Part shown: in pieces, positions 1 through 64,000 of the stretch
How the letters are laid out: each line of letters starts with the position of its first letter
How positions within the stretch are numbered: position 1 is the first letter of the stretch
Source: Mediterraneibacter catenae
GTDB taxonomy: Bacteria; Bacillota; Clostridia; Lachnospirales; Lachnospiraceae
Length of the DNA stretch: 64,000 bases
NCBI RefSeq assembly: GCF_008691045.1
Contig: NZ_VMSO01000002.1
Location: 124,001-188,000 of the forward strand
Direction of reading: 5' to 3'
The notes under the pieces: model-generated
The model's database searches: none
What the model saw: the letters and a program-made list of their open reading frames with translations, nothing else
Told to the model about the DNA's origin: nothing
Made by a program: the position numbers and the translations under genes

Positions 1-78
1 ATGTATATCAGGCGACGCCTTACGATCTGTATGGGACGCCTGCAGCAGCTCAGCGCGACTGATGTTACGATTTTCAGT

Positions 79-846
79 CTAAGTTTTCCGCTTTTTGCGT
101 ACATAGTCCTTTGGAGTATACATCGTATATTTTTTAAATACTGTTGAAAAATAACTGCTGGTCGAAAAGTTCAGAAGCATAGCTGTTTCAGTGACGGACT
201 TCCCTTCGGTCAGCAGTTTTTTTGCATATTCGACTTTCTGGGCGTTAATAAAGTGGCGCGGCGAAACTCCGAGCTGATTCTTGAATTTCTGCTTAAACTG
301 CGAGCAGGACAGACCTGCGGTAGCTGCCAGATCTTCCAGAGAAAGTTCCTGTGACGGATCTGCAAGGATTCTCTCATAGACTTTCCGGATGTCGGGGGAC
401 ATGGGGAATGGTTCTCTTTTAGAGTAGCTGATAATCAGATGCAGGAACAAGAGCAGATGTGAAGCTATGAGAAAGGGATCTGCATTGTCTTTCGCCAGTT
501 CAAATGTCTGCCGGATAAAAGGAACTGTCCTGCGGATCACTGTCCTAACGACATGGTGAGGCAGAGCTTTAAGCTGATCAATGAGGTGACGGGCAGCGGC
601 ACTGTTCAGAAAGAGAAAGTCATTCTCAGTGCTGATGTCAATCTGAAACCAGTAAAGGTCCCCTACAGTCACAGGAATCTGATTAGTTCCGTGTATCTCA
701 TTTGGAAACGAAACGAAAACTTCCCCTCCGGAGAATTCGTAGTCTTTCTCCTCTGTCGAAAATGAGAATGTCCCCTTGGCGGGAATGGAAAATTCAAATG
801 CATCTTTATGATAATGCCAGAAAATAGGGAAGTTCCAGAGTGGCAA
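79..846 (-). CDS. AraC-family transcriptional regulator, truncated at the 5' end
   Basis: DNA-binding regulator of about 255 residues, probably for sugar or glycoside use. The N-terminal part begins almost at the cupin signature (HYHKDAFEF, near residue 11), which is normally preceded by 15-30 residues. The C-terminal 100 residues form the double helix-turn-helix of AraC/XylS proteins (LEDLAATAGLSCSQFKQKFK, then SVTETAMLLNF and the closing YFSTVFKKYTMYTPKDY). The only start is a TTG at 844-846, with no ribosome site. Reading upstream in frame runs straight into the GH3 fragment that begins at 840 on the other strand. The 5' end and promoter appear lost in the deletion that also removed the start of that gene. 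The family call is secure; whether the gene is still expressed is doubtful. Confidence 0.8.
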   Translation of the reverse strand: MPLWNFPIFWHYHKDAFEFSIPAKGTFSFSTEEKDYEFSGGEVFVSFPNEIHGTNQIPVTVGDLYWFQIDISTENDFLFLNSAAARHLIDQLKALPHHVVRTVIRRTVPFIRQTFELAKDNADPFLIASHLLLFLHLIISYSKREPFPMSPDIRKVYERILADPSQELSLEDLAATAGLSCSQFKQKFKNQLGVSPRHFINAQKVEYAKKLLTEGKSVTETAMLLNFSTSSYFSTVFKKYTMYTPKDYVRKKRKT

Positions 847-1717
847 ACCCGACTCAGGCGGATATCCCTCTGGACGAGCTGAGGGAAGAACTGGGTGAAG
901 GAGTCACCATTGAATATATGGGGCTTGATAAGACAGATGCTTATCACAATGAGATCGGCCCGATGGAAAATGAAATCGTGAACAGAGGATATGACGCGGA
1001 CGCAGTGCTTGTATTTGTAAACCAGAACTTTGCCTGCCACAGTGAGTCCATAGACCGCAATACGATCGAGATCCCGCCGAATCTTGAATATGCGATCCGC
1101 GCGGCAAGAAGGATCAATGACAGGGTAATTGTTGTTCTGAGCACGGCAGATGCCATTGCCACATGGAAATGGGAGTTCTGCGCAAAGGCGATCCTTGTCA
1201 CATGGCTGTCCGGACAGGGAATGGGAAAGGCTGTCGCTAAGACTCTCTGCGGAGAGAACAATCCGTCAGGAAAGCTTCCTGAAACATTCCCGAAACATAT
1301 AAAAGACGTAAAGAGTCTTGAGAATTATCCCGGCAACGAGCATACGGTCATATATGAAGAGAGGATGATGGTAGGGTACCGGCATTTTGATACAGATCAT
1401 ATTGAGCTGGATTATGAGTTCGGATTCGGCTTGTCCTACTCTGAATTCCGTTTCAGCGATCTGAAGCTGAATGAGAATGAGATTACATTTACTGTTGAAA
1501 ATATAAGCGATGTGGACGGAGAAGAAGTAGCGCAGGTATATGTAGAATATCCGTGGGATTCATGGAACAGTCGCCCGCTCCATGAACTTCGGGCATTTAA
1601 AAAAGTGTCTGTTCCGGTAAGATCCATGTCGGCAATTCCTCCAGAAATCTTCCGCTCTGTGTTGAAAAAGCGATGAAACAGGATGAATATCTCACCAATG
1701 AACAGGTTATGAAATAA
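840..1717 (+). pseudogene. Remnant of a glycoside hydrolase family 3 beta-glucosidase (C-terminal part)
   Basis: The reading frame 840-1676 matches only the C-terminal (beta/alpha)6 and fibronectin-like parts of GH3 enzymes: a segment ending ESIDRNTIEIPPN, then NPSGKLPETFP, then EFGFGLSYSEF. The N-terminal TIM barrel with the nucleophile Asp (about 300-400 residues) is absent. A second lesion lies near 1616. The frame goes out of register after FKKVSVP, and the family's usual ending (KIHVGNSSRNLPL, then a short tail) continues in another frame to a TAA at 1715-1717. The stretch between them is missing, so a short internal deletion with frameshift is implied. The gene is therefore broken at both ends. 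It once lay divergently beside the AraC gene, a common arrangement for glycoside-use loci. Confidence 0.8.
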
Positions 1718-1735
1718 GACATTATCTGCCGCCCG

Positions 1736-1773
1736 GGGTATTTCGTGAATTTTTGCGAAATGCCCTGTTTTTA
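1736..1773 (+). terminator. Rho-independent terminator
   Basis: A 10-bp stem (1736-1745 with 1756-1765, one G-U pair) encloses a 10-base loop and is followed by a T-rich run. It lies after the GH3 remnant and before the promoter region of the aminotransferase (a TATAAT box at about 1797). Confidence 0.6.
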
Positions 1774-1905
1774 TGCCCAAGTGAGTGGAAATGTGATATA
1801 ATCCCATTATGTGCGATTCTGACAGAAGAGCGGTCAGCCCTGCTGTGCAGGGAATATACCGGGAGTCAAGGCTTATGTCTGCACGGCAAAAGAGGAGGAA
1901 TTTAA

Positions 1906-3081
1906 GTGGATAACAGTCATTTTTCAACTTTGATAAATAATTTTCAGCAGGGCATCTTTGGTGCACTCAATGAGAAAAAGGAGGAGCTCTTAAAAGAAGG
2001 GCGAAAAGTCTATAACCTGTCTGTGGGAACTCCGGATTTTAAACCGGCGCCACATGTAATGAAAGCTATGCAGGAAGCGTGTGGAAAACCGGAAAGTTAC
2101 AAGTATTCACTAGCAGATCTGCCGGAGCTTCTGGAGGCAGTACAGTATCGTTATAAAAAGCGTTTTGGGGTAGAAATTGACACCGATGAGGTTATGTCCG
2201 TCTATGGATCTCAGGAAGCTATGGCTCATATCGGAATGATCTTCTGTGATCCGGGCGATGTAATCCTTGTGCCGAATCCGGGATATCCTATGTTTGAGAT
2301 GAGTGGTATTATGGCAAAGGCTGATGTGCAGTATTATACGATAGAGGAGAAGAACGGTTATCTGCCGGATCTTGACAGTATCCCGGCGGAAACACTGAAG
2401 AAGACGAAATATATGATCGTTTCTTATCCGCTGAATCCGGTCTGTGTATGCGCGCCGGATGAATTCTACGAGAAGCTGATCGCATTTGCAAAGAAAAATG
2501 ATATCGTCATCCTGCATGACAATGCGTATTCGGACATTACATATACAGAAAAACCGGGAAAATCGTTCCTTGCCTATGAAGGGGCAAAGGATGTGGGGGT
2601 AGAATTTTATTCACTGTCCAAGTCCTATAACCTGACCGGCGCGAGAATATCTTTTGTAGTCGGAAACAAAGATATTATCAGCAAATTCCGTCTGCTGAGA
2701 TCACAGATAGACTACGGCATCTTCTATCCGGTGCAGTATGCGGCGATCGCGGCTCTCACAGGACCGGATGATTTTATCGAGGAACAGCGGCAGGAATACG
2801 GGAGAAGAAACCGCGCCCTCTGCGGAGGTTTACGGCGGATCGGCTGGAACGTGCCCGACAGCAGGGGAACTATGTTCGTGTGGGCAAAGATTCCGGACGG
2901 ATATGAGTCATCTGCTGATTTCTGTATGAAGCTGATGGAGCGTACCGGAGTGATCGTAACACCGGGAAGTGCGTTCGGCACAGGCGGAGAAGGATATGTG
3001 AGGATGGCTCTTGTAGTAGATGAGAATACGATAGAAGAGATCATCCGCGTACTTGATGAGTCGGGAATGTTCCGTTCATGA
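1906..3081 (+). CDS. Class I/II pyridoxal-phosphate aminotransferase
   Basis: Cytoplasmic fold-type I aminotransferase of 391 residues, the usual length. Visible features are the N-terminal substrate loop (SVGTPDF, near residue 41), YKYSLADLPELLEAV, the cofactor-stacking region PNPGYPMF, the Asn and Asp/Tyr pocket (SYPLNPVCV, HDNAYSDI), and the PLP lysine K239 in SLSKSYNLTGARISF. The Arg that binds the substrate carboxylate is in GYVRMALV near the end. The start is a GTG with a strong AGAGGAGG site about 8 bases upstream. The sequence resembles the LL-diaminopimelate/aspartate aminotransferase group, but the substrate cannot be read from sequence alone. It stands alone behind a terminator and its own TATAAT box. 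Confidence 0.88.
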   Translation: MDNSHFSTLINNFQQGIFGALNEKKEELLKEGRKVYNLSVGTPDFKPAPHVMKAMQEACGKPESYKYSLADLPELLEAVQYRYKKRFGVEIDTDEVMSVYGSQEAMAHIGMIFCDPGDVILVPNPGYPMFEMSGIMAKADVQYYTIEEKNGYLPDLDSIPAETLKKTKYMIVSYPLNPVCVCAPDEFYEKLIAFAKKNDIVILHDNAYSDITYTEKPGKSFLAYEGAKDVGVEFYSLSKSYNLTGARISFVVGNKDIISKFRLLRSQIDYGIFYPVQYAAIAALTGPDDFIEEQRQEYGRRNRALCGGLRRIGWNVPDSRGTMFVWAKIPDGYESSADFCMKLMERTGVIVTPGSAFGTGGEGYVRMALVVDENTIEEIIRVLDESGMFRS

Positions 3082-3176
3082 AAAGGATCTGCGGAGCAGA
3101 CAGCGGAGGCGTGAGCGCAGGAAACTCCGTTCAGCATCGTGTTTTAAAGAAGAAGTAAGGAAGAGAGGAAACACAT

Positions 3177-4202
3177 ATGGAATATAACGAAGTCATAAAG
3201 AGTGCAAGAGGGTGTATCGGCCCGTACTGCAAAGCCTGTACGGTATGCAACGGAGCGGCATGCAAAAACACAATGCCGGGGCCGGGCGCAAAGGGAATCG
3301 GGGACCTTGCAATGCGCAACTACCAGAAATGGCAGGAGATCCGCATTAATATGGATACGATATGTGAACAGAAAGCACTGAATACAGAAATCGATCTGTT
3401 TGGCAAGAAATTTGCCTATCCCTTCTTTGCGGGGCCTGTGGGTGCAGTGAAACTGCATTACGGAGAGAAATATACGGACCAGGAATACAATGAAATCCTG
3501 TTGAAAGGCTGTGCAGACAATCGGATTGCTGCCTTTACCGGAGACGGAACAGATTACAATGTTATGATCGAGGCGACAGGAGCCATCGGGAAGCTGAACG
3601 GTCAGGGAATCCCCACAGTAAAACCGTGGGATCTGGAAACTATAAAGGAGAAGATGGAACTGGTCAGAAAATCAGGCGCATTTGCCGTGGCGATGGACAT
3701 CGATGCTGCGGGGCTTCCATTTCTGCAGAATTTAACGCCACCGGCCGGAAGTAAATCTGTGGACGAACTCAAAGAGATCGTAAAGATGGCAGAGATCCCG
3801 TTTATTTTGAAAGGCATTATGACCCCGAAGGGAGCGCTGAAAGCGGCTGAAGCCGGAGTGCAGGGAATTGTTGTTTCGAATCACGGGGGAAGAGTGCTGG
3901 ATCAGTGTCCGTCGACGGCAGAAGTTCTGCCGTCTGTTGTAAAGGCTGTCCGGGAGTCAGGAAGCCAGATGAAGATATTTGTGGACGGAGGGATCCGTAC
4001 AGGAGTCGATGTGTTTAAGGCTCTTGCTCTCGGAGCGGATGCAGTGCTGATCGCACGCCCGTTTGTAACAGCTGTTTACGGTGGACAGGAAGAGGGAATA
4101 ACTGCCTATGTAAATAAAATCGGCGCGGAACTCAAAGACACAATGCATATGTGCGGTGCGTTTTCGCTTGATGAGATCAACAGCGAGATGATCTGGAATT
4201 AA
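3177..4202 (+). CDS. FMN-dependent alpha-hydroxy-acid oxidizing protein
   Basis: Member of the FMN alpha-hydroxyacid dehydrogenase/oxidase TIM-barrel family (341 residues). The C-terminal half has the family signature around the catalytic His (VSNHGGRVLDQ, near residue 234), the FMN-phosphate loop (FVDGGIRTGVDVFKALALGADAV in pieces), and a lysine in ILKGIMTPKGA. An unusual feature is the N-terminus: six cysteines within residues 13-30 (CIGPYCKACTVCNGAAC), which could bind a metal or an iron-sulfur cluster; classical glycolate and lactate oxidases lack this. The gene follows the aminotransferase by 95 bp and has an AGAGGAAA ribosome site. The substrate (lactate or another 2-hydroxyacid) is unknown. 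Confidence 0.85.
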   Translation: MEYNEVIKSARGCIGPYCKACTVCNGAACKNTMPGPGAKGIGDLAMRNYQKWQEIRINMDTICEQKALNTEIDLFGKKFAYPFFAGPVGAVKLHYGEKYTDQEYNEILLKGCADNRIAAFTGDGTDYNVMIEATGAIGKLNGQGIPTVKPWDLETIKEKMELVRKSGAFAVAMDIDAAGLPFLQNLTPPAGSKSVDELKEIVKMAEIPFILKGIMTPKGALKAAEAGVQGIVVSNHGGRVLDQCPSTAEVLPSVVKAVRESGSQMKIFVDGGIRTGVDVFKALALGADAVLIARPFVTAVYGGQEEGITAYVNKIGAELKDTMHMCGAFSLDEINSEMIWN

Positions 4203-4260
4203 GTGCGGAGAAAAAGGCACTGGTGAGTGATATGTTATTATAAGATAGGAGAACAGCACA

Positions 4261-4772
4261 TGAAGAGAATAGCAAGATTTGAGAAGGTGAGTTTTGAACA
4301 GTTTGTGGAGGGCTGGGGAGACACTCTGGGCATTACGGATCACGATAAAATCAGGGCGCTTTATGATGAGATACGTCTGCCGAGACGCGCGACAGCGGGA
4401 AGCGCAGGATATGATTTCTTTGCGCCGGCAGATATCACTCTCAGACCAGGGGAAACAATCAAGATCCCTACAGGCATCCGGGTATGGATGGAGCCGGAGT
4501 GGGTGCTCAAATGTTATCCGCGGAGCGGACTCGGGTTCAAGTACAGACTTCAGCTTAATAATACAGTAGGTATTATTGACAGTGACTATTATTATTCAGA
4601 CAATGAAGGACACATATTCTCGAAGATTACTAACGACAGCAACGAAGATAAGACCGTGAACATTAAGGCGGGCGAAGGATTCATGCAGGGGATATTTGTG
4701 GAGTACGGCATAACTCTCGATGATGATGCCACAGAAGTGAGAAACGGCGGCTTTGGCAGTACGACAAAGTAG
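4261..4772 (+). CDS. dut: dUTP diphosphatase (dUTPase)
   Basis: Hydrolyses dUTP to dUMP and pyrophosphate, keeping uracil out of DNA and feeding dTMP synthesis. The 170-residue protein shows the five trimeric-dUTPase motifs in order: AGYDFFA (49-55), PRSGL (87-91), NTVGIIDSDY with the catalytic Asp (101-110), GEGFMQGIF (138-146) and the P-loop-like GGFGSTTK at the very end. An N-terminal extension of about 35 residues precedes the core. The start chosen is the ATG at 4261, behind AGGAGA; an in-frame ATG at 4227 has no ribosome site. The closing motif ends in TTK rather than the usual TGK/TG, a mild variation. Confidence 0.9.
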
Positions 4773-4781
4773 ATCTTGCAG

Positions 4782-4816
4782 ATGCTGTCCAATCGGGACT
4801 ATTAGCATGTCTTTTT
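4782..4816 (+). terminator. Probable terminator after dut
   Basis: An imperfect stem (4782-4790 with 4795-4808, one bulge) is followed by CTTTTT. The pairing is interrupted, so the call is moderate. Confidence 0.45.
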
Positions 4817-4927
4817 AGAAAGAACTTACAAAAATGTCATAAGAATTAAGAAAATCGTAAGAAGATATAATGGAAGAACACAGATTTGTCCGATATACTT
4901 TAGGTATGAAAGGAGTACTTATACAGT

Positions 4928-5608
4928 ATGAAATGGATAAAACGTCTGTGTTCTTTCCTCATTTTGGTCATTGTCATCCTGACCGGGGTGCTCTGCGTGA
5001 AAGGATACATGGATTACAGAGAAGCACTGAATGAAAAAAGCGTGGAAGAGATGGCGGCAGAGATCGAGTCGATTGAAAACTATACAACGATCGATGAGCT
5101 GCCGCAGACTTATATCGATGCTGTGCTCGCAGTTGAGGATAAGCGATTCTATTCCCATCCGGGACTTGATCCGATTGCAACATGCAGAGCGCTTGTCAAT
5201 GATATCAGGGCGGGAGCCTATGTGGAAGGTGGTAGCACCATCACTCAGCAGCTTGCCAAGAATCAGTATTTCACTCAGGAAAAGAAGATGGTACGCAAGG
5301 TTGCGGAGATGTTCATGGCATTTAAGATAGAGTCTGTTCTTGATAAGGATAAAATATTTGAACTGTATGTCAATTCTATCTTTTTCGGTAACGGATATTA
5401 CTGTGTCGCGGACGCGTCAATGGGATATTTCGGAAAAGCTCCGTCAGAGATGAGCTTTGATGAATGTACGCTGCTGGCAGGGATACCAAATGCGCCGACA
5501 AACTACAATCCAACGGCAAGCCCTGAACTTGCAAGAGAGCGTCAGGCGCAGGTTATTGAAAAAATGAAAAAAGCAGGATACTTAGAAGAGACTTCGGAGA
5601 AGGAGTGA
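4928..5608 (+). CDS. Monofunctional peptidoglycan glycosyltransferase (GT51)
   Basis: Membrane-anchored transglycosylase that polymerises lipid II into glycan strands. One N-terminal membrane segment (residues about 8-27) is followed by a GT51 domain with the signature motifs VEDKRFYSHPG (catalytic Glu, near residue 70) and GGSTITQQLAKN (near residue 103), then KDKIFELYVNSIFFGNGYY and ECTLLAGIPNAPTNYNP. At 226 residues it ends right after the GT51 domain and lacks the penicillin-binding transpeptidase domain of class A PBPs, so it is of the MtgA type. It has AAAGGAG 9 bases upstream and appears to be monocistronic. Confidence 0.88.
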   Translation: MKWIKRLCSFLILVIVILTGVLCVKGYMDYREALNEKSVEEMAAEIESIENYTTIDELPQTYIDAVLAVEDKRFYSHPGLDPIATCRALVNDIRAGAYVEGGSTITQQLAKNQYFTQEKKMVRKVAEMFMAFKIESVLDKDKIFELYVNSIFFGNGYYCVADASMGYFGKAPSEMSFDECTLLAGIPNAPTNYNPTASPELARERQAQVIEKMKKAGYLEETSEKE

Positions 5609-5720
5609 GATTTTCTGAAATAAAAGCCGGTTTGGTATATTTCAGGAATATCAGGGCAATCTATCTATAGATAACGCTGTTGCCGGGCGGCATTGCGGCA
5701 GGCAGAAAGGGGATCTATCT

Positions 5721-7088
5721 ATGGTAGAGAAGAACAGTAAAAAACTCAGCGCCTCATTTGAGGATAATATCAGATATATGAATGAGATCCTTCCGGTAGC
5801 AGAGAGTTTTGACATTATCCGACGGGATATCATTATAGGCGGGAAAGCGTCTGTGTTCTATTATATTGACGGATTTATCAAAGATGAAGTCATGTTAAAG
5901 ATCATGGACTCTTTCCTTTCTGTTGAAGACAAAGATATGCCGGAAGATGCAGAAGGATTTATACAGCAGCTCGTACCTTATGTAGAGGTCGACATTGCGG
6001 AAGATTTTGATCAGGTTATACGGAATGTCCTTTCCGGTCCGGCGGCTCTTTTTATAGAGGGATATAAAGAATGTATTATTCTTGACTGCCGTACCTATCC
6101 TGCGCGCAGCGTGGATGAACCGGACAAGGACAAATCTCTGCGCGGGTCAAGAGACGGATTTGTAGAGACGATTGTATTTAATACTGCTTTAATGCGAAGA
6201 CGAATAAGAGACCCTCATCTTATTATGGAGATGATGGAAGCAGGACAGGCTTCGCGCACAGATATAGCTGTCTGCTATATAAGTGACAGGGTGGATAAAG
6301 AACTTCTGGATAATCTGAAAAAAAGAATCGAGAATCTCCAGCTTGAAGATCTGCGTATGAATCAGCAGAGTCTCGCAGAGGCGCTTTTTAAACGTAAATG
6401 GTTCAACCCGTTTCCAAAATTCAAATATACAGAACGCCCGGATACAGCCGCAGCATGTCTGCTGGAAGGAAAAGTAGTTGTTCTTGTCGACAACTCGCCG
6501 TCTGCCCTGATTCTGCCGACATCGATACTGGATATGATCGAGGAGGCGAATGACTATTATTTCCCTACAGTGACGGCAGTTTATCTGAAAGTTACGCGTA
6601 CGATCATTACGATAGCAACTGTATTTTTTACTCCGCTGTATCTGTTGTTCATGCAGAATCTCGAGTGGCTGCCTGATGTGTTCGAATTTGTGGCAGTAAG
6701 AGACACAGTGAATATTCCACTGATCTTTCAGTTTTTATTGTTGGAAATATCCATTGACGGACTCAGACTTGCCGCAATGAATACACCCACCATGCTGAGT
6801 ACGCCGTTGAGTGTGATCGCAGGTATTGTTATGGGGGAGTTTTCTGTACAGTCAGGCTGGTTTAATTCGGAAGTTATGCTTTATATGGCATTTGTGGCGG
6901 TGGCAAACTACACTCAGCCAAACTTTGAACTGGGATATGCTTTAAAATTTATGAGACTTATGCTCCTTATTCTTACGGCGCTGTTTGATCTGTATGGATT
7001 TATTGCCGGCTGCATTCTTATCATCTGCTTTCTCGTATTTAACAAAACCCTTTCCGGGCGGAACTATTTGAATATAAAGCTGAATTAA
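5721..7088 (+). CDS. spoVAF: Stage V sporulation protein AF / GerA-family spore protein
   Basis: GerA-type membrane protein of 455 residues. The soluble N-terminal half (residues about 1-270) carries the conserved FVETIVFNTALMRRRIRDP segment. The C-terminal half has about five hydrophobic segments with the SpoVAF hallmark region FLLLEISIDGLRLAAMNTPTMLSTPLS. SpoVAF acts in the forespore inner membrane, linked to the SpoVA dipicolinate channel and germination. None of the other spoVA genes are next to it here. The ATG start lies behind AAAGGGG. It marks the organism as a spore former, and expression is probably forespore-specific, although I could not identify a sigma-G promoter with confidence. 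Confidence 0.88.
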   Translation: MVEKNSKKLSASFEDNIRYMNEILPVAESFDIIRRDIIIGGKASVFYYIDGFIKDEVMLKIMDSFLSVEDKDMPEDAEGFIQQLVPYVEVDIAEDFDQVIRNVLSGPAALFIEGYKECIILDCRTYPARSVDEPDKDKSLRGSRDGFVETIVFNTALMRRRIRDPHLIMEMMEAGQASRTDIAVCYISDRVDKELLDNLKKRIENLQLEDLRMNQQSLAEALFKRKWFNPFPKFKYTERPDTAAACLLEGKVVVLVDNSPSALILPTSILDMIEEANDYYFPTVTAVYLKVTRTIITIATVFFTPLYLLFMQNLEWLPDVFEFVAVRDTVNIPLIFQFLLLEISIDGLRLAAMNTPTMLSTPLSVIAGIVMGEFSVQSGWFNSEVMLYMAFVAVANYTQPNFELGYALKFMRLMLLILTALFDLYGFIAGCILIICFLVFNKTLSGRNYLNIKLN

Positions 7089-7111
7089 ATAACTGAATAA
7101 TTATTAGCAGC

Positions 7112-7159
7112 ATAACAGCACGGTTGTAATATACCGCGCTGTTATTTAACATTTTTTTG
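7112..7159 (+). terminator. Rho-independent terminator after spoVAF
   Basis: A 12-bp stem (7112-7123 with 7134-7145, one wobble) has a 10-base loop and is followed by a T-run at about 7152-7158. Confidence 0.7.
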
Positions 7160-7175
7160 AAAATGTTAAAATATT

Positions 7176-7204
7176 TTGATTAACTGTATAAAAGGTGATA
7201 TGAT
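7176..7204 (+). promoter_or_regulatory. Sigma-A-type promoter of the degV gene
   Basis: TTGATT at 7176-7181 and TATGAT at 7199-7204 are separated by 17 bp, 70 bases before the degV start. Confidence 0.55.
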
Positions 7205-7273
7205 AGATAAGTAAAAGCTCTGTGTTATAGTCGGCACAGAGCAGAATAACAGCTTTATCAGGAGGAAATCAAG

Positions 7274-8137
7274 ATGAGAGATTATGTGATTACGGTGAAC
7301 AGTACTGTAGATTTGCCAAAAGAATGGCTAGAAGAAAGACGTGTTCCGGTAGTTCCGTTAAAATATACGATTGATGGTGAGACATATACAGACATGGAAG
7401 GTCTGACGGGGAAAGAATTCTTCGCAAAACTCAGAGAAGGAAAGATGTCTACAACTTCTCAGGTGAATCCTGAGGAGGCAGCAGAAATGCTCGAACCGTT
7501 TCTGAAAGAAGGAAAAGACATCCTGCATCTCGGGTTTTCTTCCGGATTAAGCGGTACACTAAACAGTATGAAGATAGCAGGGGGGATGCTTGAAGAAAAA
7601 TATCCTGAAGCAAAGGTGATTGTGATCGATACGCTCTGTGCATGTCTGGGTGAGGCACTCCTGCTTTATAAGGCGCTGCAGCAGAAAGAAAAAGGAATGA
7701 ATATTGATGAACTTGCACAGTGGGTCGAGGATAATAAACTACATATCTGCCATAATGTGACAGTGGATGATCTGAACCATCTCCACAGAGGCGGGAGGGT
7801 ATCAAAGACAACGGCAGTGCTCGGTACACTTGTGCAGATCAAGCCGATCATACATATGGACAACAACGGAAAACTACAGGTGATCGGAAAAGAGAGAGGA
7901 CGTAAAAAATCCCTTAACAAGATCGTGGATATGGCAGTTGAGCAGTCGAAAGGGTGGGATAACGATATCATTATGATCACACACGGCGACTGTATAGAAG
8001 ACGCAGAATATGTAGCAAAACTTGTGCGTGAGAAGATGGGGATTGATAATATCCTGATCAATAATATTGGGACCGTGATCGGAAGCCATACAGGACCGGG
8101 AGTAGTAGCGGTGTTCTGTATGGGGAATAAGAGATAA
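7274..8137 (+). CDS. DegV family fatty-acid-binding protein
   Basis: DegV proteins bind a fatty acid and serve as the FakB partner that presents it to the kinase FakA for phosphorylation. The 287-residue length is typical. Visible features are the N-terminal TVNSTVDLPKEWLEE, the KMSTTSQVNPEE segment (TSQ motif at about 58-61), LHLGFSSGLSGTLNSM contacting the lipid head group, and the C-terminal GTVIGSHTGPGVVAVF signature. An AGGAGG site lies 8 bases before the ATG. It is a single gene with its own promoter. Downstream is not a simple terminator but the long foldback region described separately. Confidence 0.88.
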   Translation: MRDYVITVNSTVDLPKEWLEERRVPVVPLKYTIDGETYTDMEGLTGKEFFAKLREGKMSTTSQVNPEEAAEMLEPFLKEGKDILHLGFSSGLSGTLNSMKIAGGMLEEKYPEAKVIVIDTLCACLGEALLLYKALQQKEKGMNIDELAQWVEDNKLHICHNVTVDDLNHLHRGGRVSKTTAVLGTLVQIKPIIHMDNNGKLQVIGKERGRKKSLNKIVDMAVEQSKGWDNDIIMITHGDCIEDAEYVAKLVREKMGIDNILINNIGTVIGSHTGPGVVAVFCMGNKR

Positions 8138-8142
8138 ACTTC

Positions 8143-8413
8143 GGATTTGTCGAACTGGTTCATAATAGAAAAACAGCACAAAGCAGATGAATACAGTACA
8201 GTTAACTCACATATCCGCAGACAGAGAAAGAGTGATTCTGACTCCAGTTACAGAATATAACAGGAACTAGCAATCGCCCTGCTTTTAAGTTCCTCTAATA
8301 TTCTTCCAAAGTCGCCGGAATCACTCTTCCTCTGTCCGCGGAATGCGCATCAAATCGGCTGTATCTGCCTGCTTTTCTACGCTTTCTCATCCATGAACCA
8401 GTTCGATAAATCC
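8143..8413. repeat. Long imperfect foldback (about 270 bp) between convergent genes
   Basis: Three nested sets of complementary arms lie in register. The outer arms are 8143-8163 and 8393-8413 (20 of 21 pair). The middle arms are 8215-8237 and 8319-8341 (23 positions, two wobbles). The inner arms flank 8260-8310 (AGGAACT with AGTTCCT, AGAATAT with ATATTCT). The stretches between them also align imperfectly, so the whole segment can fold into one bulged hairpin. It is much longer than a terminator and has no coding potential that I trust. It could be a structured RNA, a MITE-like element or a DNA-level cruciform. Confidence 0.7.
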
Positions 8414-8549
8414 TCATACAAACAAGAAGAGATCGGAGCCTCATCGTAACGATTGACAGCTCAACAATTATTTACAGAATCTTTTCTGCTTATCGATAGA
8501 AAAGGAATCTTAGTCGAAAAAGATCCGGCTTTGTTCCTTCCGTTTGGAA

Positions 8550-8745
8550 TTCGATTTTCGGGATGGGAAAGAAAGCAGCCGGGAGGTATGTATTGTGTAC
8601 GCACCGTTGGAGCGGCGTCGGCACTTAGAGCGCGTCTTCTGCGCTCTTATGTACCGCTACGCCGCGACCGAGTGAAAACGTGTGCGATAACAATACATAC
8701 CTCCCGGCGGACTCTTTCTCAGTCAGATAAATCCGGAATTTCACT
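8550..8745. repeat. Second long foldback (about 195 bp) at the end of the ABC-F gene
   Basis: A perfect 19-bp inverted pair (8578-8596 with 8690-8708) is continued inward by GCGGCGT/ACGCCGC and AGAGCGC/GCGCTCT around a 7-base tip. It continues outward imperfectly to about 8550 and 8745, touching the last codons of the ABC-F gene. One inner arm carries an insertion of about 11 bases. It is distinct in sequence from the foldback at 8143-8413. Confidence 0.7.
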
Positions 8746-10714
8746 CTGCGAGAGTCTCCCACATTTCATAGAGTTCTTCCAGCCGTTTTTCATTTGCTGC
8801 ATGTTCTTCTGCAAGTTCCTGGCATTTAACTGAGTTAGAGTAGACTTCTTCGAGTGTCATCTCGTGGTCGATCTGTGCGTTCCTGTCTTCGATACGGCTG
8901 ATCTCTTCCTCGGTTTTCTTCAGATCATTTTTGCGCTTGCGTTCTTTTGCCTGCTGTTCTTTCTGTTCCTGCCAGCTGAGTTTTGAGCCGGGCTGAACAG
9001 CGGCAGCTGACGCAGATGTGTCTGGAGCAGTGGAAATAGAAGGAGCGCCGGCGGTTTGTCCGGCGGAGCCGGAGATGCTGCCACTGCCTGCTGCATATGC
9101 GCGGGTGAGTTCTTCTTTTTTCTCCAGATAATAGTCGTAATTTCCGATATAGTTTACAAAGGTCTGATTGACCAGTTCCAGTATCCTTGAGGCCGTACTG
9201 TTGATGAAATATCTGTCATGGGATACATAGAGGACGGTCCCGCTGTAGTTGTTCAGCGCCTCCTCCAGTATTTCTTTTGATGCGATATCCAGATGGTTCG
9301 TAGGCTCGTCAAGGATCAGGAAGTTTGCCTCGGAGAGCATGAGTTTTGCAAGAGAGACACGTCCTTTCTCCCCGCCGCTCAGGGAACGGATCTCTTTGAA
9401 AACTTCATCTCCTGTAAACTGGAATGCAGCCAGCGTATTGCGGATCTGTGTGTTGTTCAGTGTCGGATAATCATCTGAGATCTCTTCGAATATTGTTTTA
9501 CTGTCATGGAGCACGTGGTGCTCCTGATCATAATATCCGATTCGCACTTTGGCTCCCAGTGTGAACGAACCTGTATCGGCACGCTGGACCTGATTCAGTA
9601 TTTTCAGAAGCGTAGTCTTACCAGTGCCGTTATCCCCGATAATTGCTACATGTTCCCCGCGTTTGATCTCGAAGCTGACATCTGAAAAGAGCACCTGACC
9701 GTCAAATTGTTTCGCGAGATGTTCCACGGTAAGTACATCGTTTCCGCTGACACAGGACGGCTCCAGTGTAAAGTGCATCTCGGTATTGATCTCGACCGGT
9801 TTCTCGACAGGAGTGATTTTTTCCAGCATCTTTTCCCTGCTTTCAGCCCGGCGGATAGATTTTTCCCTGTTAAAAGACTTCAGTTTTTCGATTACTGCCT
9901 GTTGATGTTTTATCTCTCTCTGCTGGTTATAGTATTCCTTCAGGCGTGCGTCGCGGAGCTGCTGCTTTTTTTCCGAATAAGCTTTGTAGTTCCCCATGTA
10001 CATCCTGATCTCACCGTTTTCAATCTCTACAACTTTTGTCACGACACGATTTAAGAAATACCGGTCGTGGGACACGATAAATACAGCGCCAGGATAATTG
10101 ATCAGATAAGTCTCCAGCCAGGCAATAGAGTTTAAGTCAAGATGATTCGTGGGCTCGTCCAGAAGCAGGATATCCGGATTGGTGAGCAGTAATTTACCGA
10201 GTGCAACACGGGTTTTCTGACCGCCGGAAAGCGTATCCGTCTTCTTGCTGAAATCCTCTTCAGAAAATCCAAGACCTTTGAGTACGCCGACGATTTCGCT
10301 CTCGCAGGCATATCCGTTGCGCGCCTCAAATTCAGATTGAAGACGATTGTATGTTTCAAGACGGCTTTCCAGCTCATTTCCGGAAAGTGATTTCAGCTCC
10401 AGTTCTACAGAACGTATGCGCTGTTCCATCTCAATAATGTCAGATTTTGCAGAACGGACTTCATCATAGATCGTTCCATCAGGAATCATATTCTGATGCT
10501 GTGCGAGATAGCCGATCGTTTTTCCTTTTGCAAGGATAATATCACCGCCATCAAGTGATTCTTCATTCATTATCATTTTTAATATAGTAGACTTGCCGGC
10601 GCCGTTTATACCGACCAGAGCAGCTTTTTCGCGTTCCTCTATGTGAAACGAACCTGCCCGGACGATCACGCGTTCGCCGAAAGATTTTTCAATATTATGG
10701 CATGCGAGTATCAT
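8741..10714 (-). CDS. ABC-F family ATPase (ribosome-associated, non-transporter)
   Basis: Soluble protein with two ABC ATPase domains and no membrane segment. Members of this family act on the ribosomal E site in translation or antibiotic protection. Domain 1 has Walker A GINGAGKST (about residue 35), LSGGQKTRV (about 162) and LLLDEPTNHLD. A charged interdomain linker (about 230-300) follows. Domain 2 has GDNGTGKTT (about 358), LSGGEKGRV and LILDEPTNHLD. The tail has an Ala/Ser/Thr-rich stretch (about 550-575) and a coiled coil. At 657 residues it fits the YdiF/Uup-like housekeeping group. The start ATG has GAGAGGAGG upstream. Nothing shows a role in resistance. Confidence 0.88.
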   Translation of the reverse strand: MILACHNIEKSFGERVIVRAGSFHIEEREKAALVGINGAGKSTILKMIMNEESLDGGDIILAKGKTIGYLAQHQNMIPDGTIYDEVRSAKSDIIEMEQRIRSVELELKSLSGNELESRLETYNRLQSEFEARNGYACESEIVGVLKGLGFSEEDFSKKTDTLSGGQKTRVALGKLLLTNPDILLLDEPTNHLDLNSIAWLETYLINYPGAVFIVSHDRYFLNRVVTKVVEIENGEIRMYMGNYKAYSEKKQQLRDARLKEYYNQQREIKHQQAVIEKLKSFNREKSIRRAESREKMLEKITPVEKPVEINTEMHFTLEPSCVSGNDVLTVEHLAKQFDGQVLFSDVSFEIKRGEHVAIIGDNGTGKTTLLKILNQVQRADTGSFTLGAKVRIGYYDQEHHVLHDSKTIFEEISDDYPTLNNTQIRNTLAAFQFTGDEVFKEIRSLSGGEKGRVSLAKLMLSEANFLILDEPTNHLDIASKEILEEALNNYSGTVLYVSHDRYFINSTASRILELVNQTFVNYIGNYDYYLEKKEELTRAYAAGSGSISGSAGQTAGAPSISTAPDTSASAAAVQPGSKLSWQEQKEQQAKERKRKNDLKKTEEEISRIEDRNAQIDHEMTLEEVYSNSVKCQELAEEHAANEKRLEELYEMWETLAE

Positions 10715-10847
10715 AGTGGTACTCCTCCTCTCAGATATCCATTATAACTGAAATGCCCGAAAAAACAAGAAAAAATCGCTTGAAGAAAACGAGTGTCCGA
10801 CCACTGATTAAAAAGAAATATATCGCCCTGTTAATTTAAAGTAAAAA

Positions 10848-10876
10848 TTGACAGAAGTTTGTCTATTTTATATAAT
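10848..10876 (+). promoter_or_regulatory. Consensus sigma-A promoter of the rex operon
   Basis: A perfect TTGACA (10848-10853) and a perfect TATAAT (10871-10876) are spaced by 17 bp, about 110 bases upstream of rex. This is the best promoter match in the window. Confidence 0.85.
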
Positions 10877-10984
10877 AAAACAGAATATAAATAAAAAGGT
10901 GCGCATAGAAGAGCAATTCCATCCGTAGCAGGCTGAAGATTGTGACTGGAGGATTGCCATGCGGTGGAAGGTGGTAAGTAAGAT

Positions 10985-11629
10985 TTGGAGCATAGAAAAA
11001 TATCCCGTGCAGTTATTTCCCGGCTGCCGAGATATCACAGGTATCTTGGAGATCTTCTGGAGGAGGGAGTAGAGCGTATATCTTCCAATGATCTGAGCAA
11101 GAAAATGCATGTGACGGCGTCACAGATCCGACAGGATCTCAATAATTTCGGAGGATTCGGACAACAGGGATACGGATATAACGTGAAATATCTGTATACT
11201 GAGATTGGAAAAATATTGGGGCTTGATAAAACACACAATTTTATTATCATAGGAGCAGGAAATCTCGGACAGGCACTTGCTAATTACGCTTCATTTGAGA
11301 GAAGCGGCTTCATTTTGAAGAGTCTGTTTGATGTAAATCCCAGGCTGGAGGGGATGTCGATCCGGAGCGTACAGGTGCGTATGATGGATGAACTTGTCGA
11401 TTTCCTGGCGAATAATGACATCGAGATTGCAGCGCTTACGATACCAAAGACAAAAGCGGTTGAAGTGGCTGATATTCTTGTGGCAAACGGAATCAAGGCA
11501 ATCTGGAATTTCGCACATACTGATCTGACACTGCCGAAGGATGTGGTTGTTGAGAGTGTACATCTTTCAGACAGTCTGATGCAGCTCTCCTATAATATCA
11601 GCCGTCGTAAAGAATCACGAAAAAAATAA
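10985..11629 (+). CDS. rex: Redox-sensing transcriptional repressor Rex
   Basis: Represses fermentation and redox genes and releases DNA when the NADH/NAD+ ratio rises. The 214-residue protein has the N-terminal winged helix (SSNDLSKKMHVTASQIRQDL, then NNFGGFGQQGYGY) and a Rossmann domain with IIIGAGNLGQALANY (about 90-104). The C-terminal NFAHTDLTLP and VHLSDSLMQLSY helix swaps between subunits. The start is a TTG behind AAGGTGG; no ATG is better placed. It is the first gene of a run with nnr and alr. I did not find a clear Rex palindrome in the upstream region. Confidence 0.93.
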   Translation: MEHRKISRAVISRLPRYHRYLGDLLEEGVERISSNDLSKKMHVTASQIRQDLNNFGGFGQQGYGYNVKYLYTEIGKILGLDKTHNFIIIGAGNLGQALANYASFERSGFILKSLFDVNPRLEGMSIRSVQVRMMDELVDFLANNDIEIAALTIPKTKAVEVADILVANGIKAIWNFAHTDLTLPKDVVVESVHLSDSLMQLSYNISRRKESRKK

Positions 11630-11644
11630 GAATCAGATGAATGA

Positions 11645-11664
11645 CCCCGCAGCTTGCTGCGGGG
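11645..11664 (+). terminator. GC-rich hairpin between rex and nnr
   Basis: A perfect 8-bp stem, CCCCGCAG/CTGCGGGG, has a CTTG loop just after the rex stop. No T-run follows, so it is more likely an mRNA stability or partial-attenuation hairpin than a full terminator. Confidence 0.45.
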
Positions 11665-11705
11665 TATATTGCGAGTATAGCATGAAAAGGAGCGGTGATA
11701 AGATT

Positions 11706-13232
11706 ATGAGATATCTTCCGAACGGAACTCAGATGAGCGCTGCAGACAGGCACACGATCGAAAATGTGGGCATTCCATCTCTGGTACTCATGGAGCGTGC
11801 CGCGTTGAAAACCGTAGAAACAATGCATATACACGGGATTGACACGTCCCGCGCACTGGTGGTATGCGGGAGCGGCAATAATGGCGGGGACGGTTTTGCC
11901 GTTGCAAGGCTGCTGACAGAGGAGGGCACACAAGCGCATATCCTCTTTGCCGGACGTGAAGCTTCCATGAGCAGAGAATGCGGCGTCCAGAAAAGGATTG
12001 CTGAAAATCTCGGGATCAGGATATTCACTGAAATCCCGGAGGAAGAATATACTGTTATAATAGACGCTGTGTTCGGTGTGGGACTGAGCAGGGAAATCAG
12101 CGGAAAATATGCGGATATTATCGAATGGATGAATGCCTGGGAGTGTGAGAAGGTGGCAGTTGACATTCCGTCTGGAGTGAGTGCGGCTTCGGGCCGCATA
12201 TTGGGAACTGCATTCAGGGCAGATCTTACAGTGGCAATGGCGTGTGTGAAGGCAGGATGTGAGATGTACCCGGGAAAATATTACGCGGGAGATACTCTGG
12301 CGGTACCGATCGGCATAGATCCGGAAATATTTGCATCTGATGAAGAGGTGTGCATCACATATGACCGCGCAGATATTCCAGGGCTTCTGCCCGAGAGGAA
12401 CCCTGACTCACATAAGGGGAGCTACGGCAAGGTCCTTATGATCACGGGAAGCAGCGGTATGGCAGGAGCTGCCTATCTTTCGGCAAAAGCAGCATACACT
12501 GTCGGAGCAGGACTGGTGCAGATCTATACAGCTCAGGAAAACAGGAGTATCCTGCAGGAGCTTCTGCCCGAGGCGATCATATCCTGCTACCAGGAGTATG
12601 ATGACGGGCAGCTTATACATCTGCTTGAATGGGCGGACGTTGTCTGTATAGGATGTGGACTCGGAACAGGAGAGGTTTCGGAAATGCTTCTCGAAGGTGT
12701 GCTCAGCAAGGTACGAGTTCCCTGTATTATAGATGCGGACGGACTGAATCTTCTCAGCAGGAAGATGAATCTTCTGGAACAGATACAGGCTCCGCTCATT
12801 CTCACACCGCATATGAAAGAAATGTCCCGTCTTACAGGCATTTCTGTTACTGAGATCGCCGACAGGAGAATGGATATAGTCAGGGAGTTTACAGACAGAT
12901 ATCCGGCTGTATGTGTGCTCAAAGACAGCCGGACTATTGTAAAATCAAAAGGAAATCATCCGTTTTTAAATCTGGCCGGAAACAGCGGCATGGCGAAAGC
13001 AGGGGCAGGGGATGTCCTGGCAGGAGTGATCACCGGGCTTTCGGCCCAGGGGATGAGTGCATATGAAAGCGCTGCGCTCGGTGTGTATCTTCATGCATGC
13101 GGCGGCGATGAGGCACGGGAGGAAAAAGGCAGCTACAGTATGCTTGCCCGTGATCTGATCGCAGGGATCGGGAGATGTATGAAAAATAACGAAGAGAATC
13201 ACAGGAGAGATACAGAAAATGAAACAGCATAA
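11706..13232 (+). CDS. nnr: Bifunctional NAD(P)H-hydrate epimerase / ADP-dependent dehydratase
   Basis: Repairs hydrated NAD(P)H. The N-terminal YjeF_N epimerase domain (about 1-210) shows CGSGNNGGDGFAVARLL and DAVFGVGL. The C-terminal ribokinase-like dehydratase domain (about 225-500) shows HKGSYGKVLMITGSSGMAGAA in pieces, IIDADGLNLL, LTPHMKEMSRL and the anion-hole motif NSGMAKAGAGDVLAG. The length of 508 residues is standard. The ATG at 11706 gives the normal N-terminus (MRYLPNGTQM); an in-frame ATG at 11682 sits closer to no ribosome site. The coding end overlaps alr by 14 bases, so the two are translationally coupled. Pairing with rex makes sense as NAD(H) homeostasis. Confidence 0.92.
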   Translation: MRYLPNGTQMSAADRHTIENVGIPSLVLMERAALKTVETMHIHGIDTSRALVVCGSGNNGGDGFAVARLLTEEGTQAHILFAGREASMSRECGVQKRIAENLGIRIFTEIPEEEYTVIIDAVFGVGLSREISGKYADIIEWMNAWECEKVAVDIPSGVSAASGRILGTAFRADLTVAMACVKAGCEMYPGKYYAGDTLAVPIGIDPEIFASDEEVCITYDRADIPGLLPERNPDSHKGSYGKVLMITGSSGMAGAAYLSAKAAYTVGAGLVQIYTAQENRSILQELLPEAIISCYQEYDDGQLIHLLEWADVVCIGCGLGTGEVSEMLLEGVLSKVRVPCIIDADGLNLLSRKMNLLEQIQAPLILTPHMKEMSRLTGISVTEIADRRMDIVREFTDRYPAVCVLKDSRTIVKSKGNHPFLNLAGNSGMAKAGAGDVLAGVITGLSAQGMSAYESAALGVYLHACGGDEAREEKGSYSMLARDLIAGIGRCMKNNEENHRRDTENETA

Positions 13233-14367
13233 TCGTGTGTGCGCCGAGATCGATCTCGACGCCATTGCGTATAACATGGAACAGATGAAAAACAGGATCG
13301 GTGACGGAGCCCGGCTGATCGCAGTCGTAAAGACAGACGGATACGGACACGGTGCCGTCCCCATTGCGGAGATGTTTGAGGAATTTCCTTATGTGTGGGG
13401 ATATGCGGTGGCATGCCTGGAAGAGGCTGTCGAACTAAGGGAACATGGTATAAAGAAACCGATCCTCGTATTGGGATGCATATTTCCGGATCAGTATGAA
13501 GAGATGATCCGCTATGATATCCGGCCGGCGGTATATACAGAAGAGATGGCGGATGCGATATCTGAGGAAGCGGTGAGACTGGGAAAAACAGTTTGTCTCC
13601 ATATTAAAATTGATACGGGAATGGGACGGATCGGATTTCCTGTGAACGCGAAAAGTGCGGATGCTATCGAGCGGATCAGCAGACTTCCCAATGTTGAACT
13701 TGAGGGAATGTTTACCCATTTTGCCAAGGCAGATGAGAGAGATAAGACTTATACGCTGGAGCAGCACGAACGCTTCATGTGGATGAAGGAAGAGACGGAG
13801 AAACGAGGCGTGTCTATCCAGTATTATGACTGCGATAACAGCGCGGGAATCATCGATCTTCCGGAAATGCGGCATGATCTTGCGAGAGCTGGTATCTCGA
13901 CGTACGGAATGTATCCGTCTGATGAGGTAGATAAAGAAGCGGTAGATCTGAAACCGGCCCTGAGCCTGATCAGCCATGTAACCTATGTCAAAGATGTTGC
14001 TCCGGGAACTTCTATCAGTTATGGGGGCACATTTACAGCACAGAAGGAAATGCGGGTTGCTACAATACCGGTAGGATACGGGGACGGTTACCCCAGATCT
14101 CTGTCAAATAAAGGATATGTGCTCATTCACGGGAAAAAGGCACGCATTCTGGGGCGTGTATGTATGGACCAGTTTATGGTCGATGTGACCGATATTCCGG
14201 AAACAAAGTTTATGGACCAGGTCACACTGATCGGAGAAGACGGCGGAGAGAGAATCCGGGTAGAAGATTTGGCCGGATTGAGCGGGAGATTTAACTATGA
14301 ATTTGTCTGTTGTCTAGGCAAGCGTATCCCGAGAGTGTACAAACGCGACGGAAAGATCCGCGAATAA
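13219..14367 (+). CDS. alr: Alanine racemase
   Basis: PLP enzyme converting L-alanine to D-alanine for peptidoglycan. The 382 residues include the PLP lysine K38 in VVKTDGYGHG, the PLP-phosphate region, and GTSISYGGTF with the catalytic Tyr from the partner subunit. VCMDQFMVDVTD and the C-terminal beta domain ending FNYEFVCCLGKRIPRVY are also present. It overlaps nnr at its start and precedes a mazF-type gene, an order also known around alr in Bacillus. Confidence 0.93.
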   Translation: MKQHNRVCAEIDLDAIAYNMEQMKNRIGDGARLIAVVKTDGYGHGAVPIAEMFEEFPYVWGYAVACLEEAVELREHGIKKPILVLGCIFPDQYEEMIRYDIRPAVYTEEMADAISEEAVRLGKTVCLHIKIDTGMGRIGFPVNAKSADAIERISRLPNVELEGMFTHFAKADERDKTYTLEQHERFMWMKEETEKRGVSIQYYDCDNSAGIIDLPEMRHDLARAGISTYGMYPSDEVDKEAVDLKPALSLISHVTYVKDVAPGTSISYGGTFTAQKEMRVATIPVGYGDGYPRSLSNKGYVLIHGKKARILGRVCMDQFMVDVTDIPETKFMDQVTLIGEDGGERIRVEDLAGLSGRFNYEFVCCLGKRIPRVYKRDGKIRE

Positions 14368-14488
14368 CAGGATTTACATTGACGGGCCCGCAATGCCGCA
14401 GATCATTGAATACATCCGATGAATAAGGGAATACTGAAGTATGCGATATGCATTTAGTAAGTAAATGAATCGGAGTGTGAATAAATTG

Positions 14489-14833
14489 ATGATCAGAAGA
14501 GGAGACATTTATTATGCCGACTTAAGCCCGGTGGTAGGGTCAGAGCAGGGCGGCATCCGGCCGGTCCTTGTAATACAGAATAATGTAGGAAACAAACACA
14601 GCCCTACAATTATATGCGCGGCAATCACGTCCAAGATGAATAAAGCTAAACTGCCGACTCATATCGAGATAAGTACAAGAGACTACAGGATAGTGAAAAA
14701 CTCTGTGATCCTGCTCGAGCAGATCCGCACGATCGACAAACAAAGGCTTCGGGAATATGTATGCCACATAGACGGAACTATGATGCGCAAAGTCGATCAG
14801 GCGATCAGAGTCAGTCTGGAACTCACTACATAG
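14489..14833 (+). CDS. MazF/EndoA-type mRNA interferase without an adjacent antitoxin
   Basis: PemK/MazF-fold endoribonuclease that cuts mRNA at short specific sites. The 115-residue protein opens with [21 protein letters not shown] (in pieces), followed by RPVLVIQNN, and has the conserved ICAAITSKM and LPTHIEI strands and [12 protein letters not shown]. The family normally starts at this MIxRGD, so the ATG at 14489 (or the TTG at 14486) is preferred over the ATG at 14465. In Bacillus the order is alr-antitoxin-toxin. Here only about 120 bp separate alr from the toxin, and no CopG/RHH antitoxin frame is visible. Its control is therefore unclear. Confidence 0.88.
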
Positions 14834-14941
14834 TACGGTTCAAACAGACTTCTTTACAGAATACAAAAAGAATGATAAAATTGAAAAGCATAATGTGCGC
14901 AGAAATGCGCAGTATATACAAGTAAGAAAAGAGGAGAATTT

Positions 14942-15673
14942 ATGTCAGGACATTCAAAATTTGCCAATATCAAACATAAGAAAGAGAAAAACGATGCTGC
15001 TAAGGGAAAGATCTTCACGAAGATCGGGCGTGAGCTGGCAGTAGCAGTAAAAGAGGGCGGCGGTCCGGATCCTGCCAATAACAGCAGGCTGCGTGACGTG
15101 ATCGCAAAAGCAAAGTCGAACAATATGCCGAATGATACGATCGAAAGAAATATCAAGAAAGCGGCAGGAGAAGGTTCCGGCGACAACTATGAGCATATTA
15201 CATATGAAGGGTACGGGCCGAACGGAACGGCGATCATTGTAAAAACGCTTACAGACAATAAGAACAGGACTGCGTCAAATGTGAGAAATGCATTTACAAA
15301 AGGAAGCGGAAATGTAGGAACTCCGGGCTGTGTGTCTTTCATGTTTGATGAAAAAGGACAGATATTCGTTGCAAAAGAAGACTGCGACATGGATGCGGAC
15401 GAACTGATGATGCTTGCACTGGACGCGGGCGCTGAGGATTTCACTGAGGACGAGGAGAGTTATGAGATCCTTACTGCACCGGATACATTCAGTGACGTAC
15501 GTCTGAAACTCGAGGAAGAGGGCATCGCAATGGCACAGGCAGAGGTGACGATGATCCCACAGACATATGTAGAGCTTACATCTGAGGAAGATATCAAGAA
15601 TATCCAGAAGACATTAGATCTCCTCGAAGAGGACGACGATGTCCAGGACGTATATCACAACTGGAATGAATAG
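14942..15673 (+). CDS. YebC/PmpR family protein
   Basis: The 243-residue protein carries the family signatures [14 protein letters not shown] at the start, [27 protein letters not shown] and [13 protein letters not shown]. YebC-family proteins were described as transcription regulators, and more recent work on the family supports a role in translation of difficult (proline-rich) sequences. The start has AGAGGAG upstream. It is followed by a gene starting 12 bases after its stop, so the two are probably co-transcribed. Confidence 0.92.
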
Positions 15674-15685
15674 AGGAATATCAGT

Positions 15686-16438
15686 ATGGAGACAGACAGA
15701 CTTCTGGAGAATCTGAGAGAACTTTACGACGTGGCTCTGGAATATGAATTTCATAAGTCAAGCTATGAAAAGTATATGGAATCTCTCAAATCAAAGTACG
15801 CGGATCTGCTGGAAGAGACAGCGGGGATCTGTGACAGAACGGAGGACGGGCTGGAACGCATCGCCGCCTGTATTCCGGAATATGTCTGCGGTGAACTGGA
15901 CAAGATCAGTTCAAAAAGGAAACGGGATCTGGCGGCGCTTGATCATAAGATGAATATGGTGTCGTATTTTGTCCCTCTGATCGGAGAGATCCCTTCTCTT
16001 CAGGCGAAGACTCTGACTGAACGGATGGTAGAAGTGTGGAATGAAAAAATGCCCGAGTATAAGATCGGACACTCTACCTATGACAGTATCAGAGGCGGTT
16101 TTAAGAAAGGAATCTTCTGTTATATTACGACTGCTGTATGCAGGAGTATGGATAAGCCGGACGACTGTTATGAACTGAACACACTGAGGGCATATCGCGA
16201 CGGTTACCTGTCGGAAACAGAGGAAGGGCGCCGGATCGTAGAAGAGTATTATAACATAGCTCCGACGATCGTGAAACGGATCGACAGGCAGGAGGATGCA
16301 GATAATATTTACCGCGGTATCTGGGAAGAATATTTGAGCCGATGCATCCGCCTGATCGAAGAAGACGAGAAAGATAAATGTAAAGAGCTGTATATCAGCA
16401 TGGTACGCAGCCTCGAAAAGGAATATTTGTATTCATAA
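15686..16438 (+). CDS. CFI-box C-terminal domain protein of unknown function
   Basis: Unknown 250-residue protein. Residues about 1-110 are charged and helical. The segment from about 150 (CYITTAVCRSMDKPDDCYEL) to RIVEEYYNIAPTIVKRI matches the CFI-box region found at the C-termini of many bacterial proteins. That region carries conserved Cys (CYITTAVC, DDCYEL), a LRAYRDGYL stretch and an EYYxIAP motif. The biochemical role of this box is not established to my knowledge. It sits tightly between yebC (12-bp gap) and metY (20-bp gap), which suggests one transcript. Confidence 0.75.
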   Translation: METDRLLENLRELYDVALEYEFHKSSYEKYMESLKSKYADLLEETAGICDRTEDGLERIAACIPEYVCGELDKISSKRKRDLAALDHKMNMVSYFVPLIGEIPSLQAKTLTERMVEVWNEKMPEYKIGHSTYDSIRGGFKKGIFCYITTAVCRSMDKPDDCYELNTLRAYRDGYLSETEEGRRIVEEYYNIAPTIVKRIDRQEDADNIYRGIWEEYLSRCIRLIEEDEKDKCKELYISMVRSLEKEYLYS

Positions 16439-16458
16439 ATTACGGGAGGAACAGACAG

Positions 16459-17733
16459 ATGAGTGATTACAGAATCGAGACAAAATGTATACAGTCAGGA
16501 TATGAGCCGGATAATGGAGAACCGAGAGTTCTTCCAATCTATCAGAGCACAACATTCCGTTATACGAGCAGCGAGCAGATGGGACGTCTGTTTGACCTGG
16601 AGGAATCCGGATATTTCTATACGAGACTCCAGAATCCTACCAATGATGCTGTGGCTGCAAAAATCTGCGACCTGGAAGGCGGAGTGGCTGCTATGCTGAC
16701 TTCCTCCGGACAGGCGGCAAACTTCTATGCGATCATGAATATCGCTCAGGCCGGAGATCACATCGTATGTGCGTCTGCACTGTACGGCGGTACATATAAT
16801 CTCTATGCCCATACGATCAAAAAGATGGGAGTTGAGGCAACTTTTGTTGATCCGGACTGTACAGAAGAAGAGCTGGAGGCGGCTTTCAGGGACAATACAA
16901 AAGCTGTGTTCGGCGAGTCGATCGCCAATCCGGCACTGGTCGTCCTTGATTTTGAAAAATTTGCAAAGGCAGCTCACGCACACGGAGTTCCGTTTATTGT
17001 GGATAACACATTTGCAACACCGATCAACTGCCGTCCGTTTGAGTGGGGAGCTGATATCGTGACACACTCCACTACAAAATATATGGACGGACATGCTGCA
17101 TGTGTGGGAGGAGCTATCGTAGACAGTGGTAATTTCGACTGGGAAGCAAATGCCGGGAAGTTCCCGGGACTTACAACGCCGGATGAGACATATCATGGCA
17201 TTGTCTATACCCAGAAATTCGGAAAAGGCGCGTATATTACAAAAGCGACCGCGCAGCTTATGCGAGACCTTGGTTCAATCCAGGCGCCGCAGAATGCGTT
17301 CCTGCTGAATATCGGACTGGAGACACTGCATCTGAGAATGCCGCGCCACTGCGAGAATGCGCTCAAAGTTGCTGAATACCTGAAGAATCACGAGAAAGTT
17401 GCATGGGTGAGCTACCCGTCACTGCCGGGAGATAAGTATTACGATCTGGCCCAGAAATATATGCCGAACGGTACATGCGGAGTGCTGACTTTCGGGCTGA
17501 AAGGTGGCAGAGACGCAGCTGTCGAGATGATGGATAAACTGAAGATGGTTGCTATCGTGACTCATGTGGCTGATGCGAGAAGCTGCGTGCTGCATCCGGC
17601 GAGCCATACACACCGCCAGATGAACGAGCAGGAGCTTCTTGAGGCAGGCGTACAGCCTGATCTTATCCGATTTAGTGTCGGCATTGAAAATGTAGAGGAT
17701 ATCATAGCCGATGTAGCTCAGGCGCTGGAGTGA
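16459..17733 (+). CDS. metY: O-acetylhomoserine sulfhydrylase (MetY family)
   Basis: PLP enzyme of the Cys/Met metabolism family, 424 residues, that makes homocysteine from O-acetylhomoserine and sulfide (aminocarboxypropyltransferase activity). Features are RIETKCIQSGYEPDNGEPRV in pieces near the start, YTRLQNPT, the PLP-phosphate loop SSGQAAN, VVDNTFATPI-type sequence (IVDNTFATPINC), the PLP lysine in HSTTKYMDGHA and VLHPASHTHRQM near the C-terminus. It has a GGGAGG site and its own terminator. No SAM or other methionine-responsive riboswitch precedes it, since only 20 bases separate it from the gene before. Confidence 0.9.
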   Translation: MSDYRIETKCIQSGYEPDNGEPRVLPIYQSTTFRYTSSEQMGRLFDLEESGYFYTRLQNPTNDAVAAKICDLEGGVAAMLTSSGQAANFYAIMNIAQAGDHIVCASALYGGTYNLYAHTIKKMGVEATFVDPDCTEEELEAAFRDNTKAVFGESIANPALVVLDFEKFAKAAHAHGVPFIVDNTFATPINCRPFEWGADIVTHSTTKYMDGHAACVGGAIVDSGNFDWEANAGKFPGLTTPDETYHGIVYTQKFGKGAYITKATAQLMRDLGSIQAPQNAFLLNIGLETLHLRMPRHCENALKVAEYLKNHEKVAWVSYPSLPGDKYYDLAQKYMPNGTCGVLTFGLKGGRDAAVEMMDKLKMVAIVTHVADARSCVLHPASHTHRQMNEQELLEAGVQPDLIRFSVGIENVEDIIADVAQALE

Positions 17734-17738
17734 TTTGA

Positions 17739-17780
17739 AGATGGTATGGATGTATACAATCTGCATCCGTACCATCTTTT
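17739..17780 (+). terminator. Rho-independent terminator after metY
   Basis: A 14-bp stem (17739-17752 with 17764-17777, one wobble) has an 11-base loop and is followed by a short T-run. Confidence 0.75.
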
Positions 17781-17848
17781 CGTATAAAATCAGCGGGTTT
17801 CTTCAATACTAATCTCCATAAACAGTTTGACAGAAAGGCAGAATATAT

Positions 17849-18598
17849 ATGGAGATGAACAGAAGACAGACAGAAGAAATCAATGCGCTAAGCGCTGCAG
17901 GAAGAGAAGGGAATGAAGACGCCCAAAAAAAGAGAAATGACGAAAATGAAGAAATTAAGGAAACAGGTACTCTAGATCTTGGAAATGGACACTCAAGGCA
18001 CGGAATTCAGCTTTTGACGATCATAGGGGAGATAGAAGGGCACGAGGCAGTATCCGGAAATACGAAAGCAACAAAATATGAACATCTTCTGCCCAGACTT
18101 GCAGAGGCCGAGGAAGATGATAATACAGAGGGGATTCTTATCCTGCTCAATACACTGGGAGGCGATGTGGAAGCAGGACTTGCAATTGCCGAAATGATCG
18201 CATCTTTGAGTAAACCGACCGTATCGCTCGTGCTGGGCGGCAGCCATTCAATAGGCGGACCTCTGGCGGTATCGGCAGATTACTCTTTTATCGTCCCTAC
18301 CGGTACGATGATCGTACATCCGGTGCGCTCTACTGGAATGTTTATCGGAGTGATCCAGAGCTACCGTAATATGGAAAAGACACAGGACCGGATAGCCCGC
18401 TTCATCTCGTCTCATTCAAAAATCAGTCAGGAGCGGCTGCTGGAACTGATGCTGGATTCCACGCAGCTTGTGAAAGATGTAGGTACGATGCTTGAGGGAG
18501 AAGAGGCTGTGAGGGAAGGGCTGATCGACGAGGTTGGCGGGATCAGTCAGGCGTTTCGGAAGCTTCATGAGCTGATTGAAGAGAGAAAACGAACGTAA
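17849..18598 (+). CDS. tepA: ClpP-like serine protease of the TepA group
   Basis: Crotonase/ClpP-fold protease of 249 residues. A charged N-terminal stretch of about 50 residues is followed by the ClpP fold: IIGEIEGHEAV, ILILLNTLGGDVEAGLAIAEMI, the Ser nucleophile region in GGSHSIGGPLA (near residue 133) and TGTMIVHPVRSTG with the His. The Asp region lies near the C-terminus, where GLIDEVGGI is the typical ending. It lies directly before ftsK/spoIIIE, as tepA (ymfB) does in Bacillus. Its substrates are unknown; the Bacillus homolog was linked to protein export and sporulation. Confidence 0.82.
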   Translation: MEMNRRQTEEINALSAAGREGNEDAQKKRNDENEEIKETGTLDLGNGHSRHGIQLLTIIGEIEGHEAVSGNTKATKYEHLLPRLAEAEEDDNTEGILILLNTLGGDVEAGLAIAEMIASLSKPTVSLVLGGSHSIGGPLAVSADYSFIVPTGTMIVHPVRSTGMFIGVIQSYRNMEKTQDRIARFISSHSKISQERLLELMLDSTQLVKDVGTMLEGEEAVREGLIDEVGGISQAFRKLHELIEERKRT

Positions 18599-18609
18599 GA
18601 AAAAATATA

Positions 18610-18638
18610 ATGACACAATTTTCAAATGATGCTATACT
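18610..18638 (+). promoter_or_regulatory. Promoter of ftsK/spoIIIE
   Basis: ATGACA (18610-18615) and TATACT (18633-18638) are 17 bp apart, between the tepA stop and the ftsK start. It may add to read-through from tepA. Confidence 0.5.
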
Positions 18639-18674
18639 AAATCTAGTATGTTTAAATTACTAAGGGGGAATTAT

Positions 18675-21215
18675 ATGGCTGCTAAATCGACGAAGAGCCG
18701 TAAGAATTCAAAGAGCAGACCGAAGAAAGGTCAGCAAAATTCAGAAATCAGGGGAGAGATAATTATACTTGCCGTACTGGCTGTATGTATTTTGCTGGTT
18801 CTCAGCAATTTTGGTGTCGGAGGAATCGCAGGGGAGGCGGTATCATCCGTATTTTTTGGATTATTCGGGTTTATGGCATATCTTCTGCCTTTCGTAATCT
18901 TTGGACTGGCCGCATTTCTCATTTCGAATAAGGGGAATACACATGCCTATATTAAGATTGCAGCGGCGATTATGCTGTTTCTGTTCATCACAGCTATTCT
19001 GGAACTGATATTTAATTCTTATACACCGAGAGCATCGCTGCTTTCGTATTATACAGAGGCAAGCGAACACAGAAATGCCGGAGGACTGACAGGCGGATGT
19101 CTGGTCAGTCTGCTCTGTCCTTTGATCGGAATCATAGGAACTTATGTTGTTCTGATCATACTGTCTGTTATATGTATTATTCTCATCACAGAGAAATCTC
19201 TGCTCGCTCCGCTCGGACGGCAGAGCAGAAAAGCATATGAGGACGCTAAGAAAAAGAGGCAGGAGACAGCTGCGATCCGCGCGAAAGAAAAAGAAGAGCG
19301 GCAGAGGACAGCGAAGCCACGGGCAAAAAGTGAAAGAAAAAGAGAAGACAGACGCAGCGATCACAAGGTGTCGGGAGTTTCCTTTGCAACAACACTTGGC
19401 GGGGAAGATGATACACCGGATACGAAGAAAAGAGGAAAGAGAAAATCCCCTGATGTGTATGAACTGATCCCGGAAGATTTTGCGGATGATGAGATTCCGC
19501 AGATGGAAGAGGAGAATACTTTTGTGATCAGCCGTGCAGAACCGCAGGAATTTGTGCCAGATGAGATGGCGGATGACGGTATAGGGAATGAATCCGGACA
19601 GACCGGAGAGCTTTTCCGTCAGGAGGATACGGCGGCTGACGTTGATAAGTCTGCAAAACGCCGCAGCAGGGCAAAAGAGGCTGCTGAAGTTTCGGCTGAG
19701 ACAGAAAATGTAGCGGCAATCGTAGAAAAAGAACAGGAAAAGGAGAAACCTGTCTACCATACGCCGCCGCTCAGTCTGTTGAAGCGCGGGAAAAAGAGCG
19801 GAGGAGATTCCGACAGTCATCTGCGTGCAACCGCGCTGAAGCTGGAACAGACACTGCAGAATTTCGGTGTGGGCGTCCATGTAACGAATGCAAGCTGTGG
19901 TCCGTCTGTTACCCGCTATGAACTTCAGCCTGATCAGGGAGTCAAGGTCAGCAAAATCGTAGGATTGGCAGATGACATTAAATTGAATCTTGCGGTTGCC
20001 GATCTGAGGATCGAAGCTCCTATTCCGGGAAAAGCAGCAGTCGGTATTGAAGTCCCTAACAAGGAAAATACAGCAGTAATGCTCCGCGATCTTCTTGAGT
20101 CAAAGGAATTTAAGGCAAGTACATCGCCGATCACATTCGCTGTGGGTAAAGATATTGCCGGAAAAGTAGTCGTGGCTGACATCGCCAAGATGCCGCATCT
20201 GCTCGTTGCCGGTGCTACAGGCTCCGGAAAGTCTGTATGTATCAATACACTGATCATGAGTATCATATACAAGGCAGATCCGGATTCGGTGAAACTGATC
20301 CTTGTGGATCCAAAGGTTGTTGAGCTGAGCGTATATAACGGAATCCCGCATCTGATGATCCCGGTTGTGACGGATCCTAAGAAAGCGGCAGGGGCTCTTA
20401 ACTGGGCCGTGGCTGAGATGGAAAAACGTTACAAGCTCTTTGCAGAATACAATGTAAGAGACCTGAAGGGATTTAATGCAAAAGTCGAAAAAGGCGAAAC
20501 CGGCGATGAAATTAAAAAGAAACTTCCGCAGATCGTTATCATCATCGATGAGCTTGCAGACCTTATGATGGTGGCACCCGGCGAAGTTGAAGGCGCGATC
20601 TGCCGACTGGCACAGCTTGCCAGAGCAGCAGGGCTGCATCTTGTCGTGGCTACGCAGAGACCTTCGGTCAATGTCATTACGGGACTGATCAAGGCAAATA
20701 TGCCGTCCAGGATCGCATTTTCAGTTACGTCCGGTGTGGATTCAAGGACGATCATAGACATGAACGGCGCAGAGAAGCTGCTCGGCAAAGGGGATATGCT
20801 CTTTTATCCTGCCGGTTATCCAAAGCCGGTACGTGTTCAGGGATCCTTCGTCTCTGACAAAGAGGTACAGGATGTCGCGGATTACCTGGTCAGCAACAGC
20901 GGAAGCACTGCTTATAATGATGAACTGGAAGAACATATGAATACAAATATTCCGGTATCCGGCAGTACATCTGCCGGCGAGGGCGGGGATGATAAAGATA
21001 CATATTTTATCGAAGCAGGAAAGCTCATCATAGATAAAGAAAAAGCATCTATCGGAATGCTTCAGAGAATGTTTAAAATCGGGTTCAACCGGGCTGCAAG
21101 GATCATGGATCAGCTTGCTGAGGCCGGTGTGGTGGGCCCGGAAGAAGGGACGAAACCACGTAAAGTCCTGATGTCAAAAGAGGAATTTGAGGAATATCTC
21201 GGTAACAACAGTTAA
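18675..21215 (+). CDS. DNA translocase FtsK/SpoIIIE
   Basis: Pumps DNA across the division or sporulation septum. The 846-residue protein has four N-terminal membrane segments (about residues 28-175), a long charged low-complexity linker (about 185-375), then the motor: the alpha/beta part, Walker A GATGSGKSV (about 513), Walker B IIIDELADLMM (about 619) and the RLAQLARAAGLHLVVATQRPS segment in pieces. A C-terminal gamma winged helix (about 780-846, IGMLQRMFKIGFNRAARIMDQL in pieces) reads KOPS/SRS sites. The start is the ATG at 18675, behind AAGGGGG; an in-frame ATG at 18648 has no ribosome site. In a spore former with one copy in view it may serve both roles. Confidence 0.92.
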   Translation: MAAKSTKSRKNSKSRPKKGQQNSEIRGEIIILAVLAVCILLVLSNFGVGGIAGEAVSSVFFGLFGFMAYLLPFVIFGLAAFLISNKGNTHAYIKIAAAIMLFLFITAILELIFNSYTPRASLLSYYTEASEHRNAGGLTGGCLVSLLCPLIGIIGTYVVLIILSVICIILITEKSLLAPLGRQSRKAYEDAKKKRQETAAIRAKEKEERQRTAKPRAKSERKREDRRSDHKVSGVSFATTLGGEDDTPDTKKRGKRKSPDVYELIPEDFADDEIPQMEEENTFVISRAEPQEFVPDEMADDGIGNESGQTGELFRQEDTAADVDKSAKRRSRAKEAAEVSAETENVAAIVEKEQEKEKPVYHTPPLSLLKRGKKSGGDSDSHLRATALKLEQTLQNFGVGVHVTNASCGPSVTRYELQPDQGVKVSKIVGLADDIKLNLAVADLRIEAPIPGKAAVGIEVPNKENTAVMLRDLLESKEFKASTSPITFAVGKDIAGKVVVADIAKMPHLLVAGATGSGKSVCINTLIMSIIYKADPDSVKLILVDPKVVELSVYNGIPHLMIPVVTDPKKAAGALNWAVAEMEKRYKLFAEYNVRDLKGFNAKVEKGETGDEIKKKLPQIVIIIDELADLMMVAPGEVEGAICRLAQLARAAGLHLVVATQRPSVNVITGLIKANMPSRIAFSVTSGVDSRTIIDMNGAEKLLGKGDMLFYPAGYPKPVRVQGSFVSDKEVQDVADYLVSNSGSTAYNDELEEHMNTNIPVSGSTSAGEGGDDKDTYFIEAGKLIIDKEKASIGMLQRMFKIGFNRAARIMDQLAEAGVVGPEEGTKPRKVLMSKEEFEEYLGNNS

Positions 21216-21246
21216 CAGATAACAAATGAAAAGAGGAGGAGACAGG

Positions 21247-22917
21247 ATGAAAACAGATATTGAGATCGCACAGGAAGCTAAACTGGAACATATCAGGGAT
21301 GTGGCGGCGACAATAGGCATAGAGGAAGATGATCTTGAATTTTATGGGAAATATAAGGCGAAACTTTCCGACGACCTGTGGGAGAAGATCAAAGACAATG
21401 AGGATGGAAAGCTGGTCCTTGTGACGGCAATCAATCCGACGCCGGCAGGAGAAGGAAAGACAACGACCACGGTAGGGCTCGGACAGGCGATGGCAAAGCT
21501 GAACAAAAAAGCTTTGATCGCACTCCGCGAGCCTTCACTCGGTCCATGCTTCGGTATTAAAGGAGGGGCTGCCGGCGGCGGATATGCGCAGGTAGTACCA
21601 ATGGAGGATCTGAACCTCCATTTTACAGGCGACTTTCATGCGATTACTTCTGCCAATAATCTTCTGGCAGCAATGCTTGACAATCATATCCAGCAGGGAA
21701 ATGCACTCGGAATCGATCCAAGACAGGTCGTATGGAAGAGATGTCTCGATATGAATGACCGCGTGCTTCGAAATGTTGTTGTCGGTCTGGGAAATAAAAT
21801 GGACGGCATGGTACGCGAGGATCATTTTGTTATCACCGTTGCCTCAGAAATTATGGCGATCCTCTGTCTGGCTGATAATCTTGCGGATCTCAAGGAACGT
21901 CTTGGAAGAATTATTGTGGCCTACAATTTCAACGGCGAGCCTGTCACTGCAGATGATCTGAAAGCGACCGGAGCCATGGCAGCGCTGTTAAAAGATGCGA
22001 TCAAGCCAAATCTTATCCAGACACTGGAACATACGCCGGCGCTCGTCCACGGCGGTCCGTTTGCCAATATCGCTCACGGATGTAACAGTGTGAGAGCTAC
22101 CAAGATGGCTATGAAGCTGAGTGATATTACGATCACAGAAGCAGGGTTCGGGGCAGATCTGGGAGCCGAGAAGTTCTTTGATATTAAATGCCGAATGGCA
22201 GGCCTGAAGCCGGATGCAGTAGTTCTGGTTGCAACAGTCCGTGCTTTGAAGTATAATGGAGGAGTTGCAAAGAGCGATCTGGCAGAAGAAAACCTAGATG
22301 CTCTTGCAAAAGGAATTGTCAATCTTGAAAAACATATTGAAAATATACAGAAGTACGGTGTACCTGTGATCGTAACACTGAACTCTTTTGTGACAGATAC
22401 AGAGGCGGAGAATGAATATATCCGTAAGTTCTGCGAAGAGCGAGGATGTGAGTTCGAGCTCTCGGAAGTATGGGAAAAAGGCGGAGAGGGCGGCATTGCT
22501 CTTGCTCAGAAAGTACTTGAAACTCTGGACAATAAGGAAAGCAGCTTCCATCCTCTTTACAGTGATGAGCTGTCGATCCGCGAAAAAATCGAGAAGATTG
22601 CGAAAGAGATATATGGCGCTGACGGAGTTGTTTATGAGCCGGCAGCTCAGAGACAGATTGACCGGATCGAGTCTCTTGGATTTGCAAATTTCCCGGTCTG
22701 CATGGCAAAGAATCAGTATTCTCTTTCTGATGATGCTAAAAAGCTGGGAAGACCAGAAGGATTTGATATTCATATCCGTGAAGTATATGTGAGCGCCGGT
22801 GCGGGATTTGTAGTTGCTCTTACAGGCGCAGTCATGACAATGCCCGGACTGCCGAAAGTGCCGGCGGCGAACGGCATCGATGTTACAGAAGACGGTAAGA
22901 TCACAGGACTGTTTTAG
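21247..22917 (+). CDS. fhs: Formate-tetrahydrofolate ligase
   Basis: ATP-dependent synthesis of 10-formyl-THF from formate, the entry step of the methyl branch of the Wood-Ljungdahl pathway and a source of C1 units. The 556 residues are the standard length. Motifs are [17 protein letters not shown] (P-loop, about 66-80), [33 protein letters not shown], and the PGLPKVPAA ending region. The ATG at 21247 behind AGAGGAGGA is preferred over an upstream in-frame ATG. The stop is 16 bp before folD, so the two are co-transcribed. Confidence 0.95.
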
Positions 22918-22933
22918 ATAAAAGGAGAAGTCA

Positions 22934-23788
22934 ATGTCACAGCTAATTGATGGGAAGAAGATTTCAAAACAGATCAAAGACGAGCTGAAAGAAGAGGTAC
23001 TGAAGTTAAATGCCGCAGGAAAGAGTGCCTGCCTTGCAGTCGTACAGGTGGGGGACGATCCTGCATCTTCAGTCTATGTCAATAACAAGAAGAAAGCATG
23101 TGCCTATATCGGTATCCGGTCAAAGGCATATGAGCTTCCGGAGTCGACAACGGAGGAAGAACTGGTTTCTCTAGTGGAGGAACTAAACGAGGATGACGAG
23201 GTGAACGGCATCCTTGTGCAGCTGCCGCTTCCGGAACACATAGATGAGGATAAGATCATCCGGACCATTTCTCCGGAGAAAGATGTAGACGGTTTTCATC
23301 CGGTCAGTGTGGGACGTCTGTGGATCGGTGAGAAAGGATTTTTATCCTGTACACCGGCAGGGATTATTCAGCTTTTGAAGCGTTCGGGAATCGAGATCGA
23401 AGGGAAAGAGTGCGTGATAGTCGGGAGAAGTAATATAGTCGGAAAACCGATGGCGGCGCTTTTGCTCAGAGAGAACGGAACTGTGACTGTGACACATTCC
23501 CGGACAAAGAATCTGAAAGAAGTGACGAAAAGGGCGGATATACTTATCGTCGCTATAGGAAAAAGACAGTATATTACTGCTGATTATGTGAAAGAAGGCG
23601 CAGTAGTCATCGATGTGGGAATGCACAGAGACGAGAACAATCATCTCTGTGGTGATGTGGATTTTGCTGATGTGGAACCACATACATCGGCAATTACACC
23701 AGTACCTGGGGGTGTCGGACCGATGACAATTGCGATGTTGATGAATAATTGTGTGGAAACGATACGTACTCAGGAGGAAAGACCATGA
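22934..23788 (+). CDS. folD: Bifunctional methylene-THF dehydrogenase / methenyl-THF cyclohydrolase
   Basis: Interconverts 10-formyl-, 5,10-methenyl- and 5,10-methylene-THF, continuing the reaction of Fhs. The 284 residues carry the cyclohydrolase Lys region ([20 protein letters not shown] in pieces), [13 protein letters not shown], the NADP site [18 protein letters not shown] and the C-terminal [15 protein letters not shown]. Its stop overlaps the next start (ATGA at 23785), so the TPR protein is translationally coupled. Confidence 0.95.
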
Positions 23789-25155
23789 GATGCAGCCATT
23801 GCGGGGCAATGATTCCGGATGATCAAATGGTCTGCCCGAGATGCGGAACTGAAGTGCAGATCGTACCGGATTACAATCCGCTGGACGACGTTCTTGCCAG
23901 AGAAGTCAAAGGCTCTGTAGAGGGCGCTACTCGTCAGATACAGACGGATGATATCAGAAGATACAGACGGGATGACAGGACAAAGAATGTCAATTCGACC
24001 AGAGTCCTGAGCCGGGAAGAAATGGACCGTATAAGGGACCAGAGAAGACGTTCCGGCAGCAGAAAGACATCAGGAAATGTCGGGCGCGGCACTGATGAAC
24101 TGCAGCGAAAGCAACAGGGGACAGGTGAGCTGCGCGGGCAGAAGCGAAATACAGGGGCTATGCGTACCCAGCGACAGGATACTGCGGAACTGCGTCGTCT
24201 TCGTCAGCAGAAAAGGCTTGAAGCTGCGAAGCGTAAGAGGAGAAAACTGCTGATAACATTGTTTATACTGCTTGCTCTGATTATTGCCGGAGTTTATCTT
24301 GTATATGTGAACTCTTATACTTCTATGGTCAATAAGGGATATCAGGCAATACAGAGCGGCGACTATGATGCGGCCGAGAATTATTTTAACCGTGCCATCA
24401 GCAAGGACAGATCGCGGCCGGATGCTTATACCGGTTATGCGGAGATATACGTGGACCAGGATGATTACGAGAGCGCGGAAGATGTATTTCTTTCTGCAAT
24501 AGAGACGCAGCCAACCAACGTAGAAATCTATCGTGCAGCGATTGAGTTTTATATGGAGACGGAGCAGCCGGCAAAAGTGTCTGCACTGCTCGAGGACTGT
24601 GAAGATCAGAATGTATTAAGTGCAGTTTCATCTTATCTCTCTTCGGCACCGGTATTTACACCGGAAGAAGGCACTTACAATGAAGTACAGCAAATCATGA
24701 TTACTTCTGAGACAGGCGGGGATATCTATTATACGACTGACGGAACTGATCCGACAGTTGAGACTGGCACAAAATATGAAGAACCGGTTCTTATACAGAC
24801 AGAGGGGAAAGTTGAGATACGGGCTATTGCAGTTAATGCAAATGGGATTCCAAGTACTGTAGCTTCAGCTACATATACAATTGAATTCCCCATTGTAAAT
24901 GCGCCTGCTGTGACTCCGTCAACCGGACAGTATACAGAACCTACTCAGATAACGATAACAGTGCCGGAAGGTTATACTGCATATTACACGATGGATGGCT
25001 CAACACCGGATCCTGAGTCTTCTTCTACGGAAAAATATACAGGACCGGTCGATATGCCGGAAAATACACAGACCATTTTTAATGCGATACTCGTCAATGA
25101 CCAGAATGGAAAGGCGACAGAGATGACGACAAGGAATTATATCACAACAGATTAA
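23785..25155 (+). CDS. Zinc-ribbon, single-pass membrane protein with TPR and two chitobiase C-terminal-like repeats
   Basis: Unknown function. The 456-residue protein starts with a zinc ribbon (C3, C6, C17, C20). A basic, Arg/Gln-rich disordered region (about 30-150) follows, then one membrane helix (about 154-175). Next is a TPR-like section (about 185-285, with [21 protein letters not shown] in pieces). Two copies of a chitobiase/beta-hexosaminidase C-terminal-like fold end it, marked by [10 protein letters not shown] and [10 protein letters not shown]. The zinc ribbon is probably cytoplasmic and the repeats extracellular. The start overlaps the folD stop and has AGGAGG; the gene order with one-carbon genes may be incidental. 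A strong terminator follows. Confidence 0.8.
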
Positions 25156-25191
25156 AGACAGACTTTGAGTGTGTTGAAAATGGTGAATATT

Positions 25192-25247
25192 ACCCATGTA
25201 TTGGTAAAAAAATTATGTATTTTTACCAATACATGGGTTGTTTTTTT
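25192..25247 (+). terminator. Strong Rho-independent terminator
   Basis: A perfect 19-bp stem (25192-25210 with 25220-25238) has a 9-base loop and a run of seven T, closing the ftsK/fhs/folD region. Confidence 0.92.
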
Positions 25248-25266
25248 ATGAGATTTGATGTATAAT
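25238..25266 (+). promoter_or_regulatory. Promoter of the alcohol dehydrogenase gene
   Basis: TTGTTT (25238-25243) and TATAAT (25261-25266) have a 17-bp spacer. The -35 overlaps the end of the preceding terminator. Confidence 0.5.
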
Positions 25267-25312
25267 GACTATGTTAAAAAAATAACAATAAATATCAAAG
25301 GAGATGCAGGTT

Positions 25313-26494
25313 ATGAGCAGATTTTGTTTACCACGAGACATCTATCATGGAAAAGGATGTCTGGAAGAGCTGAAAAACTTGAAAGGGAAAAAGGCTATGC
25401 TTGTCGTGGGCGGCGGTTCCATGAAACGTCAGGGATTTCTTGACAGGGCAGTAAACTATCTGAAAGAAGCTGGCATGGAAGTAGAAGTATTTGAGGGCGT
25501 AGAACCTGATCCGTCTGTTGAGACAGTTATGAAAGGCGCTGAGGCAATGCGCGCTTTTGAGCCTGACTGGATCGTATCCATGGGCGGTGGTTCCCCGATC
25601 GATGCCGCAAAAGCTATGTGGGCATTTTACGAGTATCCGGATACATCATTTGAGGATCTCTGCACACCATTTAATTTCCCTGAGCTGAGACAGAAAGCAA
25701 AATTTGCCGCAATCCCGTCAACATCCGGAACAGCGACAGAAGTCACAGCATTTTCAGTTATTACAAACTATCAGACAGGTGTAAAATATCCTCTTGCTGA
25801 CTTCAACATTACACCGGACGTTGCTATCGTAGACCCTGACCTTGTATCCGGACTTCCGGTAAAACAGGTTGCCTACACAGGGATGGACGCTCTTACACAT
25901 GCGATTGAAGCATATGTATCCACACTCCACGGACCGTTCACAGATCCGCTTGCGCTGCAGGCGATTGAAATGGTGCTTGATTACCTGCCGGCATCCTATA
26001 ACTGCAATATGGACGCAAGAGAACAGATGCACTACGCGCAGTGCCTTGCAGGAATGGCGTTCTCAAATGCGCTTCTTGGAATCGTTCACTCCATGGCTCA
26101 CAAGACAGGCGCTGCATTTTCCACAGGACATATACCGCACGGATGTGCTAACGCGATCTACCTGCCGTATGTGATTGCATATAATGCAAAAGATCCTGTA
26201 GCGGCAGGCCGCTATGCAGAAATTGCCCGCAGAATGGGACTTGACGGAACATCAGAAAAAGCTCTTATCAACAGTCTCGTAGAAAAGATCAACGAGTTCA
26301 ATGTGAAACTGAATATTCCGAAGACGTTGAAAGATTTCGGTATTAACGAAGATGAATTTAAAGAGAAAGTGTCTCACATTGCAGAGCTGGCTGTTGGAGA
26401 TGCCTGCACAGGATCTAATCCACGCGCTATTGATCCGGCTGCTATGGAGAAACTTCTCACATGTACATATTATGGAACAGAGGTAGATTTCTGA
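25313..26494 (+). CDS. Iron-containing alcohol dehydrogenase
   Basis: Group III NAD(P)-dependent alcohol dehydrogenase of 393 residues, probably a fermentative reductase of aldehydes or ketones. Visible are the GGGS nucleotide loop (VVGGGSMKRQG, about 33-43), MGGGSPIDAAKAM, PSTSGTATEVTAFSV, and the metal ligands: an Asp in the GMDALTHAIEAY region and His in HSMAHKTGA and HIPHGCANAI. The start is the ATG at 25313, 10 bases after AAAGGAG; an ATG at 25304 is too close to that site. It is monocistronic, framed by promoter and terminator. Confidence 0.9.
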   Translation: MSRFCLPRDIYHGKGCLEELKNLKGKKAMLVVGGGSMKRQGFLDRAVNYLKEAGMEVEVFEGVEPDPSVETVMKGAEAMRAFEPDWIVSMGGGSPIDAAKAMWAFYEYPDTSFEDLCTPFNFPELRQKAKFAAIPSTSGTATEVTAFSVITNYQTGVKYPLADFNITPDVAIVDPDLVSGLPVKQVAYTGMDALTHAIEAYVSTLHGPFTDPLALQAIEMVLDYLPASYNCNMDAREQMHYAQCLAGMAFSNALLGIVHSMAHKTGAAFSTGHIPHGCANAIYLPYVIAYNAKDPVAAGRYAEIARRMGLDGTSEKALINSLVEKINEFNVKLNIPKTLKDFGINEDEFKEKVSHIAELAVGDACTGSNPRAIDPAAMEKLLTCTYYGTEVDF

Positions 26495-26539
26495 CATAAT
26501 ATGGAAAATATCCTCTGACAATTGAATAAAAATGTGATT

Positions 26540-26573
26540 AAACGGGTCAGCCGGAAACGGCAGGCCCGTTTTA
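26540..26573 (+). terminator. Rho-independent terminator after adh
   Basis: An interrupted stem AACGGGTC/GGCCCGTT encloses a GCCG-GAAA-CGGC tetraloop hairpin and is followed by TTTT. Confidence 0.75.
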
Positions 26574-26610
26574 ATATGCGAATGCAGGAAATGAAAACTA
26601 TTAGCAAGTA

Positions 26611-26640
26611 TTGAAGTATTAGCCGCAAGCATGTTATAAT
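26611..26640 (+). promoter_or_regulatory. Promoter of nfnAB
   Basis: TTGAAG (26611-26616) and TATAAT (26635-26640) have an 18-bp spacer, 65 bases before nfnA. Confidence 0.5.
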
Positions 26641-26704
26641 TACTTGCCATTACGGGATTTATGGCGTATTATAGTGAAAGAGTGAATTTTCAAGGAGGAA
26701 GACC

Positions 26705-27592
26705 ATGTATCAGATAATGAAAGCAGAAAAACTGGCCGATAAGATTTTTCTGATGGACGTGCATGCGCCACGTGTTGCGCAGCACTGTCAGCCGGGGCAG
26801 TTTGTTATTGTAAAGATGGACGAGAAGGGTGAACGTATTCCGCTTACAATCTGCGATTATGACAGAGAAGCGGGAACGATTACTATCGTTGTACAGGAAG
26901 TAGGGGCTTCTACCACTAAAATGAGCAGTCTGAAAGAAGGAGACTATTTCCGCGACTTTACAGGCCCGCTGGGATGTCCGTCTGAGTTTGTAAATGAGGA
27001 TATCGATGAGCTTAAGAATAAGAAGATGCTTTTTGTCGCGGGCGGTGTCGGAGCGGCGCCGGTATATCCGCAGGTAAAGTGGCTTCATGAGCGCGGAATC
27101 AGGGCAGATGTTATTGTTGGTTCAAAGACAAAGGATATGCTGATCCTGGAAGAAGAGATGAAAGCTGTTGCAGGAAATTATTATCCATGTACAGATGACG
27201 GTACATACGGACATGCAGGTATGGTCACTACCATGGTAGAGGAACTTGTAAACAACGGGAATAAATACGATGTCTGTATTGCGATCGGTCCGATGATCAT
27301 GATGAAGTTTGTCTGCCTCCTGACTAAGAAACTGGAGATCCCGACGATCGTAAGCATGAACCCGATCATGGTAGACGGGACAGGTATGTGCGGAGCGTGC
27401 CGTCTTCAGGTTGGCGATGAGATCAAATTTGCCTGCGTAGACGGACCGGAGTTTGACGGACATCTGGTAGATTTTGATCAGGCGATGAAGAGAAGCCAGA
27501 CATACAAGACAGCAGAAGGCCGTGCGATGCTGAAACTTCTGGAGGGAGATACTCATCACGGCGGATGCGGACATTGCGGAGGTGACGAATAA
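26705..27592 (+). CDS. nfnA: NADH-dependent ferredoxin:NADP+ oxidoreductase, small subunit (NfnA-like)
   Basis: FAD- and [2Fe-2S]-containing subunit of the electron-bifurcating transhydrogenase, or of the related sulfide dehydrogenase. It has an FAD domain (RIPLTICDYD, about 42-51), the NAD-binding segment FVAGGVGAAPVYPQVKWL, and the cluster Cys set in MCGACRLQVG with a further Cys in KFACVDGPEFDGH. The 295-residue protein ends in an unusual His/Cys/Gly tail (HHGGCGHCGGDE). The start has AGGAGG. Its TAA overlaps the ATG of the large subunit, so the two are made together. The subunit pairing with the next gene supports Nfn over dihydroorotate dehydrogenase PyrK. Confidence 0.85.
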   Translation: MYQIMKAEKLADKIFLMDVHAPRVAQHCQPGQFVIVKMDEKGERIPLTICDYDREAGTITIVVQEVGASTTKMSSLKEGDYFRDFTGPLGCPSEFVNEDIDELKNKKMLFVAGGVGAAPVYPQVKWLHERGIRADVIVGSKTKDMLILEEEMKAVAGNYYPCTDDGTYGHAGMVTTMVEELVNNGNKYDVCIAIGPMIMMKFVCLLTKKLEIPTIVSMNPIMVDGTGMCGACRLQVGDEIKFACVDGPEFDGHLVDFDQAMKRSQTYKTAEGRAMLKLLEGDTHHGGCGHCGGDE

Positions 27593-28986
27593 TGGCAGAT
27601 GTATTAAAGAAAGTGCCTGTCAGAGAGCAGGATGCGAAGGTACGTGCGACAAACTTTGATGAAGTGTGCCTCGGTTATAATAGAGAAGAAGCCATGGAAG
27701 AAGCAGCAAGATGCCTGAACTGTAAAAACGCGAAATGCGTTGACGGATGTCCGGTGTCTATCGATATCCCGGCATTTATCCATGAAGTAAAAGAAGGTAA
27801 CATTGAAGAAGCGTATAAAGTGATCGGAAAGTCCAGTGCGCTTCCGGCAATCTGCGGACGTGTCTGTCCTCAGGAGTCACAGTGCGAGGGGAAATGTATC
27901 CGCGGTATCAAAGGTGAACCTGTATCAATCGGTAAACTTGAGAGATTCGTGGCTGACTATGCGCTAGAGAATGACATCAAACCGGTGGGAGCAGAGACTA
28001 AGAACGGACATAAAGTAGCCGTGATCGGTTCGGGACCGTCCGGACTTACCTGTGCCGGTGATCTTGCAAAGAAAGGCTACGACGTGACAGTGTTCGAGGC
28101 TCTTCATGAACTGGGCGGCGTGCTTGTATACGGTATTCCGGAGTTCCGTCTTCCGAAAGAGAAAGTCGTGGCGAAAGAGATCGAGAAAGTTAAAGAGCTC
28201 GGCGTAAAATTTGAGACAAACGTAGTTATCGGAAAATCCACTACCATCGACCAGCTTATGGAAGACGAGGGATTTGAGGCAGTATTCATCGGTTCGGGCG
28301 CAGGCCTTCCGATGTTCATGGGAATCCCGGGTGAGAACTCAAACGGTGTATTCTCTGCCAACGAGTACCTGACAAGAAGTAATCTGATGAAAGCATTCGA
28401 TGATTCCTACGATACACCGATCATCGCAGGGAAGAAAGTAGCAGTTGTGGGCGGCGGAAATGTTGCCATGGACGCGGCAAGGACAGCTCTCAGACTCGGT
28501 GCAGACGTACATATCATATACAGAAGAAGTGAAGCAGAACTTCCGGCCAGAGTAGAAGAAGTTCATCATGCGAAGGAAGAAGGCGTTGTCTTCAACCTGC
28601 TGACAAACCCGAAGAAGATCAATGTAGACGAGAACGGAAACATCTCAAGTGTTACAGTAATCAAGATGGAGCTCGGCGAGCCTGATGCATCCGGAAGAAG
28701 ACGCCCGGTGGAAATCCCGGGTTCCGAGTATGATATTCAGGTTGACACAGTGATCATGGCTCTCGGAACTTCTCCGAACCCGCTGATCTCATCCACGACC
28801 AAAGGTCTGGAGACAAACCGCAGAAAATGTATCGTTGCCGATGAAGACAATGGACAGACTTCAAAAGAAGGCGTATTCGCCGGCGGTGATGCAGTAACCG
28901 GTGCGGCTACGGTAATCCTGGCAATGGGCGCCGGAAAAGCCGGAGCAAAAGGTATTGATGAATATCTGAAGAGCAAAGAGAACTAA
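27592..28986 (+). CDS. nfnB: NfnB-like / NADPH-dependent glutamate-synthase small-subunit-type flavoprotein
   Basis: The 464-residue flavoprotein has an N-terminal double [4Fe-4S] region (CLNCKNAKCVDGCPV, then CGRVCPQESQCEGKC, residues about 40-105). An FAD-binding segment VIGSGPSGLTCAGDL (about 142) and an NADP segment VVGGGNVAMDAARTA (about 285) follow, with GVFAGGDAVTGAATV near the end. Together with NfnA it couples NADH and reduced ferredoxin to NADP+ reduction, which suits an anaerobe running one-carbon and fermentation pathways. The protein is often annotated as gltA-type glutamate synthase because of shared ancestry. No large GltS subunit is near. Confidence 0.85.
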   Translation: MADVLKKVPVREQDAKVRATNFDEVCLGYNREEAMEEAARCLNCKNAKCVDGCPVSIDIPAFIHEVKEGNIEEAYKVIGKSSALPAICGRVCPQESQCEGKCIRGIKGEPVSIGKLERFVADYALENDIKPVGAETKNGHKVAVIGSGPSGLTCAGDLAKKGYDVTVFEALHELGGVLVYGIPEFRLPKEKVVAKEIEKVKELGVKFETNVVIGKSTTIDQLMEDEGFEAVFIGSGAGLPMFMGIPGENSNGVFSANEYLTRSNLMKAFDDSYDTPIIAGKKVAVVGGGNVAMDAARTALRLGADVHIIYRRSEAELPARVEEVHHAKEEGVVFNLLTNPKKINVDENGNISSVTVIKMELGEPDASGRRRPVEIPGSEYDIQVDTVIMALGTSPNPLISSTTKGLETNRRKCIVADEDNGQTSKEGVFAGGDAVTGAATVILAMGAGKAGAKGIDEYLKSKEN

Positions 28987-29021
28987 AAGTTTCATCAGTA
29001 TAGTAAAAAATGATTCAAATT

Positions 29022-29065
29022 AAAAGAGGTTTTCTGTCTGGAAACGGACAGAAAACCTCTTTTTA
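29022..29065 (+). terminator. Strong Rho-independent terminator after nfnB
   Basis: A 17-bp perfect stem (29022-29038 with 29046-29062 approximately) has a short loop and a T-run. Confidence 0.9.
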
Positions 29066-29092
29066 AGAAGTGATGCAGGAGAATATAGCAGG

Positions 29093-29800
29093 ATGACGGA
29101 AGAAATCAGAAATAAGCTCTATGAGCTGTCAGAAGAAAAATACAGAGAATTCAATCAGAAACTTCTCCCGGGAGTGGAACATGTCCTTGGAGTTCGTCTG
29201 CCCATATTGCGAAAACTGGCTAAAGAGATAGCAAAAGACGATTTCCGCGTCTATCTTGCCGAAGCACAAGCGCAGATTACCAGGGACTCGATACATGAAG
29301 AAATCATGGTGCAGGGGCTTGTTATCGGATATGCGAAGATGGAGCAGGAAGAGTACCGGAAATGTCTTGACGAGTTCGTTCCTAAGATAACAAACTGGTC
29401 CGTCTGTGACAGCTGTGTCACTGGCTTCAAATTCATGAGAAAAGCCCCGGATTACTGGTTTGATTATCTGAAGACATACAGAGACAGTAAAGAAGAATTT
29501 GAGATACGATTTATGGTCGTCGCAATGATGAATCATTTCGTAGACGAGGAGCATATCGAAGAGATCCTGAGCATCTGCAACGAGATCCGGCATGAGGGAT
29601 ACTATGCAAAGATGGCCGTGGCGTGGGCGCTTCAGGTATGCTATGTAAAATTTCCGGAGAAAACAAGACAGCTGCTTGAAAATAACAGCATGGATGATTT
29701 TACTCATAACAAGGCAATACAAAAGATACGGGAGTCGTATCAGGTGAGCCGGGAAGAAAAAGAAGAACTGGGGAGGCTGAAGCGGATTCATGTTTGTTGA
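29093..29800 (+). CDS. DNA alkylation repair protein (AlkD-like HEAT-repeat glycosylase)
   Basis: Helical HEAT-like repeat protein of 235 residues. The fold is recognisable from LLPGVEHVLGVRLPILRKLAKEI in pieces near residue 25 and from the region FVPKITNWSVCDSCV (about 105-120), where the family has W and D residues contacting damaged DNA. FMVVAMMNHFVDEEHIEEIL and YYAKMAVAWALQVC follow. AlkD proteins remove positively charged N3/N7-alkyl purines. The gene has AGGAGA upstream and stands alone between two terminators. Confidence 0.82.
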   Translation: MTEEIRNKLYELSEEKYREFNQKLLPGVEHVLGVRLPILRKLAKEIAKDDFRVYLAEAQAQITRDSIHEEIMVQGLVIGYAKMEQEEYRKCLDEFVPKITNWSVCDSCVTGFKFMRKAPDYWFDYLKTYRDSKEEFEIRFMVVAMMNHFVDEEHIEEILSICNEIRHEGYYAKMAVAWALQVCYVKFPEKTRQLLENNSMDDFTHNKAIQKIRESYQVSREEKEELGRLKRIHVC

Positions 29801-29828
29801 AGAAATAACGCTACTTGAGAAAACGCAG

Positions 29829-29875
29829 AAAATCAAGCGGATACGTGAGTTATTCCACTGTATCCGCTTGATTTT
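29829..29875. terminator. Bidirectional terminator
   Basis: A perfect 16-bp inverted repeat (29829-29844 with 29860-29875) starts with AAAA and ends with TTTT. It lies between the convergent AlkD-like and FKBP-like genes and can serve both. Confidence 0.85.
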
Positions 29876-29917
29876 CGGACGCTTTATCATAGGATGTCAC
29901 TCTGACAAACACGAATT

Positions 29918-30478
29918 CTATTGATAAATCCCATTGACAGTCACGTCAAAGACTGCTTCTTTCCCGTTCAGTTCTTCATTGCCGTAATCTTCCGGGAAGG
30001 TGACGGTTACTTCTACCTCGTCGCCCGGATGAGCGCCGATGAGCTGCTCTTCAAAGTCATCGATATATCTGCCGGAACCGATCACGAGATCTGTTCCCTG
30101 GCCCTGTGTATTCCCGCCGTTGAACTCGACGCCGTCAATAGAACCGACATAATCAATATTTACGGTATCTCCGTCTTCAATAGTGAGAGAGGTATCTGTA
30201 GAGTAAGATGTAGTATCTGCATTATCACTGTTGTCACCGGTGTCGGAAGTGTCTTCTGCATTGTTTTCTGTGCCGGAATCGGATTCGGTTGTTGTGTTGT
30301 CCGAACCGGAACCGCTGTCGGAAGAATCGGAAGTCATAATGATAGCAATGATCAGTGCGATAACCGCGATCAGTGGAAGCACGATTACGATGATCTTGCT
30401 TATTTTGCGTTTCAGTTCTTTTTTTCGACGCTCCTTTGCACGTCGTTCCTGTGCCATTTTTCTGTTTTCTTTCTTCAT
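29918..30478 (-). CDS. Membrane-anchored FKBP-type peptidyl-prolyl isomerase-like protein
   Basis: The 186-residue protein has a very basic N-terminus (about 1-26), one membrane segment (about 28-48) and an Asp/Ser/Thr-rich spacer (about 50-95). The C-terminal FKBP/trigger-factor-like domain shows [49 protein letters not shown] and the closing [10 protein letters not shown]. The domain should face outside the membrane and help fold secreted proteins. The start ATG is preceded by AATGAGGAA. It is divergent from helD, with a shared intergenic region of about 250 bp. Confidence 0.85.
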
Positions 30479-30725
30479 GGTACATTTTTCCTCATTTCTG
30501 CCAAATATACTGAGTACGTCTTTGGATGGCGATGTTATATGGTGTTACCGCGCCATTAGTAAAGCTGTACTGGTGATATATTATAATGATAAAATATGAC
30601 TAATTTGTGATTTTTTTTGCAAAAATACATGATATACTATAGCTATCGTCTGCGTGTTGTGATAAAGTATCAAATCAGGCAGATACGAAAAACGAATCTT
30701 TGGAAAAAGACTGGGGAGCGTTATT

Positions 30726-32783
30726 ATGACAATGGACAACAGATATTCAGACGGAGCACAGTTTCTAAAAGATGTAACCGTTAAAATAGAGAACAGACTG
30801 GATGAGATCAGACAAGATCTGGATGAAGGTAAAAAAGAGATAGAAAATATGCATGAGTACTACTGGGAAAACTATACAGAGATGGACCAGTATGGTTATG
30901 AAGAATACGATAACCGGCAGGCTCTGCTCCAGCAGACAAATGCAAATACTGAGAAGCTTAAACAGAAACATCGTTTTGAGAAGATGAAAGACTCGCCCTT
31001 TTTCGGGAGAGTGGATTTTATATTTGAGGGAGAGTATGATCCGGAACCTTTCTATATCGGCATCGGAAATTTTGCTGAAAGGACAGGGATGACTCCGCTG
31101 ATTTACGACTGGAGAGCACCGGTGAGTGGTCTTTTCTATGATTATGATAAAGGACCGGCATCCTATGAGGCTCCGGCAGGAACCATTGCAGGAGAGATAA
31201 GCTCAAAATGGCAGTATAAGATCCGTGACGGCAAAATGATCTATGCCTTTGAGAGTGATACGAAGATCGATGATGAGATACTGAAGCAGGAGCTGGGAAA
31301 TAACGGCGATGTAAAGCTCAAAAATATTGTACGGACAATACAGAAAGAGCAGAATGCGATCATCCGCAATACAGAGGATAAGATTCTGGTGATCCAGGGA
31401 GGCGCCGGAAGCGGCAAGACTTCTATTGCGCTGCACCGGATCGCATATCTTCTGTATCATGACTGGAAGAACTTGAAATCATCCAATGTGCTGATTTTGT
31501 CGCCCAACAGTGTGTTTGCGGATTATATATCACATATCCTTCCCGAACTGGGAGAAGAGAATATTCAGGAGATGAGTTTTGATCTGTTTGCATACCGGGA
31601 GTTAAAAGATACGGCGGCAGACTGTGAGGATAAATATGACCATCTGGAACGCATTATGAAATTCCCGAGTGATCGTGAGAAAGAGCGGTTCCGCATGAAA
31701 CAGTCGGAAGACTTTGTGGGGCTGATCGAGGGCTTTCTGGCGACACTTGAGGACAGACTGATCGATTTTAAAGAGATCAGTTTCCGGGGAATGAAAATGT
31801 CGGAAGAGGAACTGATCCGTATGTTCTACTTTAAATTCCAGGACACTCCGCTGCTCGCAAGGATGAATGCGGTCAAGGACTACTTTATAGATGCTTATGA
31901 GACTCTCAAAGGCAGTGACATTTCCGACGATGACAGAGAACTGCTGAACAGTAAATTTGACAGCATGTATGTGACAAAAGATATTTATACCATTTATAAC
32001 TGGATGCTTGAAGACTACGGATATGATCAGCTTTCTGATGTGCCGTATGAGAGGAGAAAGATCCAGTATGAGGATGTATACCCTGTCCTTTATCTGAAAT
32101 ACAGGCTCCTCGGAAAAAGCTCGCAGAAAAATATCAAACATCTGGTGATCGATGAGATGCAGGACTATTCATATATGCAGTATGTTATCCTGGAAAATCT
32201 GTTTCAGTGCAGAATGACTATACTCGGGGATTATGCACAGACGCTGGATACAAAACAGCAGGATGTGTTGAAATTCCTGCCGAAGATTTTTGGAAAAGAT
32301 ATACGGAAAGTCATACTGAACAAAAGCTACCGAAATACTTATGAGATCGCACAGTATGCGGCGCAGATCAGCGGTATTACCGGGCTGGAACTTCTGGAGC
32401 GTCATGGCAGGCCGGTGGACGTCCGTAAATTCGATACAGAAGACGAGATGCTCGATGCGATCGTATCGAATGTGAATTTTGGAAAAGACGGATATGAGAC
32501 GGGCGCTGTTATCACGATGACAGAGGATGAAGCTTACGATCTTTATCGTCTGCTGAAAAAGCGCGGTGTGGATGCGGCATATGTGGACCGCGACAGCTCT
32601 GCGTTCAAGCGGGGACTTACAGTGACTACATTTTACCTGGCGAAAGGACTGGAATTCGATCAGGTATTTACGATACGAGGAGCGAAGGAAAACCCGCTTG
32701 CAGATCAGGCGGAGTATATCAGTGCCACAAGGGCACTTCAGGAGTTGTACGTGTACGAGACAGGCTCAGATTCCAAAGCCTGA
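30726..32783 (+). CDS. helD: HelD-type RNA polymerase recycling motor
   Basis: Superfamily 1 helicase-like ATPase of 685 residues that removes stalled RNA polymerase from nucleic acid. It has an N-terminal coiled-coil arm (about 1-80), motif I GGAGSGKTSIALHR (about 224), VLILSPNSVFADYIS, the Walker B-like VIDEMQDYSYMQY, and late motifs LNKSYRNTYEI and TTFYLAKGLEFDQVF. The insertion between the RecA-like parts is typical of the Firmicutes form. The start has GGGGAG upstream. It appears monocistronic; no clear terminator follows. Confidence 0.9.
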   Translation: MTMDNRYSDGAQFLKDVTVKIENRLDEIRQDLDEGKKEIENMHEYYWENYTEMDQYGYEEYDNRQALLQQTNANTEKLKQKHRFEKMKDSPFFGRVDFIFEGEYDPEPFYIGIGNFAERTGMTPLIYDWRAPVSGLFYDYDKGPASYEAPAGTIAGEISSKWQYKIRDGKMIYAFESDTKIDDEILKQELGNNGDVKLKNIVRTIQKEQNAIIRNTEDKILVIQGGAGSGKTSIALHRIAYLLYHDWKNLKSSNVLILSPNSVFADYISHILPELGEENIQEMSFDLFAYRELKDTAADCEDKYDHLERIMKFPSDREKERFRMKQSEDFVGLIEGFLATLEDRLIDFKEISFRGMKMSEEELIRMFYFKFQDTPLLARMNAVKDYFIDAYETLKGSDISDDDRELLNSKFDSMYVTKDIYTIYNWMLEDYGYDQLSDVPYERRKIQYEDVYPVLYLKYRLLGKSSQKNIKHLVIDEMQDYSYMQYVILENLFQCRMTILGDYAQTLDTKQQDVLKFLPKIFGKDIRKVILNKSYRNTYEIAQYAAQISGITGLELLERHGRPVDVRKFDTEDEMLDAIVSNVNFGKDGYETGAVITMTEDEAYDLYRLLKKRGVDAAYVDRDSSAFKRGLTVTTFYLAKGLEFDQVFTIRGAKENPLADQAEYISATRALQELYVYETGSDSKA

Positions 32784-32842
32784 ATATAAGAAGACCAGAA
32801 CAAGTATAAACTGCTTCCTGTGGGAAATGTTATAGTTAAAAA

Positions 32843-33300
32843 GACACAGAAGCAGCTGTGATCGGCGGCGGTATGGCAGGCATACTGACTGCATGGCGGC
32901 TTCAAAAGGCAGGAATCCGTGCTGTTGTCCTCGAGGCTGATCAGATTGGCGGAGGACAGACTAAGAATACCACGGCAAAGATCAACTCTCAGCATGGTCT
33001 TTTCTGTCATGAATTTATAGAGAAAAAGGGAGTAGAAACGGCAGAGAAATACCTGCAGGCGAATCAGCATGCAGTGGAGGAGTATAAAAGGATTATACGC
33101 GAAGAGGATATCGACTGTAATCTGACAGAGGCGGACGCATATGTCTACTCTTCTGACGGTGAGAGGCTAAGGAGGGAGGCAGATGCAGCGCAGAGTACGG
33201 GAAGATATCGCCTGTCATGCGGAGTACACGCTGATGTACGGGAATCGCGTGCTGCTGCATACAGTGACGAACAGTGCCGCGGCGGAGTATGACACAAAAG
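32843..33300 (+). pseudogene. Broken FAD-dependent oxidoreductase
   Basis: The frame from a GTG at 32858 gives VIGGGMAGILTAWRLQKAG, a Rossmann FAD-binding start, then VLEADQIGGGQTKNTTAKI and about 100 residues of a DadA-like/Rieske-associated oxidoreductase. It stops matching at about 33185 (after ERLRREADAAQ). The remaining frame to 33292 is composition noise. No proper ATG or ribosome site exists, and a TAA lies just upstream at 32837. About three quarters of a normal 400-500 residue enzyme is missing. A second frame, 33183-33300, encodes a short stretch I cannot identify, perhaps the end of another lost gene. This is deletion decay directly before rlmH. Confidence 0.7.
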
Positions 33301-33309
33301 AGGAGAAAA

Positions 33310-33789
33310 ATGAAAATAACAGTTATCACAGTAGGAAAGATAAAAGAAAAATATTTAAGAGACGCTATCGCCGAATACGGCAAGCGGCTGAGCCGCTACT
33401 GTAAACTGGAGGTCATCGAAGTCGCGGATGAAAAGACTCCGGATCAGGCAAGTGAAACAGTAGAAGACAATATCCGCGCAAAAGAGGGCGAGCGTCTGAT
33501 GAAACATATCAGGGATGATATGTATGTGATCACACTGGAGATCGGCGGAAAGATGCTCTCATCAGAAGAATTTGCAGAGAAGATAGAGACACTGGGCGTA
33601 CAGGGGAAAAGCAGTATTGCCTTTGTGATCGGCGGCTCGATCGGTCTGGGGAAAGAGGTGCTAAAAAGGTCGGATTTTGCGCTCAGTTTCTCGAAGATGA
33701 CATTTCCACATCAGTTGATGAGGGTGATATTGCTGGAGCAGGTGTATCGGGCGTATCGGATTATGAATGGAGAACCATATCACAAATAA
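33310..33789 (+). CDS. rlmH: 23S rRNA (pseudouridine-1915-N3)-methyltransferase RlmH
   Basis: SPOUT-class methyltransferase that modifies helix 69 of 23S rRNA. The 159 residues are standard, with [20 protein letters not shown] in pieces at the start, [14 protein letters not shown], the knot region [14 protein letters not shown] and the C-terminal [11 protein letters not shown] followed by GEPYHK. The ATG at 33310 follows AGAGGAG. Its 3' end is the conserved insertion site used by SCC-type elements in staphylococci. Here the last codons and about 150 bp of downstream DNA recur at 34908-35092, on the far side of the next two genes. Confidence 0.93.
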
Positions 33790-33927
33790 ATGCGGTTTTT
33801 TCGCATTTGGGTGTGAAGTAATAAATCATATAAAACGTTTGGAAAGAGAGCGAACAGATGATGTTCCGTTCTCTTTTTGCATGGGCAAGAAACAAAATGA
33901 CAGGGAAATATTTAGTGTGATATAATA
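33751..33927. repeat. Left copy of a direct repeat containing the rlmH 3' end (attL-like)
   Basis: This segment covers the last rlmH codons, a hairpin AAATGCG/CGCATTT with a T-rich loop, and the stretch with TTTGGAAAG...CAGATGATGTTCCG and ACAGGGAAAT up to the TATAAT box of the next gene. The same order of blocks, diverged by roughly a fifth by eye, is found at 34908-35092. Confidence 0.75.
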
Positions 33928-33974
33928 GGCTAAAATAGCTTGACAACTTGCTGTCAATGAAGGAGAAAAAACAT

Positions 33975-34427
33975 ATGATTTTATATCATGGAAGCAATGT
34001 TATAGTCCAGGAACCGCAGATTTTGGAAAATGGTTTTTACAAAGATTTCGGCTACGGATTTTACTGTACAATTATAGAAAAGCAGGCAAAACGTTGGGCT
34101 TTAACAAAACGCAGAAAGCATATTGTTAATTTTTATGAGTATTCACCTGATAAGAATCTGAACATTAAAAATTTTAGTGAGATGACAGAGGAGTGGCTGC
34201 AGTTTGTTGTAAACTGCCGGCTTGGTTTAAAACATGATTATGATGTTGTCGAGGGCCCGATGGCGGATGATACAATCTGGGATTATGTTGAGGACTATAT
34301 GGCAGAACGAATTTCGAAAGAGGCGTTCTGGGAACTGGTTAAGTTTAAGTATCCGACACATCAGATTGTATTCTGTACAGAGAAGGCATTACAGACTATC
34401 AAATTTGAAGGGAGTTATTCGCTATGA
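33975..34427 (+). CDS. DUF3990-family protein (ADP-ribosyltransferase-like)
   Basis: The 150-residue protein starts MILYHGSNVIVQEPQI, contains KDFGYGFYCTIIEKQAKRWA and ends with HQIVFCTEKALQTIKF. These are the DUF3990 hallmarks (HGS start and the FGxGFYxT motif), which resemble the NAD-binding core of ADP-ribosyltransferase folds. Activity is not shown for this protein. The ATG at 33975 lies 9 bases after AAGGAG and a TATAAT-like promoter. Its stop overlaps the next start by four bases, the layout of a two-gene toxin-antitoxin or effector-immunity unit. The pair is AT-rich and enclosed by the rlmH-derived direct repeats. Confidence 0.75.
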   Translation: MILYHGSNVIVQEPQILENGFYKDFGYGFYCTIIEKQAKRWALTKRRKHIVNFYEYSPDKNLNIKNFSEMTEEWLQFVVNCRLGLKHDYDVVEGPMADDTIWDYVEDYMAERISKEAFWELVKFKYPTHQIVFCTEKALQTIKFEGSYSL

Positions 34428-34894
34428 CAAACAAATTTTTCCCGGAAGAGCAGGTGACCGAGAACGATCTTTATTTTCTATGTTATATGGTGGAGCGGGT
34501 GGCAAGAAAATTACATCAAAAGAATAAATATGTTGTAAATTCTATACCAAAAGATGAGTGGGTGCGTCTGATCAGTCTGGCTAATGTACTCCACTGTGAG
34601 AATCCTCTGAAAATTGAAGATGAATGGATTGAAGAGTATAGGTTGGAAAAAGGAAATTTTGATATAACGGATGTGGATTTAGAACTTGTAGACGAGATTC
34701 CGTCAGAAACACAAATGGGCAAGGTGTATACAAGGCTGATTTTGTCAACGTTACAGCCGGAGGAAGATTATATCAATGGAATGATTCGAGTATACAATGA
34801 TGAAATATGCGATACGATTGATAATTACAATAGCAGCGCATATTATGAACCGTCTTATGTAATAACAAGAGCTTATAATAATGGAGGTTTTTAA
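34424..34894 (+). CDS. Unknown partner of the DUF3990 protein (possible antitoxin)
   Basis: Acidic 156-residue protein with no domain I can name. It begins with helical sequence (TENDLYFLCYMVERVARKLHQ in pieces), then RLISLANVLHCENPLKIEDEWIEEY in pieces, and has a Tyr/Asn-rich end. The start ATG overlaps the DUF3990 stop (ATGA), so synthesis is coupled. DUF3990 genes often sit beside a small DUF3791 protein, but this one is longer and only weakly similar by eye. A role as neutralising partner is inferred from position and charge only. Confidence 0.55.
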   Translation: MTNKFFPEEQVTENDLYFLCYMVERVARKLHQKNKYVVNSIPKDEWVRLISLANVLHCENPLKIEDEWIEEYRLEKGNFDITDVDLELVDEIPSETQMGKVYTRLILSTLQPEEDYINGMIRVYNDEICDTIDNYNSSAYYEPSYVITRAYNNGGF

Positions 34895-34907
34895 AAAGAA
34901 GATAACC

Positions 34908-35092
34908 GCATTTGGATATGTTATGGAGAGCCGTATCATAAGTGGGTGAGGTTTTTTCGCATTTTATTGTGATATGGTGTGAAGTCATGAATCATGTAAA
35001 GTATTTGGAAAGGGAGTGGACAGATGATGTTCCGCTCTCTTTTCGTATGGGTAAGAAAGACAATGACAGGGAAATAAACGAATGGTATAATG
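34908..35092. repeat. Right copy of the rlmH 3'-end repeat (attR-like)
   Basis: A vestige of the rlmH end is encoded at 34925-34942 (GEPYHK in frame, without the stop), preceded by bases resembling the codons before it. The GGTTTTTTCGCATTT hairpin part, GGTGTGAAGT, the TTTGGAAAGGGAGTGGACAG block, GATGATGTTCCG and ACAGGGAAAT follow, ending at the promoter of the QueG-like gene. The core TATCATAAGTG is close to the SCC integration core. Confidence 0.75.
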
Positions 35093-35138
35093 AAGTAAAA
35101 CTAGGTCGACAGATTGGAATTTGCGGAGGGGATATTGT

Positions 35139-35834
35139 ATGTTGGATAGTAAAAGGATAAAGGAAATAATGTTTGCGTTAGGTGCAGATTTGTGTGGTAT
35201 AGCAAGTATAGATAGGTTTGATAATGCACCGAAAGGCTATCATCCTTTAGATGCACTTCCGACTTGCAAATCGGTAATTTCTTTTGGTTGCAGATTTCCA
35301 GTAGGAACACTTAATTGCAAGTCTAATATTCCATATACAAGGATAAGAAATTCTATCACGTCAAAAATGGATGCGATAGTTCTAGATTTTTGTATTGAAA
35401 TGGAAAAGAACCAGATAGTATGTGTTCCTATTCCTACAAATGAAAGCCAATGGGATAAAAATACTAACAGATGGCGTTCTATTGTTTCGCAAAAACATAT
35501 AGCTCAAGCGGCGGGCTTGGGAACAATAGGGAGGCATTCTTTGTTAATAACGCCAGAGTTTGGAAGTATGGTCTGGTTAGGAGCAGTGTTATGCGAACAG
35601 AATCTTGAGCCTGATAAAATGAAAGAACCTCTTTGTAATAATTGTAACTTATGTGTTGATATTTGTCCTGTAAATGCTTTAGAAAATCCAGAAATAAAAC
35701 AGCAATCCTGTTGGGATTTTGCATTTGGAGATGATGAAGAAGAGAAGGTTTGGAGAATAGCTTGTCATAAGTGTAGAGATATTTGTCCGTATAATCTAGG
35801 CAGTCAAAATTCGATTTTAAGGAAGAATAACTAA
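35139..35834 (+). CDS. QueG-like [4Fe-4S] protein (epoxyqueuosine reductase homolog)
   Basis: The 231-residue protein resembles the N-terminal catalytic and ferredoxin parts of epoxyqueuosine reductase. It has an N-terminal GADLCGIASIDRF, HIAQAAGLGTIGRHSLLITPEFG in pieces, and two cluster motifs: CNNCNLCVDICPVNAL (about 175-190) and CHKCRDICPYN (near 220). The C-terminal HEAT-like tRNA-binding domain of QueG is absent, so it belongs to the shorter group of unknown substrate. The ATG follows GGAGGGG. The codon use is AT-rich, like the rest of the island. It lies just after the right rlmH repeat, which may supply its promoter. Confidence 0.75.
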   Translation: MLDSKRIKEIMFALGADLCGIASIDRFDNAPKGYHPLDALPTCKSVISFGCRFPVGTLNCKSNIPYTRIRNSITSKMDAIVLDFCIEMEKNQIVCVPIPTNESQWDKNTNRWRSIVSQKHIAQAAGLGTIGRHSLLITPEFGSMVWLGAVLCEQNLEPDKMKEPLCNNCNLCVDICPVNALENPEIKQQSCWDFAFGDDEEEKVWRIACHKCRDICPYNLGSQNSILRKNN

Positions 35835-35956
35835 AGAAAATTTATCGAGGAGTTGAGCGGTGCAAAATTGGAATTTACGGAGGTAAACTGTTTGGAAGAG
35901 ATAATCCTAAATTATATAGATATGTCAGAAGAGCAAAAATAAACGCTTTAAAGAAT

Positions 35957-36304
35957 TTGAAAAATATTGGTTTTTATCCGGCATATGGCACAGAACTGAC
36001 AATGAAAAAAATAATGGATAAATCCGTCGTCAATAAAATGCCGCAATTCTATTTTGTTTTTAGAAAGGAACAGTTAATAGGGTATCTGTTTATCATTGGA
36101 GATACGCAAAAATACAGACCTTTTCCGTGGTTGGCCATTAGCAATGTGGATGAACTCCCGATGAGAATTACAAGACCCTTGATGAAAATACATATTAAAG
36201 CATGGGAAAAGATGAATGATGCAACTATGGCAGATTATCTTCGTAGACAGCTAATAGATTATGAACATGGAGTGGGACAACGTCCTGAAAATCTATGCAG
36301 ATAA
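35957..36304 (+). CDS. Hypothetical protein, N-terminus uncertain
   Basis: The called frame (115 residues from a TTG) has no ribosome site. The same frame stays open upstream to about 35830, including YGGKLFGRDNPKLYRYVRR-like sequence in pieces, but without an ATG. A different frame over the same bases (ending at 35940, DMSEEQK) also looks protein-like. The gene may be 5'-truncated or carry a frameshift. The visible part includes YFVFRKEQLIGYLFIIGD and YRPFPWLAISNVDELP. I do not recognise the family. Confidence 0.45.
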   Translation: MKNIGFYPAYGTELTMKKIMDKSVVNKMPQFYFVFRKEQLIGYLFIIGDTQKYRPFPWLAISNVDELPMRITRPLMKIHIKAWEKMNDATMADYLRRQLIDYEHGVGQRPENLCR

Positions 36305-36355
36305 CTCCTAAGTTATAGAAATAGAAAAATTGGAATTGGTAAGGGAGATGACTTT

Positions 36356-36772
36356 GTGAAAAAATTAAGTGAAGATGCTGAAAAAATAATGTCGGAACGA
36401 TTTGGAAAAGATACCATTATTGCATTGGCAACAGTAGAAAATGAGGTGCCTTTTGTACGTTATGTAAATGCGTATTATGAGAATGGTGCATTTTATATTA
36501 TTACATATGCACTTTCAAATAAAATGAGGCATATGGAAAGCAACTCTACTGTTGCAATAGCTGGTGAATGGTTCACGGCACATGGAAAGAGTATCAATTT
36601 GGGATATTTCGGGAAAGAGGAAAATTACTGGATTGCCGAGAAATTGAAAAATGTATTTTCTGAGTGGATCGACAATGGACATAATAATTTTGATGATGAG
36701 AATACTATAATTTTATGTGTAGAATTAACCGATGGACTGTTACTTTCACATGGAACAAAGTACGAGTTTTAG
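36356..36772 (+). CDS. Pyridoxamine 5'-phosphate oxidase-fold protein
   Basis: Split-barrel flavin-binding fold of 138 residues. An N-terminal helix (EDAEKIMSERFGKDTIIALAT in pieces) is followed by EVPFVRYVNAYYENGAFYIIT, SNKMRHMESNSTVAIAGEWF and a C-terminal LCVELTDGLLL. Proteins of this class bind FMN, heme or F420; general-stress and nitroreductase-like roles are known. The start is a GTG; GGGAGATGA upstream serves as the ribosome site. Low GC fits the island. Confidence 0.72.
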   Translation: MKKLSEDAEKIMSERFGKDTIIALATVENEVPFVRYVNAYYENGAFYIITYALSNKMRHMESNSTVAIAGEWFTAHGKSINLGYFGKEENYWIAEKLKNVFSEWIDNGHNNFDDENTIILCVELTDGLLLSHGTKYEF

Positions 36773-36865
36773 TTTTCAGTTTCCGGTTTGTATGGCAGAT
36801 CCTAATTGAAAATATTCTTAATAGGATATAATAGTAGCGTATAAGAAGCAGGGAGGAATGATGAT

Positions 36866-37138
36866 ATGATGTATCCATTTATGACATTGAATGATGAGAC
36901 AGAAATTGTTCATTCTGATATGCAGAATGATGGAAGAGTAAAAGTGTATATTGAGAGACCAGATGAAAAATATGGATTTAAACATGCTGCATGTTGGCTC
37001 CCCGATTACACATGGGAAGATATTTACCATTTTTCAGAAGAAGAGATTAAGCAATTCGAAGAGATAATAAGGTCAACGGCACATCTTATTATCGAATTCT
37101 CTCAGGAAGGGGGCTTTGAGAATGCCTCAAATCTTTAG
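36866..37138 (+). CDS. Small conserved protein upstream of a DUF4160 gene
   Basis: Acidic 90-residue protein without a function I can name. It contains EIVHSDMQNDGRVKVYIERPDE in pieces, CWLPDYTWEDIYHFSEEEI and HLIIEFSQEGGF. It overlaps the start of the following DUF4160 gene by 17 bases, so the two form a coupled pair. Genes of this size pair commonly with DUF4160 in Clostridia, possibly as a toxin-antitoxin-like unit; this is inference. GGGAGG lies upstream of the ATG. Confidence 0.6.
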   Translation: MMYPFMTLNDETEIVHSDMQNDGRVKVYIERPDEKYGFKHAACWLPDYTWEDIYHFSEEEIKQFEEIIRSTAHLIIEFSQEGGFENASNL

Positions 37139-37298
37139 AATGGGAGAATACTGGATTTATTTCTGGACAAATGAGAATAAACCTGTTGAACCGATCCACG
37201 TACATATCGCAAAAGGAAAGCCATCTGAAAATGCGACAAAGGTATGGATTACCAGTGCGGGGAAATGTCTGCTCTGCAATAATAATTCAAGAATACCT
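37122..37298 (+). pseudogene. DUF4160 gene cut by an IS4-type element
   Basis: About 59 residues remain: MPQIFRMGEYWIYFW, PIHVHIAKGKP, ATKVWITSAGKC and LLCNNNSRIP. The DUF4160 family continues for another 30-40 residues, but at 37298-37300 the sequence switches to the antisense strand of a transposase gene. It is translated with overlap after the gene before it. Confidence 0.75.
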
Positions 37299-37850
37299 TT
37301 TTTGAAATGCATATCGGTGTGGTCGAATACTTTTGATCCCAGTTCTGTTTTCTTGCAGCTGGTTCGACTAAAAAGGCTGTCATCAACAATGAACACATTT
37401 TTCCTGCTATCGTCCGTTAGATCTTTGAGATCATTATTGACGATATCAGCAGCCAGAAGAGAAGTAAAACGGAGCCAGTTTGTTTTTGCCGAATTTAGGA
37501 ACCGATAAAAAGTGTTCTTTGAAAAATCTTCCTTAAAAGAGCCAGTTCGTTGCTGCATATACATGCTTCTTCCGACAAAAATGTTGCTGAGCTTGTAGCG
37601 GAGCAGAGAAACAGGTGAAACACCTTTTTCTTTCATCCCATTGCATTTGGCGAGAAGCTTGCCGACATGATGCTTGGAAAAAAATCTCTGAACACAATCA
37701 ATTAACTCGTTCTCATCGCAATAGTTTTGTGGTATACTGGACATGGCATAAATCTCCTTTGTATAGATGGTTTTTCGTCAATTCCATTATACCAAACGGG
37801 ACAGGTTTATGCCTTTTTTATTGGCTGAAATATTGAATTTTCAAGGTTCA
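37299..37850 (-). mobile_element. 5' half of an IS4-family element (N-terminal transposase fragment plus one end)
   Basis: The frame starts at 37744 (MSSIPQNYCDENELIDC) and keeps about 148 residues of an IS4-type transposase, up to DHTDMHFKKG, including the first catalytic Asp region (FIVDDSLFSRTSCKK). It breaks off at the junction with the DUF4160 gene. The terminal inverted repeat lies at 37824-37846; the same 23 bases appear in reverse complement at 45675-45697. The 3' half of the element is not here. Confidence 0.8.
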
Positions 37851-37899
37851 ACACACCGTATTGGTGTGGGAAGTTTTAGTTACTGATAATTTACCGATT

Positions 37900-37930
37900 G
37901 TGTCAAGCCGATGCTTTGACGGCTTGACAC
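37900..37930. repeat. Perfect 11-bp inverted repeat
   Basis: GTGTCAAGCCG (37900-37910) pairs with CGGCTTGACAC (37920-37930) around a 9-base loop. It lies between the IS4 end and the repeat-ended element and may be an end of another insertion sequence. Confidence 0.6.
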
Positions 37931-37944
37931 AAAGATAGAATGGG

Positions 37945-38255
37945 GCTGCAGATTGTCATCCAAAACGGCCACCTGTGCCATATTATCCGGCCAGCGTGAG
38001 TCATATTATCCGGCCGGCCATTAACCATTATTCCACGGTACTCTTGACATGAGCCTCCATCACACATGATATTCTGGCAAAGCCGGCAAACCAGCACCAC
38101 AGGCGGATTTGCCAAGGCAGAGAGCCTATCATGTGCTACTCATGTAAAGAGCCTTTCGCGGCATAACGGTTAATGGCCGGGGATGTCCCGGTCTGGCCGG
38201 ATAATATGGCCCTGATGACCGTTAAAGGTGGCTGTCTGCAGGGGCTTGTACTAGA
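37945..38255. mobile_element. Transposase-less element with multiple terminal repeats (MITE-like)
   Basis: Two direct copies of ATATTATCCGGCC (37980-37992 and 38003-38015) and one inverted copy (38195-38207) lie at the two ends. GGCCATTAACC (38016-38026) recurs inverted at 38168-38178. Outer CTGCAG and GCCACCT blocks also recur in inverted orientation (about 37950-37972 and 38230-38250). Repeated end blocks are typical of IS21-type elements, so this could be an internally deleted copy. No transposase frame is inside. The family call is inference. Confidence 0.55.
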
Positions 38256-38686
38256 ATTTATTTTGGAATGTTATTTAGAAGGAACAGGGATAAAGTGCTG
38301 AAAGCAGAAAGGAGAAAGGAGCGGATCAAGCAGATTTTTTAGGCATCGATATAGTTCAAGATATAGGAGAATCTCTTATAGCAGATGATATTTAATCCAC
38401 ACGTACTATATTTATAAAAAGATAATGGATTATGCAATACACTGGAAGATAAGAGTATGACCATACTATGGGAAAAAAGGGTTGGAACGTTGCATAATTA
38501 ATTCCAAGAGCAGTTTCCTGAAGGGATTAAAAATATCTATTGAAAAGGAATAAATTAACGGGCGCGAAAAATTAATCAAGTCGAAAGAACTAAAAGACGG
38601 TGGCTCCCGGAAAAAATCATTTTGTAGTAGAGAAACAGGAACGATTAAGAAGCAAATTGCTTTCACGAAGAGGAAAGGGAAAACAG
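38256..38686. other. Gene-free AT-rich stretch
   Basis: About 430 bases hold only short broken frames on both strands and no clear promoter, RNA or terminator. Lysine- and glutamate-rich scraps suggest decayed coding DNA. Confidence 0.5.
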
Positions 38687-39250
38687 ATGGAAAAAAAAGA
38701 AGTTCAGAAATTTATAAAGAATAAAATGAAAGAATTGGGCTTTCGCTCACGTGGAAATGGACTTTATAAAATATTAGATGATAATTATCTGATTGGAATA
38801 TATATGGATCATCATTCATATTGTAAAGGATATTATATTGAATATGGAGTTATTTATCTTCCGGATGACGAGAAAATGCCTTTCCGAGGGGATTTTGACT
38901 GGAGTAGTAGATTCTTTTTTACAACCGATCCTGAAGATGATCTTTCAAAATATCACTTTGACGTTGATGAAATAGATGAAGATTCTTATGAGAATATAAC
39001 TGTATATTTCGAATATGATGTTTTTACTTTAGAAGAATTAGATGCACAACTGGATTTAAACATTAAAAAACTTCTGCCAGCTTTATTGGACAAAAACTTT
39101 GTCTTGGAATTTTACAAAAAAGAATTGTCAGCTTTTACTACACTTTCGACAAAAGCACAAATTAAGTTGATAAAACTGGGAAATTATAATCTGGATATAG
39201 TGAATAAAGAAAGATCAAGACGAGGACTGAGTCCGTTGGTTATAGAGTGA
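38687..39250 (+). CDS. DUF4304-like protein, possibly an orphan immunity protein
   Basis: The 187-residue acidic protein opens with MEKKEVQKFIKNKMKELGF and RGNGLYKILDDNYLIGIYMD, followed by GYYIEYGVIYLPDD. This beta-rich start resembles DUF4304, a family found among immunity proteins of polymorphic toxin loci. The C-terminal third is helical (LIKLGNYNLDIVNKERSRRG). The ATG at 38687 has AAGAGGAAAGGG upstream. It stands in a row of three small acidic or AT-rich genes without a visible toxin, as orphan immunity genes often do. The family match is by eye. Confidence 0.55.
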   Translation: MEKKEVQKFIKNKMKELGFRSRGNGLYKILDDNYLIGIYMDHHSYCKGYYIEYGVIYLPDDEKMPFRGDFDWSSRFFFTTDPEDDLSKYHFDVDEIDEDSYENITVYFEYDVFTLEELDAQLDLNIKKLLPALLDKNFVLEFYKKELSAFTTLSTKAQIKLIKLGNYNLDIVNKERSRRGLSPLVIE

Positions 39251-39317
39251 AAGATTGTTAATTGGTTTGGTTCAAATGTTGTGTAAGTTCTAATCCGTTG
39301 TGGTTGAGGTGGTAAAA

Positions 39318-39587
39318 ATGACAGCTGAAGAATTTATAAGATTAACCGAAGAATATAGAGAAATTGAATTTCAATATAGAGGGGAACACTACCTGATTGG
39401 AATTTATTGGGTGAAAAATGGGTTTTTCTCATTAAAGGGACATGTTGAGTATTGGTTTTATCCACCGAATGCAGACCAAAAAGATATAAAGAAGTATGCC
39501 AGCGTAGAAGAAGTGTTGGATACAAAGATGGAAGATAAGAAGCTGAAAGATATTTTAGATTCTATTGAGATACTTGACATGTTCTAA
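39318..39587 (+). CDS. Small hypothetical protein
   Basis: 89 residues: an N-terminal helix (TAEEFIRLTEEYREIEFQYRG in pieces), a Trp/Tyr-rich middle (YWVKNGFFSL, VEYWFYPP) and an acidic C-terminal helix (EEVLDTKMEDKKLKDILDSI). I do not recognise it. The ATG at 39318 lies 6 bases after AGGTGG. It follows the DUF4304-like gene by 67 bp and could share its transcript; size and charge suit an immunity protein. Confidence 0.5.
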   Translation: MTAEEFIRLTEEYREIEFQYRGEHYLIGIYWVKNGFFSLKGHVEYWFYPPNADQKDIKKYASVEEVLDTKMEDKKLKDILDSIEILDMF

Positions 39588-39630
39588 ATATAAGGCTGGG
39601 GCCGGAAAGGATAGGCCGGTGGTGGAGCAG

Positions 39631-39888
39631 ATGGAATGTTATTATTCGATTCATTTAGATTATCCGATAAGTGATGATCAATATTTATGTATTGCCGTAG
39701 ATGTTGAAAAAAGACTTCTTTCGAAAGAACTGACATTGCCTGTATTTATCGAACTGCAAAATATAGTATGCAGAAAAGGATACATGGTCAATTCTGCATA
39801 TGTACACTATAATTCTGGTAATTCATCTCGAATGATTCTTGAAGGATGCGCAGTCAAAAAAAGTTCTGCAGGAGGAGAAGGTGTGTGA
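39631..39888 (+). CDS. Small hypothetical protein
   Basis: 85 residues starting MECYYSIHLDYPISDDQYLCI, with a middle ELQNIVCRKGYMV and NSGNSSRMILEGCAV. No family is recognised. The preferred start is the ATG at 39631, behind GGTGGAG. It completes the run of small accessory genes before the wall-binding protein. Confidence 0.45.
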   Translation: MECYYSIHLDYPISDDQYLCIAVDVEKRLLSKELTLPVFIELQNIVCRKGYMVNSAYVHYNSGNSSRMILEGCAVKKSSAGGEGV

Positions 39889-40352
39889 CAAAGATTTGGC
39901 TTTTGTAAAGTCTGTCTTAAAACTCTAAGAGAATCTGCGGGGAGGTTCAGGAAGGCATTATATCTGGAAATGTTAAAATATTGGTACATCATGTTACATT
40001 TATGGTATAGAAAAATGTGCTGATTTGCAATATACTTTTAATATATTTATGGAGAAAGAGGAGAGATACCTGTGAAACAGGAGTTTTGGAAAATATGCCT
40101 CAGATGTATTGAAAGAAGAAGCAGAAAATCCAGATGCTAAAGAAATAATAGCCCGGAGCAGATAGAAATTACTGATGATGATCTGAAGTTGCGGCGGTAT
40201 GATCGAATCTGGGGAATTTTGCAATGTGGATAATGGATTAATAGTATCCAATATTACGAAATTGGAGGAGGTGGCTAACAAGACTGTATAGAGCATAACA
40301 AACCACAAATGGAAAAATGTATTAAAAAGCAGAACAGAGGAGGGTTCAAGCA
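39889..40352. other. Intergenic stretch with a decayed gene remnant
   Basis: At about 40083-40230 two frames give protein-like sequence that would join after one shift: SFGKYASDVLKEEAENPDA then KEIIAR, followed in the next frame by EITDDDLKLRRYDRIWGIL. This looks like the end of a lost regulatory or mobile-element gene, but I cannot name it. The remainder (39889-40080 and 40231-40350) shows nothing beyond the ribosome site GAGGAGG before the next gene. Confidence 0.4.
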
Positions 40353-41891
40353 ATGAAAAGAAAACTGAAAAAAGGAAAAGTAGCTGTAGGTTTGATTCTG
40401 GCGGGGGCATTGGCGGCCAATCCTGCAATTTCCCTGTGCGCGGCTGAATCTGATGAGACAGTGGCTTATCAGACGGAGGATCAGGCAACCGGAGTCGGGG
40501 AAAATGTTATTCAGGATGATCAGGAAGATGATAACCTGAGTCAGGATGATGCTGGGACAGGCGATACAGATCAGACAACTGACAGTGAAGAGGGAACCGA
40601 TGGATCTGGTGAAGAGCAGACGCCTGGTGAGGACAGCGGTGAGAATCCTGCGGGAGACGGAAGCGAAGACCCATCAGGTGATGGAAGTCAGGATCCGTCA
40701 GGAGACGGGAACGAAGATCCATCAGGGGATGGAAGTGAGGATCCGTCAGGAGACGGAAGTGAGGATCCGTCAGGAGATGGAAGTGAGGATCCATCAGAGG
40801 ATGGAAGCGAAGATCCGTCAGAAGATGGAAATGAAGATCCGGCCGGAGAGGAAACAGAAGATCCGGAAGAGAGCTTCACAGGACTTCAGAAGCAGGAGAA
40901 CGGAGAATGGTATTATCTTGTCGATGGAGTTTTCCAGGATACATATACAGGACTTGTAAAGCATACGACAGGTACCTGGTATTATGTAGAAAATGGAATT
41001 ATTCAGTTCCATGTAACAGGTCTGATCAAGCACGTCAGCGGAAGCTGGTACTATGTAAAAGACGGCAGGATGCATAGCAGCTATACGGGGCTTGTAAAGC
41101 ATACGACAGGTACCTGGTACTATGTGGAAAAGGGAATGGTTCGCTTTAATACGACAGGGCTTGTAAAGCATGTCAGTGGTTCATGGTACTATGTGAAGGC
41201 CGGCAGAATGCAGAGCAGCTTCAGGGGCTTTGTAAAGCATACCAGTGGCACATGGTATTATATCGAAGGCGGTAAGATGCAGAGCAATTACACCGGACTG
41301 GGTAAACACACAACTGGTACATGGTATTATACAGTAAAAGGTAAGATGCAGGGTGATTATACGGGCCTGGCAAAGCATACGACAGGTACCTGGTACTATG
41401 TGGAACTTGGACGATGGATTCCGAATTTCAGCGGTATGGTGGAATATAACGGGAAATATTATCCGGTAAGAAATGGAAAGAAAGCCGGCAGCGGAAAGAC
41501 TGTCAGCCAGATGTCAACAAGTGAATTACGGGAGGCTGCGCAGACCATAGCGAAATGGATCGCGGCAGATGCAAAGGATTATTCCTCTGATAAATGGGAG
41601 CAGGCTGCTTACGCTGCCGCATTGGTTTCAGTTTTCTGTGAGTACAGTGAATATACAACAGAAGGCAAGTACTACAGGGAAGCATGGGGACCATTTGTCG
41701 TAGGAGAATATTCCTGTGCAGGAGCTACCCGTGCAACAGGAATGGTACTGGATTATCTGGGGATATCCTGGACTCACGCAAATGCAAATCAATGGACACA
41801 TCAGTGGTGCAACATAACCATTAATGGCGTGAAGGGATGGGCAGACGGCCAGATCGGAGAAGCCGGTATAGGAGAATACCCATACGTATAA
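40353..41891 (+). CDS. Secreted wall-binding-repeat protein with a C-terminal transglutaminase-like domain
   Basis: The 512-residue exported protein has a signal peptide (about 1-30, basic KRKLKKGK then a hydrophobic core ending SLCAAE). An acidic linker (about 32-175) follows, with eight tandem 8-residue units (GSEDPSGD type). Next are eight to nine wall-binding repeats of about 23 residues (TGLVKHTTGTWYYV...). The C-terminal domain (about 395-512) has a Cys in GEYSCAGATRATG, a His in THQWCNITING and an Asp in GWADGQIG. This Cys-His-Asp order is that of transglutaminase-like cysteine enzymes. It probably acts on or crosslinks cell-surface protein or peptidoglycan. A convergent paralog follows. 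Confidence 0.8.
   Translation: MKRKLKKGKVAVGLILAGALAANPAISLCAAESDETVAYQTEDQATGVGENVIQDDQEDDNLSQDDAGTGDTDQTTDSEEGTDGSGEEQTPGEDSGENPAGDGSEDPSGDGSQDPSGDGNEDPSGDGSEDPSGDGSEDPSGDGSEDPSEDGSEDPSEDGNEDPAGEETEDPEESFTGLQKQENGEWYYLVDGVFQDTYTGLVKHTTGTWYYVENGIIQFHVTGLIKHVSGSWYYVKDGRMHSSYTGLVKHTTGTWYYVEKGMVRFNTTGLVKHVSGSWYYVKAGRMQSSFRGFVKHTSGTWYYIEGGKMQSNYTGLGKHTTGTWYYTVKGKMQGDYTGLAKHTTGTWYYVELGRWIPNFSGMVEYNGKYYPVRNGKKAGSGKTVSQMSTSELREAAQTIAKWIAADAKDYSSDKWEQAAYAAALVSVFCEYSEYTTEGKYYREAWGPFVVGEYSCAGATRATGMVLDYLGISWTHANANQWTHQWCNITINGVKGWADGQIGEAGIGEYPYV
40659..40850 (+). repeat. Eight in-frame 24-bp tandem repeats
   Basis: Eight consecutive 24-bp units encode the acidic linker of the wall-binding protein (GSEDPSGD and variants). 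Units 4-6 are nearly identical at the DNA level, which favours gain and loss of units by slippage or recombination. Confidence 0.85.
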
Positions 41892-41926
41892 AGAGCTTGC
41901 AGATCTGTAGAATATCTGTGATATTA

Positions 41927-41969
41927 GAAAATCGGGAAATGGAATTCGCTTCCACTTCCCGATTTCTTT
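41927..41969. terminator. Bidirectional terminator between the two wall-binding genes
   Basis: A 15-bp stem (41929-41943 with 41951-41965, one wobble) has a 7-base loop, A-rich before and T-rich after. It is placed between two convergent genes. Confidence 0.85.
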
Positions 41970-41991
41970 ATATTTCTGACAGTTAATGTAA

Positions 41992-43563
41992 TCAGTATAC
42001 AACAACCTTTGTAGAGCTGGGAATGTTGTCATAGATCCATTTTGCATTCCCGATACTGAGCCGTACACATCCGGCGGAAGCGTTGATTCCGAGACGCCCG
42101 TCCTGGATATCGGTCATGCTTCCCGGCTCGTACAGTACGGAATGGAATAAATAATTGCCGTAGAACTGCGTATAATACCAGCATGTATAGCCGTGACCGA
42201 AGGCTTTTCCTTTGCTTCCTACTGTAAACTGCCCTTTTACTGTTGGAGTAGAAGATTTTCCTGTAGTGCATACCCAGAAATATTTCTGCGTCCAGTTGCC
42301 CTTGGAACCATTGTAGATTCCTACTCTGTTTGCTTTTGTATCAACAAGGATGAGCCATTTGGTCTGGCTGCTGTACTGCTGAGCCTTGTTATACATGGAA
42401 ACCTGACTTACTTCCATTCCGGTTCCGACTTTTTTCCCGTTTTTAACAGTATAGTATTTACCGTTATAAGTAACGACCCCGTTATATGAGCTGTTCCATT
42501 TGCCTTTAACAACATAATACCATGTGCCGCTTGTATGCTTTGCCAGTCCGGTATAGTTATTCTGCATTCTGCCGTTCTTGATATAATACCAGGAACCGGT
42601 CGTGTGCTTCGCCATACCAGTATAGTTGTGCTGTACTTTCCCGGCTTTGACATAATACCATGATCCTGTGGTATGCTTGACAAGTCCGTTAAAATTACTC
42701 TGCATTCTGCCGTCCTTGACATAATACCAGGAACCGCTGACATGCTTTACAAGACCAGTGACGCCATGCTGTACTACACCGTTCTTGATGTAGTACCAGG
42801 AACCTGTACTGTGTCTGGCAAGCCCGGTATAATTGCTCTGCATTCTGCCGTCTTTTATATAATACCAGATGCCGTCAATGTTTTTGATAAGTCCTGTATA
42901 ATCACTTTGCATCACACCGTTTTTTACGTAATACCATGTACCGCTGACATGTTTGATCAGCCCTGTAGCATCAAAATTAACGATACCGTTTTCAACATAA
43001 TACCATGTACCATCAGTGTCTTTTACCAGTCCGGTGTATGTATCCTGAAGTATTCCTTCAATCAGATAATACCAGGAGCCGTCCGGCTGTTCCTGAAGGC
43101 CGGTAAATGGCTCTTCCGGTTCTTCCGGTGTTTCATCACCCGGATTGCTTTCACCCGGCTGTTCTTCATCGGAATCATCATTTCCAGTCTGATCATCACC
43201 CGGATTGCTGTCTTCTCCGGTTTGTGTGTCATCCCCTGGCTGCCCTTCGTCTGAGCCATCCTCTGCCGGAGTCTGAGGATCTTCCGATGTATCAGCGTCA
43301 TCCTGGGAGCCGGTATCCGAATTATCTTCCTGATTCCCGGTATCTCCGGTCTCATCAGATGGAATATCACTATTTCCCGTATCGGATGGCTGGTTAGAAC
43401 TTTCATCCTCTCCGGTCTGCTGTCCGGAAAGATTTTCGTCAGCTTCTGCTTCATAAACACTTACGGTGCCGTCTTCTGCATACAGAGAGACTGCCGGGCT
43501 GAGAGCAAGAATACCTGAGAGGATAAGACCGGTCACGATCACGCCGATTTTCTTTCTCTTCAT
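41992..43563 (-). CDS. Secreted wall-binding-repeat protein with an L,D-transpeptidase domain
   Basis: The 523-residue exported protein has a signal peptide (MKRKKIGVIVTGLILSGIL), an Asp/Glu/Gly-rich linker (about 35-150), nine to ten wall-binding repeats of about 23 residues (TGLVKHVSGSWYYV...), and a C-terminal YkuD domain. The YkuD domain has WLILVDTKANRVGIY, the His of HSVLYEPG, and the active-site SAGCVRLSIGNAKW (catalytic Cys). It should make 3-3 crosslinks or attach proteins in the peptidoglycan. It is a paralog of the convergent gene at 40353-41891, with the same plan except for the last domain. AGGAGGGT precedes the ATG. Confidence 0.88.
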   Translation of the reverse strand: MKRKKIGVIVTGLILSGILALSPAVSLYAEDGTVSVYEAEADENLSGQQTGEDESSNQPSDTGNSDIPSDETGDTGNQEDNSDTGSQDDADTSEDPQTPAEDGSDEGQPGDDTQTGEDSNPGDDQTGNDDSDEEQPGESNPGDETPEEPEEPFTGLQEQPDGSWYYLIEGILQDTYTGLVKDTDGTWYYVENGIVNFDATGLIKHVSGTWYYVKNGVMQSDYTGLIKNIDGIWYYIKDGRMQSNYTGLARHSTGSWYYIKNGVVQHGVTGLVKHVSGSWYYVKDGRMQSNFNGLVKHTTGSWYYVKAGKVQHNYTGMAKHTTGSWYYIKNGRMQNNYTGLAKHTSGTWYYVVKGKWNSSYNGVVTYNGKYYTVKNGKKVGTGMEVSQVSMYNKAQQYSSQTKWLILVDTKANRVGIYNGSKGNWTQKYFWVCTTGKSSTPTVKGQFTVGSKGKAFGHGYTCWYYTQFYGNYLFHSVLYEPGSMTDIQDGRLGINASAGCVRLSIGNAKWIYDNIPSSTKVVVY

Positions 43564-43909
43564 ATTAAATGTACCCTCCTTTTTACTGTCATTTTACAGA
43601 AATAGAACTATGTGCTATTTTACGATAAAACTGTATCCCTCCTCATTTATAATCTGAATTTCTTATATTTTATCAACTCAGATTATGGTTGTCAACGACA
43701 TAGAGCTTATCGTTTGTCTGTGTTGTTTGTGGAAGGTTTGTCTGTGCCTTTCTCAGTATAAGGAGCAAATCGGGAGTTTGACAGTTGAATAATAAAAAAA
43801 TATCTTGCAGGCCGCATAAAACCTGCTTTTTTTGTGTCAAATTTTATGTTTTTATATATTGCATTTTATTGCAATGTATTGTAAAATATATAAAAGGAGG
43901 CTTTATTCT
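43564..43909. other. Region between the L,D-transpeptidase gene and the IS1634 transposase
   Basis: It holds the leader of the minus-strand gene up to about 43700 and, from about 43740, presumably the left end of the IS1634 element. I could not fix the exact inverted repeat. A short hairpin with a T-run at 43807-43833 may stop outside transcripts from entering the transposase gene. Confidence 0.5.
43807..43833 (+). terminator. Short hairpin with T-run at the left end of the IS1634 element
   Basis: GCAGG/CCTGC (43807-43811 with 43822-43826) is followed by seven T. The stem is short, so confidence is moderate. Confidence 0.45.
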
Positions 43910-45637
43910 ATGAGAGTTGTAACCTCGAAATCCAAGAACGCTGAATCTTTTTATATTTCAAAAGGCTATGTTAATGACAAAGGAGTTAGTACTTCTGTCA
44001 TCGTCAGGAAACTGGGAACTTTAAAAGAACTTTTACCAGAGCACGGTCCGACACGAGACGATGTAATGGCCTGGGCAAAAGAACAAGCGCGCATAGAAAC
44101 TTTAAAGTATAAACAGGAAAAAGAAGAAAAACAGATAAAACTCACTTTTCATGCAGGCCGCTTGCTGGATTATCATAAACAAACCTTTTTCCGTGGAGGA
44201 TACCTTTTCCTGCAGTTCATTTATTATCAGATGCAGATGAATAAGATCTGTCGGAAATTGAAACAAAGATATAAGTTTAAATATGACATCAATGCAATCC
44301 TTTCCGACTTGATCTATGCAAGGATACTGGAGCCATGTAGCAAGCGCTCTTCCTATAAAGCTGCATCGGAGTTCTTGGAAAAACCTTCCTATGAACTTCA
44401 TGATATATACCGCGCGCTGGATGTTCTCTGCGCGGAATGTGACATGATCCAGGCAGAAGTCTATAAAAACAGCCATTTCATGGGGGAAAGGAATGATAAG
44501 ATCCTTTATTATGACTGCTCCAATTATTATTTCGAGATTGAACAAGAAGATGGCAGCAAAAAGTACGGAAAAAGCAAAGAACACAGACCGAATCCGATTA
44601 TCCAAATGGGGCTGTTCATGGATGGGGACGGCATTCCTCTTGCGTTTTCCCTTTTCCCGGGAAACGCAAACGAGCAGACATCGCTGAAACCTCTGGAGAA
44701 GAAGGCCCTTGGAGAATTCGGATGCCAGAAATTTATTTATTGCAGCGATGCCGGACTGGGTTCGGAATCCATCCGGGAATACAACCACATGGGAGAACGG
44801 GCTTATATCGTAACCCAGTCGATTAAAAAGCTGAAGAAAGAAGAAAAAGAGTGGGCACTGAGCCCGCAGGGATTTAAACGGGTCTCCGATGATAAACCTG
44901 TCGATATCACGAAACTGCCGGAAGATGATAAAGGGCTTTATTACAAGGACGAACCGTATACCACCCAAAAACTTCACCAGCGCTTGATCATAACTTATTC
45001 CCCAAAGTATGCCCTGTATCAGAAATCTATCCGTGACAAACAGGTGGAACGGGCACAAAAGATACTGGATTCGGGGAATGCCAAGAAGAACCGAAAGAAC
45101 CCCAATGACCCGGCACGTTTCATTGGAAAGATGGCTGTTACAAAGGATGGGGAAGCTGCGAATATTAAGCAATATCTGGATGAAGATAAGATTGCGGATG
45201 AGGCGCAGTATGACGGACTCTATGCAGTGTGCACGGATCTTTTGGATGATGGAATCGGTGATATTTTAAAAGTAAGTGAAGGCAGATGGCAGATCGAGGA
45301 ATGCTTCCGGATCATGAAAACAGATTTTTCTGCAAGACCGGTTTATTTAAGGGATGAAAACAGGGTCAAGGCACATTTTCTGATCTGTTTCCTTGCATTA
45401 ACTGTCTACCGTTATCTTGAAAAAAAACTGGATTCGAAATATACCTGTGAGGAATTGCTGGATACATTGAAAGCAATGAATTTCGCCGGGATACAGGAGC
45501 AGGGCTTCATCCCACTGTATCGGCGGGAAAAGATTACGGATGATCTTCATGAAGCCTGCGGTTTCCGGACTGACTACCAATTCATAACCAAAAGTAAAAT
45601 GAGAACAATCCAGAAGAAAAGCAAGGGGAAAGAATAA
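43910..45637 (+). mobile_element. IS1634-family transposase, apparently intact
   Basis: DDE transposase of 575 residues. The N-terminus is MRVVTSKSKNAESFYISKGY. The catalytic residues are visible as ILYYDCSNYYFEIE (first Asp), FIYCSDAGLGSESI (second Asp) and GRWQIEECFRIMKTDF (Glu). The rest is uninterrupted. The ATG at 43910 lies 10 bases after AAAGGAGG; the longer frame upstream is unlikely. The right end abuts the IS4 remnant at 45675. I could not define the terminal repeats or target duplication by eye. Confidence 0.88.
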
Positions 45638-45674
45638 ATTACTAAGACTTCCCATACCTGAAATGGGCTTCGCT

Positions 45675-45947
45675 CCTTGAAAATTCAATATTTCAGCTGA
45701 CAAAATAGTGATTTATGCCCCTATAGCCTCAGGATGGAGTGCGTTACGCAGATATTTCGGCAGTCTTGCTTCAAAATCAGCAGTAAAAGCTGTCAATTGC
45801 TCATCGCTGAGTTTTAAGATTTCCTGAAGGCTTGCCATCAAGGCATCCATTAGGATGCCAAGTATGCCAATGATGAAGAAGTGCTCAAACGCCTTTGCGG
45901 CTTGAAATAAATGCCGACATTTTATTTCCCATGCCTGGTATCACGGC
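45675..45947 (-). mobile_element. 3' half of an IS4-family element (C-terminal transposase fragment plus one end)
   Basis: On the minus strand an open frame from about 45947 to the TAA at 45713 encodes AWEIKCRHLFQAAKAFEHFF and LMDALMASLQEILKLSDEQL, ending LHPEAIGA. This is the C-terminus of an IS4-type transposase. The terminal inverted repeat at 45675-45697 is the exact reverse complement of that at 37824-37846. The N-terminal part and the other end are missing here; that half is found at 37299-37850 in the same orientation. Confidence 0.72.
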
Positions 45948-45982
45948 AGGCATGGGATTTCAGAGAGATTATATCGGCATTT
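45909..45982. repeat. Nested inverted repeat at the broken end of the IS4 fragment
   Basis: CCCATGCCTG/CAGGCATGGG (45928-45937 with 45947-45956) lies inside AAATGCCGA/TCGGCATTT (45909-45917 with 45974-45982). A third TCGGCAT copy follows at about 45991. It coincides with the point where the transposase frame is lost. Confidence 0.6.
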
Positions 45983-46063
45983 CTAAAATATCGGCATATG
46001 GAGGACTGAATGATAAAAAAGATTCTTAAAGCAATGGGATCATCTATACTTACTATGAAATGA

Positions 46064-46249
46064 GTGATTACATATCAATACAGATTGGAGTTAAGCGGCA
46101 TGTGGCCTACTGCTGAAGCAGAAACTTATTATGTCGTACTTACGGATAATAAAGAGTTAACTATTGAAGATGTGTCAAAAAGTCTGTACAGCAGTCTGCT
46201 TGAGGATGTTGAGATAATGGAAGATTCTGTAATTGTGGAAATGAAATGA
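46064..46249 (+). CDS. Small hypothetical protein
   Basis: 61 residues from a GTG (TYQYRLELSGMWPTAEAETYYV in pieces, ending EDVEIMEDSVIVEMK). There is no good ribosome site; a 17-codon frame ending at 46064 just upstream (ATG at 46011 behind GGAGGA) may be the true start joined by a frameshift. No family is recognised. Confidence 0.35.
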   Translation: MITYQYRLELSGMWPTAEAETYYVVLTDNKELTIEDVSKSLYSSLLEDVEIMEDSVIVEMK

Positions 46250-46321
46250 CTTCCGGCAATTATTAGCTGCTAAAAACAAATCAGAAATAACAGATTATGT
46301 AAGGTTAGGAGGCGCTGCAAG

Positions 46322-46753
46322 GTGAAGAAGAGAATTTTATTTTTGTTATCAGTTATGTGTATTTGCGGGTTGACTGGATGTGAAAAAGGTTCTGTCTCAG
46401 AAGTAAAAGTAGATTATGGTACTTCCTCGATTTATTCGGAAGAGGAGATGAATGAGGCAATAGAACTAATAGAAGACGAATTCGTTACATGGGATGGGTT
46501 TGAACTTAAAAGTATTTCTTATTCATCGGATGATGAATGTAATTCTAGGAATATTTCTTGGTTGAACGAGCTGGCGGAAGCAAAAAATCTGTCAGATGAA
46601 TTTACGCAATGCATAATGTTTGAAAGCGATTTTCACACATCTAAAAATGCTCCCGTCAATTGGAATGCAGATACGGACTATGATGATTACCAATGGTGGC
46701 TTGCCCGTACGGATAATGGTGAGTGGGAACTGCTTTCATGGGGATATTGCTAG
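46322..46753 (+). CDS. Predicted lipoprotein of unknown function
   Basis: The 143-residue exported lipoprotein has a signal peptide with the lipobox LTGC (Cys20), MKKRILFLLSVMCICG at the start, and an acidic mature part. That part includes EEEMNEAIELIEDEFVTWDG in pieces, SWLNELAEAKNL and a Trp-rich end (YQWWLARTDNGEWELLSWGYC). The start is a GTG, behind GGAGGCG. The ending pattern recurs in clostridial lipoproteins, but I know no function. It marks the right part of the accessory region. Confidence 0.7.
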   Translation: MKKRILFLLSVMCICGLTGCEKGSVSEVKVDYGTSSIYSEEEMNEAIELIEDEFVTWDGFELKSISYSSDDECNSRNISWLNELAEAKNLSDEFTQCIMFESDFHTSKNAPVNWNADTDYDDYQWWLARTDNGEWELLSWGYC

Positions 46754-46774
46754 AAGTATGCAGGAGGTTTTTTG

Positions 46775-47314
46775 ATGAATATTCCGAAAGTAATAAATTC
46801 AGAAGAAGTTTATAAAGGCAAAATCATCTCTATCAGAAAGGATACGCTGACACGCGGGGATGGAAAGCATTTTATCAGGGAGACAGCGGTGTCCAGTGAC
46901 GCAGTTGCGGTCGTGGCTATGGATGAGCAGAGGCGGATACTTATGATACGTCAGTACCGCCATCCAATGGGCTGTCCGGTCTGGGAGATCCCTGCGGGAA
47001 AGATGGATATTTGTGGAGAGAAGCCGGAAGAGACGGCAATTCGGGAGCTGCAGGAAGAAACAGATACAACAGCCGAAGACATTAAACTTCTGACTATATT
47101 TTATAATTCGGCAGGATGGACAAATGAAAAAACATATGTTTATCTGGCAAGAAATCTAAAAGAAGTTCCCGAATTCAAAAGAGAAAATGAGGAAGCTGAT
47201 ATTGAGAAGAAGTGGATTTCTTTGGATGATGCATATGAACTTGTACGCACAGGAAAACTGGCTGATGCAAAGACTGTGATCGGAATACTGCTTACGTTTG
47301 CAGCAAATCTATGA
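46775..47314 (+). CDS. NUDIX hydrolase (ADP-ribose pyrophosphatase type)
   Basis: The 179-residue protein has the NUDIX box around GEKPEETAIRELQEETDTTAED (positions about 85-107; Gly, Glu, REL and EE pattern present). It also has an N-terminal VYKGKIISIRKDTL and a middle MIRQYRHPMGCPVWEIPAGK, as in ADP-ribose/sugar-nucleotide pyrophosphatases. The ATG at 46775 lies after AGGAGG. Its end overlaps the upstream reach of the next gene, which starts 13 bases later, so the two are likely co-transcribed. Confidence 0.88.
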   Translation: MNIPKVINSEEVYKGKIISIRKDTLTRGDGKHFIRETAVSSDAVAVVAMDEQRRILMIRQYRHPMGCPVWEIPAGKMDICGEKPEETAIRELQEETDTTAEDIKLLTIFYNSAGWTNEKTYVYLARNLKEVPEFKRENEEADIEKKWISLDDAYELVRTGKLADAKTVIGILLTFAANL

Positions 47315-47327
47315 GGGGAAATATAAT

Positions 47328-47873
47328 ATGATAGGGTTGAAAAGAGGAACCGTCACATTAGTACCTTATCAGGAAAAATGGAGTGAAGATGCTGAGAAAA
47401 TAATCAGTTTATTAAAACATCTTTTAGGAGATACAGCAATTGATATTCAACACGTCGGAAGTACAGCTGTCTATTTAATACATGCAAAACCGATTATTGA
47501 TATTTCTGTTGCTGTGCGTGACTTAAATGACATATTACCTCATATAGAGGTGCTAAAGCAGAATGATATTATTTTTCGTGGAGAAGTAATTGAGGGCGAA
47601 TTTCTATTTGTAATGGGAAATGATGAGATACGAACACATCATATTCATGTAGTTAAGTGGAATGGCACAAAATGGATTGATTATATTAACTTTCGAGACT
47701 TCCTGAATACATTTCCTGAAAAAGCAATGTTATATGATGCATGCAAGCGGAAATTAGCAATGCAGTTCTCGAATGATCGAAAGAGCTATACGGCGGGGAA
47801 GGAAGAAATCATACAACGCTTGCTAACAGAAGCCAGAACATGGAAATTGAGTTTGGCTGGGGATGATTTTTAA
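47328..47873 (+). CDS. GrpB/UPF0157-family nucleotidyltransferase-like protein
   Basis: The 181-residue protein has the family signature VTLVPYQEKWSEDAEKII near the start, IDIQHVGSTAVYLIHAKPIIDISV (about 45-68), THHIHVVKWNG and INFRDFLNTFPEKA. In the family, HVGST(A/S) resembles the nucleotidyltransferase active site; the substrate is unknown, although a link to CoA or glutamate-rich proteins has been proposed. The variant V-Y in place of the usual VPGL is a small oddity. The ATG follows GAGGGGAA. Confidence 0.82.
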   Translation: MIGLKRGTVTLVPYQEKWSEDAEKIISLLKHLLGDTAIDIQHVGSTAVYLIHAKPIIDISVAVRDLNDILPHIEVLKQNDIIFRGEVIEGEFLFVMGNDEIRTHHIHVVKWNGTKWIDYINFRDFLNTFPEKAMLYDACKRKLAMQFSNDRKSYTAGKEEIIQRLLTEARTWKLSLAGDDF

Positions 47874-47990
47874 TCTATTAGATAAAGGCGATGTGGTGTT
47901 AATTTTTGTTGCTTGTAAAAACACCGTCTCTGTGAATATACTTTAAGCAGCTCCGGTGCTTAATTTTATATTGAGAGGACAGTGTAAATC

Positions 47991-48173
47991 ATGATCAATG
48001 ATAATATACGAAGATACCGTAAAGAAAAAGGGCTCAGCCAGGAGGAAATGGCGGTGAGCCTTCATGTTGTACGGCAGACTGTTTCAAAATGGGAAAACGG
48101 AAAATCCGTACCTGATGCCGAAGTGCTGATCGATGCGGAAGCGGCAAATAAGCAGGGAGGAGATTGCGAGTGA
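47991..48173 (+). CDS. Short XRE-type helix-turn-helix protein, probably truncated
   Basis: The 60-residue protein has a clear HTH (NIRRYRKEKGLSQEEMAVSL and VVRQTVSKWENGKSVPD). It then runs out in a short tail that has no relation to the dimerisation or membrane domain normally attached. The last base of the stop lies at the start of the P1 peptidase gene. It could be a functional solo HTH, but a cut-down regulator is more likely. Confidence 0.65.
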   Translation: MINDNIRRYRKEKGLSQEEMAVSLHVVRQTVSKWENGKSVPDAEVLIDAEAANKQGGDCE

Positions 48174-49147
48174 TGGCCAAAAAGCATGAGATAGGTTTGG
48201 AAGAAATTAAGGGGATAAGAATCGGACAAGCTGAAAATACAGTCGCAGGGACTGGATGTACTGTGTTTTTGTCAGATCACGGGATGGCGGCAGGTATGGA
48301 CGTCAGAGGCGGCGGCCCGGCTTCACGTGAATCAGAGCTTTTAAATCCTCTTGCTGCTGCACAGGTGATCCATGGGATTGTGTTGGCAGGAGGCAGCGCT
48401 TTCGGTCTGAATGCGGCGGATGGAGTGATGCAGTATCTCGAGGAGAGAGGAATCGGTTTTGACGTCGGTCTGCCTATAAAGGTCCCTCTTGTCTGCCAGT
48501 CTGATCTGTTTGACCTTACAGTAGGTAATCCTTATGTACGCCCGGATAAGGAGATGGGATATGCGGCGTGCGTGAATTCAGAAAATGGCGGAAACTATCG
48601 AGATGGAAATTATGGAGCAGGATGCGGCGCCACGGTAGGCAAATTTGCAGGAATGGAATACTGTATGAAATCGGGGATCGGAAGCTATGCCGTACAGATT
48701 GGCGAACTGCAGATAGCTGCAGTGGTGGCTGTAAATGCCCTGGGGGATATTTTTGACTGGAAAACCGGAGAAAAGATTGCCGGACTCTTAAAGGAGGACA
48801 GGAGAACATTCCGTGATACGGAAGAAATGATGTGTGCGGATACCCGGGCTGTAGAAAATAAATTCACAGGAAATACAACGATTGGAGTTGTGATCACGAA
48901 CGCGGAGTTTGATAAAGCACGACTGTGTAAGATCGCAGGGATGGTACATGACGGGTATGCCCGTTCCATTCGGCCTGTGCATACGTCGGCGGACGGGGAC
49001 AGTATCTACGCTGTATCTGTGGGAAATGTTTCAGCAGATATGGATCTTACAGGTTCAGTGGCGGCAGAAGTGATGAGCGAAGCCATCATTCGCGCGGTGA
49101 AAAGTGCGAAGAGCGCCTATGGATTTCCTGCGGCGGAAGATTTATAA
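48173..49147 (+). CDS. P1 family peptidase (DmpA/BapA-like N-terminal nucleophile hydrolase)
   Basis: Self-cleaving aminopeptidase-type hydrolase of 324 residues. Conserved regions are KGIRIGQAEN, GMDVRGGGPASRESELL, IHGIVLAGGSAFGLNAADGV in pieces, YGAGCGATVGKF and the autoprocessing site GNTTIGVV (near residue 237), where the nucleophile becomes the beta-chain N-terminus. The preferred ATG is 48173, behind AGGGAGGAGA. It probably cleaves small or beta-peptides in the cytoplasm. Confidence 0.88.
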   Translation: MAKKHEIGLEEIKGIRIGQAENTVAGTGCTVFLSDHGMAAGMDVRGGGPASRESELLNPLAAAQVIHGIVLAGGSAFGLNAADGVMQYLEERGIGFDVGLPIKVPLVCQSDLFDLTVGNPYVRPDKEMGYAACVNSENGGNYRDGNYGAGCGATVGKFAGMEYCMKSGIGSYAVQIGELQIAAVVAVNALGDIFDWKTGEKIAGLLKEDRRTFRDTEEMMCADTRAVENKFTGNTTIGVVITNAEFDKARLCKIAGMVHDGYARSIRPVHTSADGDSIYAVSVGNVSADMDLTGSVAAEVMSEAIIRAVKSAKSAYGFPAAEDL

Positions 49148-49230
49148 AGGAGAGGGCAGTAGTTCAGATGAGAACAGGGAAAGAAATAATAAATTATAGT
49201 TTGAGTATCTGATCAGGAGTTACAACTGAA

Positions 49231-49276
49231 TTAGGCAGACCGTTCCGCGTCGGGCGGCACGCGCGGTTATGCGCGG
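49231..49276. other. GC-rich hairpin between convergent genes
   Basis: TTAGGC-GACCG (one bulged A) at 49231-49242 pairs with CGGTCGCCTAA at about 49264-49274, and CCGCG/CGCGG pairs inside. It reaches into the last codons of the minus-strand gene. Neither side has a T-run, so a terminator is uncertain. Confidence 0.4.
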
Positions 49277-49713
49277 TCGCCTAATGCCTTATAGATGATC
49301 TTTTTGAAGACAGTAAGCCCGTCCCATATCCATCGGTTGTTATCTACATCTGATTCTCCGCAGTCGATGATTTCTGTGTGCGCATGAACTTGTTTCATCA
49401 GTTTAAGCACCGCTTTTGACAGTGCGGCGGGAAGGTGGAGCTCTGCAGAGGATACTGTTTCCGAAAATATATCTGCATATGTATGAGCAAGTATCTCAAT
49501 TGCCAGTGAATCCTTACTGATCTTCAGTTCGGATTTCTGGCGCTTTTTATGTTCTTTCAGTATATGGGCGCTGAGCTCGACAGCTCCGTTTCCCGGTTCC
49601 TCAAGATAATTTTTCAGTGCCTCGTCACAGGTAATCTGAACAAGCTTGTCGAAATAGTTTATAGTGATCTTATCTAAGTGTCTGTCTGCAATTCTTTCTT
49701 CCCTATTGGACAT
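49267..49713 (-). CDS. Hypothetical helical protein
   Basis: The 148-residue protein is mostly helical and rich in Lys and Glu, with HLDKITINYFDKLVQITCDEAL in pieces, EILAHTYADIFSETV and a C-terminal WIWDGLTVFKKIIYKAL. I do not recognise a family. It stands alone between convergent and divergent neighbours and has CGGAGAAAT upstream of its ATG. Confidence 0.55.
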   Translation of the reverse strand: MSNREERIADRHLDKITINYFDKLVQITCDEALKNYLEEPGNGAVELSAHILKEHKKRQKSELKISKDSLAIEILAHTYADIFSETVSSAELHLPAALSKAVLKLMKQVHAHTEIIDCGESDVDNNRWIWDGLTVFKKIIYKALGDRA

Positions 49714-49918
49714 GGTGTATTTCTCCGTAGATGATTTTATTTAGAGATAATTGTACTTCTGCTCTACCCAAATAGCAAGAGCAGAGAAATGAAATGACAG
49801 TGAGAATAGCCTATAGTATAATAAATACAACAATTGAATTTCAAAAGATTGATAAAATACTGTACTGAAAAAATCGTAAAAGTAACAATTACAGAAATCT
49901 GACGGAGGAAGTTGAAAT

Positions 49919-50794
49919 ATGCACTTTGTCAATGCAAAGGGAATCCTGTCCCCACAAAACGGGATGAACCTGTATCGTGGATGCACGCACGGCTGCATTT
50001 ACTGTGACTCAAGAAGCAGATGTTATCATATGGATCATGATTTTGAGGATATTGAAGTCAAAGAAAATGCGATAGAACTGCTGGAAAAAGCACTCCGGAG
50101 CAAACGAAAGAAATGTATGATCGGTACCGGAGCCATGACAGACCCGTATATACCGCTTGAACTGGAGCTTGGAAATGTACGAAAAGCCCTGGAACTGATA
50201 TATAAATACGGTTTCGGTGTTACGCTTCAGACAAAATCCGACCGCATATTACGGGATCTGGATCTGTTATCCCGGATAAATAAATTGACAAAATGTGTGG
50301 TTCAAATGACACTGACGACATATGATGATGATCTGTGCAGGAAAATTGAGCCGAATGTCTGCGTAACGTCCGAGCGTGTCAGAGTGCTCAAAATACTTCG
50401 GGATTCTGGTATTCCGACTGTTGTGTGGCTCTGCCCAATCTTGCCTTTTATCAATGATACGGAAGAAAATATCGCAGGGATAATGGATTACTGCACAGAT
50501 GCAAAGGTGTACGGCGTGATCTGTTTCGGTATGGGACTGACCCTTCGGGAAGGGAACAGAGAGTATTTTTACAGACAGCTTGACCGATGTTTCCCCGCTC
50601 TGAAAGATAGATACATATATGAATACGGCAGTCAGTACGAGGTGAGAAGTAGAAATCATGAAAGTCTGATGAAACTTTTCCGGGACAAGTGTGATGGAAG
50701 CGGAATAAAATATGACATAGAAGAAATCTTCACGTATCTGAACAAATTCGAAGAAAAAAACATAGGAAGTCAGATGACGTTATGGGATTTATAA
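49919..50794 (+). CDS. SPL-family radical SAM protein
   Basis: The 291-residue radical SAM enzyme has the cluster motif CTHGCIYCD (near residue 22) and a start (ILSPQNGMNLYRGC) typical of spore photoproduct lyase-like proteins. It also has MIGTGAMTDPYIPLE, VTLQTKSDRILRDLDLL, and IPTVVWLCPILPFIND. It is shorter than true SplB (about 340 residues) and lacks its late conserved Cys region as far as I can see. It is thus a member of the broader SPL/Rv2578c-like group. GGAGGAAG lies before the ATG. Confidence 0.82.
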   Translation: MHFVNAKGILSPQNGMNLYRGCTHGCIYCDSRSRCYHMDHDFEDIEVKENAIELLEKALRSKRKKCMIGTGAMTDPYIPLELELGNVRKALELIYKYGFGVTLQTKSDRILRDLDLLSRINKLTKCVVQMTLTTYDDDLCRKIEPNVCVTSERVRVLKILRDSGIPTVVWLCPILPFINDTEENIAGIMDYCTDAKVYGVICFGMGLTLREGNREYFYRQLDRCFPALKDRYIYEYGSQYEVRSRNHESLMKLFRDKCDGSGIKYDIEEIFTYLNKFEEKNIGSQMTLWDL

Positions 50795-50831
50795 ATGGAA
50801 TCAATAATAGAAAGAACAAGGGGGATTGGAT

Positions 50832-51773
50832 ATGAACTATTACGACAGTGAACTTCAGCGTCTTCAGCAGGAAATCATGGAAAAGCAGAGGACAGATGCA
50901 AAATTATCTGATCTGTTTCTGCAGCAGTCGGACCTGGAGAAAAGAACAGAAGAACTTCAAAAAATCATGCAGAAAGAGCAGGGAGACGTAGATCGCCTGA
51001 ACAAAAGGAGCATTACGGCATTTTTCTACAGAACAACAGGAAAAATGGATGAGAAGCTGACGAAAGAAGAAGCGGAAGCTTACGCAGCGGCAGTGAAATA
51101 TAAGTCGGCAGAAAGTGAACTCCGGGCAGTGAATGAGGAGATAGAATACTGCCGGAAACGGATTCTTGAACTGCAGGATTGTGAGAAGCAATATGAAAAG
51201 ATCTTGGGAGAAAAGACAGAACAGATCAAACAGTCCGGCAACCCTGAGGCGGAAAGAATCCTGCAGATAGAAGAGGCACTGGCATTTCACGGGAACCAGA
51301 AAAGAGAAATCGAGGAAGCCATAAATGCAGGTAACTGTGCATTACGTATCGCGGAAAAGATTCTTGAAGATCTGGACAGTGCAAAGAAATGGAGTACAGT
51401 CGATCTGCTGGGCGGCAATCTTATAGCTGATATGGCTAAACATGACAAAATCAACAAGGTGCAGGACAGGATACAGGATCTCCAGAACGCGCTGCGGGGA
51501 TTCCGTACGGAACTCGCCGATGTAACGGAGAGAATATCCGGAGACCTTTACGTGGAAATTGGGGATTTCCTGCATTTTGCTGACTACTTTTTTGACGGAC
51601 TGTTCGCAGACTGGATGGTATATGACAGGATCAACGACTCGTGGAACAGGACGCATCAGACTTGTGAACAGATCAAACGGGTTCTTGAGCAGTTAGGTCG
51701 AATGGAAGAAGAAATTTGCAATAAGCAGGAGAGTCTGAAAAAAGAGCTGGAACAGACCGTACTGAATTCTTAA
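50832..51773 (+). CDS. Coiled-coil protein of unknown function
   Basis: The 313-residue cytoplasmic protein is dominated by coiled coil (about 1-60, 75-165 and 200-235), with a conserved-looking ITAFFYRTTGKMDEKLTKEE in pieces and a middle STVDLLGGNLIADMAKHDKI. A Trp/Phe-rich segment (FLHFADYFFDGLFADWMVYDRI) precedes the last helix. Similar proteins occur in Clostridia without known function. The ATG at 50832 lies 7 bases after AAGGGGG; a TTG at 50826 would be too close. Confidence 0.65.
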   Translation: MNYYDSELQRLQQEIMEKQRTDAKLSDLFLQQSDLEKRTEELQKIMQKEQGDVDRLNKRSITAFFYRTTGKMDEKLTKEEAEAYAAAVKYKSAESELRAVNEEIEYCRKRILELQDCEKQYEKILGEKTEQIKQSGNPEAERILQIEEALAFHGNQKREIEEAINAGNCALRIAEKILEDLDSAKKWSTVDLLGGNLIADMAKHDKINKVQDRIQDLQNALRGFRTELADVTERISGDLYVEIGDFLHFADYFFDGLFADWMVYDRINDSWNRTHQTCEQIKRVLEQLGRMEEEICNKQESLKKELEQTVLNS

Positions 51774-51813
51774 TACATAAAGAGAGGTTCAATAAAAGAA
51801 TGGGGGATGTACT

Positions 51814-52854
51814 ATGAAAGCAGTTGTATATGAGGAAAACGGGCAGATTGTTCTTACAGATCGTCCCATGCCGGAGATACTTGATGAAAGGGATGCGATC
51901 GTGCAGGTAACCCTGACGACGATCTGTTCGAGCGACATACATGTTAAACACGGCGCTGTACCCAGAGCGGTGCCGGGAACGATCCTGGGACACGAGTTTG
52001 TCGGCAGAGTCGTTGAGACAGGGAGTGCGGTAAAGAAAATAAAGCCCGGCGACCGGGTGGCAGTAAATGTGGAGACGTTCTGCGGAGAGTGTTTTTTCTG
52101 TAAAAGAGGTTTTGTAAATAATTGTACGGATGAGCATGGCGGATGGGCTCTGGGATGCCGCATTGACGGAGGACAGGCCGGATATGCGCGGATACCGTTC
52201 GCAGACAACGGCCTGACTGTCATACCTGATAATGTGACGGACGAGCAAGCGCTTTTTAACGGCGATATACTTTCTACCGGATACTGGGCGGCTAAGATCG
52301 GAGAAATCAGGCCTGCCGACACAGTAGCTGTGATCGGAGCGGGACCGACAGGACTTTGCACAATGCTGTGTGCCCGCCTGTATACACCTGCCAGGATCAT
52401 TGCCATAGATACGGATGAATACAGACTGAACTTGGCAAAGGAAAAAGGCCTGGCAGATATCACACTTGTTCCGGGAAGAGAGGATATAGAAGGCAAGATA
52501 AGGGAACTTACAGACGGAAGAGGTGCTGATACGGTATTTGAAGTCGCAGGAGGGAAAGATACGTTCCAGACGGCTTGGAAGATCGCAAGACCTAATGCTG
52601 TCGTCGTGATCGTGGCGATGTATGAGGAAGTACAGACACTTCCACTGCCGGATATGTACGGCAAGAACCTCGTGTTCAAGACTGGCGGTGTGGATGGAAG
52701 TTATTGTCAGGAGATCATGGATCTGACCGCATGCGGAAAACTTGATGCAGGTTTTCTTATCACCCACCGCTGCAGGCTGGATGAGATCATGGAGGCGTAT
52801 GAAGTATTTGAGAATAAGAAAGATCATGTCATCAAATATGCTGTGACGCCATGA
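51814..52854 (+). CDS. Zinc-dependent alcohol dehydrogenase (MDR family)
   Basis: The 346-residue medium-chain dehydrogenase has catalytic zinc ligands CSSDIHVKHG (Cys) and GHEFVGRVVE (His-Glu). The structural zinc loop has Cys in FCGECFFCKRGFVNNC, and the Rossmann motif is VAVIGAGPTGLCTM (about 168-181). It is close to glutathione-independent formaldehyde/sorbitol/threonine dehydrogenase types; the substrate is not evident. A GGGGGATG sequence precedes the ATG. The nitrilase-type gene starts about 65 bp after it and may be co-transcribed. Confidence 0.88.
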   Translation: MKAVVYEENGQIVLTDRPMPEILDERDAIVQVTLTTICSSDIHVKHGAVPRAVPGTILGHEFVGRVVETGSAVKKIKPGDRVAVNVETFCGECFFCKRGFVNNCTDEHGGWALGCRIDGGQAGYARIPFADNGLTVIPDNVTDEQALFNGDILSTGYWAAKIGEIRPADTVAVIGAGPTGLCTMLCARLYTPARIIAIDTDEYRLNLAKEKGLADITLVPGREDIEGKIRELTDGRGADTVFEVAGGKDTFQTAWKIARPNAVVVIVAMYEEVQTLPLPDMYGKNLVFKTGGVDGSYCQEIMDLTACGKLDAGFLITHRCRLDEIMEAYEVFENKKDHVIKYAVTP

Positions 52855-52918
52855 CTATCTGCATATGATGCGGGTGAGAAACTGTTTTGAAAGTATGGAT
52901 CGGAAAGGAATATCATTT

Positions 52919-53800
52919 ATGGATATATTAAAAATTGCCCTGCTGCAGATCGCTCCCTGCGGCTCGCTTGATGACAATCTCGAGAAAGGAATGGGATGCT
53001 GCCGTATGGCGAAGAAAAAGGGGGCGGATATTGCCTTATTCCCGGAAATGTGGAGCAATGGCTATGACATACATGACCGTCCGGCAGAAGAATGGGAAAG
53101 AGAAGCGGTACCGGCCGACAGCGATTTTGTCAATAGCTTCGGAAAACTTGCAGGCGAACTTGATATGGCGATCGGTATTACCCTGCTTGAGAAATACGCG
53201 GACGGTGTCCGCAATACACTGGTTCTTTTTGACCGGTTCGGGGAGCGGAAGATGACCTATGCAAAAGTGCATACATGCGATTTCAGTGTGGAGAGAAATT
53301 TGACTCCGGGAGAAGGTTTCTGTGTTACTGAGCTTGATACAGCGTTTGGTATCGTAAAAGTCGGCGCGATGATCTGCTATGACCGGGAATTTCCGGAAAG
53401 CGCGAGAATACTGATGCTGCAGGGCGCGGAACTCATTCTTGTCCCGAACGCCTGCCCGATGGAGATCAACCGGCTATCTCAGCTTCGTGCGAGAGCTTAC
53501 GAAAATATGCTGGCAGTCGCCACCTGCAACTATCCGGAAATCGTTCCGGACTGTAACGGAAGATCAACCCTTTTTGACGGTGTGGCATATCTCCCGGAAG
53601 AAGAAGGCTCGAGGGATACCTGTATTCTGGAAGCAGGCGGTGAAGAGGGGATTTATATTGCCGGGCTTGATTTGAATCAGCTGAGAGACTACCGGGAGAA
53701 TGAAGTGCACGGCAATGCGTACCGACACCCCGGGAAGTACGGAATCCTGACAGAAACTAAAATAGAGCCTCCATTTATAAGAGAAGATTACCGGCAGTAA
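52919..53800 (+). CDS. Carbon-nitrogen hydrolase (nitrilase superfamily)
   Basis: The 293-residue amidase-type enzyme has the Glu-Lys-Cys triad: Glu in ALFPEMWSNGY, Lys in TYAKVHTCDF, and Cys in MICYDREFPESARIL. The end has the usual RHPGKYG-like tail. The ATG at 52919 behind AAAGGAA gives the standard N-terminus (MDILKIALLQIAP); a frame from 52865 adds 18 atypical residues. It probably hydrolyses a small amide such as omega-amides or a carbamoyl compound. Confidence 0.86.
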   Translation: MDILKIALLQIAPCGSLDDNLEKGMGCCRMAKKKGADIALFPEMWSNGYDIHDRPAEEWEREAVPADSDFVNSFGKLAGELDMAIGITLLEKYADGVRNTLVLFDRFGERKMTYAKVHTCDFSVERNLTPGEGFCVTELDTAFGIVKVGAMICYDREFPESARILMLQGAELILVPNACPMEINRLSQLRARAYENMLAVATCNYPEIVPDCNGRSTLFDGVAYLPEEEGSRDTCILEAGGEEGIYIAGLDLNQLRDYRENEVHGNAYRHPGKYGILTETKIEPPFIREDYRQ

Positions 53801-53864
53801 AAAGGATGCAACAAATCCGTCCGTAGAATGCTCTTATATACAAAAGGGGAAGGAGAGAGCGCTG

Positions 53865-54938
53865 ATGAGAAGACACAAGAAGCTTATATGGGCGTCCGCA
53901 ACACATTTTATGGTCGATTTCATTTGCGCATGGATGATCATAAACAAGATCCCCGGCAGTGAATCCTGGTATTTGAAGATGCTGCTCTATAATTTTCTGG
54001 CGTTTGCAGGACAGCTGCCGGCGGGTGTCCTTCTTGACCGGATTACGGCGAGATCGGACAAAGCCGGAAGTATCACAGCTTCAGCCGGATGTTTCCTGTG
54101 TCTTGCAGTACTTTTGACCGGGGCAGACTCATTCGCGCTGACTGTAACGGCAGGCATCGGAAATGCACTGTTCCATGTGGGCAGCGGAGCCGGCATCCTT
54201 AGGAAATATCACGGGAGAGCATCGGCTTCCGGAATATTTGTGTCAACCGGCGCGCTCGGAATATACGCCGGCTCGGTAATACCGATGATAAACCGGATCT
54301 TTATTCCGGCTGCCGTGATCTTATTTGTGCTGTCTGCATATTCATTAAGGCTGACAGCCGCAGAGAAGAAGAGCAGTATTACAGAGACACGAAGCGGACA
54401 GACAAATGCAGGAAATGAAAAGCCATTTTCTGATTCTCCGGGCAGGGAGGCTTTGTCACTGATTTGTCTGTTCCTTGTGGTGGTGCTCCGTTCTTTCGAG
54501 GGATCAATATTTTCTTTCTCATGGAATGATAGTATTATTACCGGGATTTTTCTGACCGGAGCAGTCTTTCTCGGGAAAATGCTTGGCGGATTTGCTTCTG
54601 ATGTTTTCGGAAGCCTTCAGACTGCCGCGGTATCTCTCGGGATTGCGGCGATCTTGCTGGCTGTTTCGGATCATATGGGCGCGGCTCTTATCGGAGTTCT
54701 TCTCTTTAATATGACGATGCCGGTCACATTGAGCGAACTGTACCGAAAGATTCCCGCATATCCGGGGACAGCCTTTGGTCTGCTGACTTTTGCGCTGTAC
54801 CTAGGTGTCCTTCCTCTATTTTCCGGAACAGGGGGAGTATCATCTCCTGCGGTATATTCGGTCCTGACAGTGATTTCTCTGATACTGATAATTACAGGTC
54901 TTCTTCTGCCGGAAGCCGGAACAAAGAAAAGAGCGTAA
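53865..54938 (+). CDS. MFS-like membrane protein
   Basis: The 357-residue integral membrane protein has about 10-11 hydrophobic segments. It begins with KKLIWASATHFMVDFICAWMI in pieces and includes LPAGVLLDRITARSD (a cytoplasmic loop motif like MFS motif A), GIGNALFHVGSGAGI and YHGRASASGIFVSTGALGI. A 30-residue hydrophilic loop (about 166-196) splits it in two halves. The substrate is unknown. It heads a three-gene run with the next small membrane protein and a signal-peptide protein, with gaps of about 25 and 15 bp. Confidence 0.78.
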   Translation: MRRHKKLIWASATHFMVDFICAWMIINKIPGSESWYLKMLLYNFLAFAGQLPAGVLLDRITARSDKAGSITASAGCFLCLAVLLTGADSFALTVTAGIGNALFHVGSGAGILRKYHGRASASGIFVSTGALGIYAGSVIPMINRIFIPAAVILFVLSAYSLRLTAAEKKSSITETRSGQTNAGNEKPFSDSPGREALSLICLFLVVVLRSFEGSIFSFSWNDSIITGIFLTGAVFLGKMLGGFASDVFGSLQTAAVSLGIAAILLAVSDHMGAALIGVLLFNMTMPVTLSELYRKIPAYPGTAFGLLTFALYLGVLPLFSGTGGVSSPAVYSVLTVISLILIITGLLLPEAGTKKRA

Positions 54939-54963
54939 AAATCGAGATAAAGGGGGCGATGAG

Positions 54964-55314
54964 ATGACGTTGTACATGTTACTTATTATTCCATGGATAC
55001 TGACTGTCCTGGTTGAAGGCGGGGCAGCCAGACTTTTCTTCAGCATAGATAAAAAGGAGCAGATACTTCTGCTTCTCGTCAATACTGTCACAAATCCTGT
55101 AGCTGTCTTTCTCAGCCTGGTGCTTCCTGCTTACACCCGGATTCCGTTTAATGCGGCAGTATTGGCTGCAGAGGCGCTTGTTTTTATTTCGGAGGGAGTC
55201 ATACTCCGGAAATGTATGATATGGCAGGAAAAAGAGTACAGTCCATGGAGAATGGCGCTTGTTCTGAATGCGATTTCATTTGGCACAGGGTTGGTTGTTT
55301 CGATGCTGCTGTAA
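54964..55314 (+). CDS. Small integral membrane protein
   Basis: 116 residues with about four hydrophobic segments (LLIIPWILTVLVEGGAARLFF in pieces, LLLVNTVTNPVAVFLSLVLP, NAAVLAAEALVFISEGVI, ALVLNAISFGTGLVVSML). I know no function. Its tight spacing after the MFS-like gene and before the secreted protein suggests that they work together. AAAGGGGGCGATG lies upstream of its ATG. Confidence 0.65.
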   Translation: MTLYMLLIIPWILTVLVEGGAARLFFSIDKKEQILLLLVNTVTNPVAVFLSLVLPAYTRIPFNAAVLAAEALVFISEGVILRKCMIWQEKEYSPWRMALVLNAISFGTGLVVSMLL

Positions 55315-55329
55315 AAGGGAGGAAAGGTT

Positions 55330-56145
55330 ATGAAGAAGGAACATGACGGAAAAAGGAAAGTCTTTTTGAGAATGGTAATGTTTGTCTGTATTGCTGTCTT
55401 TGTACATCCGCTTTCGGCATCGGCGGACGTTATTTTTGAGCCGGAAAACAATTTCTACGAAAGACATAGTGACGAGTGCTCGTATTTTGATCGATCGTGT
55501 CTGGCGGGAGCGGATACATATCTGTGGGATGCTCCGAATCTGACAACTGAGGGCGGAAAACTGCAGAAGGGAGACAGCATATACATCTCTTTTGTCTATA
55601 CCGATAACGACGGGCTTGAGTGGGGGTTAGCAGAAACCCAGGATAAATGGATTCTTATGGCGGATCTGTATCTGGAATACGGGAGTCCGGAATTCATGGA
55701 GGAGCATTCCGATGAAATATATGAAGATGAGCCGTATCTGCTTTCAGACGGAACAGTATTTGTATCATGGTCTTATCCGGAATCAGGTGTTATTAATTCG
55801 TCTGGCGCTTCTGTGATGGATGATTATGAAATTACGACATTCTATAAGGATCCTGATGGACGTCTGTGGGGATATACAGCGTATATGTACGGCACGAGAG
55901 ATGTATGGATCTGTCTTTCAGATATGTCGGATACCAACATTCCGCAGAGAGTTGAGCATGAACTGATCCCTGCGCAGGAAGCTGATGCATCACAGATTGC
56001 CGCCGTAAAAGAAAGCGGACAGTTTTCCGTACTCTTTCTGGGCGTTCCGGTTATCATCATTGCCGGGATAGCAGGATTTTTGATCTGGTGGTTCTGGATA
56101 AGGAAGAAAAGACTTAAGAGACAGAGAGGGCAGCGGATGCTATAA
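55330..56145 (+). CDS. Exported, C-terminally anchored protein of unknown function
   Basis: The 271-residue protein has a signal peptide (about 1-32, ending SASADV), an extracellular part with Cys (DECSYFDRSC), and a C-terminal membrane helix (about 235-257). A basic cytoplasmic tail follows (KKRLKRQRGQR). The extracellular part holds two SH3-like stretches judging by GDSIYISFVYTDNDGLEWGL and KDPDGRLWGYTAYMYG. It has a GGGAGGAAAGG site and directly follows the small membrane protein. The topology is a type I membrane protein and it could sense or bind the wall. Confidence 0.68.
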   Translation: MKKEHDGKRKVFLRMVMFVCIAVFVHPLSASADVIFEPENNFYERHSDECSYFDRSCLAGADTYLWDAPNLTTEGGKLQKGDSIYISFVYTDNDGLEWGLAETQDKWILMADLYLEYGSPEFMEEHSDEIYEDEPYLLSDGTVFVSWSYPESGVINSSGASVMDDYEITTFYKDPDGRLWGYTAYMYGTRDVWICLSDMSDTNIPQRVEHELIPAQEADASQIAAVKESGQFSVLFLGVPVIIIAGIAGFLIWWFWIRKKRLKRQRGQRML

Positions 56146-56191
56146 TAGACCTAAAGTCTGTAAGAGGATGGAGTAATGGAGGGGATAAAGG

Positions 56192-57052
56192 ATGTTATAT
56201 TTAGAGTATTTTACTTTTCCTGACAGTGACAGGGAATTTGACTTTTTTGTGAAGCAGAAAAGGACGTGTTATGATTCTTTTTATCCTTTTCAGATCCTTT
56301 CAAGGCACCACCTTCGCCGGATCGATTTTGAGCCGGTTACGATTCTGTATGGAGGCAACGGATCGGGGAAAACGACGGTTCTGAATGTGATCGGAGAAAA
56401 ACTCCAGCTTGCGCGGGACAGTGTATTTAATAGGTCCAATTTCTTTCAGGATTATCTGGATTTCTGCGACTATAAATTGAAAGTGCGTCTTCCTGTGAAC
56501 AGCCGTGTTATTACAAGCGACGATGTCTTTGACTATATGCTGAATATCCGCAGTATGAATGAAGGGATAGACCGGAAGAAGGAATCGCTTTTCGAAGATT
56601 ATCTGGATGCGAAATATGCAGACTTTCAGATGCGTTCTCTGGATGATTACGAAAGGTTGAAAAAAGTCACGAAAGCAAGACGTCTGACGCAGTCCCGGTA
56701 TGTCAGGTCAGAGCTGATGGATAATATCCGGGAATATTCCAACGGAGAAAGTGCATTTATTTACTTTTCGGAAAAGATTACTGAAAACGGGCTGTTTCTG
56801 CTGGATGAGCCGGAGAACAGCCTGTCTCCTGCAAGACAGCAGGAACTAGTAAAGTTCCTGGAAGATTCGGCAAGGTTTTTTGGCTGTCAGTTCGTGATCT
56901 CTACGCATTCACCGTTCCTCTTATCTATGAGAGGTGCAAAGATCTATGATTTGGATGAAGACCCGGCGGATGTGAAAAGATGGACAGAATTGGAAAATGT
57001 AAGGGCGTACTATACGTTTTTCCGGGATCACAGTGAAGAATTTACGGATTGA
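56192..57052 (+). CDS. AAA family ATPase (RecF/SMC-like, predicted)
   Basis: The 286-residue protein has Walker A YGGNGSGKTTVLNVIG (about 54-68) and late ENGLFLLDEPENSLSP (Walker B) followed by QFVISTHSPFLLSM, the pattern of ABC-type/OLD-like ATPases lacking a membrane domain. No partner nuclease is adjacent, unlike in known defence pairs. The ATG follows GGAGGGGAT. It is followed closely by the HAD remnant. Confidence 0.8.
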   Translation: MLYLEYFTFPDSDREFDFFVKQKRTCYDSFYPFQILSRHHLRRIDFEPVTILYGGNGSGKTTVLNVIGEKLQLARDSVFNRSNFFQDYLDFCDYKLKVRLPVNSRVITSDDVFDYMLNIRSMNEGIDRKKESLFEDYLDAKYADFQMRSLDDYERLKKVTKARRLTQSRYVRSELMDNIREYSNGESAFIYFSEKITENGLFLLDEPENSLSPARQQELVKFLEDSARFFGCQFVISTHSPFLLSMRGAKIYDLDEDPADVKRWTELENVRAYYTFFRDHSEEFTD

Positions 57053-57064
57053 TATATTAAGCTG

Positions 57065-57643
57065 ATGTATAAAAAGCGAGGAGGAAAAGGCGGAATCCGG
57101 AAGGACGCCCACGAAGCCTATCCGGAAATCCGGATCGAGGAAGTGTTCCTTGCACTTTTCAAGGAAAAAGGAGTAAATGCGGACGAGGTGCTTGTCAGAC
57201 ATGCAGGACAGTTTTTCCGTATTCTTTCCATCGATCATCTCAGACTATATGATGGTACGGAAGAAATGCTGTCTGCCTTGAAAAGCAGCGGAAAGAAGAT
57301 TTATCTCTTATCCAATGCCCAGAAGATATTTACGGAGTACGAGATGAATGCGCTGGGGATCACGCCATATTTCGACGGTATTTTCATTTCTTCCGAACAT
57401 GAACGTAAAAAACCGGATGTACGCTTTTTTGAAAAGCTTATCCATACATATGGCATTGACAGAGACAGAGCTGTCATGGTCGGAAACGACGGCGTGTGTG
57501 ACATAGAAGGGGCAAAAAAAGCCGGGCTTGCAACTCTATATGTAAAGACGGAGATATCCCCGAAAGAAGAACTTCCAAAAGCTGATCATGTGCTTGATAA
57601 GATAAACACAAAGCTGATGACACAGATCCTTTTGGCGGAATAA
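57065..57643 (+). pseudogene. HAD hydrolase lacking its catalytic N-terminus
   Basis: The 192-residue frame keeps most of a HAD phosphatase: EAYPEIRIEEVFLALFKEKG, LYDGTEEMLSALKSSGKKIYLLSNAQ (motif II), HERKKPDVRFFEKLI (motif III Lys) and VMVGNDGVCDIEGAKKAG (motif IV). The DxDGTL nucleophile motif and about 50-60 residues after it are absent. Residues 1-3 (MYK) match the usual family start, so an in-frame internal deletion is likely. No ribosome site precedes the ATG. Without the Asp nucleophile the protein should not be a phosphatase. Confidence 0.7.
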
Positions 57644-57655
57644 GTTATAGCTTTA

Positions 57656-57684
57656 TTGTAATTTCCGGCGGCACTGTGTATAAT
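57656..57684 (+). promoter_or_regulatory. Promoter of the HD-domain gene
   Basis: TTGTAA (57656-57661) and TATAAT (57679-57684) are 17 bp apart. A long imperfect hairpin (about 57703-57750, GCGC at each base) forms in the leader before the ribosome site. Confidence 0.55.
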
Positions 57685-57768
57685 AGAATAAGTAAAAACA
57701 GAATGCGCTCTTTTTCAAAAGATTCATTTCTTTGAGAAAGGGCGCTTCAACGGAAAGAAGGAACAAGC

Positions 57769-58359
57769 ATGAAAAGTACAATTTCAAGAGAGGATGCATT
57801 AAAACTGCTGATGAAATACAATAAGGAACCGTTTCATATTCAGCACGGACTGACAGTCGAGAAGACCATGCGCTGGTTCGCTAAGGAACTTGGATATTGT
57901 GATGAAGAAGATTACTGGGGAATCACAGGACTCCTGCATGACATTGATTTTGAAATGTATCCGGAAGAACACTGCCGGAAAGCACCGGAACTGCTGCAAG
58001 AAGCGGGAGTGGGAGAGGATATGATCCACTCCGTCTGTTCTCACGGTTACGGAATCTGCAGCGAGGAGAAACCGGAGCACGAGATGGAGAAAGTGCTCTT
58101 TGCGGTAGATGAACTGACAGGGCTGATCGGTGCGGCTGCCCTTATGCGTCCCTCAAAGAGTGTGGCTGATATGGAAGTTTCCAGTGTGAAGAAAAAGTTT
58201 AAGGACAAACGATTTGCTGCGGGGTGTTCCAGAGACATTATCCGCACCGGAGCAGAGAACCTCGGATGGGAATTAAATGACTTGTTCGATAAAACGCTGC
58301 GTGCCATGCAGTCCTGCGAGACAGAGATAAAGGAAGAAATGTCGGAGATAGAAGGATGA
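57769..58359 (+). CDS. HD-domain (HDIG-type) protein
   Basis: The 196-residue protein has an HD metal-dependent phosphohydrolase core: IQHGLTVEKTMRWFA (His, about 25), GLLHDIDFEMYPEEH (HD pair, about 61-63), HSVCSHGYG (His) and AVDELTGLI (Asp, about 108). Small HDIG proteins of this size hydrolyse nucleotides; the substrate is not known. The ATG lies behind AAAGAAGGAA. It precedes the aldo/keto reductase by about 15 bp, so the two genes are likely co-transcribed. Confidence 0.82.
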   Translation: MKSTISREDALKLLMKYNKEPFHIQHGLTVEKTMRWFAKELGYCDEEDYWGITGLLHDIDFEMYPEEHCRKAPELLQEAGVGEDMIHSVCSHGYGICSEEKPEHEMEKVLFAVDELTGLIGAAALMRPSKSVADMEVSSVKKKFKDKRFAAGCSRDIIRTGAENLGWELNDLFDKTLRAMQSCETEIKEEMSEIEG

Positions 58360-58374
58360 GTGAGGAGAGCTGCT

Positions 58375-59388
58375 ATGGACAAAGTGATATTAGGAAAGAC
58401 AGGATTAGAAGTAAATAAGAATGGATTCGGAGCCCTCCCGATCCAGAGAGTGTCGAAAAAAGAGGCGGTATATCTCCTGCAGAAGGCATTTTATAACGGT
58501 ATCAATTATTTTGATACTGCAAGGGCTTATTCGGACAGCGAGGAAAAGATGGGCGCTGCTTTCAAATATACGCGGGATATGATCATTATAAGCACGAAAT
58601 CGGCGGCGCAGACCGGAGAGGATATGGAAAAGGATCTGGAGGAAAGTCTGAGAAACCTTCAGACAGATTACATAGATATCTATCAGTTCCACAATCCGGC
58701 GTTCTGTCCGAGACCGGGAGACGGTACAGGACTCTATGAAGCTGCACTGAGGGCAAAGGAAGCGGGGAAGATCCGGCATATCGGTATCACAAACCACAGG
58801 ATCGCCGTGGCAAAGGAAGCAGTCGAAACCGGTCTGTACGAGACGATGCAGTTTCCGTTCTCTTATCTCGCGGCAGAACAGGATGTGGAGATCGTGGAAA
58901 TGTGCCGCAGGGAGAATATGGGCTTTATCGCCATGAAAGGTCTTGCAGGCGGGCTGATCAATGACTCGGCATGTGCTTATGCTTATATGAATCAGCCGCA
59001 ATTTTCCCATGTTGCACCGATCTGGGGGATCCAGAGAGAGTCAGAGCTTGACGAGTTCCTTTCTTACCAGGTCTGTCCGCCGACACTTTCAGGAGAATTG
59101 CAGGATAAGATCGAGAAAGATAAGAAAGAGCTGACCGGTGACTTCTGTCGGGGCTGCGGATACTGTATGCCCTGTCCGGCAGGTATCGAGATCAACAACT
59201 GTGCAAGGATGAGCCTGATGTTAAGACGTGCTCCGAGTGAAGCATGGCTTACAGAAGAATGGCAGGCAAAAATGAAGAAGATCGAGGACTGTTTACACTG
59301 TGGAAAGTGCATGAATAAATGCCCTTACGGTCTGAATACGCCGGATCTTCTGGCGAAAAACTATGAGGATTATAAAACTTTTATTTAA
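58375..59388 (+). CDS. Aldo/keto reductase with C-terminal ferredoxin domain
   Basis: The 337-residue AKR-type barrel has FDTARAYSDSEEKMG (Asp-Tyr, about 44-52), IIISTKSAAQTG (Lys), and IDIYQFHNP (His). The C-terminal domain carries two [4Fe-4S] motifs, CRGCGYCMPCPAGI (about 258-271) and CLHCGKCMNKCPYG (about 301-314). Such proteins are common in anaerobes. The substrate is unknown. The ATG at 58375 is preferred: GAGGAGAG lies before it. Confidence 0.86.
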   Translation: MDKVILGKTGLEVNKNGFGALPIQRVSKKEAVYLLQKAFYNGINYFDTARAYSDSEEKMGAAFKYTRDMIIISTKSAAQTGEDMEKDLEESLRNLQTDYIDIYQFHNPAFCPRPGDGTGLYEAALRAKEAGKIRHIGITNHRIAVAKEAVETGLYETMQFPFSYLAAEQDVEIVEMCRRENMGFIAMKGLAGGLINDSACAYAYMNQPQFSHVAPIWGIQRESELDEFLSYQVCPPTLSGELQDKIEKDKKELTGDFCRGCGYCMPCPAGIEINNCARMSLMLRRAPSEAWLTEEWQAKMKKIEDCLHCGKCMNKCPYGLNTPDLLAKNYEDYKTFI

Positions 59389-59402
59389 GGAGGATATGCA
59401 AG

Positions 59403-59909
59403 ATGGCATTTCAAGAAGTTGACATTTCGACATTAGAATTTAATCCGTTTGATAAGATCAGCAGACAGTGGATGCTGGTGACTGCAGGGAACGAAGATAC
59501 ATCCAATACAATGACAGCCAGCTGGGGCGGCGTCGGGATCATGTGGGGAAAACCTGTGGCGACGGTTTATATCCGTCCACAGAGATACACAAAAGAATTT
59601 ATCGACAAAGACGAATACTTTACCATTTCTTTTCTTCCCGAAGAATACCGCAAGGCACTGAATGTGTGCGGTACGGTATCCGGAAGAAATGTGTCTGATA
59701 AATGGCAGGAGGCAGGTCTGCATCCTGTTAAGATCGACGAAACAACTGCAGTGGAAGAGGCAGAAGAAATCTTCGTGTGCAGAAAGCTCTACGCGCAGGA
59801 AATGCTTCCGGAGTGTTTTATCGACAGTGAATGTGATACGAAATGGTATCCGGACAAGGATTATCACACGATGTATATAGCGGAGATCGTAAAAGTGTTG
59901 AAGAAGTAA
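59403..59909 (+). CDS. Flavin reductase-like FMN-binding protein
   Basis: The 168-residue split-barrel protein has TMTASWGGVGIMWGKPVATVYIRPQRYT in pieces (about 37-65), FTISFLPEEYRKALNVCGTVSGRNVSDKW in pieces and a C-terminal YHTMYIAEIVKVL. It is of the flavoredoxin/flavin-reductase domain family. It follows the AKR by 15 bp, with AAGGAGGA upstream of its ATG, so a shared operon and a redox link are likely. Confidence 0.85.
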   Translation: MAFQEVDISTLEFNPFDKISRQWMLVTAGNEDTSNTMTASWGGVGIMWGKPVATVYIRPQRYTKEFIDKDEYFTISFLPEEYRKALNVCGTVSGRNVSDKWQEAGLHPVKIDETTAVEEAEEIFVCRKLYAQEMLPECFIDSECDTKWYPDKDYHTMYIAEIVKVLKK

Positions 59910-59959
59910 ATGCAAAAGATCGTATGCCAGAGACGCGTTTCAGCGCAGAGGAGTAGATT

Positions 59960-60595
59960 ATGAAACAAAAGATCCGTCCGGCGGAAGAAGAGATCGGAAA
60001 TGTAGCGTTTATCTTCCTGTTTGTAATATTATGGTATTCTGCCCTTCTTGGGTCTGTTATGTCAGGCGGAGCGGGGATAACGGTTATACTGTTCTTTGTT
60101 GCAGGCCTGCTCCCGGTGTATTCGGCAGTGACTATGATAAGACGGGCGCTCTTTTACCGAAAGCAGCGCGCAGATGCAATAGCATACGGACAGTCACAGC
60201 CCGGACGCATCCAGGGAGTGGTAAGGCAGGATGTTCCGTATTATTCCGGCAAAAACCGTACTCTGAGATATCACAGATACTATTATCTCAAAGTGGATAT
60301 CACAGATCCGGTGACAGGTGTGACCAACACGATACAGAGTCAGGGGTATCGCAAGCCGATTCATCGCTATCTTGCTTCGGAACAGGTGCGCGTCTATACC
60401 GACAGGAGCGGCTGGAAATATTATCTGGAAGACTTTCGGTTTAAGGAGCGAATGAGTGATCCGGGGATATTTGACGACAGACCTCTTGAATTTGAAGAAA
60501 CAATGGCCGGAAACGGGCGTGTCGTCCAGATTATATTTGTCATTGTGTTCATACTCATGATCCTAAGTATGTTCATGGAAGGAGGAGCATTATGA
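59960..60595 (+). CDS. Membrane protein with DUF3592-like core
   Basis: The 211-residue protein has two N-terminal membrane helices (about 14-32 and 38-60), a soluble central part (GRIQGVVRQDVPYYSGKNRT in pieces, YYYLKVDITDPVTG, VRVYTDRSG) and one C-terminal helix (about 188-206). The central fold is like DUF3592 proteins, of unknown role. Its stop overlaps the ATG of the next gene (ATGA), so the two are coupled. Confidence 0.65.
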   Translation: MKQKIRPAEEEIGNVAFIFLFVILWYSALLGSVMSGGAGITVILFFVAGLLPVYSAVTMIRRALFYRKQRADAIAYGQSQPGRIQGVVRQDVPYYSGKNRTLRYHRYYYLKVDITDPVTGVTNTIQSQGYRKPIHRYLASEQVRVYTDRSGWKYYLEDFRFKERMSDPGIFDDRPLEFEETMAGNGRVVQIIFVIVFILMILSMFMEGGAL

Positions 60596-61485
60596 AGATT
60601 AATTCTTTCTGCCTTACCTGCCTGATACAGATGCAGGAGTCTCAAGTGCGAAAGTTTGATGACGAAGAGAAGAAGATGAAATATATGAGGGAAATCCTTG
60701 CGTTTCTCTCATCCTGTAATCCGGATCTGTCCGCGCCTGCACTGGTAAAACCCCTGTCCAGGATCTACGAGAAATACTGGGGCATAAGAGACGGGATGGC
60801 AGAGGTGAAAAAGGAGTTCAATGACTTTCTCCTTTCTATGGAAAAAGATATAGAAGAGCAGATAAGGAAACACGCAGATCCGCTTGAAGCAGCCCTCTGC
60901 TTTGCGCGTACGGGAAACTATATTGACTATGCCGCGGTAAAAGATATCTCAAAAGAGAAGCTGCTGGAACTTTTTGAGGAACAGGGAAAAGAGGGACTGG
61001 ACCGGAAGGAGTATGAAAGGCTACTGGGAGATTTGAAAAAAGCGCAGAAACTCGTCTATCTGACAGATAACTGCGGCGAGGTTGTTCTCGATAAGATAGC
61101 TCTGAAGATACTCAGGGAATATTATCCGGCTCTTGAGATGACCGCTGTCGTCAGAGGAGCCCCTGTCGTAAATGACGCTGACATTGAAGCGGCGCACGCT
61201 ACTGGTCTCGACACAGTGGTAAGAGTGATAGATAACGGCAGCGATATCGCAGGGACGGACCTCAATGATATCAACGATGAAGCGCGAGAGGAGATCGAGA
61301 GCTCAGATATCATCATCTCGAAAGGTCAGGGGAATTTTGAGACGATCCACGGATGCGGTCTCAATATCTATTATCTGTTCCTCTGCAAATGTGACTGGTT
61401 TATGAGAAGATTTCGCGCCGGGCGATATCAGGGGATGCTTGTCAACGAGAGGCGGATCCTGCGTGAGGGAGATATATCTGCATAA
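60592..61485 (+). CDS. DUF89/ARMT1-like metal-dependent phosphatase
   Basis: The 297-residue protein has an N-terminal CLTCLIQ pair (Cys8 and Cys11), a helical section (about 20-150), and the DUF89 core with VYLTDNCGEVVLDKIAL (about 160-176). It also shows VVRGAPVVNDAD, IDNGSDIAGTDLND and IIISKGQGNFETIHG. The Asp/Asn pattern matches damage-control phosphatases that clear harmful sugar-phosphate and phosphopantetheine by-products. GGAGGAG precedes its ATG. Confidence 0.82.
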   Translation: MKINSFCLTCLIQMQESQVRKFDDEEKKMKYMREILAFLSSCNPDLSAPALVKPLSRIYEKYWGIRDGMAEVKKEFNDFLLSMEKDIEEQIRKHADPLEAALCFARTGNYIDYAAVKDISKEKLLELFEEQGKEGLDRKEYERLLGDLKKAQKLVYLTDNCGEVVLDKIALKILREYYPALEMTAVVRGAPVVNDADIEAAHATGLDTVVRVIDNGSDIAGTDLNDINDEAREEIESSDIIISKGQGNFETIHGCGLNIYYLFLCKCDWFMRRFRAGRYQGMLVNERRILREGDISA

Positions 61486-61522
61486 ACGGAAAAAGAAAAG
61501 TAAAGAATCAAGGAGGCAGAAA

Positions 61523-61822
61523 ATGGTACATCATATTGTAATGTGGAAATTTAAACCGGAGATTGAAGAGGCAAACAAGCCAGAACTGAAAAAAGCAATG
61601 CATGAAAATTTAAGCGCGCTGGTCGGGAAAGTTCCCGGACTGCTCACAGTCGAGTTTGTGGAGGAACCGATCCCATCGAGCACACATGACATAGCGCTTG
61701 TGACGACCCTTGAGAGAGCGGAAGATATTGCAGTCTATGCCACGCATCCGGCTCATGTAGCTGTCGCAGATACCTATGTGAGACCGTACGTGACAGAAAG
61801 GGCATGCCTCGATTACGAGTAA
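61523..61822 (+). CDS. Dabb (stress-responsive A/B-barrel) family protein
   Basis: The 99-residue dimeric alpha-beta barrel protein starts MVHHIVMWKFKPEIEE, with VPGLLTVEFVEEP, HDIALVTTLERAEDIAVYATHPAHV in pieces, and YVRPYVTERACLDYE. The role is unknown in bacteria; the fold resembles that of small monooxygenase or cyclase subunits. The ATG follows AAGGAGGCAG. Confidence 0.88.
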   Translation: MVHHIVMWKFKPEIEEANKPELKKAMHENLSALVGKVPGLLTVEFVEEPIPSSTHDIALVTTLERAEDIAVYATHPAHVAVADTYVRPYVTERACLDYE

Positions 61823-61844
61823 ATTATACGAATAGGACATTTTA

Positions 61845-61890
61845 TGCTGCACATATACTGACTATAAAAGGCGTATGTGTGGCATTTTTT
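61845..61890 (+). terminator. Terminator ending one base before the yqfC start
   Basis: An 11-bp stem including G-U pairs (61845-61855 with 61874-61884) is followed by six T at 61885-61890. The yqfC ATG follows directly at 61891. Confidence 0.65.
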
Positions 61891-62178
61891 ATGGAAAAAG
61901 AACAGCTTAGAGAACGACTCGCATCGGCTGCAAGTATGCCGAAAGATGTTGTCATGAAAGCGGCGGTCGTTACCGCCGTTGGAAATTTTGAAGTATGTAT
62001 TGAGAATTACAGGGGAATAACGGAATATACAGAATGCCTTGTCCGGGTGCAGACAAAGGGCGGGCAGATACGTCTGAGCGGAAAGGGCCTCCGGGTGGAG
62101 TACTATACAAATGATGAGATGAAAATCACCGGCAGAATAGAAAGTATCGAATTTGCTGACGGGAGGAATAAGGAATGA
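61891..62178 (+). CDS. yqfC: Sporulation protein YqfC
   Basis: YabP/YqfC-family protein, 95 residues: MPKDVVMKAAVVTAVGNFEVCIENYRGITEY in pieces (about 15-45) and VQTKGGQIRLSGKGLRVEYY. It works with YqfD in sporulation (sigma-E regulon in Bacillus); its exact task is unknown. The ATG at 61891 sits just after a terminator T-run and lacks a good ribosome site; a GTG in frame at 61879 is an alternative start. It overlaps yqfD by four bases (ATGA). Confidence 0.85.
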   Translation: MEKEQLRERLASAASMPKDVVMKAAVVTAVGNFEVCIENYRGITEYTECLVRVQTKGGQIRLSGKGLRVEYYTNDEMKITGRIESIEFADGRNKE

Positions 62179-63464
62179 TCCGTTCATTCATACGTTATCT
62201 CAGAGGATATGTGAAGATACGCGTCCGGGGATTCTCTCCGGAAAGGTTTCTCAATATGTGTTCATATCATAATATATATATTTGGGGACTGTCGCCTGTC
62301 AGGAACGGCTACGAAATGTATCTGAGCATAGCAGATTTCAGGAGGCTAAAGCCGCTGGCAAAGAAGACGCAAACCAAGATCTCACTGACAGAACGATGGG
62401 GATTTCCGTTCTTTCTCTTTCATTACAGGAAGAGAAAATTGTTTTTTCTCGGACTGTTTTTGTGCATTGCCCTGCTGAAGATATATTCGCTGTTCATATG
62501 GGATATCCATTTCGAGGGAAATGAGAAATGGCCGGACGAAACGCTGGCAGAATACTTAAAAAGCGAGGGTGTTGCGCCGTTTATGCTGAAAAGTGAGGTG
62601 GACTGCCCGGGTATTGTAAAAAATATCAGAAAAGAATATAATGATATAGTTTGGGTCTCTGCATCGGTGGACGGGAGCCGGCTGAAGATCCAGATCAAAG
62701 AAAATGAGGATACACTCCTGACTGATACGGACAGCAGGAAAGAAAGTTCATCAGACAATATGGATGATGCAGCACAGGAACAGCATCCGACTGATCTGAT
62801 CGCCTCATCTGACGGAGTTATAACAAGTATTGTAACCCGCGCCGGAGTCCCGCAGGTACATGTGGGAGATCAGGTGGAAAAGGGCGACATCCTGGTCCTT
62901 GGCAGAGTGGATGTGGTAAATGACAGCGGAGAGGTGACCGGATATCAGTATCAGCAGTCGGATGCCGATATATTTGCGGACACAGAGCTTGAATATACGA
63001 ACAGTATCTCCCGGGTTTATCAGGAAAAGGTCTATGATGACAGGACAAAATATCAGCCGTATATACGGATCGGAGACTTTACGTTCTCCATCGGCAGCAT
63101 TTCCAATGAATACGAACACAGTGAAATCTCTGTGACAGAGCGGCAGGTCAAGGCCGGGGAAAACTTTTATCTGCCTCTTTCTTTCGGAATAAAGAAAGCT
63201 GTATCTTACACATTTGAGAAAAAAAAGTATACAGATCAGGAGATTCGGGAAATCTTAAGTGCAGATTTTCAGCAGTTTTGTAAAGATTTGGATGAAAAAG
63301 GTATTCAAATCAGAGAAAATAGTGTTAAAATACATCTGTATGCCGATTCAGCCAGTGCTGCGGGCACACTTTATCTGAATGAGAGGATAACAGAAGAGGC
63401 GGATACAGAAATATTAACGATCGAAAGGAAAGAAACAGATGAGTCTGTCGGAACTGATGATTGA
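62175..63464 (+). CDS. yqfD: Sporulation protein YqfD
   Basis: The 429-residue membrane protein has an N-terminal part with CSYHNIYIWGLSPVRNGYEMYLS in pieces and one membrane helix (about 90-108). After it lies a large extracellular or inter-membrane part that shows a POTRA-like start (IHFEGNEKWPDETLAEYLKSEG in pieces). It also has IASSDGVITSIVTRAGVPQVHVGDQVEKGD in pieces and the C-terminal EEADTEILTIERKE. It is sigma-E-controlled in Bacillus and required for efficient sporulation. The gene overlaps phoH by 26 bases. Confidence 0.88.
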   Translation: MIRSFIRYLRGYVKIRVRGFSPERFLNMCSYHNIYIWGLSPVRNGYEMYLSIADFRRLKPLAKKTQTKISLTERWGFPFFLFHYRKRKLFFLGLFLCIALLKIYSLFIWDIHFEGNEKWPDETLAEYLKSEGVAPFMLKSEVDCPGIVKNIRKEYNDIVWVSASVDGSRLKIQIKENEDTLLTDTDSRKESSSDNMDDAAQEQHPTDLIASSDGVITSIVTRAGVPQVHVGDQVEKGDILVLGRVDVVNDSGEVTGYQYQQSDADIFADTELEYTNSISRVYQEKVYDDRTKYQPYIRIGDFTFSIGSISNEYEHSEISVTERQVKAGENFYLPLSFGIKKAVSYTFEKKKYTDQEIREILSADFQQFCKDLDEKGIQIRENSVKIHLYADSASAAGTLYLNERITEEADTEILTIERKETDESVGTDD

Positions 63465-64000
63465 TATACCGGCCGAACACGAAGCAAATGTATTCGGCCA
63501 GTTTGACACATATGCAAAGAAACTTGAACGTACCTTCCATGTCACACTGATCGCCCGTGACGGAAGTACAAAGATCGTAGGAGAGACAAATGCTGCCGAG
63601 AAAGCCCGGAGGGTGATGATGCAGCTCCTGGAACTCTCAAAAAGGGGAAACACGATCACAGAACAAAATGTAGATTATGCGATCTCCCTTGTCTTTGAAG
63701 ACCAGGAAGAAGGAATCGTGGAGATCGACAGAGAACTGATCTGCCATACACTTCAGGGTAAGCCGATCAAGCCGAAGACGCTGGGGCAGAAGAAGTATGT
63801 TGATGCGATAAGGAAGGATATGATTACATTCGGACTGGGCCCTGCGGGTACCGGCAAGACCTATCTTGCCATGGCTATGGCGATCACTGCGTTCAAGCGC
63901 AATGAAGTGGGCAGGATCATTCTTACCCGCCCGGCGATCGAGGCCGGAGAGAAGCTGGGATTTCTGCCCGGCGATCTGCAGAGCAAGATCGATCCTTATC
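63439..64000 (+). CDS. PhoH family ATPase, cut by the window end
   Basis: The N-terminal 187 residues are seen: an RNA-binding-like KH-type section (about 20-85), then GQKKYVDAIRKD and the Walker A FGLGPAGTGKTYLAMAMAI. LTRPAIEAGEKLGFLPGDLQ (in pieces) follows. The order yqfC-yqfD-phoH is also that of Bacillus (yqfC, yqfD, phoH, yqfF). The rest lies beyond 64000. Confidence 0.92.
   Translation, partial: MSLSELMIDIPAEHEANVFGQFDTYAKKLERTFHVTLIARDGSTKIVGETNAAEKARRVMMQLLELSKRGNTITEQNVDYAISLVFEDQEEGIVEIDRELICHTLQGKPIKPKTLGQKKYVDAIRKDMITFGLGPAGTGKTYLAMAMAITAFKRNEVGRIILTRPAIEAGEKLGFLPGDLQSKIDPY

Follow-up and report, generated by a model that had tools for sequence, protein, structure and literature searches.

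SCC elements of staphylococci are tens of kilobases long and carry the helicase Cch and a DUF1643 gene near ccr, the recombinase genes that pseudo-SCC elements lack. A different arrangement is that of the integron, in which short mobile cassettes are lined up in order at a single anchor. The target of SCC is the 3′ end of rlmH, with the core TATCAYAA in the last codons of the gene and direct repeats in series (PMC4723332, PMC7251135, PMC3026799), and some elements have been called pseudo-SCC (PMC6450365). The ECC elements, hosted in Bacilli, are large, with 42 ORFs on average and their own ccrAB (PMC6222049). In other Bacillota, rlmH islands with Pol-SSB primases, large serine recombinases and genetic-conflict cargo have been described, with two or more repeats of the rlmH end in some composites, and the islands of Clostridioides difficile and Clostridium perfringens use ssrA; the main text of that report does not contain "Lachno", and its accessible text describes no recombinase-less cassettes of about 1 kb (PMC10061031). 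Among the matches listed in a literature search that left subscription papers and preprints outside, no report was found of SCC-like elements in Lachnospiraceae or Clostridia, nor of the small promoter-bearing cassettes presented here.

The locus analyzed is a window of 64,000 nucleotides from the gut clostridium Mediterraneibacter catenae (Lachnospiraceae; contig NZ_VMSO01000002.1, positions 124,001 to 188,000), where the 3′ end of rlmH is followed by a unit of about 1.2 kb (33769-34942). The closest named relatives of this rlmH, with 91% identity at the protein level, come from Mediterraneibacter assemblies. This unit is very probably a small non-autonomous relative of SCC, moved by a Ccr recombinase supplied in trans and stacking in an array. 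SCC, ECC and the rlmH islands of other Bacillota are known, and the site and the core are the same here. As in SCC, insertion is at the rlmH 3′ end and the core, with its central C, lies in the last codons and recurs in a row as direct repeats, namely TATCACAA at 33778-33785, with one base different, and TATCATAA at 34934-34941; the latter agrees with the preliminary description of this DNA, which had found the second copy close to the SCC core. The SCC-type core motif was taken from PMC6222049, and the TATCACAA form also occurs in DR3 of PMC3026799. Inverted-repeat ends and a dyad, also SCC features, are present for the ends and attR. No ccr was found in the window unit, nor any candidate above 235 bits in the genus, so the unit is filed as SCC-like and non-autonomous and not as SCC. 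In contrast to SCC, the host is a gut clostridium, core-to-core distances are mostly 0.6-7.4 kb, and elements of the window type carry a leader with a hairpin and a promoter-like sequence and usually a small gene pair at their end. The cassette also differs from ECC in being small, without ccrAB and from a class other than Bacilli, whereas with the Pol-SSB islands it shares the position downstream of rlmH and the repeated rlmH end of composites. Like integrons, the rlmH arrays consist of short cassettes at one anchor whose order is shuffled between species; unlike in integrons, most elements have their own promoter-like leader, and the core and the linked recombinases point to serine recombinases.

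Attachment sites and ends of the unit

Two blocks of direct repeat, one of 101 nt at 85% identity (33810-33910 and 34976-35076) and the other of 50 nt at 78% (33767-33816 and 34923-34972), bear out the earlier claim that the rlmH end occurs twice in the same order. Global alignment of 33767-33927 with 34923-35092 gives 129 identical columns out of 171, with 11 gap columns, and a score of 87.5, compared with a mean of -20.7 (sd 5.0, maximum -6.5) in 200 mononucleotide shuffles. When up to 2 mismatches are allowed, the core GARCCRTATCAYAAR has two places in the whole window, both mismatch-free and both in the repeat copies, but since 1.47 chance matches are expected at this tolerance, the core count by itself is no proof. 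The right-end sequence has a single place (34907-34926), the expectation being 0.01 when up to 3 mismatches are allowed. GEPYHK, the C-terminal end of RlmH, is encoded by both cores; in copy 2 it is readable as claimed, with TGG replacing the stop.

The repeat itself stands, but the extent first given to the copies (33751-33927 and 34908-35092) needs correction, as copy 2 matches rlmH only from 34923. The stretch 34904-34926 (AACCGCATTTGGATATGTTATGG) is instead the right terminus of the element, an inverted repeat of the left end at 33775-33797 (23 nt, 78% complementary). The enclosed AT-rich pair of overlapping genes (33975-34427, DUF3990, and 34424-34894) is as described. Core, left terminus, leader, cargo, right terminus and core follow one another over 1,156 bp from core to core (Table 1), and this order, together with the inverted-repeat ends, therefore gives the unit the anatomy of an inserted element, in which the repeat is a real attachment-site pair.

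Table 1. Features of the rlmH locus (positions in the window).
Feature	Coordinates	Strand	Evidence
rlmH, SPOUT methyltransferase; host gene with attachment site at 3′ end	33310..33789	+	Pfam PF02590, E 3e-61
att core copy 1 (GGAGAACCATATCACAAA), present rlmH end	33769..33786	+	sequence, core search
Left-end palindrome, includes part of core copy 1	33774..33822	+	fold -16.0 kcal/mol, z -4.4; inverted repeat with right end
Hairpin with U-rich 3′ arm, probable rlmH terminator from element	33841..33878	+	-17.7 kcal/mol, z -3.7; similar stretch in relatives
Promoter-like ATGACA-18-TATAAT before cargo	33897..33926	+	11/12 consensus matches; in 13/14 leader copies
DUF3990 gene, PADLOC PDC-M10A	33975..34427	+	Pfam E 3e-53; PADLOC 260 bits; AlphaFold2 pLDDT 92
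Partner gene, 156 aa, PADLOC PDC-M10B	34424..34894	+	PADLOC 289 bits; no Pfam; 4-nt overlap with DUF3990 gene
Element 1 right terminus (AACCGCATTTGGATATGTTATGG)	34904..34926	+	inverted repeat of left end; found again at element ends of relatives
att core copy 2 (GGAGAGCCGTATCATAAG), former rlmH end, TGG in place of stop	34925..34942	+	sequence, core search
Element 2 left-end leader	34943..35092	+	hairpin 35007-35044, promoter-like 35063-35091
4Fe-4S protein, element 2 cargo, partial QueG relative	35139..35834	+	below NCBIfam cut-off; 99.3% nt to L044
115-aa protein, element 2 cargo	35957..36304	+	no Pfam family
PNPOx-like protein, element 2 cargo	36356..36772	+	just under Pfam cut-off; 99.0% nt to L044
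90-aa gene of terminal pair, family F5, element 2	36866..37138	+	100% nt to L044
DUF4160-type gene, element 2, end approximate	37122..37297	+	comparison with intact L044, L042 copies
NUDIX-type gene, chromosomal right border	46772..47314	+	window copy matched by eye to F9

The leader

About 140 bp of the repeat are a leader that the elements carry themselves, and for this reason the idea that all of the roughly 150 bp behind rlmH are host DNA was rejected. The hairpins of the two leader copies fold at -17.7 and -21.9 kcal/mol (z -3.7 and -5.3), and each copy has ATGACA and TATAAT boxes spaced by 17 or 18 nt with 11/12 matches. A promoter consensus scan gave 6 sites compared with 5.7 in shuffles, that is, not above shuffles, and the hairpin at 33841-33878 is not among the plus-strand terminators of a terminator scan, so the argument for the leader rests on conservation. 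Fourteen copies chosen for matching the repeat (13 directly behind rlmH, the window included, plus copy 2) keep the promoter-like sequence with the sole exception of L012, and inspection of their alignment by eye also shows a comparable hairpin stretch, although the genes behind the leaders differ. A leader match, in some cases short, was found in 32 of 58 genus genomes; L017, L022, L023 and L028, for example, have no such leader behind rlmH. The leader of copy 2 is 91-92% identical to those directly behind rlmH in L011 and L005, and 78% identical to copy 1. The left end gives rlmH its stop, a hairpin and a predicted cargo promoter, the last two of which would work as terminator and promoter.

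Empty sites and exchange between species

Only one genome per species was compared, and presence or absence of the unit is thus a comparison between species. When the window flanks are joined in the shared core, they align in one piece with Lachnoclostridium sp. An118 (L044; 92.8% over 1069 nt), L020 (87.0%, 614 nt), L005 (89.1%, 366 nt) and L191 (87.9%, 365 nt), and the filled window splits into two pieces against each of them. The gene that follows is the Fe-S gene in L044 and L020, and other genes come after the leader in L005 and L191. Alignment to rlmH loci without the pair, suggested in the preliminary description as a check, thus gives a single core followed by the sequence to the right of window copy 2. 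The same description would have taken a pair at unrelated positions in relatives as an argument against insertion; the DUF3990 pair of other species was likewise found behind rlmH, accompanied by different cargo.

Cargo and chromosome differ in their identity between species. Compared with L044, rlmH is 78.5% identical and the Fe-S gene 99.3%, PNPOx 99.0%, F5 100%, DUF3990 93.6% and its partner 89.6%; compared with Claveliimonas bilis (L046), the values are 73.3% for rlmH, 97.6% for PNPOx, 94.9% for F5, 94.3% for DUF3990 and 91.9% for the partner. In G064 (locus L172), the closest species whose contig also holds rlmH, the cargo does not exceed rlmH (rlmH 93.5%, DUF3990 91.8%, partner 91.3%), so the excess of cargo identity is not general. 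The stretch 33760-35120 matched none of 72,556 plasmid and 50,697 phage records and the two end patterns matched nothing in viral_contigs, and a phage or plasmid origin of the unit was rejected on these searches. No RNA family reached the gathering threshold in 32500-37500.

Tandem arrays in relatives

The right-end pattern, at up to 2 mismatches, was found at 25 places in 15 of 58 genus genomes and at none with the reversed pattern. Fifteen of these places follow rlmH on its own contig and strand; the other 10, on contigs without rlmH, are all within 6.4 kb of a contig end. A right-end profile likewise finds copies behind rlmH in relatives, as tandem elements with shuffled cargo: 38 right ends (score of at least 22) and 30 intervals between cores (51 to 7,358 bp) in 43 stretches, chosen from the rlmH locus collection as downstream or contig stretches. 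As L046 and L235 have near-identical layouts and L038, L173 and L182 share one common cassette, these counts are not all independent. In Clostridium sp. Marseille-P3244 (L042), element 1 carries the DUF3990 pair and element 2 a DUF4160/DUF2442 pair; in C. bilis, the DUF3990 pair is followed by PNPOx with the F5/DUF4160-type pair and then by the DUF4160/DUF2442 pair, with a core after each; in L044, the genes of window element 2 come first and the DUF3990 pair second. A small-pair gene lies within 300 bp before 27 of the 38 right ends, and the remaining 11 are preceded by no called gene (5, in two of which, L176 and L180, blastn places a pair gene), by one common lipoprotein-like gene (3) or by other genes (3).

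GEPYHK is unchanged in 21 of the 38 internal cores and is directly followed by a stop in 20 of them, window copy 2 with its TGG being the sole exception. Among 28 distinct cores, differences from the window rlmH core, uncorrected for kinship, are 62 synonymous and 41 nonsynonymous, compared with 10 synonymous and 44 nonsynonymous among the 54 possible single changes. By these codons the internal cores look like former rlmH ends, and a preference of the recombinase could also hold some core positions. Directly behind rlmH, L040 (10494-10528) and L172 (4409-4444) have 51-bp core-to-core remnants with almost adjoining termini, which are minimal, cargo-less forms. Several att-like palindromes (GATACGGNGAACCGTA) were also seen at two chromosomal places of G346 (L222, cores at 9464, 14932 and 16379; L223, cores at 14964 and 9451), with no rlmH in the stretch and, by eye, near a carboxylase-like gene or riboflavin-type genes; they are possible secondary insertion sites.

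Ccr-like recombinases

With a CcrB model, the best score in the 58 genus genomes was 235 bits, with 153 in the genome of the window, and five control recombinases of the genus scored 107-192 bits. The preliminary description had noticed no recombinase in the unit or nearby, which agrees with the gene content of the unit and with the top score of 235 bits in the genus, and from this we infer movement in trans. Since no Ccr-like gene accompanies the cassettes in this genus, these could also be fossils or be moved in some other way. A profile of five genus recombinases gave a single weak match among the ORFs of the rlmH loci, L054_6136, upstream of rlmH, and a recombinase of this kind within the arrays was discarded.

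Three of 299 Lachnospiraceae genomes, scored for at most 4 candidates each, stand out on the CcrB model with 387, 375 and 353 bits, the next best having 244. A protein search of 397 genomes, with at most 3 candidates per genome scored, gave the same three recombinases and that of G381 (348 bits). On NF047343, those of G257, G364, G238 and G381 score 348-388 bits, under the curated cut-off of 900, and by sequence they are relatives of staphylococcal CcrB and not CcrB itself. A core with dyad lies within 5 kb of the recombinase in all four Ccr-like loci (three with the strict core pattern) and in none of 20 other recombinase loci, 18 of them from the CcrB searches and 2 from the 13 of the genome of the window. 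The core motif matched in 16 of the 299 genomes, all three high scorers included, and in one genome with the reversed control; in G293, one of the 16, the match is the end of rlmH itself, and the 13 without a high scorer have no CcrB match at 1e-60.

Of the larger elements whose search had been proposed, examples with the same att core and a Ccr-like serine recombinase were found between rlmH and a second core in G257 and G381. In G257, 9.2 kb hold rlmH, a DUF1643 gene, an 831-aa protein with no match in Pfam, NCBIfam or PDB, the recombinase, a PD-(D/E)XK nuclease-family gene and the core, with a site (CGCACTTAAGGTTCTTATGGAGAACCATATCATAAGTAAGTGCG) very like those in the genus of the window; neither DUF1643 nor such an 831-aa protein is in the window element. 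In G381, the rlmH core and the next core are 29.5 kb apart, with the recombinase between them and no further core. In G364 and G238 the contigs break, and the left end behind rlmH is, by eye, of the same kind as that behind the recombinase-side core.

Proposed mechanism and alternatives

In the first step, a large serine recombinase of the Ccr type, provided in trans, would recombine attB, the 3′ end of rlmH, with attP, which is the junction of a cassette in circular form and consists of the right terminus, GGAGARCCRTATCAYAAR and the left terminus. The newcomer would supply the last few codons of rlmH, its stop, the hairpin and the promoter that drives the cargo, and the former rlmH end would be pushed to the right side of the newcomer. 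With repeated insertions, elements would line up in tandem from rlmH to the NUDIX gene, and in the window the newest element, with the DUF3990 pair, would stand in front of the older element 2, composed of the Fe-S protein, the 115-aa protein, PNPOx and the F5/DUF4160-type pair, whose right end would have been lost to a transposase-like insertion. The ends, the empty-site match, the tandem arrays, the excess cargo identity and the link between Ccr and core are read from sequence comparisons; from them we infer the recombination itself, the supply in trans and the circular form. The preliminary reading of an insertion like that of SCC holds, but the unit looks less like a scar than like an intact element, one of a tandem array, that lacks a recombinase.

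The best-placed alternative, though improbable, is that the cassettes spread, once DNA has been taken up, chiefly through homologous recombination in rlmH and the leader; the att-like ends would then be relics of an old SCC-like element, and no recombinase would act at present. No Ccr in the 58 genus genomes, leaders that are alike over about 150 bp, and a constant terminal pair behind varying cargo, which looks like recombination inside elements, would fit this explanation. However, old relics would lose the unchanged protein ends and stops kept by 21 and 20 of the 38 internal cores, and the family does have Ccr-bearing elements with very similar cores. It is very improbable that another large serine recombinase of the host moves the cassettes: PF07508 has 13 matches in the genome of the window and is widespread in the genus, with matches in 45 of 58 genomes, but the 20 non-Ccr loci have no core within about 5 kb, and the family is absent, some assemblies being incomplete, from G016 and G002, which have cassette ends, and from G025 and G030, which have the leader. 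A plain tandem duplication of the rlmH 3′ region that diverged with the gene pair caught between the copies, which would account for direct repeats of about 160 bp with host codons, is hardly credible and was rejected on the match of the joined flanks with pair-less species as one piece and on termini that recur with other cargo in other species, the right terminus being moreover an inverted repeat of the left end and the copy 2 leader nearer those of L011 and L005 than that of copy 1.

If insertion by a Ccr in trans is true, recombination of the SCC type would extend from Bacilli to a major gut family, and the SCC architecture would be able to shrink to a cassette of one or two genes with a built-in promoter. 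The interval between rlmH and NUDIX would be one fixed address where the traffic of candidate defence genes and toxin-antitoxin genes between gut clostridia could be read directly. Ccr-like recombinases beside an rlmH core in Clostridia also bear on the origin of SCC. For a broader reading the chances seem evenly balanced: the rlmH platform of Lachnospiraceae may resemble a recombinase-free integron, where short cassettes, each bearing a leader with terminator and promoter and usually closed by a toxin-antitoxin or phage-defence pair, are stacked and moved between species and genera by Ccr from rare larger elements.

Cargo of the two elements

The genes of element 1 match both models of PDC-M10, a candidate phage defence system of PADLOC, adjacent and in order, with 260 and 289 bits and no difference seen. 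PDC-M10 is a candidate family only, and no naming paper was found in the literature searched. Judged by its sequence, the pair may be a candidate system of phage defence; it may be a toxin-antitoxin or abortive-infection pair that either stabilises the element or defends the host. Both families are large, with 4,668 DUF3990 relatives and 2,732 partner relatives at any location. DUF3990 is listed in the ART clan of Pfam (PMC7955679). The confident AlphaFold2 model of this protein (pLDDT 92) has no relative in the PDB by sequence below E 0.32, and the L172 relative alone gives a weak ART-PolyVal match (E 0.0014), below cut-off. The partner has a low-confidence helical model (pLDDT 56) and, by profile, no significant relation to DUF3791 or to a 78-aa gene. 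The window DUF3990 protein matches the M13 models of PADLOC as well, and in L172 a 6.7-kb element ends (10161-11093) in DUF3791, DUF3990 and 78-aa genes, in the place taken elsewhere by the DUF3990 pair.

In element 2, a transposase-like stretch replaces the 3′ part of the DUF4160-type gene and the right att site. The transposase-like ORF (37157-37744, minus strand) breaks the gene and the att site is missing; the gene is intact in L044 and L042, and in L044 the att site comes next. A motif, AATTGGAATT(T/G), precedes successive genes of element 2 (35866-35876 and 36328-36338; compare 35113-35122), and several relatives have a similar one where leader and gene meet; it may mark a second, finer junction for the exchange of cargo genes. 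The motif ATTGGAATTT has 2 exact matches at the gene junctions of this element, a number reached by 4 of 100 shuffles. At the right border, the arrays of L034, L039, L042, L172, L174 and L184 are followed by F9, a NUDIX relative. Between element 2 and the NUDIX-type gene of the window lie two convergent genes, 40353-41891 (plus strand) and 41992-43563 (minus strand), whose secreted-looking products have, by eye, a repeated module like choline-binding repeats, one of the two ending like an L,D-transpeptidase.
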